Shown here: positions 1 through 24,490 of the stretch, one piece after another | Layout: each line of letters opens with the position of its first letter | How positions within the stretch are numbered: position 1 is the stretch's first letter | Source: a virus | IMG/VR virus record: IMGVR_UViG_3300035162_003018 | Span: 1-24,490 of that record | Direction: 5' to 3' (one strand) | DNA length: 24,490 nt | The notes under the pieces: model-generated | What the model was told of the DNA's origin: nothing | Database searches by the model: none | Seen by the model: only the letters and a program-made list of their open reading frames with translations | Translations under genes and position numbers: made by a program

Positions 1-697
1 ACGTATTATCGCGGAAATAGCCGCTGTAAGCCATTATCGCTGAGTCTCGGTCAACCAAGTGCTGGTAAATCTGATTGGCCTCTACGTCCTCAATCACAGC
101 AACGTGGTTACAGGTGTGGTCATTCCTTATCCGGAACAGCAGCACATCCCCACGCTCCAGATCAACTGTCCTAGGGATCCTGATGAAGCCTTCAGCCGCA
201 AAGTTGTCCTCGAAATGCGTGAAGCCACGTTGCGCCCATTCGCCCTCGTACAGACGCTCATAATCAGCCATCTCAACGCCCATCTGTTGCGCGTACCAGT
301 CACGAACCGCTGAATAGCAGTCATAACCGCCATACATCCACGGACGCCCCACTAAGCCTGCTGATTGGCGCGGATCAAAGTAATAAAACTCTGTGCTGGC
401 ACAGTTAAAAACCACATAAGGCAAATTCAATGCTTTAGCTGCATTGATGTCCGCAAAGCTCATGTCCGCGTAATCTGCATGGCTATGCCATGAAGCAACG
501 GCATCATCCAAGTACAAAGCCGTCTCTTCTGCACTGATAACGAACGTGTCAGGCTGTGTTGCGGTGTTGGTGCATTCGACAACCGTTCCATCAGCAAGCA
601 CAAAGCCACAAGCCTCAACAGGATGAGCGGCTTCTGCATAAGCACGAATGCTTGCTTGCTGTTCGCCCGTAATCGGATTGTTGTACTGAGAAAGCAT
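1..697 (-). CDS. Lambda gpK-like tail tip assembly protein (MPN/JAMM + NlpC/P60), 3' end missing
   Basis: At least 232 codons are open from the ATG at 697 to the left edge, with no stop, so the C-terminus lies outside the window. The N-terminal half has JAMM-type metalloprotease signatures: E28 in EACGF, then H71-S-H73, S80 and D83. The C-terminal half has an NlpC/P60 peptidase core: C127 in GGYDCYSAVRDWY, H188 in CNHVAVIED, and H203 as a likely third polar residue. This two-domain order is that of phage lambda K, a tail tip assembly protein thought to cleave peptidoglycan or process the tip. The start lies 3 bases beyond the stop of the L-like gene, and the H-M-L-K order matches lambda. All expected catalytic residues are visible. 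The family is assigned from motifs and synteny. Confidence 0.9.
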   Translation of the reverse strand, partial: MLSQYNNPITGEQQASIRAYAEAAHPVEACGFVLADGTVVECTNTATQPDTFVISAEETALYLDDAVASWHSHADYADMSFADINAAKALNLPYVVFNCASTEFYYFDPRQSAGLVGRPWMYGGYDCYSAVRDWYAQQMGVEMADYERLYEGEWAQRGFTHFEDNFAAEGFIRIPRTVDLERGDVLLFRIRNDHTCNHVAVIEDVEANQIYQHLVDRDSAIMAYSGYFRDNT

Positions 698-700
698 CGT

Positions 701-1408
701 TTAGCCCATTGCGTCCGTAAGACCAGGAAAGCCACCAAATGGCAGCCTTGACGTATTACCAAACCTTAGTTGACAACTGGTTAAACGTTTTCCGCAAACA
801 TCATTGCTAAGACTGGCAACACTTTGATCATTAGCATTAAAATAATCAGTCCCATCGTAATGACAACCAATATTGCTCCTATATCTCCACTGACATTGCT
901 CACGCAATAGCCTACGACCAGGCAACGAACGCCCTTCAAGATCAAACGGAATTGTTAGCTGAAAAGATACCGCTAGCTTAGTCTCGCTGCTTTTTTGCTC
1001 AACAACCCACTCGTCTGGTCCCCAATAAGCGTTTGGATCAGCAGCTTCAGCACCGTCAAGGTAAGTCGTTAACGTGCGAATCCTCTGGACCGTTGCGCCA
1101 ACCAGATCTTCATAAGTGTTGGTCAAAGCGGTAATGCCAAGACCTACGTTTGCAAACGTCAAGCTTGGACGCGCCAACTGCCCTTTGGTGTTTAGCTCAA
1201 ACCCTGATGCCTCTAGAGGCAACGCCGTATAAGTGTTCGTTTGATAAACAACATCAGCGCCATTAACTTGTGACCAATTTGCAAACCTATAAATCGCTTG
1301 GTCTGACGAGCCAGAAGGCAAAATTGCTGTAATGTCGAGCGTAAACAGATCAATAATCTGCGGCAGCTCTGGCTTAAAAACTTCAGCGTTAGGAGGCGTT
1401 TGCGTCAT
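701..1408 (-). CDS. Lambda gpL-like minor tail protein with four conserved cysteines
   Basis: This 235-aa protein matches the lambda minor tail protein L family in size, position and C-terminal cysteines: C172 and C182 (in REQCQWRYRSNIGCHYDG), then C205 and C212. In lambda L a four-cysteine C-terminal domain binds an iron-sulfur cluster in the tail tip, and the same role is inferred here. The C-terminus ends in a Gly/Pro/Phe-rich segment (LPFGGFPG) typical of the family. The ATG overlaps the stop of the upstream M-like gene as ATGA, implying translational coupling. The next gene (K-like) starts 3 bases after this stop. Confidence 0.88.
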   Translation of the reverse strand: MTQTPPNAEVFKPELPQIIDLFTLDITAILPSGSSDQAIYRFANWSQVNGADVVYQTNTYTALPLEASGFELNTKGQLARPSLTFANVGLGITALTNTYEDLVGATVQRIRTLTTYLDGAEAADPNAYWGPDEWVVEQKSSETKLAVSFQLTIPFDLEGRSLPGRRLLREQCQWRYRSNIGCHYDGTDYFNANDQSVASLSNDVCGKRLTSCQLRFGNTSRLPFGGFPGLTDAMG

Positions 1409-1926
1409 ACATAAACCCTCGTCAAGCTAAACGACAATCGAGCATAAGCTGAACTCAAGGTGTTAATTGTCCAGCCATCAGACAATAGAAAATTCTTAGC
1501 GGCAAGTGTCAGCGAAATTGGAATTGCCGTTCCATCAGCAATGTCAACAGACGTTAGAACACCCGTTACAAGATTGGCCGTGTAATTAGTTGGCCTTGTA
1601 TATCCAGTCAAAGTCAAATCACTTAAATTTGTATAGCCAAGCTTGAGTTGGCCAGAAGCAAACGGCTTAGAAAATGTTTTGGTACTGAACGGTGGGGTCC
1701 AGAGGATTGCTTGCCCCTTTTGTTCCAACAAAAAACTTTCAATAGAGTTAATTTCTGGATAGGTCAGAGGAGTCGTCTGACACTGCCATTTTTCCTGCTC
1801 TGCATTCAAGCCATCCGTCAGAACCTGGCTGTAACCATCGCCAAATTGAGCACGCTGAACACGCTGTGAACGCTCTTGAGTAAGCGATGGATCAAGCGGT
1901 ATGTCATTAAATTGGATGTACGCCAT
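1405..1926 (-). CDS. Lambda gpM-like minor tail protein
   Basis: This 173-aa protein begins MAYIQFNDIPLDPS and contains the phage minor tail signature QRAQFGDGYSQVLTDGLN near residue 25, where the family consensus is a (F/R)GDGY turn. It lies between tape measure and L as in lambda and should be part of the tail tip. Lambda M is about 109 residues; the extra length here falls after residue 85, in a beta-rich stretch before the C-terminal SFSLTRVYV. I chose the ATG at 1926 over a TTG one codon earlier because it has GGAGG 9 bases upstream and shares one base with the tape-measure stop. Confidence 0.85.
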   Translation of the reverse strand: MAYIQFNDIPLDPSLTQERSQRVQRAQFGDGYSQVLTDGLNAEQEKWQCQTTPLTYPEINSIESFLLEQKGQAILWTPPFSTKTFSKPFASGQLKLGYTNLSDLTLTGYTRPTNYTANLVTGVLTSVDIADGTAIPISLTLAAKNFLLSDGWTINTLSSAYARLSFSLTRVYV

Positions 1927-4292
1927 CAAAGTATTCCTCCGCTGCGGCGCTCATTAGCCAGCGTTGATAACACGATACCTTGAACCTGACCAGCTAGCCG
2001 CTTTTGTGCTGCAGGGTTCAACTGATCGCCTGTGTTTTCAACCTGAATGTTGATCGTCCCAACATTAACGCCACCCATTGCGCCGTTTGGCGCGATACTG
2101 CCGCTACGCCCCGGACTGAAGATTTCTGGCCCTCTTTCGCCCACTATGTAAGACTTGCCGCCAGCAACGCTGCCACCGCTGGCCCTGCCTCCACCAAAGA
2201 GCTTGGTGAAAATGCTGCTGGGGTCACCTCCGCCAAGACCACCAAGGAACGTTTGAAGACCAAACTTGAGCATGATGTTGGCAAGGCTTCTGAGAGTATT
2301 TGACGCAACCTCTGCCAGCGACTTGGTGCCATCAACAGCAGCAGTCAAGCTATCAACAATGCCGGTTGAAATTGTCTGGCCGATTGAAGCATAAAGCGCA
2401 TTCATCTTTTCGCCTTGCGCTTCGATTTGTGCGTCAATTTCTGCTGCCTGAGAGATCGCGGCTTTTACTGCATTGATCGCAGTTTTTTTAATTTGATCGT
2501 CCACTTCAACGGCTTTTTTGAAGTTTTCGCTAAAGATGCTTGAAGTCCTAAAAAGTTCATCGTTTTGCGCTTTGATTAACGCAATATTTTTCTCTCGTGG
2601 CTGCAACTGAGATTCTAGTATCCGCTGGATTTCTATTTCTTTTTGTATTTTACTTTGAGCTAGCTCGTCATTAGAAAATCTGAGCTCTTGTTCTTTAAGC
2701 AGTAGCGCCTGCATCTCACTTGAGATGTCTTCCGGGCCTTTCGCTGTGCCGCCGGTGCCGGTTGACGCTGGCGGCTTTGTTGGCTTGGGCTTAGGCAGTT
2801 CTGGCAAGCCAGGACCGTAAACGCCTCTATCAAGGGCAGAGGGGTCAAGGCCCATGCCTTCAAAAATTGTTCTTATTCTTATCTCTGCGTCATAAACGCC
2901 TTTTATACCTTCAAGTTCTTCTTTCAGCTCTCTTACTTTTTTCTTTTGAGCATTTACTGATCGTGAATTTGATATCCCAGTCCTTTCAAGCTTGCTAAGT
3001 TTTGCTTCTGCTTCTGCAAGCGCTTTTGACTTAGAGTCAAGCGCTGTTTTCATCTCATTGACGGAAGTAGCGCCACCTTCAATGATTCTGTTTAACTTGT
3101 TTTGCTCTTTGTAATAATTTACGGTTAGAGCTATCAGCCCCCCAACAGCTGCGGCTGCTGCCACCCACGGCAACGCCAGCATTGCTCCCTTAAGTATCAC
3201 CATCGCACCTGCCAAAAGCTTCGCAGCTCCTGCCCCTGCTGTCGCTGCTGGTGCAAATGCTGCAATTCCTTTTACAAGAGCGCCAACAGGCGATGCCAGC
3301 GCAAGGACTACCGCTGACAAGCCGATTAAAGCTGCCCCGGCTGTCTTAATTGGGCCTGGCAAATCGCCAGCAGCCTTAAGCAGTTTGGTCAGCTCTTGCA
3401 CTACTGGCGTCACAACTGGTAGCAATTCAGTTCCAATTGCGTTACTTAGTTCGCTGGTAGCATTGCTGAATTCCTTGAATTTTTGGGCCGGAGATTCAGC
3501 CAATAATGCTTGAATTTTGTCTTTATTCTCTTCAAATCCTTTCGCCAAAGAATTGATCAGAATGTCTGACGTGATCTTGCCATCACTTCCAAGCTGTTTC
3601 AGCTCTCCAACAGTGACGCCCATTTCATCAGAAACCAGCCTTAAAATGCCTGGCACTTGCTCCGCAATTGACCTAAATTCATCGCCTTGAAGTCTGCCGC
3701 TGCCAAGCGCTTGGCTTAACTGAAGAAACGCCCCGCTCGCTGCCGCCGCGCTAGTGCCGCTTGCCAATGCTGTTGCATTAAAGCCTTTGTAGACCGTTTG
3801 AATATCTTCAAGCGAAGTCCCTAGCGGCCTTAACCTTGCGTAAACGTCTGAAAAGTTGCTAGCTGACTCAGCCTGAGACTGATTAAACGTTTTGGCGTTA
3901 TCTTTTACTAGCTGCTGGATTTGCCCGAACTCGCCATATTCCGTTGACAGCGCCTTCAGCCTTACTTGTGTCTGGGCGAAGCTTGCTGCCTGCCCAATCA
4001 TTCGCTTTGTTAGCGCTGCCACGCCGAGCGACACGATCGCGCCTTTTAATCCGCCAAGCTTTGATTGGTATTTCTGCGCAGCCTTTTCCGCCTTGCCAAA
4101 AGCGGCTTTGGCGGCATTGCCAAATTCTGCAACCTTTTGCTTTGCGAATGTCGTAGCTCTCGCTTGAGCCCTAACGGCCTTTTGCAACAGCTCTGTTTTT
4201 TTGGCTGCTTCCGCCGTTGCTTTTTTGAACCGCCCAAGCGATCTGATGCCCTGCGTGGCATCAACAATAAGCTTGACGATCGACTCAGCCAT
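1926..4292 (-). CDS. Tape measure protein
   Basis: At 788 aa this is the longest tail gene. It sets tail length and is ejected with DNA. Residues 1-80 are Lys/Ala-rich and helical. Residues 95-280 match the tape-measure N-terminal domain, with the hallmark segment SGRLQGDEFRSIAEQVPGI at 198-216. A strongly hydrophobic Ala/Gly/Val region spans about 316-384 and could hold several membrane-crossing helices. A coiled coil follows (about 400-470), then a Pro/Thr/Gly linker near 500, another helical part, and a Gly-rich C-terminus containing GERGPEIFSPGRSG, common in tape-measure ends. It follows the frameshifted chaperone genes. AGGAGG lies about 17 bases upstream of the ATG, inside the end of the T reading frame. 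Confidence 0.95.
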   Translation of the reverse strand: MAESIVKLIVDATQGIRSLGRFKKATAEAAKKTELLQKAVRAQARATTFAKQKVAEFGNAAKAAFGKAEKAAQKYQSKLGGLKGAIVSLGVAALTKRMIGQAASFAQTQVRLKALSTEYGEFGQIQQLVKDNAKTFNQSQAESASNFSDVYARLRPLGTSLEDIQTVYKGFNATALASGTSAAAASGAFLQLSQALGSGRLQGDEFRSIAEQVPGILRLVSDEMGVTVGELKQLGSDGKITSDILINSLAKGFEENKDKIQALLAESPAQKFKEFSNATSELSNAIGTELLPVVTPVVQELTKLLKAAGDLPGPIKTAGAALIGLSAVVLALASPVGALVKGIAAFAPAATAGAGAAKLLAGAMVILKGAMLALPWVAAAAAVGGLIALTVNYYKEQNKLNRIIEGGATSVNEMKTALDSKSKALAEAEAKLSKLERTGISNSRSVNAQKKKVRELKEELEGIKGVYDAEIRIRTIFEGMGLDPSALDRGVYGPGLPELPKPKPTKPPASTGTGGTAKGPEDISSEMQALLLKEQELRFSNDELAQSKIQKEIEIQRILESQLQPREKNIALIKAQNDELFRTSSIFSENFKKAVEVDDQIKKTAINAVKAAISQAAEIDAQIEAQGEKMNALYASIGQTISTGIVDSLTAAVDGTKSLAEVASNTLRSLANIMLKFGLQTFLGGLGGGDPSSIFTKLFGGGRASGGSVAGGKSYIVGERGPEIFSPGRSGSIAPNGAMGGVNVGTINIQVENTGDQLNPAAQKRLAGQVQGIVLSTLANERRSGGIL

Positions 4293-4301
4293 GGCCCTAT
4301 T

Positions 4302-4831
4302 CTACCGGCCTCCTCTTTTTGCGCGGTCCATTGCTTCCTGCTCTTTCTCTGCCTTTAGCTCGTAATACGCCGCAAAATGCACCATCTCAGCATCGGTCAG
4401 CTCTGTCCGCAGTCTGCTAACAGTCATGCTTAATTCGCAGGCCAGGTGGAACTCAAAAAAGAGCCACCCATCCTGCTTCAGTCGTTTTTTGCGTCTTCAA
4501 GGCTGGCCTCTTCGCCAATACCAAACAAGAACAGCTCAAGATCATTTAGCACGCTTTCAGGTAACTGCCGCTGCAGCTTTGGCGCGTCAGCTGGTGCAAA
4601 TGCTTTGCTCCCGTCTTCTAGCTCTGCCATTTGGCACAGCATCTGAGTGCTTAAATCTAACGCTTCATCAGTGCCGGCCAGTTGCTGCGATTTCTTACGG
4701 TCTGCCCTTGTGATCGGCTTGAAATACAAACTGATTACGGTCTTGCCGTCTGCATTCTTGACATCAAATTTACGCCGCTGGTTGAGGTCAAATTCCCCAA
4801 CCAGCAAATCAACCGGGCGATTTCTTGACAT
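4302..4831 (-). CDS. G-T tail assembly chaperone fusion made by -1 frameshift
   Basis: Reading starts at the ATG at 4831 in the G frame, slips -1 on A AAA AAC (4490-4484), and continues as RLKQDGWLFFEF, then through MTVSRLRTELTDAEMVHF and AAYYELKAEKEQ, to a TAG at 4302. The -1 frame is open from the slip site to just before the tape-measure gene, adding about 60 residues to the 117-aa G product. The T extension is helical, charged and has aromatic WLFFEF and AAYYEL stretches typical of T domains. In lambda and many siphophages the G:GT ratio matters for tail assembly, with GT recruiting tail tube protein to the tape measure. The position between tail tube and tape measure, the shift direction and the slippery site all agree. 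The frame and the site are seen; the frameshift itself is inferred. Confidence 0.85.
4445..4490 (-). promoter_or_regulatory. -1 frameshift signal: slippery A AAA AAC plus downstream stem-loop
   Basis: On the minus strand the heptamer A AAA AAC occupies 4490-4484 in the correct phase (GCA AAA AAC GAC TGA). After a 15-base spacer comes a stem: GGTGGCTC (4468-4461) pairs with GAG (4454-4452) and CCACC (4449-4445). The stem has a two-base TT bulge and a six-T loop. It is a classical two-part frameshift element. The spacer is longer than the usual 5-9 bases, so the strength of stimulation is uncertain. Confidence 0.82.
4478..4831 (-). CDS. Tail assembly chaperone G (unshifted product)
   Basis: This 117-aa protein ends in EEASLEDAKND before a TGA at 4480-4478. 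It begins MSRNRPVDLLVGEFDLNQRR and has a central segment (VISLYFKPITRADRKK) that looks like the compact beta/alpha fold of siphophage G-type chaperones. It lies directly after the tail tube gene and before the tape measure, the standard place. Chaperones of this family coat the tape measure during tail assembly and are absent from the virion. The last sense codons GCA AAA AAC carry the slippery heptamer that yields the longer G-T form. Confidence 0.85.
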   Translation of the reverse strand: MSRNRPVDLLVGEFDLNQRRKFDVKNADGKTVISLYFKPITRADRKKSQQLAGTDEALDLSTQMLCQMAELEDGSKAFAPADAPKLQRQLPESVLNDLELFLFGIGEEASLEDAKND

Positions 4832-4834
4832 GAA

Positions 4835-4858
4835 TAGGCTTTCTTTAATAGAAGCCTA
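4835..4858. other. Hairpin between tail tube and chaperone genes
   Basis: TAGGCTT (4835-4841) and AAGCCTA (4852-4858) form a perfect 7-bp stem with a 10-base loop. It fills the 29-base gap between the tail tube stop (4861) and the G start (4831). No T-run follows on the minus strand, so a full intrinsic terminator is unlikely. It could stabilise or process the abundant tube mRNA, or reduce read-through to the chaperones. The role is inferred from position only. Confidence 0.5.
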
Positions 4859-4860
4859 GC

Positions 4861-5283
4861 TTATTCAAGGTTTCCGGTAATGGCGCCGCTCGTCACAAAG
4901 TTGCAGCTTACGGTCACCAAATCACCAACAGCTGATGAAATCTCAGCGTCTGTAATGATGCCGGCAAAACTCACTGAATCAGTTCCAGCTGATGTGCCAG
5001 TAGTGAACAGCTCAAACGTCGCGTCTGATGGATCAGCAGCCGTAAGCACATCTTCAATAAATCCCGCTTGGCCTGTTGCCTCTGGGTCGTAAACCAGCTC
5101 AACAGTCCCAGATCCTGAAATCAGGCTGCCAATAAAACTCCGAGCGGTGTCGCCGTGTTTGGTCGTGTCCAGCGTTTCCTTTGTAATGCTTAGCGACCAA
5201 CTGCGGGTGCCCACAATAGTTGCGTTAGAGCTACCGGCGGCGTCGAATTGAACGGCGCCCTGCTCACCTCTGATTGTTGCCAT
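4861..5283 (-). CDS. Major tail (tube) protein
   Basis: This 140-aa, beta-rich, Ser/Thr/Gly/Ala-rich protein begins MATIRGEQGAVQFDA. It contains the segment VGTRSWSLSITKETLDTTKH (residues 25-44), in which SW(S/T)(L/V)..T.E..D.T..G is recurrent in siphophage tail tube proteins. Its place between the tail terminator and the G/GT chaperones fits lambda gene V. It would polymerise as hexameric rings forming the tube. No cysteine-rich or Ig-like C-terminal extension is present. Confidence 0.88.
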   Translation of the reverse strand: MATIRGEQGAVQFDAAGSSNATIVGTRSWSLSITKETLDTTKHGDTARSFIGSLISGSGTVELVYDPEATGQAGFIEDVLTAADPSDATFELFTTGTSAGTDSVSFAGIITDAEISSAVGDLVTVSCNFVTSGAITGNLE

Positions 5284-5286
5284 TGG

Positions 5287-5712
5287 TCAAAGATCCTCGA
5301 TAAATTCAAAGGTCACGGAAACCCTTGTTTGGAAAAACGGTTCCGGTTGAGGGGAATCCACAACTGCAGGGCCGTTAGCAGCGTCAAAGAAGACGCCAGA
5401 AACTATGGCTCTATTGTAGAGATCTCGGATGCGTTTCCCAATCACGTAATTAGCCCCAGGACCAACGCCTTTAGGGGTAAAGATATTCAGCAGCAAAACA
5501 CCAATCACTTTTGTGCTGCCGCTGGTTGCGATGCCCTGGCTCAGATATTGATTCCCGCCAAACTGAACAAGGCATTGAACCCAGGACGAACGGGGGGCCG
5601 GCTTGTTTGGCATGTTATGGAATACGACCGGGATTGCGGGTGAAAGCGCCAGCTCAGTCGCAAGGCGCCCCTCAATCACTGCTCGCACGGTATTGAGATC
5701 AACAGCAGCCAT
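5287..5712 (-). CDS. Tail terminator protein (lambda gpU-like / DUF4128-like)
   Basis: This 141-aa protein begins MAAVDLNTVRAVIEGRLATE, has a central PRSSWVQCLVQFGGNQYLS strand region and VIGVLLLNIFTPKGVGPGAN, and ends VSVTFEFIEDL. This alpha/beta pattern, an N-terminal helix, a W-V-x-V strand and G-x-G loops, is typical of tail terminators, which cap the tube and join it to the head. The ATG shares one base with the stop of the gp10-like gene, and 3 bases separate its stop from the tail tube ATG. Exact subfamily is not resolvable by eye. Confidence 0.78.
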   Translation of the reverse strand: MAAVDLNTVRAVIEGRLATELALSPAIPVVFHNMPNKPAPRSSWVQCLVQFGGNQYLSQGIATSGSTKVIGVLLLNIFTPKGVGPGANYVIGKRIRDLYNRAIVSGVFFDAANGPAVVDSPQPEPFFQTRVSVTFEFIEDL

Positions 5713-6077
5713 TAGCGATTCTTTCGTCTTATTAGTTCAATTCTGGCTGGGATCTGAAACGCCGCGATTTCCTTGCCCAATATGTCTGGGTAGCCAGGGA
5801 TCGTTGGCGGGTTTTGCCTAGTGCGGTAAACGCCGCCCCAAGATGGTGGCAGGTTCTCCCCGTAGGCCACTGGCTCGGCATAAGGCAAATTATTTTGAAT
5901 CTCGATTCGTGTTTTGCTGATTTTCACTTGACGCCAGTTGCCTCTCAGTACGCCTGTATCAACCGGCGTTTTTTCTTTTACCTGACCTTCCCAAACCTTT
6001 GCCGCAAAAATGACCAGCTCCTCAAGCTCATCTTCTGCAAGCTTTGAAATGTCGCCTAAGTCAATTTGCCGTGCCAT
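5712..6077 (-). CDS. HK97 gp10-like neck / tail completion protein
   Basis: At 121 aa, it carries the family hallmark TPVDTGVLRGNW at residues 37-48 and a following NNLPYAEPVAYGENLPPSWGG segment, where YA..VEYG is the usual form. Proteins of this family sit between the connector and the tail terminator and help join head and tail. It lies immediately between the stopper-like gene (2-base gap) and the tail terminator (1-base overlap), so the five neck and tail genes are tightly packed as one transcription unit. Confidence 0.85.
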   Translation of the reverse strand: MARQIDLGDISKLAEDELEELVIFAAKVWEGQVKEKTPVDTGVLRGNWRQVKISKTRIEIQNNLPYAEPVAYGENLPPSWGGVYRTRQNPPTIPGYPDILGKEIAAFQIPARIELIRRKNR

Positions 6078-6079
6078 TG

Positions 6080-6436
6080 CTATGCCCTCAAAATTAGCTC
6101 ATAGGTGATTGGCTTATTGTCCTGCTCTTGCTTTCTTATCTCGATAACTTGGTGCATAACCCCTTCGATCGTAATTCTGTCTTTCACCTGCGGGGCAACT
6201 GACAGATCAAGAGCAGCAATCGTTAAACGCTTGTCACCAGCTTGGACAAGCTCGTTCACCTCTCGCGACGTAACGCCCTCGACAATGCCTTTTGCACTGA
6301 CATAAGTGTCTGACTCCCTAATGGTGCCCGTTGCAGTGTCATACCCCTCTGTGGATATGTACCGAACTTTTACCTCACCCCCAAAACGGGTGATCACCTT
6401 AGAGGCAGCTTTTTGCAGCGAATCAGCAAGGGCCAT
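6080..6436 (-). CDS. Head-closure (stopper-like) protein
   Basis: This 118-aa protein starts MALADSLQKAASKVITRFGG. It has the layout of head-tail stoppers: a short helix, then beta strands (VKVRYISTEGYD, SAKGIVEGV), then DRITIEGVMHQVIEIRKQEQ and YELILRA at the end. The late segment G..y.V..i......g....Y.l.l is common in SPP1 gp16 / lambda FII-like proteins. I chose the ATG at 6436, which shares a base with the upstream TAA, over a TTG 21 bases earlier. The assignment rests on pattern and gene order. Confidence 0.65.
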   Translation of the reverse strand: MALADSLQKAASKVITRFGGEVKVRYISTEGYDTATGTIRESDTYVSAKGIVEGVTSREVNELVQAGDKRLTIAALDLSVAPQVKDRITIEGVMHQVIEIRKQEQDNKPITYELILRA

Positions 6437-6693
6437 TAGATGCGGTAAGCAATGCAAGCCCCATTCTGAAGCTGAATGCTTGTGAAAACACCAACTATAT
6501 GGAAGCCGCTTGGCAAGGTTTCGCCGTCTAACGAGTTACCCGTGTAGTTCTTGCTCGTAAGAGCCGTGATTGTTGTGTTTTCGAAAAAATCAATATGCTT
6601 GAAAAGGCCGGTATGCGCCGCCGTATCTGTAATCACTTCCGCGCCAACGCCATAATCAATTCCCACGTCTCCCTGCCCAAATCCTTTTGCCAT
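6436..6693 (-). CDS. Small beta-rich protein of unknown function in the connector block
   Basis: An 85-aa protein starting MAKGFGQGDVGIDYGVGAEV and ending GVFTSIQLQNGACIAYRI. It has Gly/Thr/Asp-rich turns and alternating hydrophobic strands, with a compact C-terminal motif GFHIVGVFTSIQLQNG. That motif resembles small virion proteins I associate with marine and cyanobacterial phages, but I cannot name a family. It lies between the DnaT-like adaptor (2-base gap) and the stopper-like gene (shared base), so it is cotranslated with connector genes. A minor head, neck or decoration role is possible but not shown. Confidence 0.7.
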   Translation of the reverse strand: MAKGFGQGDVGIDYGVGAEVITDTAAHTGLFKHIDFFENTTITALTSKNYTGNSLDGETLPSGFHIVGVFTSIQLQNGACIAYRI

Positions 6694-6695
6694 GA

Positions 6696-7259
6696 TTAGC
6701 TCCTTCGAATTGCGATGTTGCCCGGTCCGCTAATCCTAAGGCCGGTAAGCAATCTTTCGTACATTGGCGGCACGCGGTCAGCTCCAATGGCCCCTGATGT
6801 CAGGTTTGGCGTCACGCTAATGCTGCCAATCGACACGCTTTTGTAGTCTTCAAGGCCACTCAGGCTGATCCCGTCTTTGTTTTTGTTTAGATAAATTGCC
6901 AGCTCAATTTGAGCCCGCTGAATCTGATCTGGGATCTCGGTATCCGTGTAGTAATCAGCTGTAATCGTAAAAGGGAACCCGGTTGAATATCGGCTTGAGT
7001 AGGTGTCAGGCTTTCGCACCCCTGTTCGTGGCCATTGCAATGCCTGCGTATCAGTTGCGCGAGCCCCAAGAAACCGCTCACGATCTAGACGCTGCGCAGC
7101 AGCCGCAAGCGCTCTATTGCGTGAGTCAGCGTCACCGTTCGCCCATTCAGAGGCGTCAGAACTTAAGACCATTGCATCAACCAACGCATCAGCGTCAGCC
7201 AGCGTCAGGTATGAATTTGCGTTTGCGGCTCCTGTTGTTGCCACGATTGCTACTGCCAT
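6696..7259 (-). CDS. Head-tail connector adaptor, DnaT-like family
   Basis: This 187-aa protein contains SYLTLADADALVDAMVLSSD near the N-terminus (residues 16-35), then RNRALAAAAQRLDRERFLGA and QALQWPRTGVRKPD, and PPMYERLLTGLR near the C-terminus. The pattern SY.tlaeAdaY, then AL..At..iD.....G, then .L.wPR.g, is that of the phage DnaT-like / head-tail adaptor family, which docks on the portal. Many databases label this family a ssDNA-binding DnaT-like protein, but its place just after the capsid genes argues for the structural role. Its start is overlapped by 65 bases by the end of a small upstream ORF. Confidence 0.8.
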   Translation of the reverse strand: MAVAIVATTGAANANSYLTLADADALVDAMVLSSDASEWANGDADSRNRALAAAAQRLDRERFLGARATDTQALQWPRTGVRKPDTYSSRYSTGFPFTITADYYTDTEIPDQIQRAQIELAIYLNKNKDGISLSGLEDYKSVSIGSISVTPNLTSGAIGADRVPPMYERLLTGLRISGPGNIAIRRS

Positions 7260-7368
7260 CAGTCGATCCTTTTTTGCTGGTCTCCTCCGGTGCCGGAGCA
7301 GCGGCAGCCTTGGCGGTGGCTGCTGCTGCTTCCTGCTCCTTCGCCCTTCTAAAAGCGTAGAGCCCCAT
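7195..7368 (-). CDS. Small Ala/Lys/Arg-rich protein overlapping the adaptor gene
   Basis: This 57-aa ORF runs from the ATG at 7368 to a TGA at 7195. It begins MGLYAFRRAKEQEAAAATAK, followed by an Ala/Pro/Glu linker, KKGSTDGSSN, and a basic end RSRKRKFIPDAG. Short proteins of this style, YAFRR.REAEA followed by a charged tail, recur between capsid and connector genes of tailed phages, so I think it is real. It starts 2 bases after the decoration-like gene stops and overlaps the adaptor ORF in another frame. Function unknown. Confidence 0.6.
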   Translation of the reverse strand: MGLYAFRRAKEQEAAAATAKAAAAPAPEETSKKGSTDGSSNRGNNRSRKRKFIPDAG

Positions 7369-7370
7369 GA

Positions 7371-7733
7371 TTATGCGGCTGCGGCTTTCATTACTGCAAA
7401 GTTGACCACCACAACCTCGCCAGCGGTAGAAGCGAGGTTTGAAAGGGTTACGTCAAAACTGCCTGCAGCAGTGGCAGACACAAACGCCAAGTAAAGACCG
7501 GTGCTCGCGCCTGATTGGACGCTGACCAAAACAACATCGCTAGCAGTAACAAAGCTATTGCTGACGGTAAAAGTCGCCTCAGCGTTGCCCGCTAGTGATG
7601 CGTTGTGAGTCGTGATTGCTCCTGATGGAGCGTTCACGGTTACGGCTGTTGCCTTGCTTGTGAGCTGGGTTACAGCCCCGCCGGAGGTGTAGCCAATGGC
7701 TAGGCCGGCGGATGTTTCAAAAAAGCTTGCCAT
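7371..7733 (-). CDS. Capsid decoration-like structural protein
   Basis: A 120-aa protein rich in Ala, Thr, Ser and Val, directly downstream of the major capsid gene (6-base gap). Its pattern GGAVTQLTSKATAVTVNAPS, then ITTHNASLAGNAEATFTV, then ASDVVLVSVQSG and VVVVNFAVMKA fits a recurrent phage virion protein of this length whose gene follows the coat gene. There is no signal peptide or membrane segment. The likely role is head decoration or stabilisation, inferred from position, size and beta-rich composition. Confidence 0.68.
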   Translation of the reverse strand: MASFFETSAGLAIGYTSGGAVTQLTSKATAVTVNAPSGAITTHNASLAGNAEATFTVSNSFVTASDVVLVSVQSGASTGLYLAFVSATAAGSFDVTLSNLASTAGEVVVVNFAVMKAAAA

Positions 7734-7739
7734 GATTGA

Positions 7740-8768
7740 TTAATCCATTGAAGAGACGACGGTGGCACGAACGATTCCGAGATTTTTCAACTCGTAAACC
7801 TTCGACCAGTTGGCGACAGTAGCCAACTGGGTGCGGTTTGGATTCGCAGTAGTCACGGCCCACTTTGCGCCCACTGGGTGGTAGACATAATGAAGGTCAA
7901 TTGACATTGCATCAGACTTTTGCAAGATGTCGCGATCAGTCTCAGTCTGAATACCAGCCTGTTCGCCGCTGCCAACGCTGCCCTGAGAGAACATGTAAAC
8001 CGCGTATTCAGTCGATGCCCCAGATCCAACCGTGCTCACATCGTCTGAAACGATCACGCGCATTCCCAGGTAGGTGGGAACTGTCACGTCACCGTAGGCA
8101 TTAGCGATTGAACCGCCGGATGCAGTTGCATCACCGCCGGCTACATCTGTTGCCTTGACGTAATCCACAGCACGACGTTCGACCAATTCGTAATAGGTCT
8201 TTGAGTGCATACAGATCGTATTCAGCTTTTCGCCTTGATCACCGAGCAATGCACGGGCCTGCGAAACCTGACGGGGGCTGAGCGATGTTGGAGTGTCGCC
8301 AGATTCACCGTCGATCGTTAGATCAAAGAATGCCGCCGCAGATGAAGTGTTATTGACCGAGCCAAACACACCATCAAGACAGGCGAGCAGATCTTTTTGA
8401 CGCTGATGGTTCACATAATTGGCCATTTTCTGGCCAATGGCTGCCATTGGGTCGGACCCAGCTGCAAGAGCTGCAAGGTCACGCGATTCAAACGCACGCC
8501 CTCTATGCAGCACCACGCCAACTTGCTTGTCATCTGTGATCTTGCCTGGGGTCAGTGAAGAGCTGTCAGACAGAACTTCAAAGTCACCCGCCAAATTTGC
8601 GTTGTAAAACGGGATGTTGACGAAATCGCCGCCATCCTCAGACGCATTGAGTTGCGCCAATGGTTGCACAACACCGCTTTGCAAAAATGCGTCGCGGCGT
8701 GTTGATTCTTCGATCAAATACGGAGTAAAAATCTCCGGAATGATGATGTCAGAGCGCAGAACCGCCAT
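7740..8768 (-). CDS. Major capsid protein (HK97-fold)
   Basis: A 342-aa protein beginning MAVLRSDIIIPEIFTPYLIE. It shows a coat-protein-like pattern: GGDFVNIPFYNANLAGDFEV (residues 46-65), a LTPGKITDDKQVGVVLHRGR segment (E-loop and spine region), then QKDLLACLDGVF. A later region has YELVERRAVDYVKATD, YLGMRVIVSDDV and YAVYMFSQGSVG. This resembles the phage coat family in which EVLSD...TPGKITA.....V.LHRG..W is a recurrent block. It has the best ribosome binding site in the window (AGGAGG, 5 bases before ATG), fitting its high dosage, and lies between scaffold and decoration candidates. Confidence 0.93.
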   Translation of the reverse strand: MAVLRSDIIIPEIFTPYLIEESTRRDAFLQSGVVQPLAQLNASEDGGDFVNIPFYNANLAGDFEVLSDSSSLTPGKITDDKQVGVVLHRGRAFESRDLAALAAGSDPMAAIGQKMANYVNHQRQKDLLACLDGVFGSVNNTSSAAAFFDLTIDGESGDTPTSLSPRQVSQARALLGDQGEKLNTICMHSKTYYELVERRAVDYVKATDVAGGDATASGGSIANAYGDVTVPTYLGMRVIVSDDVSTVGSGASTEYAVYMFSQGSVGSGEQAGIQTETDRDILQKSDAMSIDLHYVYHPVGAKWAVTTANPNRTQLATVANWSKVYELKNLGIVRATVVSSMD

Positions 8769-8773
8769 GACTA

Positions 8774-8779
8774 CCTCCT
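8774..8779 (-). promoter_or_regulatory. Strong Shine-Dalgarno AGGAGG for the major capsid gene
   Basis: The minus strand reads TAGGAGGTAGTCATGG, placing AGGAGG 5 bases before the capsid ATG at 8768. Most other genes here have weak or absent SD sequences, so this site marks the capsid gene for high translation and fixes its start. Confidence 0.85.
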
Positions 8780-8824
8780 AAAAAATGGTTGTTTATTTTT
8801 CGGGCGTAACCCTTGCGGCTCTGC

Positions 8825-8843
8825 GTAGCTTCACCTTCGCTAC
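8825..8843. other. Hairpin between scaffold and capsid genes
   Basis: GTAGC (8825-8829) and GCTAC (8839-8843) form a 5-bp stem with a 9-base loop just after the scaffold stop at 8847. No T-run follows it on the minus strand. It lies in the 78-base gap that precedes the capsid SD and may act in mRNA processing or protection. No function is shown. Confidence 0.35.
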
Positions 8844-8846
8844 ATA

Positions 8847-9509
8847 TTAGCGGTTTGCGGCATTTTTTAGCCGTTCGTACAAATCACGATCTGTTTTATA
8901 CAACCGTGACTGCTCTGTGAGGTTGAAGCTTTCAGCGCTGAACGGGTTCTTTGTGCCTGGCGTGATCTCACCGCTGGCCCTAGACGATGGCGCACCAGAC
9001 CCCTGCGGCTTCGGTGCTTTTTGCATCCATGCCGGTGTTTTAGCCTTCGCCCATTCTCCTACTGGGGTGCGCTCATAGCCTTCGACTACCACGACAGTGC
9101 CATCAGGCTCGCGCTGGATTTGGTCGCGTTTTAGCTGCGTGTTCAGCACCAATTGCGGATCATGGACCACATCAGACAATGCGCTGACGGCTGGTGCCAT
9201 CAACTCAAGTTCTTGCACTCGGTTGGTCAGCTCCTTGATCTGTTGATCTTTCTCAGTAGCTGATTCCCTGAACTGCTGCTCAAGTGCAGCTTTGGCCTCG
9301 GCGTATTGGCCTTTGCTCTCAAGCTGCTGTTGCTCGGCGTTGGCCTTGAAATCAATCAACGCCTGAACGTCAACATCAGCGGCCTTTGTTTTGTTTAGCT
9401 TGCCGATCAGCTCATAATTCTTTCGCTCTAACGCTTCAACGCTATTCCTTAGCGCTTCAACGTTGGCTGTTGGTTGTTCTTGCTCTTGAGACGTAATCTC
9501 GTCGGTCAT
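8847..9509 (-). CDS. Scaffold protein candidate
   Basis: A 220-aa, Glu/Gln/Lys-rich protein. Residues about 15-110 form a long predicted coiled coil (VEALRNSVEALERKNYELIG, then KDQQIKELTNRVQELELM). A short region with DPQLVLNTQLKRDQ follows, then a Pro/Ser/Gly linker (PKPQGSGAPSSRASG) and a charged helix at the end (YKTDRDLYERLKNAANR). A C-terminal basic helix is what scaffolds use to bind coat protein. Its place immediately upstream of the major capsid gene is the standard scaffold site. No protease is seen nearby, so scaffold exit or cleavage by another factor is unresolved. Confidence 0.82.
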   Translation of the reverse strand: MTDEITSQEQEQPTANVEALRNSVEALERKNYELIGKLNKTKAADVDVQALIDFKANAEQQQLESKGQYAEAKAALEQQFRESATEKDQQIKELTNRVQELELMAPAVSALSDVVHDPQLVLNTQLKRDQIQREPDGTVVVVEGYERTPVGEWAKAKTPAWMQKAPKPQGSGAPSSRASGEITPGTKNPFSAESFNLTEQSRLYKTDRDLYERLKNAANR

Positions 9510-9542
9510 GTGAAACCCGTAAGGTTTATTTACGCCAATATC

Positions 9543-9767
9543 CTACTTTCTTTTTGGTGCTGACTTCAACTGTGATCGACGCTTAAGGACTGGGTTGCCT
9601 GTTGATTCTGACTTGATCTTGATCACTGGGTCATCTGCAGTGCCAACCCTAACGATGTTGCCGCCTTTAGGCCCTTTGATTGCAGCCCTGGCGCCGCCCA
9701 TTGCGGTAACAGTGCCAAAAGTGCGCTTGCCTTGATAAACCCAACTGACCCGTTGACCTTTTCTCAT
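9543..9767 (-). CDS. Small basic tudor-like (HVA1/DUF2945-type) protein
   Basis: A 74-aa protein starting MRKGQRVSWVYQGKRTFGTV. The pattern kG..VsW...g....GtV......p.v.ikse.tG....r..s.L matches the DUF2945/HVA1 tudor-like domain: VSW at residues 7-9, GTV at 18-20, and VIKIKSESTGNPVLKRRSQL near the end. An inserted AMGGARAAIKGPKGG loop is Gly/Lys-rich. The fold is a small beta barrel of unknown biochemical role, common in phage and bacteria. Its ATG overlaps the stop of a 19-codon ORF as ATGA. Confidence 0.7.
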   Translation of the reverse strand: MRKGQRVSWVYQGKRTFGTVTAMGGARAAIKGPKGGNIVRVGTADDPVIKIKSESTGNPVLKRRSQLKSAPKRK

Positions 9768-9823
9768 TTCTTCTTGCCGCCTTTCTTGTTGCCTTTTGGC
9801 TTCTTATAACCGCCGCATTTCAT
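9764..9823 (-). CDS. Tiny Lys/Gly-rich peptide (19 aa)
   Basis: An ATG at 9823 opens MKCGGYKKPKGNKKGGKKK, ending in a TGA that overlaps the ATG of the tudor-like gene. Nine of 19 residues are Lys and five are Gly. Tiny KKGG-type peptides appear near capsid genes in other phages, and the ATGA overlap is how coupled genes look in this window. It lies 24 bases after the minor capsid gene stop. It could be a virion DNA-contact peptide or only a translational coupling leader. Confidence 0.5.
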   Translation of the reverse strand: MKCGGYKKPKGNKKGGKKK

Positions 9824-9847
9824 GGCTAAGTTGCTGCTGCTCTCATC

Positions 9848-11080
9848 CTACGGCTGCCCGTACCTTGCTTTCAGCTGCTTCAGCGTCAGCTCTGAACCGT
9901 CAGTTGCTAAAAACTTGCGGATTGCATCTTCTGACCCGTATTTCTTCACCAGCTTGTTCCAGTAGGGGATCCTGCTCGGCCCCAAAACATCGCGCTTTAT
10001 GTCGTCGCCTTGTTCCTGCAACCATTCCCCATAAGACTGATTTGCCGGGACCGTCCGCGTCTTGGCTGCTTTGCTCATCGGCCCTGAGATGATGCCTGGC
10101 CTTCGTATTGCACTCGGTGGTGGCTCAGGCATCCCTAGCGCTGCATAATCGATCTCTGGCACGGTCGTTGATCTGCAGTTGAAATGCTGCGGTGGTGTTG
10201 GCCCTTTGCCGTACTCAAACACCTGTTGATCTAACGCCCTGCATCGTGCCGATGTGCGGGAATCAAGCGTCGCAACGTATTTGTATTTCTCAGTAATCTC
10301 GGCATTGCCCTTGTAGGTGGCTTGGCTGACCGCATTTGCCACCTGATTAACACTGGTCCTCACCAGCGTGTTTACCTGATGATTGGCCACTGCTGTGAGC
10401 TGCCCGCCTGCCTGCGCTAGTTGCCGCACTGACAACGGCCCAAAATCAGCAAATTTCAAACGGCCCTTTAGGCGCCTCGCCATCTGCGGCCCTGAGTCAC
10501 CCGCTAGAAATCCAGACTGCACGGTTTTGGTGAACAGCTCGGCTTGAGATTCAGCGATCCCCCTAAACGCTTTCGATACGGTTGAGCCATTCGGAAGCGT
10601 GATTTGAGCGCCTTGAGTCGCAGTCAGTCTGAACGTTGTCGGTGATGGCCCTACGGCTTCCAGCAGGTCGTCAGACAGAACATTCAAGCCAATCTCGATT
10701 GGGTCTGTCATCACGACAGCGCGAGCAAAAGCAGGATCGATCTGCAGCGCTTTCACCTGATCAGCTAGCCGCTCTGGCACCATCTCCAGCAGTTGCGCCC
10801 TGACAAACTGCTCTTCAAACGCTGAAAGCCCTTGAAGCTCACCCACTAACAATGCAGAGCTTTCGCCTGCCCAATTGTTGAGGCTTGCCCGTAGCTGCCT
10901 AACGATCTCCCTAAGACGTGTCTGACGGTCAAAGGCTCGCTCATCTTCGACCAGAATCTGCAGCTCCGCGACAGCCTGCAAAATCAATCGGTTGTAAGCA
11001 ATCGCAATCTGCTTTGCCTCAGCATTGCTAAATCGATTTAGGTCAACAGCGTGCCGATAAAACTCAGACGGGGTGCTCAT
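9848..11080 (-). CDS. Minor capsid / head morphogenesis protein (Mu F / SPP1 gp7-like)
   Basis: A 410-aa protein. Residues about 269-307 carry the Mu-F-like signature: ATLDSRTSARCRALDQQVF, then PPQHFNCRSTTVPEI with C280, H299 and C302. Preceding it is VNTLVRTSVNQVANAVSQAT (residues 236-255), the usual helix of this family. The protein binds portal and enters the procapsid in SPP1. Its ATG overlaps the portal stop as ATGA (11080-11077), and portal-minor capsid adjacency is conserved in many siphophages. The C-terminal tail GSELTLKQLKARYGQP lies beyond the core domain. Confidence 0.9.
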   Translation of the reverse strand: MSTPSEFYRHAVDLNRFSNAEAKQIAIAYNRLILQAVAELQILVEDERAFDRQTRLREIVRQLRASLNNWAGESSALLVGELQGLSAFEEQFVRAQLLEMVPERLADQVKALQIDPAFARAVVMTDPIEIGLNVLSDDLLEAVGPSPTTFRLTATQGAQITLPNGSTVSKAFRGIAESQAELFTKTVQSGFLAGDSGPQMARRLKGRLKFADFGPLSVRQLAQAGGQLTAVANHQVNTLVRTSVNQVANAVSQATYKGNAEITEKYKYVATLDSRTSARCRALDQQVFEYGKGPTPPQHFNCRSTTVPEIDYAALGMPEPPPSAIRRPGIISGPMSKAAKTRTVPANQSYGEWLQEQGDDIKRDVLGPSRIPYWNKLVKKYGSEDAIRKFLATDGSELTLKQLKARYGQP

Positions 11081-12438
11081 TCCTGCAGGCCACCGGCAGC
11101 CGTTGCCTCAAGCTCCTCCTCTAGGTCAAAGTCATCACCAAGCACTTCACCGGCCTCAAGTTGCGTCAACAACGTCGATTGCGTGATGGTGCCGGCCAAA
11201 TAAAGCTCAAGCAATGCTTTGATTTCGCTCGGGTCCATACGGGAGCCCATGAAATCACGGTTGATCAATGCGCTGCCGGGTGATGTGTCGTTCAGATAAT
11301 CAGCATGAAACCGCAGGCAGTTGTCGATCATGTCCTGCATATTTTGGGCGATCACCATCATCGTTGAATCGCCTTGGCTGCGATCGATGCGCTTTGATTC
11401 AGCAGTTTCAGCCGATAGCTTTTGGCCCAGCACACTGGCCAAGCCCAGCTCATTGATCTGCTTTTCGATCTGATCCAGCCGCTGGAACAATGCGTTAAAG
11501 CTGGCCCCGCCTGGCTCAATGTATTGCGCTGATGCGCCTTCAGGCAGCGCAAGCGCTTCATTTGGCCCGGCACTAATCTCCTCTGCTGATTGCGGGAAAC
11601 CAAAAATGGCCAACATCGGAACAGCCGCGACGTGAAGAATATTGTCTAAATCTGATTGAACTTGATACGCCTTGATGTTTAATTCACCAATGTCTTCCAT
11701 TGGCGGCTTTGATTGCAGATAATTGACGCGGTTGCTGTATGCAACTGAAAACGGTATTTCGCTAAGGCTTGTTTTGCCTTCCTCAAACAATTTGTACTCT
11801 TTCCCCTCATCTTGCCTGAACAGCTCGTAATATCCTGGCGTCAATACTCTCACCTGATTAACTGTTTTTTCGCCGTATTCTCCATCAGGCTCGGTCACCT
11901 GTTCTTTTAGCCTGAGCTGGACAAGCCGGGGCTTGCCGTCTTGCGTTTCAGTGCGCCATCCCAAAATGCTGCGCGGGTCATAGCTGCACCAATACGGCCT
12001 GCCGTTCCCGTCTGATGGTGCATCAACCAAAACGCCAACATGACCATATCGGATCGCCTTACGGGCTGTTTCATATACCCAAGTGTTCAGGTCATTTCCT
12101 TGCCGGTCAACATCAAATAAGTCCTCACGGATGCCGTCACTGATGTCATTCAGCTTTACCGGCTTGCGGGCAAGCATCCCGGCCAGCAGCCGCTCAAGCC
12201 TGACGTAATACGGTTGCAGCGTGCTGCGAAGCAGTCTGTTTTGGTAGGCATCATCTTGCTCACGCGGTTCCTGCGGGAGGTATTTACGCCCCTCTTTCCT
12301 GATGCCATAAGTGCCTGTCAGCAAGCACTCAATCAGCTCCCAGTGTGGTTCTTGGTCAACCCATGCCTGATTTGGGTCATAGACATTTACAACCTTTGAG
12401 GTTTTAACTCTATTCCGTGCCGTTGATTGATAGCCCAA
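11077..12438 (-). CDS. Portal protein (DUF4055-type)
   Basis: A 453-aa protein with the DUF4055 portal layout: HWELIECLLTGTYGIRKEGR (residues 33-52), LPQEPREQDDAYQNRLLRST, LERLLAGMLARKP, and KAIRYGHVGVLVDAP. It also has a C-terminal half with ALALPEGASAQYIEPGG, SAETAESKRIDRSQGDSTMM and an acidic end. The portal forms the dodecameric DNA channel and terminase dock. The start is a TTG at 12438. A stop codon lies 18 bases upstream in frame and no ATG occurs between, while AAAAGG lies about 10 bases before the TTG. The stop overlaps the minor capsid start. Confidence 0.92.
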   Translation of the reverse strand: MGYQSTARNRVKTSKVVNVYDPNQAWVDQEPHWELIECLLTGTYGIRKEGRKYLPQEPREQDDAYQNRLLRSTLQPYYVRLERLLAGMLARKPVKLNDISDGIREDLFDVDRQGNDLNTWVYETARKAIRYGHVGVLVDAPSDGNGRPYWCSYDPRSILGWRTETQDGKPRLVQLRLKEQVTEPDGEYGEKTVNQVRVLTPGYYELFRQDEGKEYKLFEEGKTSLSEIPFSVAYSNRVNYLQSKPPMEDIGELNIKAYQVQSDLDNILHVAAVPMLAIFGFPQSAEEISAGPNEALALPEGASAQYIEPGGASFNALFQRLDQIEKQINELGLASVLGQKLSAETAESKRIDRSQGDSTMMVIAQNMQDMIDNCLRFHADYLNDTSPGSALINRDFMGSRMDPSEIKALLELYLAGTITQSTLLTQLEAGEVLGDDFDLEEELEATAAGGLQE

Positions 12439-12464
12439 TGCTGCCGCCGCCTTTTGCTAACAGT

Positions 12465-12593
12465 TTAGGCCGGTTCATCTTTGATAATTTTGGCGCGGCC
12501 ATTCGCATCAACTTGAATCAACTGATGCTTTCGCGGTTCACCGTGTTTTGACTGCAACAAACGGCCAACAGCGGTCACAACAGGCCGGGTCAT
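12465..12593 (-). CDS. Small hypothetical protein (42 aa)
   Basis: The ORF begins MTRPVVTAVGRLLQSKHGEP and ends AKIIKDEPA before a TAA at 12465. Its ATG overlaps the TGA of the preceding 53-aa ORF as ATGA, which supports both being translated. It sits 26 bases upstream of the portal start. It is basic in the centre with a QLIQVDANGRAKII strand pattern. No family is recognised. Confidence 0.5.
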   Translation of the reverse strand: MTRPVVTAVGRLLQSKHGEPRKHQLIQVDANGRAKIIKDEPA

Positions 12594-12751
12594 GCTGTTG
12601 CCTCTTCACCGTCTTCAGTCAGCAGCTCAGCCACTGCAAGCCCGGCGATGATGTCGTTTTTGGCTAGTTCCAACGCGCCGACAAGCTCAATCACGCTGAG
12701 CCCTTCAGTTTCTTCGATCAGCGCGTCAAGAGCGCTCAAAAATTCTTCCAT
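12590..12751 (-). CDS. Small acidic hypothetical protein (53 aa)
   Basis: It begins MEEFLSALDALIEETEGLSV and continues IELVGALELAKNDIIAGLAV, an amphipathic helical acidic protein, ending with a TGA that overlaps the next ATG. It is the first minus-strand gene after the terminator at 12972-13001, so it probably heads the portal-capsid-tail transcript. No family is recognised. The helical repeat of Leu, Ile and Ala suggests a small helical bundle. Confidence 0.55.
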   Translation of the reverse strand: MEEFLSALDALIEETEGLSVIELVGALELAKNDIIAGLAVAELLTEDGEEATA

Positions 12752-12802
12752 GGTGCTGGGGATGCGTTCGGCATTAACTTAGCAAGAGGCATCAAAAGAG
12801 GC

Positions 12803-12973
12803 ATGGACGATCTAGACGTAAGCGCCACCGCAGACGATTGCGTGAGGGTGTGCCTGACAGAGGAAGGGATCACCAGCTGCTGCAACGTGTCGTCGTATCA
12901 CTTGGTGGAATCGCACCGTAAGCAGCTGCGGCAGGCAAATGCACGAAAAGCAGCTGCGGCTTATAAGCATTAA
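12803..12973 (+). CDS. Isolated plus-strand small ORF (56 aa), possibly coding
   Basis: It opens with MDDLDVSATADDCVRVCLTE, continues with a CC pair in ITSCCNVSSYHLVESHRKQ, and ends with a basic Ala-rich tail RKAAAAYKH. It is the only plausible plus-strand gene in 22 kb of minus-strand genes and sits in the gap between two late units. AGAGG lies one base before the ATG, with a second AGAGG 13 bases upstream, so ribosome binding is doubtful. The four clustered cysteines could bind metal. The alternative is that this is a regulatory gap with no gene. Confidence 0.4.
   Translation: MDDLDVSATADDCVRVCLTEEGITSCCNVSSYHLVESHRKQLRQANARKAAAAYKH
12920..12960. repeat. 13-base direct repeat AAGCAGCTGCGGC, two copies
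   Basis: AAGCAGCTGCGGC occurs at 12920-12932 and 12948-12960, 28 bases apart (not a multiple of three, so not a protein repeat). Each holds the palindrome GCAGCTGC. The pair lies just beyond the terminator, upstream of the portal-tail transcription unit, where a promoter or operator would be expected. No clear -35/-10 pair was identified nearby. Confidence 0.5.
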
Positions 12974-13001
12974 AAAACCCCACTCCCTGCAAGGAGTGAG
13001 G
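12972..13001 (-). terminator. Strong intrinsic terminator of the terminase/basic-protein unit
   Basis: On the minus strand, CCTCACTCC (13001-12993) pairs over 9 bp (one G-U) with GGAGTGGGG (12986-12978) around a six-base loop TTGCAG. TTTTTT (12977-12972) follows directly. It lies 34 bases after the stop of the 603-aa basic protein gene, so it separates that unit from the portal-tail unit. It would not terminate plus-strand transcripts, because no T-run follows there. Confidence 0.88.
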
Positions 13002-13035
13002 TCTGGGGAACCTATGAATGAAAAATCGTAGCAGG

Positions 13036-14847
13036 TCAGCTCCTGCGACGTTTAGGCTTCCGGCGTTTGGCGGCATTAGAGACAGCCTTCTGCACCGATT
13101 CATTGACGCTGATTGCCTTCCCTTTGTTGCGAGCAGTTGCCGCAGGCTTCAGGATGAACTGAGACCGCCTTTCGGCTGTCCTTACGAAATTTGCGTTACG
13201 TCTGCCAGGCAGCGCCTTTCGTCCGCGTTGTGCATCCATCCTCGCCACGATCCGGCCAGCTTTTGCCTCGCTGATCTTGCCCACCGCTCCACGGCGCTTC
13301 GCTGCGGCTGGTTTCGCTGCTGCTGGTTTCCGGCCTTTAGATAGCGCTTTTGATGCAATGTTTTTACCGCCACCCGCAGATCTGAGCTTTTCTTGCAGCT
13401 GTTTCGACCGACCGAGCCTGCGCTGGTTTGCGTTAGCTGTTGATTGATTAAAAGTTCCATCGGGGTTGTAATTGCTAGCCCTCCGGCCTTGGCGTCTTGC
13501 GACGATTTCAGACTGCCTTTCAGCAATTCTGCTCATTCTTCCCGACTTCCTTTCGGCAACATCACCTTTTCGGGCTGCTTTGGCCCGCGATGACATGCTT
13601 GCGATGCCTTTGCGCCCCTGCTCTTTATTGGTCGCCAAACTATTTACCCTGATTTTTTGCCCTGACCGCTTGAGCTTTGTCTTTGCTGCTGCTGGCTTTG
13701 CTGCGGCTGGTTTGGCCTTGCCTTTCTTCCCGCCAGTTGCTGGATCCTGGCCCCGTGCTCCTTTCGTCAACCGCCCGCCATAATCTCGGCTGCGCTTATC
13801 CGTTACTGACGGTTTTGATAGCGCCTTGCCCAATCGGCCCTTGTCTTCTTTAAGCATCCGGCCCCGCAGTGCATCAGCCTGCTTCTTTACACCGCGCAAC
13901 TTGTCAGCCGATCCCTTTAGGGCTTTGCCCTTTTTGATCACATTATCGATCGCACGATTCATCTTGGTGCGCGGTGACTTCGGCCCCGGCTTGATCGTGT
14001 TTTTAGGGCCAAGCCTGCCGCCAGTCCGTCTGATGTTGCCTTGAGCGACGGGCCTGGTCAGCTTGCCGGTAGCCCGTGCGCTATTGGCCGTTACGCTTTT
14101 TTTTTTAGCGCGTGCTGCCGTAAGCTTCTCGCCTTTCTTGATCCTCGCCCTCAAAACATCAGGGTTTTGTGTGCGGGTAAGTCTTGATGTGGTTTTCTTC
14201 GATGCGCTGATCTTGCCGCTGTAAATATCTTGGGCACGCTTTGCAACAGATGCGCTGCGGGATTGTTTAGCAGTACCAGCCCCGTCGCCCCTAGCTGCAT
14301 AGGCTTTCCTTTCGTTGCTGGAAGCCCTTTTGACCCGTGCAAGCTCCCTTGCTTTTTGCTTGCTGCGTGGAGCGTCTGCGCCTGCTTTAGGTGTTGATGC
14401 CGATCTGCGGCGCTGCATATTCTTGACCTTGGCTGACGCGCTATTGGCCATCCGCCGCTCCTTAGCATCTGCGCCTCTCAGGTCTGCATTCCTCATCCGA
14501 GCGTCACCGCTGGCACGCTTGTAAGCAACTTTTGCCTTATTGGTTGGCCCCTTGCTTGTCCGTGCTGATGTCGGCTTTGATCGTGCTGCTACATCTCTTG
14601 CGATTTGGCGGTCAGTGGCCCTGCTGCTTGCGTTGACCTTCCGCTTTGAACTCGACTTTGAGATGGTGTTTTTCATCTCACCGATCCTGCTTGGCTTGAC
14701 GATTGCCCCGCCACCGTCGCGTTTCTTGCCCTTAGCTTTCAGCCGTGCGCCACGGCCTCCCGTCTGACCGCTAAAACCCTTAGACGCAAAACGCCCGATT
14801 GAGTCGCGGACGTACTTCCTGCCAGATCCGCCGCCGCGCTTTGCCAT
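13036..14847 (-). CDS. Large, extremely basic, probably disordered histone-H1-like protein (603 aa)
   Basis: By hand count about 172 of 603 residues are Lys or Arg against about 35 Asp or Glu, and there is no Cys, His or Trp. The N-terminus reads MAKRGGGSGRKYVRDSIGRF; RDS.GRFAS is a motif seen in several phage basic proteins. Composition is Ala/Ser/Gly/Lys/Arg throughout, with two H1-like tandems KPAAAKPAAAK near residues 379-389 and 507-517 and a basic end KRRKPKRRRS. No folded domain is recognised. It lies 14 bases after terL and before the terminator and portal genes. A DNA-binding virion, internal or packaging-related protein is the likeliest reading. Uninterrupted length and in-frame position argue for a real gene; function is inferred. 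Confidence 0.82.
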   Translation of the reverse strand: MAKRGGGSGRKYVRDSIGRFASKGFSGQTGGRGARLKAKGKKRDGGGAIVKPSRIGEMKNTISKSSSKRKVNASSRATDRQIARDVAARSKPTSARTSKGPTNKAKVAYKRASGDARMRNADLRGADAKERRMANSASAKVKNMQRRRSASTPKAGADAPRSKQKARELARVKRASSNERKAYAARGDGAGTAKQSRSASVAKRAQDIYSGKISASKKTTSRLTRTQNPDVLRARIKKGEKLTAARAKKKSVTANSARATGKLTRPVAQGNIRRTGGRLGPKNTIKPGPKSPRTKMNRAIDNVIKKGKALKGSADKLRGVKKQADALRGRMLKEDKGRLGKALSKPSVTDKRSRDYGGRLTKGARGQDPATGGKKGKAKPAAAKPAAAKTKLKRSGQKIRVNSLATNKEQGRKGIASMSSRAKAARKGDVAERKSGRMSRIAERQSEIVARRQGRRASNYNPDGTFNQSTANANQRRLGRSKQLQEKLRSAGGGKNIASKALSKGRKPAAAKPAAAKRRGAVGKISEAKAGRIVARMDAQRGRKALPGRRNANFVRTAERRSQFILKPAATARNKGKAISVNESVQKAVSNAAKRRKPKRRRS

Positions 14848-14861
14848 TGTTCAATGTTTCG

Positions 14862-16268
14862 TTAGTACAGTCTAATCCCGGTGCCACGGCCAGCCCTGCG
14901 ATGCAGTGGGTTCAGCTCACGCCATACGAGATACCCTGCCGCGTCGTTCATGTGATCATGGCCAGATTCTTTGTCTGGCTCCTGCCGCTCGTTATATGCC
15001 TGCAGCTCTAGGCATTCGATCAGCTTTTTGCATCGTGGGTTGATCTGGATCCTGATTTCACCTTTCCCGTTCTCCAAAGCACCTTGCAGAGCAGAAACCC
15101 GATCAGCGACCCTGGGATTGGCCTTAGGCGATTGGTTGCTGATGCCATAACTGGCCAATATCTCCAGATCAGTTTTGGTCGCATTAGTCGAGCGGTTGCC
15201 ACCTGAGGCATCGGGGTAGCCGTAAAGCGTCCGGCCTGGGTAACGAGCGCAAATCTCTTGTGCCAGGGCATCAGTATCGTGCGCCTGGCTGATCTCATCG
15301 ATGAAATGCAGGGCATTGCCTGACCGGATCGCGACCACTGCGTTCATATTGCCCACATTGAAATCAATGCCAATTCTCAGCGGCTCCTCAGCCAGTGGAT
15401 CATCATCAACGCCTGAGACGTGCTTAGCCCGGTCAAACCTGTCATAGACCGTGCCCGTCGCCAGGTTCTGGTATACGCCTTCTAGGTAAGCCCGGCATTG
15501 CTCTTGGGTGTAACGGCTCAGCAGGTCATCGACGAAACCAGGCCGGAGGTTATGGGCATTATCTGCCGTCTTCATCCTCAGCAGCGCTCGGCGCTTGCCC
15601 TCCCGTGCTGCATCAGTGCCGAAAGTTTGGTAATGGAACCCAAAGCCCTCTGGCGTTGAGTAGCAGTGGAGCTGGTTGAAGTTTCCGACCCTGATACGGC
15701 CCAGGATCTTGTCATAAGCACGCTGAGCGATTGAGGCTTTCGCAGTATCAACCTCATCGATGATTGCGAAGGCCCAGTCATCACCAACGATGCGTTGATA
15801 ATTTTCAAACGACAGGCCAAGGATTGTTGAATCACCGCCAGGAAAATGCAAAGTATGACTTACATACGGCGCCACTCGTGGGGTGTATGGAATGCCAAAA
15901 CTATCTAAAAAATCTTCAAACTTTGGCGCCCAAATTCTGCGCACCATATCGCTGGTTGGTTCCATCACACAGCCGACAAAGCCTTGGTTCAAGGCGGCCA
16001 TCTTTACGGCAACCGCATGAGCGCAATAAGTCTTGCCGCTGCCATAACCGGCGCTGATGCCGATTTCAGGGATGCTGTTAGGTGATCCGCCTTGTGATGC
16101 AGCGATAGCGCTCAAGCGCTCTACCTCAAATGCGCTGAGCTGACCAGCGTTAAGCGTGGCCGCGATGCGTTGCAAAAGGTCGTCAACATCAGCCAATGCC
16201 GAACGGCTGCCTACCGCCTCAGTCTGCAGTTCTGCCAGCCTGGCAAGTATTGGGTTATCCCTCTTCAC
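14862..16268 (-). CDS. terL: Terminase large subunit
   Basis: A 468-aa DNA-packaging motor. The ATPase has Walker A GYGSGKT (residues 74-80) and Walker B FAIIDE (167-172), with a motif III-like CYSTPEGFG at 202-210. The RNase-H-like nuclease has D302 in IGIDFNVG, a D/E pair at 324-325, D353 in YPDASG, and D438/D442 in GHDHMNDAAGYLVW. The start is a GTG at 16268, overlapping the small subunit by 14 bases; no ATG occurs until residue 90. A leader of about 60 residues precedes the ATPase core. The nuclease cuts concatemers; whether it is a cos or pac enzyme cannot be told from the sequence. Confidence 0.95.
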   Translation of the reverse strand: MKRDNPILARLAELQTEAVGSRSALADVDDLLQRIAATLNAGQLSAFEVERLSAIAASQGGSPNSIPEIGISAGYGSGKTYCAHAVAVKMAALNQGFVGCVMEPTSDMVRRIWAPKFEDFLDSFGIPYTPRVAPYVSHTLHFPGGDSTILGLSFENYQRIVGDDWAFAIIDEVDTAKASIAQRAYDKILGRIRVGNFNQLHCYSTPEGFGFHYQTFGTDAAREGKRRALLRMKTADNAHNLRPGFVDDLLSRYTQEQCRAYLEGVYQNLATGTVYDRFDRAKHVSGVDDDPLAEEPLRIGIDFNVGNMNAVVAIRSGNALHFIDEISQAHDTDALAQEICARYPGRTLYGYPDASGGNRSTNATKTDLEILASYGISNQSPKANPRVADRVSALQGALENGKGEIRIQINPRCKKLIECLELQAYNERQEPDKESGHDHMNDAAGYLVWRELNPLHRRAGRGTGIRLY

Positions 16269-16734
16269 TTGGCACTAACTCTTGACCGGTTTTGGCCTGA
16301 ATGCGAAGCAGAACGGTGCGCTCTTGCTCTGGCGTGAGGTTTGCCTCAGCGATGGCTGATACGGCAGCTTCAATGCCTTCATTTCTTGCGCGTGTGACGG
16401 CGGCATTGTCGCTGTAGTGCTTGCGATATGACGGACTATGAGTAAGCATCCATTGCGCTGATTTGCTATCACCATCTTGCGCACAACTTGTGATGATATT
16501 TATAAATTTATGGGCACCAGCTGCACGACCTTCATTAAGAGCATCCAGAAGAGCTATTTCTTCTTCAGTAGGGCTAGGGCCTTTTGCATTGCCAATCCAC
16601 TGCTTTAAGGCTGCATAACTAACACCAACTGCAGCGGCGATGTGTTCTAGAGCTGCGCCATATTCTGCGAGATGGCGAACGGCTTCAATTACTTTTGAGT
16701 TTAGTTTGTAATGTCGCCGCCTTAAGTTTGCCAT
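16255..16734 (-). CDS. terS: Terminase small subunit-like DNA-binding protein
   Basis: A 159-aa protein with an N-terminal helix-turn-helix at about residues 30-49 (EHIAAAVGVSYAALKQWIGN), preceded by basic MANLRRRHYK. A central helical region follows (EEEIALLDALNEGRAAGAHK, then KSAQWMLTHSPSYRKHYS), then an acidic Glu-rich C-terminus. This order, HTH, oligomerisation core and large-subunit-binding tail, is that of small terminases, and the gene overlaps terL by 14 bases. It would recognise the packaging site. Confidence 0.85.
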   Translation of the reverse strand: MANLRRRHYKLNSKVIEAVRHLAEYGAALEHIAAAVGVSYAALKQWIGNAKGPSPTEEEIALLDALNEGRAAGAHKFINIITSCAQDGDSKSAQWMLTHSPSYRKHYSDNAAVTRARNEGIEAAVSAIAEANLTPEQERTVLLRIQAKTGQELVPSEEG

Positions 16735-16756
16735 TTTAACCTACTATTGGGAGACA

Positions 16757-17098
16757 TTATAGAGCAGGTTCAACGCTCTTCCAGGTTTCGCCTTTGCGAA
16801 TGTGCTGAATAGCGCTGAGAGAAACATCGTATTGAAGGGCAAGTTGATATGGGGTGTAGATATTATTTTGCAAAAACTTTTTGATGTCAGCAACTTCAAA
16901 GGGCTGAAGTTTTGCATTATGCGGCGTTGTGCAAACACGCTTCCTATTCATAACGATTTCAGGGGTGATTGTTTGCTCAGTCCTGAAAGGATGGTCGCAG
17001 GCGGGGCATCGACGGTAACGAATACGGGTGTCACCTTTGCGCCGTGTGCATGTGGTGCGGATGACGGGTTTCCCGCAGTTTGGGCAGTTGATTGACAT
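16757..17098 (-). CDS. Zinc-ribbon plus helix-turn-helix putative regulator
   Basis: A 113-aa protein starting MSINCPNCGKPVIRTTCTRR. C5/C8 and C31/C34 (CPNC and CPAC) form a zinc ribbon with RIRYRRC between, like NrdR and Ogr/Delta-type phage activators. The C-terminal half has an HTH-like region (YTPYQLALQYDVSLSAIQHI, about 81-100). Such proteins regulate transcription, and this one lies 22 bases upstream of terS, so it may activate late genes. It could instead be an HNH-associated binding domain, since NUMOD-like HTH segments look similar. No nuclease motif is present here. Confidence 0.7.
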   Translation of the reverse strand: MSINCPNCGKPVIRTTCTRRKGDTRIRYRRCPACDHPFRTEQTITPEIVMNRKRVCTTPHNAKLQPFEVADIKKFLQNNIYTPYQLALQYDVSLSAIQHIRKGETWKSVEPAL

Positions 17099-17159
17099 TT
17101 GATTTTCAGGGGTGTGAATGACCGGGAGATGGATCAGCCCCTACAGCTGCCCTGTTTTT

Positions 17160-17222
17160 CCCTCTTGAGGGTCTTGTATGCAGTCAGGCTTCCCGGCCTG
17201 TTGCAGGGGCTCCTAGGCCCCT
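17160..17222. other. Cluster of three hairpins upstream of the terminase unit
   Basis: Three inverted repeats lie within 63 bases: CCCTC-TT-GAGGG (17160-17171), CAGGC-6-GCCTG (17185-17200) and AGGGGC-6-GCCCCT (17205-17222). They sit between the stop of the 67-aa gene (17233) and the zinc-ribbon gene start (17098). None is followed by a T-run on the minus strand. They might be a structured 5' leader, a pause or processing site, or part of the packaging site near terS. Structure is seen; role is unknown. Confidence 0.55.
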
Positions 17223-17232
17223 CTCAGAGCGT

Positions 17233-17436
17233 TCAAGCAGCGAAGACGGCCTGATTGATAAACGCTCTTACGGCTTGGTCGTCCATTTTGTGGCCAATCC
17301 GAACGCCGGAGCTTGTGATCAGCTCATACCAACCAGGGAAAAACTGGTTGATGCGTGCGTTGGCGCTGCGGGAATCGAGGTGCTGATTTGCGGAGCAGAC
17401 CAGATCCCAAGTCGTGGCGGTTTTGGTTGCGGCCAT
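17233..17436 (-). CDS. Small hypothetical protein (67 aa)
   Basis: It starts MAATKTATTWDLVCSANQHL, with RINQFFPGWYELITSSGVRI in the middle and QAVRAFINQAVFAA at the end, an alpha/beta pattern that looks like a folded small protein. I preferred the ATG at 17436 over a TTG three codons earlier. No family is recognised. An overlapping ORF exists on the plus strand (17275-17481), but its composition is less protein-like. The gene lies between the origin-like region and the hairpin cluster. Confidence 0.5.
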   Translation of the reverse strand: MAATKTATTWDLVCSANQHLDSRSANARINQFFPGWYELITSSGVRIGHKMDDQAVRAFINQAVFAA

Positions 17437-17505
17437 GAATCTCAAGCGAGGGGTGCCATCTCTGGCGTGCCCAAAACATAGCGCCTAGGCAGGGCCTTGG
17501 CAACG

Positions 17506-17795
17506 GTTACGCCTGTTTTTTTTGGTTACGGGTTCAAACCCCTTGCTATTACTCAAATGTGACGCTGTAACAAATAAATCTATTTATATAGAGGTTTATT
17601 TATTTATAGACATATAGATATGTCTGTTTCTATCTAAGTATCTATATATATTTATCCCCTTCCAAGCGTTACGCTGTTACTTTTGCCGAGATCCGTTGCA
17701 GCGCAGCGGGTTACAGCGTTTTTGCCACTTGTTTCCGCTTGTTACGCCCTGTAACAGCAAACCCCTTGCGGCGCAAGGGGGTAACAGGGAGTAAC
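17506..17795. other. Candidate replication origin: GTTAC word cluster around an AT-rich core
   Basis: This is the heart of a 386-base gene-free stretch (17437-17822). GTTAC begins at 17506, 17525, 17668, 17676, 17710 and 17741, and its complement GTAAC at 17567, 17751, 17781 and 17791. That is ten copies, where about 0.6 are expected by chance. Several pairs are one helical turn apart (8-10 bases), and 17741-17755 is an inverted pair. Between them, 17566-17655 is nearly all A/T and includes the palindrome AGACATAT-AG-ATATGTCT (17608-17625). A 12-base repeat, CAAACCCCTTGC, flanks the core at 17535 and 17758. The region adjoins the 3' end of the primase-helicase gene. Origin function is inferred from these features. 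Confidence 0.6.
17762..17780 (-). terminator. Possible terminator after the primase-helicase gene
   Basis: CCCCTTGCG (17762-17770) and CGCAAGGGG (17772-17780) form a perfect GC-rich inverted repeat, a hairpin of about 7 bp with a CGGCG-type loop. It lies 43 bases after the primase-helicase stop. On the minus strand only TTT then GCTGTT follows, so termination may be weak, or the palindrome may belong to the origin-like region. Confidence 0.4.
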
Positions 17796-17822
17796 GGTTT
17801 TGGAGGGAAGTTATCCGAAAAA

Positions 17823-20333
17823 CTAAAGCGCCTCAACGTCAACTGCTATCGATCTGGCGATGCTGCCGGCCCCTGTGAATCGCATCGGCTTCTTTTTGGA
17901 TGAACCAGGCAGTCGGGCAAGGGTCAGAGGCCAACAATTTTCCCATTGAGTGGCTTTGAGGATCGATCGGATGCCCTCAGCGGTGTTGGAGATGCAGATC
18001 TCGCGGTCATCCTTTTCGACGCGAATGCCAAGCCTGAGGAGTGCTGAATTAGCCGGTGTGGCGGTCACGTCAACGTCAGTTTTATGGCCTAGGCAGATGT
18101 CGATCAGTTCACCCACGGTGCGGGTGTATGAGCGATCGCCGGCCTCAGCCCTGACGGGGTGCTGCAGGATCTTGCTGAGGCAGTTGCGCTCATCTGATGG
18201 GCCATGATCGCGGTGGTCATCATTCCACTGCAGCTGGGCCAGGAAAAGCTCAGCGGTTTCAGTCGTAGGCGCTTCGCTATCGATTAGTGAGTAGGCCCCA
18301 GCCAAAAGAGGGCCGTACTGATCGCCGGTTCTAGAGCTGCCAAAATGTTTTGTTGCTGCACGGGTAAAGGCTTCGGTGCTTTCCAAAATTGTTGGAAGCA
18401 TAGTGAATGTGCGTGCCATTAATTGTTGACCAATCTCTGGGGTGATGTATTTGGCGAGATCAGCGTCTAGGGCCTCCCAATGTTTGCGGCGTGTTTCAGG
18501 GTCCATTTCATGCGGCGATTGCATCGAAATTTCGACAAATCTGTTGCGATCAGCGTTTTGTTTTAGTGCGGTGCCGATCGATGACAAGAAAAACATTGAG
18601 CGGACTTTGTAGGATTGAGTTACGCCACCGGGTGATCCTTTGATTAATGCGGATCTGGATTCAGAACTTGCAACACGGGCTAAGGCCAGGATGTTTTGCA
18701 TTCGTTGAGCGTCTGCTTTTTCGTTGGATTCGGCTTCATCAAGGATCACGGGCAAAGCATCAGTACCGAGCTGTTGACGGATGCCGGCTTCAGATGTGCC
18801 ACCTTCAACTGATAGGGCCATTTCATCAAGCAGGGGCGTAAGGAATCGGGTAAGAAATTCAGATTTGCCGCTGCCGCTGCCTGCTGTTAGCCAGATATGT
18901 GGCCGCCAGCGAAGAGCACCGCAGATCGGGGCCGTAACAATCCAGCCAGCGATGAGCGCACCGTAAAGGGGGTTTGACCAATGAAAGCGCTTGGCGATAT
19001 TGCCGATTTGAGCTGCGTAATCGTCGCTAAGTGGGGGCAGGCCGTCGGCACCATCGATACGTACTAGGTGCTGATAGCGATAACGACTGACTATTGGCTT
19101 GGTGATGGGTTTAGGTGTGCCATCAACTAGGAGGCGATCACCGAGGTGAATGATGGTTCGATTTGCATCACGCCATGCGCCACGGCCACGGATGCGGCCA
19201 GGGTCAAACATCCCAACAGCTGCTTGCTGTTCAAAAAGTGCTGAGGCAGCTGATGTCCAGTTGACACCGTTGTCATTCCTGCCGGGGTAAATGGTGGCCC
19301 AATATGATTCAGAGGCGAGGCTTGTGAGCATGGTCGCAGTATGCGACTGCGTTGAGATGCGTTTGATCAGGCCATCTCTTGATGGTTGGTAGTAGTAGCC
19401 GCCTTGGGAGTCATAACCGAGCAGTTGAAAGTGGCCGGTGCTAGTTTCTTGAGGGGGTTTGGGCGCCTCCTTTGTTGAGTTGGGTGTTGAGCTGGGAGTG
19501 ATGCCCCAGCTTTTTTGTTGTCGATTTTGTTTTACATGGTCAAGAGCTTGGGCTGAAGTCCAGTCAGTGGCGTCAGCTAAATCCCAAGCTGATGGGGCAT
19601 CTGGCGGTGAGGGGATCTCGCTAATTGAGGTGCAGCCGAGATCGTGCAGTGTGTTGGCGATTTTGTCGGCTGCTTTGCGGCCTGCAGCGTCATTGTCAGG
19701 CCAGATTGCAACACGTCTATCTTTTAGTGCTGCCCAGTTTGATTTTGTGATGGCGGAGGAGCCACCGGACCAAGTGCAGACGATGGAGGAGGGGAACAGC
19801 TTGCAGGCTGCGTCATAGGTTTTTTCGCCTTCCACGATTAGGACGCCAGCATCAGGCCGGGTGTGTAGCTGATGGGAGAGGAGGAGGGGCCGGATTCCTT
19901 CTGGGGCCTTCCAATTCCATTTGTTGTTGACCCAAGTAAGGGGGCGGATCTTTTTATTGGGGAAGCGGCAGATGATGAATGTCTGGGAGTAGTGATGAAC
20001 GAGTTCAGCGCCTTGCGTCGGCGGATCTGATGGCGGTGCGCTGAGGCCAAGATGCTGCTCAATTTTTTGCGCGGCCTCTTTGAAGCTCATTCCAGTTTTA
20101 CGAATCAATAGGGTCATGCCATTGCCACCACCACCTGAATGGTGTTTGCCGCCGCATTGATTGCAGTACCAAGAGCCGGAGCCGTCTACATCATCGAATC
20201 GATAACGATCTTTTCCGCCACATAGGGGGCAGGGCTGGTGTTCATTTGTGAGCTGTTTAGCGGTGATACCAGCAATAGAGGACAGCAGCTCAGGCCAGCG
20301 GCCTTCAGCAGCTTTGTTGATGTCAGGGGTCAT
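17823..20333 (-). CDS. P4 alpha-like bifunctional primase-helicase
   Basis: An 836-aa protein with three parts. Residues 30-95 are a P4-type primase zinc domain: CPLCGGKDRYRFDDVDG...WYCNQCGG with C35, C38, C57 and C60. Residues 160-260 are a TOPRIM primase core: VEGE (167-170, E168) and WPDNDAAG (211-218, D213 and D215). Residues 330-640 are a helicase/ATPase module with Walker A GSGSGKS (485-491) and Walker B VILDE (529-533). A linker rich in Pro/Ser/Thr/Gln (about 275-300) joins primase to helicase. Such proteins prime and unwind at their own origin, and an origin-like repeat cluster lies just beyond this gene. The ATG overlaps the upstream small gene as ATGA. Confidence 0.92.
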   Translation of the reverse strand: MTPDINKAAEGRWPELLSSIAGITAKQLTNEHQPCPLCGGKDRYRFDDVDGSGSWYCNQCGGKHHSGGGGNGMTLLIRKTGMSFKEAAQKIEQHLGLSAPPSDPPTQGAELVHHYSQTFIICRFPNKKIRPLTWVNNKWNWKAPEGIRPLLLSHQLHTRPDAGVLIVEGEKTYDAACKLFPSSIVCTWSGGSSAITKSNWAALKDRRVAIWPDNDAAGRKAADKIANTLHDLGCTSISEIPSPPDAPSAWDLADATDWTSAQALDHVKQNRQQKSWGITPSSTPNSTKEAPKPPQETSTGHFQLLGYDSQGGYYYQPSRDGLIKRISTQSHTATMLTSLASESYWATIYPGRNDNGVNWTSAASALFEQQAAVGMFDPGRIRGRGAWRDANRTIIHLGDRLLVDGTPKPITKPIVSRYRYQHLVRIDGADGLPPLSDDYAAQIGNIAKRFHWSNPLYGALIAGWIVTAPICGALRWRPHIWLTAGSGSGKSEFLTRFLTPLLDEMALSVEGGTSEAGIRQQLGTDALPVILDEAESNEKADAQRMQNILALARVASSESRSALIKGSPGGVTQSYKVRSMFFLSSIGTALKQNADRNRFVEISMQSPHEMDPETRRKHWEALDADLAKYITPEIGQQLMARTFTMLPTILESTEAFTRAATKHFGSSRTGDQYGPLLAGAYSLIDSEAPTTETAELFLAQLQWNDDHRDHGPSDERNCLSKILQHPVRAEAGDRSYTRTVGELIDICLGHKTDVDVTATPANSALLRLGIRVEKDDREICISNTAEGIRSILKATQWENCWPLTLARLPGSSKKKPMRFTGAGSIARSIAVDVEAL

Positions 20334-20491
20334 AAGTGAGGGACAACGATGCGATAGGAAGCGTTTGGGTGAATAATCGAGGCAAGATGTTTGGCATGTT
20401 GCGGGCTGTAGGCACGCACCTCAACGTATTGGCGTGGCTGCCTGCGGATATGACAGCAGACCGTGAAGAACAAAAGCTTGTGACAATTCAC
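20330..20491 (-). CDS. Small protein (53 aa) coupled to its neighbours, GTG start
   Basis: A GTG at 20491 opens MNCHKLLFFTVCCHIRRQPR, continues QYVEVRAYSPQHAKHLASII, and ends PNASYRIVVPHL with a TGA that overlaps the primase-helicase ATG (ATGA). The GTG overlaps the stop of the upstream gene as GTGA. Overlaps at both ends and the pattern VEVRAYS..HA..LA....P.A.YR.V, which recurs in small phage proteins, support it. The first 15 residues are hydrophobic and Cys-rich, so a later start is possible, but no ATG is available before HAKHL. Function unknown. Confidence 0.6.
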   Translation of the reverse strand: MNCHKLLFFTVCCHIRRQPRQYVEVRAYSPQHAKHLASIIHPNASYRIVVPHL

Positions 20492-20709
20492 TGATCAACG
20501 GCCTCGATACGGTTCAGAAGCCTGCGAGCTTCGCGAACGGTGGCCTCAGTGGCTTGGTACGACCAACCCCGATATTTGATTTGATGTTCGGCCCACATGG
20601 GCAAATTTTGAGCCCATTCAATTGCAACAGCGATGGAGCTGGGTTCGCAGCTGTGAGCGTCTTTGAATAGTTTTTTGAGAAGATGAGCGGGATCTGATCG
20701 CAGTGCCAT
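20488..20709 (-). CDS. Small hypothetical protein (73 aa)
   Basis: It starts MALRSDPAHLLKKLFKDAHS, with EWAQNLPMWAEHQIKYRGWS in the middle and VREARRLLNRIEAVDQ at the end. It is helical, with several Trp residues and a charged C-terminal helix. It stands between the VRR-NUC gene and the 53-aa gene with which it shares a GTGA overlap, so it is probably part of the replication operon. No family is recognised. Confidence 0.65.
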   Translation of the reverse strand: MALRSDPAHLLKKLFKDAHSCEPSSIAVAIEWAQNLPMWAEHQIKYRGWSYQATEATVREARRLLNRIEAVDQ

Positions 20710-20735
20710 GTCAGAAGGGGGAATGCCTGCCGACG

Positions 20736-21146
20736 TTATGGGGCCGGGTCTGCTGCGCCTTGGTCGCTGTTGTATTGCTTCACAATCTCTAGGGCTTCCT
20801 CTGGGGAACGTGCGATCCCGGCGATTCCTCCTGCGGCTTTGACCTGAGCGATGAAGTTGAGCTGTTCGGGTGTAGGCCGGCCTTTGTCTTTTACTTCGAT
20901 GGCAGTGAACACGGCAATGCGTTGACCATTAATTTCTTTTGTCGTCCAACCGATCAAATCTGAACTGCCTTTTTGGAGGCCATAACGTACTAGGCGCCCG
21001 GACTTGTCCTTTAAGGCGCCGACGTTATTACGAAAGATGCGGCTATGGCCGCGACCAAGAGTCAAGCGAATCCGTTGCTGAACTAGAGCTTCGTTTGATT
21101 TGGCGTCCTTTGTGTTTGATGTAGGCCCATCCTGGTTTGTATCCAC
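20736..21146 (-). CDS. VRR-NUC family nuclease
   Basis: A 136-aa protein with the VRR-NUC core: E19 in SNEALVQQRIRLTL, FRNNVGALKD (38-47), RYGLQKGSSDLIGW (54-67, D63), TAIEVKDKGRPTPEQLNFI (81-99, E84-x-K86, Q95), and AGGIAGIARSPEEAL. These match the PD-(D/E)XK catalytic set of the virus-type replication-repair nuclease domain, a structure-specific endonuclease often encoded beside an SF2 helicase in phages. The start is a GTG at 21146, the only plausible start in frame. The gene overlaps the helicase C-terminus by 104 bases in a different frame. Confidence 0.9.
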   Translation of the reverse strand: MDTNQDGPTSNTKDAKSNEALVQQRIRLTLGRGHSRIFRNNVGALKDKSGRLVRYGLQKGSSDLIGWTTKEINGQRIAVFTAIEVKDKGRPTPEQLNFIAQVKAAGGIAGIARSPEEALEIVKQYNSDQGAADPAP

Positions 21147-22485
21147 GCTGCCTGCCTAATTCTTGAAGAGCTTCCAGCGTACGGGCTTCGCGTTCTTCAA
21201 ACCTACGTTTCAAACGAATTTGGCTCTGATCCAACTCAACAACGATCACATCTCCGGCTTCTTCTAAAGGCTTAAGTTCACGGGGGCCTTTGCCAAAAAC
21301 ATGGCCGCATTCTCGTTCTTTAACGTTGTCCCATTCAGTGCAAACCGTTGTACTGATTGGCAATATTGCGTAGCAATCAGGGCATTCTTTTACGGAAAGC
21401 GTTTCTTTGCGTTCTTTGTCTGCAAGGCTCCATTCTCGTTCGATGATGTGAAAGCCGTGGCGGTTGGTATTGCCAACCATGTCGATGATGGTGGCGTGAG
21501 TTTTGCCAGGAGCTGGCCTCAAACATCTGCCTATCTGTTGCAGGTGTAGCGCTAGGGACATTGTTGGCCGAACGAGGAGGCAGCCTCCAACGCTTGGCAG
21601 GTCAAAACCTTCTGAGATAACCATGCAGCTGGTGATCACCTTGATCTTCCCTTCTGCTAGCGCTTTAAGGCGTTGTCGTCTGACGGCTTTTGAAAGCTTG
21701 CCGTCAAGCACTACGGATGGAATGCCTGCCATGCAAAACGAATCGGCGAGCATTTCAGCGTGAGCAATTGTCAGGCAAAACGCGACAGCGGTCTGACCAT
21801 TGAGCTTGGCTTTGTACTGCTTAACGGGCGAATCGAGCGCCCTACGGGTCAGAGCTTCTTCCTCTAAGGCGTCTAAATCAAATTCATCGCCTTTTGTTGG
21901 CAGAACTTTGTCTTCGTGGCCTGGGTGCGCAAAATATTTTGCCGGCACAATGTGGCCAGCCTCTTGAAGCTCCAAGGCTTGCGGGCCTTCGATCATGATG
22001 GAAAACATACTGCCTAGGCCATGACCGTCTAAGCGTTCAGGAGTGGCAGTAACCCCTAAGCGCATTGCATTATCAAAGTGAGCCAGGATCGCCTCCCATG
22101 TGCCGGCAACAGCATGATGAGCTTCATCGATGACGATGAGCTGAAAGAAGGCTGGGTCAAGCCGGTGCATCCGCCGAGCGAGTGTTGCAACGGATGCGAC
22201 TTGAACACCATGGGAAAGGTCTTGCTTCCAACCGTTGGCAATGATGCCGTGACCAACGCCAATGTCTGCAAGGGTGCGAGATGTTTGCTCAACCAGCTCT
22301 TGACGATGAACCAAGATCAGAACACGGTTTCCCTTGGTTGCGGCTGATTCGGTGATGTAGGAAAAAATGACGGTCTTTCCTCCGCCAGTAGGCAAGACAA
22401 ACAGCACTGAGCGATGACCGCACTGCATGGCGTAACGGATTTCATCAACAGATTTCTGCTGGTAATCCCGAAGCGTGATTTTCAT
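21043..22485 (-). CDS. SF2 DEAH-box helicase with C-terminal zinc ribbon
   Basis: A 480-aa ATP-dependent helicase. LRDYQQKSVDEI near the N-terminus acts as a Q-motif-like element. Motif I is PTGGGKT (32-38), motif II DEAH (120-123), motif III TATPE (146-150), and motif VI QIGRCLRP (317-324). After the helicase core, four cysteines at 368, 371, 382 and 393 (CPDC...C...C) form a likely zinc ribbon, and the tail is Lys/Arg-rich. It resembles the ResIII/UvrB-type phage helicases found with VRR-NUC nucleases and probably works in replication or recombination. It starts at 22485, divergent from the recombination genes, and has no evident SD. Confidence 0.9.
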   Translation of the reverse strand: MKITLRDYQQKSVDEIRYAMQCGHRSVLFVLPTGGGKTVIFSYITESAATKGNRVLILVHRQELVEQTSRTLADIGVGHGIIANGWKQDLSHGVQVASVATLARRMHRLDPAFFQLIVIDEAHHAVAGTWEAILAHFDNAMRLGVTATPERLDGHGLGSMFSIMIEGPQALELQEAGHIVPAKYFAHPGHEDKVLPTKGDEFDLDALEEEALTRRALDSPVKQYKAKLNGQTAVAFCLTIAHAEMLADSFCMAGIPSVVLDGKLSKAVRRQRLKALAEGKIKVITSCMVISEGFDLPSVGGCLLVRPTMSLALHLQQIGRCLRPAPGKTHATIIDMVGNTNRHGFHIIEREWSLADKERKETLSVKECPDCYAILPISTTVCTEWDNVKERECGHVFGKGPRELKPLEEAGDVIVVELDQSQIRLKRRFEEREARTLEALQELGRQRGYKPGWAYIKHKGRQIKRSSSSATDSLDSWSRP

Positions 22486-22559
22486 GTGAAGAGATGCGAC
22501 TTCAAATGAGCGTTTCTTGGATGCTCGCGGTTATGTTGCCGAGGCATCAAAAGCACCCT
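22486..22559. promoter_or_regulatory. Divergent intergenic region between replication and recombination genes
   Basis: The minus-strand helicase starts at 22485 and the plus-strand exonuclease probably at 22560, leaving 74 bases for back-to-back promoters. Clear -35/-10 pairs are not obvious by eye. GAGGCATCAAAAG at 22541-22553 also occurs at 12786-12798, just before the other plus-strand ORF. Regulatory function follows from the divergent layout only. Confidence 0.4.
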
Positions 22560-23360
22560 ATGCCAAAACTGACGCATCACCCGAACTTGAGCAATGAGGA
22601 ATATCACGCGATGTCAGCGGTCAGCCCTAGCAGGTTGAAAGAGCGGACGATGCTGCATTATTGGGACCGCTTTGAGAACCCAAACGCGATCAAGGCAGCG
22701 CCTACGGCAGCGATGCAAAAGGGAACGGCGCTTCATACTGCGGTTTTAGAGCCCGAAACATGGACGGATGTGGTGGCGGTTCAGCCGCGATTAGATCGCA
22801 GAACAAAAGCAGGCAAGGCGGCTGCTGCTGAATTTGAGCAGGCTGCTGCAGGCCGAGTCGTTTTAAGCGCTGACGATGCCGAGGAAGTGGCATTCATGGC
22901 TGAGGCTGTGCGTTCCCATCCAGCGGCAAAATTTTTGCTTGAAATGCCGGGCAAGGTTGAGCAGTCGTATAGCTGGACCGATGCTGCGACAGGCGTGGAA
23001 TGCAAAACCCGGCCTGACTGGCATTCAGCAGATCAGCGGATTGTTGTGGATGTAAAAACCACGCAAGACGCAAGCCGATCTGGATTTGCCAAGAGCACAG
23101 CCAATTTTTCTTATCACATTCAAGCTGCATGGAACCAAGATGCACTTGGCGCTGAGCAGTTCATCACGATTGCTGTTGAATCAATACGGCCCTATGCCGT
23201 AGCGGTTTACCCAGCGTCGCCGCTGATGATTACAGCGGGCCAGCGCCGGATCAGCAGGGCATTGGAGCAGATCGCAGAATGCAGAGCTTCTGGTGTCTGG
23301 CCTGGTTATGGAGATCAGATCCAAGAGCCGCTTGAGCTGCCTGGATGGTGCAATGACTAA
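22560..23360 (+). CDS. PD-(D/E)XK exonuclease (RecE/YqaJ-like, DUF3799 type)
   Basis: A 266-aa protein from the ATG at 22560. It has an N-terminal LSNEEYHAMSAVSPSRLKE (10-28), typical of RecE-like nucleases, KGTALHTAVLEPE (54-66), and a core with GVECKTRPDWHS (145-156, D153) and IVVDVKTTQDAS (161-172, D164-x-K166). Q188 lies in HIQAAWNQ. It should resect double-stranded DNA for the RecT-like partner encoded next. An earlier in-frame ATG at 22494 would add 22 residues. I prefer 22560 because homologues begin at this LSNEEYH segment and because it leaves room for promoters. Confidence 0.87.
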   Translation: MPKLTHHPNLSNEEYHAMSAVSPSRLKERTMLHYWDRFENPNAIKAAPTAAMQKGTALHTAVLEPETWTDVVAVQPRLDRRTKAGKAAAAEFEQAAAGRVVLSADDAEEVAFMAEAVRSHPAAKFLLEMPGKVEQSYSWTDAATGVECKTRPDWHSADQRIVVDVKTTQDASRSGFAKSTANFSYHIQAAWNQDALGAEQFITIAVESIRPYAVAVYPASPLMITAGQRRISRALEQIAECRASGVWPGYGDQIQEPLELPGWCND

Positions 23361-23568
23361 CGCTGACAAGCAACTGCTTGAGCTTTACCGCTACAGAACA
23401 AACCCTCAACCGCCTAACTATGACGAACTCATCAGCGATTACGACAACGCAATCACCAACGCCGCTCGCGTTCTTGCACAACGGCCAAGCACTGGAGCAC
23501 CTGTATCGGGTAGCGAAAGTGTTCTCAATGTCTGGGATGGTGCCTCAACACTTTCAGGGCAAGCCTGA
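23353..23568 (+). CDS. Small overlapping ORF (71 aa) between exonuclease and RecT-like gene
   Basis: An ATG at 23353 overlaps the exonuclease stop by 8 bases. The product begins MTNADKQLLELYRYRTNPQP and PNYDELISDYDNAITNAARV, a convincing helical, charged start. The second half (STGAPVSGSESVLNVWDG) looks less protein-like. Its last 149 bases overlap the RecT-like gene in another frame. It may be a real small gene whose 3' end has run into the next gene, or an overprinted ORF. Function unknown. Confidence 0.45.
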   Translation: MTNADKQLLELYRYRTNPQPPNYDELISDYDNAITNAARVLAQRPSTGAPVSGSESVLNVWDGASTLSGQA

Positions 23569-24121
23569 AGCGTGTTTAGTTGCATTGATGTATGCCGAAC
23601 AGCTTGGGGAGCATCCAATGGTGATGTTTCAAGAGGTGGCGATCATCAAAGGCAAGCCAAGCACAAGCGCCAAGTTTTCAATTAGCCGGGCGAATAAGTC
23701 AGGGCTGCTTTCTGGCCCGATCACATGGGAGACCACCGGCAGCGGTGAATCGTTAGTTGTGACGGCCAAAGCAACGATGAAAGAAACAGGTGAGCGGATT
23801 GACGTGTCTGTCTCACTGGCAGAAGCCAAGGCTGATGGCTGGACCAGCAATTCAAAGTATCGGACAATGCCTGAGCAAATGCTGAGGTGGCGATCTGCAA
23901 CACGGCTAATTAATTTGTTTATGCCTGAAGTGTTGCTTGGCCTTGGGGTCAAAGAAGAGATGGAGACGATTAAGCCTGCAAGGGTTCAAGTTGAAGACGC
24001 GCCGGTCACTAATGTTGTGGCGGAGCTGAATGAGCAGATCACGGCGCAGCAAATGCCTGTTGTCGTTCAAGATGCGGAGCCGTCTCCTGCTCCTGCTGCT
24101 GACATTGCTGACCCTTTCTAA
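23420..24121 (+). CDS. RecT-like single-strand annealing recombinase
   Basis: A 233-aa protein from the ATG at 23420 (a TTG 14 codons earlier is also possible). It has LYRVAKVFSMSGMVPQHFQG (28-47), KPEACLVALMYAEQLGEHPM, VAIIKGKPSTSAKF (73-86), and YRTMPEQMLRWRSATRLINL (147-166). These match the conserved core of RecT-like phage recombinases (VPk.f.gkp..vlva...a.elG..pm..lq...vi.GkPs, then mP..Mlr.ra..r). The C-terminus beyond 175 is acidic and disordered, ending DIADPF, which may contact SSB or the nuclease. It lies between exonuclease and SSB, a RecE/RecT-type pathway. Confidence 0.8.
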   Translation: MTNSSAITTTQSPTPLAFLHNGQALEHLYRVAKVFSMSGMVPQHFQGKPEACLVALMYAEQLGEHPMVMFQEVAIIKGKPSTSAKFSISRANKSGLLSGPITWETTGSGESLVVTAKATMKETGERIDVSVSLAEAKADGWTSNSKYRTMPEQMLRWRSATRLINLFMPEVLLGLGVKEEMETIKPARVQVEDAPVTNVVAELNEQITAQQMPVVVQDAEPSPAPAADIADPF

Positions 24122-24131
24122 TTTTTTTACT

Positions 24132-24490
24132 ATGACTGGACAAGAAATTATGGCCGCTGTTCTGCGGTCTGCCTCACATAATTTTGTAGGACGCTTGGCG
24201 CGTGCCCCTGAGCTAAAGACGTTTGATTCTGGCAACTGCGTCGCGAAAGGTCGCATCGCGATCAATAAAGCAGGAGCCAAGAAGGATGACGGCTCTCAGC
24301 CTGATTGGTTTACGGTTGAGATATGGGGAGCACATGGGGTCGCCTTTAGCGATCAATGCGCTCAAGGCGATCTCGTGGCGGTGGCTGGCCGGGTCAAGAC
24401 CAACCGATGGAAGACCCAGGACGGCGAAGACCGCACTGATCTAATCATTTGCGCTGAGCAGTTCAGGAACGTCACTCAAAACCCTGAGCC
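24132..24490 (+). CDS. ssb: Single-stranded DNA-binding protein, 3' end missing
   Basis: 119 codons are visible from the ATG at 24132 and the frame is still open at the right edge. The sequence shows an OB-fold SSB pattern: FVGRLARAPELKTFDSGNCV (18-37), RIAINKAG, DWFTVEIWGAHG (about 59-70), GDLVAVAGRVKTNRW, and DGEDRTDLIICAEQF. These correspond to the G.l...pE.r....g..v..f.lA....., W....fwg..ae......kG..v.v.G.l....w..kdG..r blocks of SSB. It coats single strands for replication and for the RecT-like pathway encoded just upstream (10-base gap). Confidence 0.9.
   Translation, partial: MTGQEIMAAVLRSASHNFVGRLARAPELKTFDSGNCVAKGRIAINKAGAKKDDGSQPDWFTVEIWGAHGVAFSDQCAQGDLVAVAGRVKTNRWKTQDGEDRTDLIICAEQFRNVTQNPE

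Follow-up and report, generated by a model that had tools for sequence, protein, structure and literature searches.

A stretch of viral DNA of 24,490 nucleotides (IMG/VR record IMGVR_UViG_3300035162_003018), hereafter the window, carries a long gene for an extremely basic protein between its terminase and portal genes. What is this protein, and what might it do there? A preliminary description had regarded it as a disordered, DNA-binding-like protein resembling histone H1, in a place where no standard siphophage module was known to have such a gene, and had offered three roles: condensation of DNA in the capsid, packaging of the concatemer, or ejection into the host to coat DNA.

A highly basic protein encoded between terminase and portal

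The gene is a single open reading frame with an ATG start and a TGA stop, which the preliminary description had placed exactly, without giving its strand (minus). The 603-residue product contains 86 Lys and 86 Arg (28.5%) against 21 Asp and 14 Glu (5.8%), in line with the 29% and 6% first counted by hand. As had also been noticed, it has no Cys, His or Trp and includes two KPAAAKPAAAK runs (Table 1). Its net charge is +137, with a pI of ≈12.0 and a mass of 64.6 kDa. Homologues occur in dozens of independent contigs, in which synonymous changes far outnumber nonsynonymous ones, and the reading frame is therefore not due to chance.

Table 1. Features of the window at and around the basic gene.
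Feature	Position	Strand	Basis or remark
Basic-protein gene, 603 aa, leader N2-A-B-W-C-tail	13036..14847	-	ORF, module mapping, composition
Constant leader, residues 1–92, type N2	14572..14847	-	Family-wide core motif; median dN/dS 0.08
Module A, residues 103–245	14113..14541	-	9 marine copies, median dN/dS 0.11
A10 homopolymer seam, encodes ARAKKKSVTAN	14097..14106	-	Modules A, D and G are all followed by this seam; frameshift in some relatives with A9 or A8
Module B, residues 255–375	13723..14085	-	Also alone with leader in the L167–L174 lineage
Linker seam KPAAAKPAAAK, residues 379–389	13681..13713	-	Seam DNA comparison
Module W, residues 389–506	13330..13683	-	Only in the window genome and matching record L001
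Linker seam KPAAAKPAAAK, residues 507–517	13297..13329	-	Seam DNA comparison
Module C, residues 518–596	13060..13296	-	Predicted three-helix bundle
Constant 3' seam and tail KPKRRRS-stop (AAACG[TC]CGCAGGAGCTGA)	13036..13059	-	Conserved 3' end
Terminase large subunit (terL), immediately upstream of basic gene	14862..16268	-	Annotation searches
Terminase small subunit (terS)	16255..16734	-	Annotation search
Portal	11077..12438	-	Annotation searches
Terminator-like hairpin and T-run, just downstream of basic gene	12978..12994	-	Terminator scan
RecE-like exonuclease VIII, possible shuffling agent	22494..23360	+	E 1.8e-79
RecT-like ssDNA annealing protein, possible shuffling agent	23378..24121	+	E 4.4e-58; Pfam RecT

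The gene order is terS, terL, basic gene, terminator-like hairpin, portal, MuF, scaffold, major capsid protein, connector genes and tail genes. The basic gene starts 18 nt past the terL coding region and runs in the same direction as the terminase, in agreement with the shared transcription unit and the location between terminase and portal proposed earlier. The strong terminator that had been placed after the gene held up in part: the hairpin and T-run are there, and related phages retain terminator-like sequence at this point, but the site is a consensus match, and the scanned region contained 13 such sites where 8.2 were expected. A short conserved hairpin, GCAGGAGCTGACCTGC (13031–13046, minus strand), contains the stop codon of the basic gene and is kept even at some loci from which the gene is missing.

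TerL of the window is 58% identical to that of Synechococcus phage KBS-S-2A and 52% identical to those of Prochlorococcus phages MED4-184 and P-HS2, which puts the window among uncultivated kin of the picocyanobacterial siphoviruses; this kinship is the sole ground for inferring the host of the phage. Several small features of the neighborhood may be recorded here. Convergent to the basic gene lies a 56-aa ORF (MDDLDVSATADDCVRVCLTEEG..., window 12803–12973, plus strand); since KBS-S-2A encodes a comparable protein of 61 aa upstream of its terminase genes, this looks to be a small gene conserved among cyanophages. A 74-aa protein between MuF and scaffold (window 9543–9767, minus strand) matches Pfam Hva1_TUDOR, and the C-terminal end of module O, found in related proteins, resembles by eye a small barrel akin to it. 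The MuF gene of one relative (L008, 6076–8133; same phage type as L009) has an insertion with similarity to intein-splicing/HINT domains (Pfam PF14890, below cut-off) that is absent from the window MuF, while in L033 (6076–6882) a 268-aa gene between MuF and the 74-aa gene resembles by eye a PAPS-reductase/phosphorothioation-type enzyme.

Pfam, PHROGs, NCBIfam and PDB sequences contained no match to the basic protein, nor did 50,697 cultured phage records when queried by tblastn with the full-length protein, its leader, a member from fresh water, a short paralogue and module O. Among GTDB genomes, 94 pattern matches included no relative, and literature searches for a comparable protein returned nothing close. 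The earlier remark that no standard siphophage module was known to have such a gene at this place was borne out in that no known equivalent was found.

Conserved basic modules, variable in number, between a constant leader and tail

A search of IMG/VR with the 70-residue leader alone found 138 relatives, and all relatives described here are metagenomic contigs. The leader core motif common to the family is R.Y.RD..GRF...R.RL...G.KR, and the form common among relatives from the leader search is R.Y.RD..GRF....R.GRL...G.KR. In contigs whose TerL protein is 91–100% identical to that of the window, the gene has the same start, the constant leader, a differing interior and, nearly always, the constant tail with the 3' sequence AAACGCCGCAGGAGCTGACCTGCTACG. 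We defined 16 modules of 67–222 aa and three leader variants, with borders seeded by eye from the proteins and then mapped by BLAST. In the near-relative clade (terL mostly 88–96% identical at the nucleotide level), the 22 complete genes have 21 different architectures built from these 16 modules, and the only pair that shares an architecture has terL genes that are 99.5% identical; L100 (N1-A-J-M) provides one further architecture. Near-identical phages thus carry different module combinations, and the borders between modules have DNA seams in common.

The same modules recur far outside this clade. Modules A, C, D, E, G, H, J, K, O and P are found at 30–65% identity in lineages with TerL only ≈50–57% identical, and module B at 61–66%; in one of the other lineages (L167–L174), B alone with the leader makes up a protein of 191–193 aa. 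Combinations in the distant lineages are again varied, with the pairings E-P, A-C, A-O and G-O kept. Comparison of modules with each other by hhalign, with few sequences behind each link, connected H-P (95%), J-K (92%), E-M (91%), C-E (90%) and F-J (82%), against 4.8% for the best reversed control, which suggests descent from a few ancestral modules. Protein length ranges from 100 to 831 aa across relatives, at a K+R content that stays nearly constant across architectures, mostly 27–31%. Two recombinant phages, L182 and L191, have a TerL only 54% identical but a portal 94% identical to that of the window; L182 carries after terL a minimal leader-bearing basic gene of 120 aa, possibly a simple or ancestral form. 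Judged from these contigs, the family is one of very basic viral proteins with a fixed front and tail around recombining, reusable modules, whose members have so far come solely from uncultivated viruses related to those of marine Synechococcus.

Since all loci are metagenomic contigs and seams of short repeats can mislead assemblers, the combinatorial variation could be an artefact of strains joined at repeated linkers. However, identical architectures were recovered from different samples, including N1-A-C (L005, L006 and L010), N1-J (L025 and L101), N1-N3-A-E-H (L008 and L009), B-I (L014–L016) and B-G-O (L017 and L026), which lessens the concern. Frames stay open across nearly all junctions, and the four module pairings kept in distant lineages also speak against chimeras. 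We consider this explanation very improbable.

Median dN/dS (Nei–Gojobori, marine copies), calculated without regard to recombination inside modules, was 0.04–0.18 for modules A, B, C, D, E, F, H, J, K and M together with leaders N1 and N2 (0.08–0.12 for the two leaders), and 0.30–0.39 for G, I, Lm and N3; dS was mostly 0.25–0.6 in these comparisons. For the well-sampled modules other than G the medians span 0.07–0.18, a sign of strong purifying selection. Such low values indicate that the amino-acid sequence of each module matters, which rules out a spacer as well as a chain under selection for its charge alone. A spurious ORF or a degenerating disordered spacer, as the low-complexity stretches and the frameshifted copies in L011, L018 and L124 might have implied, was rejected on these values and on the conservation of modules across lineages, and is scarcely credible. 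For the same reason we rejected a generic H1-like chain: instead of a uniform disordered protein, there is a leader followed by specifically conserved modules.

Structure prediction gave a three-helix bundle for module C, with helices of 14, 26 and 16 residues and a mean pLDDT of 73 (>80 in most helical parts). A Foldseek search with the model gave E values >1, and the weak similarity to histones had a best VIA Z score of 3.3 (rmsd 4.9 over 58 residues), a Z far below the meaningful level for helical bundles; a histone fold thus has no significant structural support and is not claimed. The AlphaFold model of the leader with module B (mean pLDDT 62) was left out of the fold search; in it the leader is mostly disordered with a weak hairpin and B forms a long helix.

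Module seams and loss of the gene

When seams with different neighbors on both sides were compared across up to 36 nt, 9.5% of 1,617 pairs were at least 75% identical; among 2,736 control pairs from module interiors, none reached this level. The two dominant seam types are the KPAAAKPAAAK codons and a run of ten A followed by GCGTAACGGCCAATA. Most genes have the A10 run; L011 has A9 and L019 has A8, and there the resulting frameshift leads to an early end or another tail. Slippage or phase variation in this run, setting the number of modules translated, is a possible consequence.

Pairs of the RecE/RecT type recombine DNA at short homologies, and the RecE- and RecT-like proteins of the window are for this reason plausible agents of the shuffling. 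The annealing system of the phage would recombine co-infecting genomes at the short seams, so that modules are created and deleted. In L045–L052, TerL is ≈95% identical, whereas the portal is only 64–70% identical and the terL–portal gap contains no basic gene; this contrast indicates recombination between terL and portal.

The gene as a whole can also be lost, in frame and by way of its end seams. An intact copy is missing from eight near relatives, six of which keep in-frame scar ORFs: L030, L178 and L180 have at the site only MAKRRKPKRRRS followed by a stop codon, and L044, L056 and L181 only MAKRRRS and a stop. In L033 the start codon is lost and L036 has a decayed remnant. The gene-less phages are otherwise ≈95% identical in their head proteins. 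Its removal seems to have taken place on more than one occasion, mostly in frame via the end seams, and we conclude from the eight relatives that the gene is dispensable. The preliminary description had named absence together with a degenerate frame as evidence against its reading; the gene is indeed cleanly absent from some relatives, but it is strongly conserved wherever present.

These losses bear on the DNA condensation and concatemer packaging suggested at the outset. A constant, general role of either kind is hard to reconcile with a gene that near relatives have repeatedly and cleanly lost, and with the range of lengths. An accessory of head assembly or packaging that condenses DNA or neutralizes charge, for which bulk charge matters and module content is nearly neutral, would be in keeping with the extreme net charge, the location beside terL and the nearly constant K+R content. 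Against it stand the same losses and length range, together with strong purifying selection and cross-lineage conservation of modules, which imply that more than charge is selected; we regard such an accessory as unlikely.

Candidate role and comparison with known systems

In 86 of 88 distinct relatives the gene lies co-directionally inside the head gene module, a count that is biased, since terL or portal similarity served to fetch some of the loci; in the set obtained with just the leader, L136 and L137 are the sole loci without recognizable head genes nearby. Its position varies: it comes before terL in 25 relatives and after terL in 45 (40 with portal next), and elsewhere it stands ahead of portal, in the portal–MuF or portal–scaffold interval, or after MuF (MuF–scaffold). 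The two exceptions, L136 and L137, are entries of one phage type in which the gene adjoins a non-head ORF. In some phages the MuF–scaffold interval contains an additional, shorter gene whose leader motif is related.

We favor, with a probability of about one half, the reading that the gene is an allele coding for a hypervariable and modular accessory protein of the head module, one that is packaged and ejected, with host- or defence-directed modules shuffled at the seams. This reading is preferred because it accounts for the conservation of each module and their near-free assortment, for the dispensability of the gene, and for a protein of extreme charge with a constant leader that is encoded in the head module. 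Among the roles first offered, ejection into the host fits best, as a candidate role. The leader would be a sorting signal that brings the protein to the procapsid or packaging machinery, and the charge would hold it on the packaged DNA until ejection with that DNA. Inside the cell each module might target the host or a defence, and many module combinations would be maintained in the population by the diversity of hosts.

Several observations count against packaging. No prohead protease was recognized among the head and neck genes of the window, so the leader would not be removable as in T4. The gene belongs to the terminase unit, with a terminator-like site between it and the portal and capsid genes; in L136/L137 it lies next to a non-head ORF; and the cultured phages KBS-S-2A and MED4-184 have no leader motif in the 25 kb around terL. 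The main rival explanation takes up some of these points. A protein that never enters the capsid might bind phage or host DNA or RNA in the infected cell, as a packaging helper, in nucleoid takeover or as an RNA-binding protein, with modules that vary by host; transcription with the terminase rather than the capsid genes, dispensability, the L136/L137 arrangement and a charge suited to any nucleic-acid binding all agree with this. Yet re-positioning confined to the head module in 86 of 88 genes is unexpected for a free intracellular protein, and the common leader suggests a common destination. We think a non-virion protein somewhat unlikely.

More tentatively, the family could be a new class of phage delivery protein: a cassette array within one ORF, reassorted by the phage RecET at in-frame seams, by which each virion lineage injects different basic modules directed at host or defence. 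The family was found to have no database entry or cultured member, and natural phage populations hold at least 16 conserved modules of it, assorted almost freely inside one gene. Should the modules act after ejection, aquatic cyanophages would have in them a ready stock of factors for anti-defence or host takeover, and the seams would show a route to quick evolution of such phage proteins.

Histone H1-like bacterial proteins rich in lysine, alanine and proline, such as AlgP and HctB, have KPAAAK-type repeats and extreme charge. The basic protein shares both, but here the repeats are mere linkers between conserved modules, and searches of Pfam and PDB sequences gave no H1 globular domain or H1-like homology. 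In T4-like phages, accessory, non-essential cassettes recombine at short conserved border motifs (PeSLs). The name PeSLs is used in PMC4503421. Short common border sequences likewise permit recombination in the basic gene, but the T4-like phages swap whole genes, whereas the basic gene swaps protein modules in frame within one ORF.

The polyvalent proteins of phages and plasmids are chains of several modules whose architecture changes; their genes lie close to virion genes, and the proteins are presumed to be injected together with the DNA (Iyer, Burroughs, Aravind et al. 2017, PMC5512222). The basic protein resembles them in having several distinct modules in changing order, but its modules are short and highly basic, and no enzymatic or Ard domain was matched.

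The closest parallel in function may be the internal head proteins IPI, IPII and IPIII of T4, which are small, basic, DNA-binding and ejected, have a capsid-targeting N-terminal peptide, are poorly conserved and largely dispensable, and are tied to a restriction arms race (PMC9026906). The basic protein is likewise highly basic and dispensable, with a constant N-terminal leader and a variable body. It differs in its many modules per chain, shuffled at in-frame seams, and in its place beside the terminase in a siphophage-type genome. As no homology to the T4 proteins was found in Pfam, PHROGs, NCBIfam or PDB sequences and no prohead protease was recognized among the head and neck genes of the window, it is not, by sequence, a member of their family. 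Its likeness to them would be one of function, achieved without a recognizable prohead protease and in the form of a shuffled multi-module chain.
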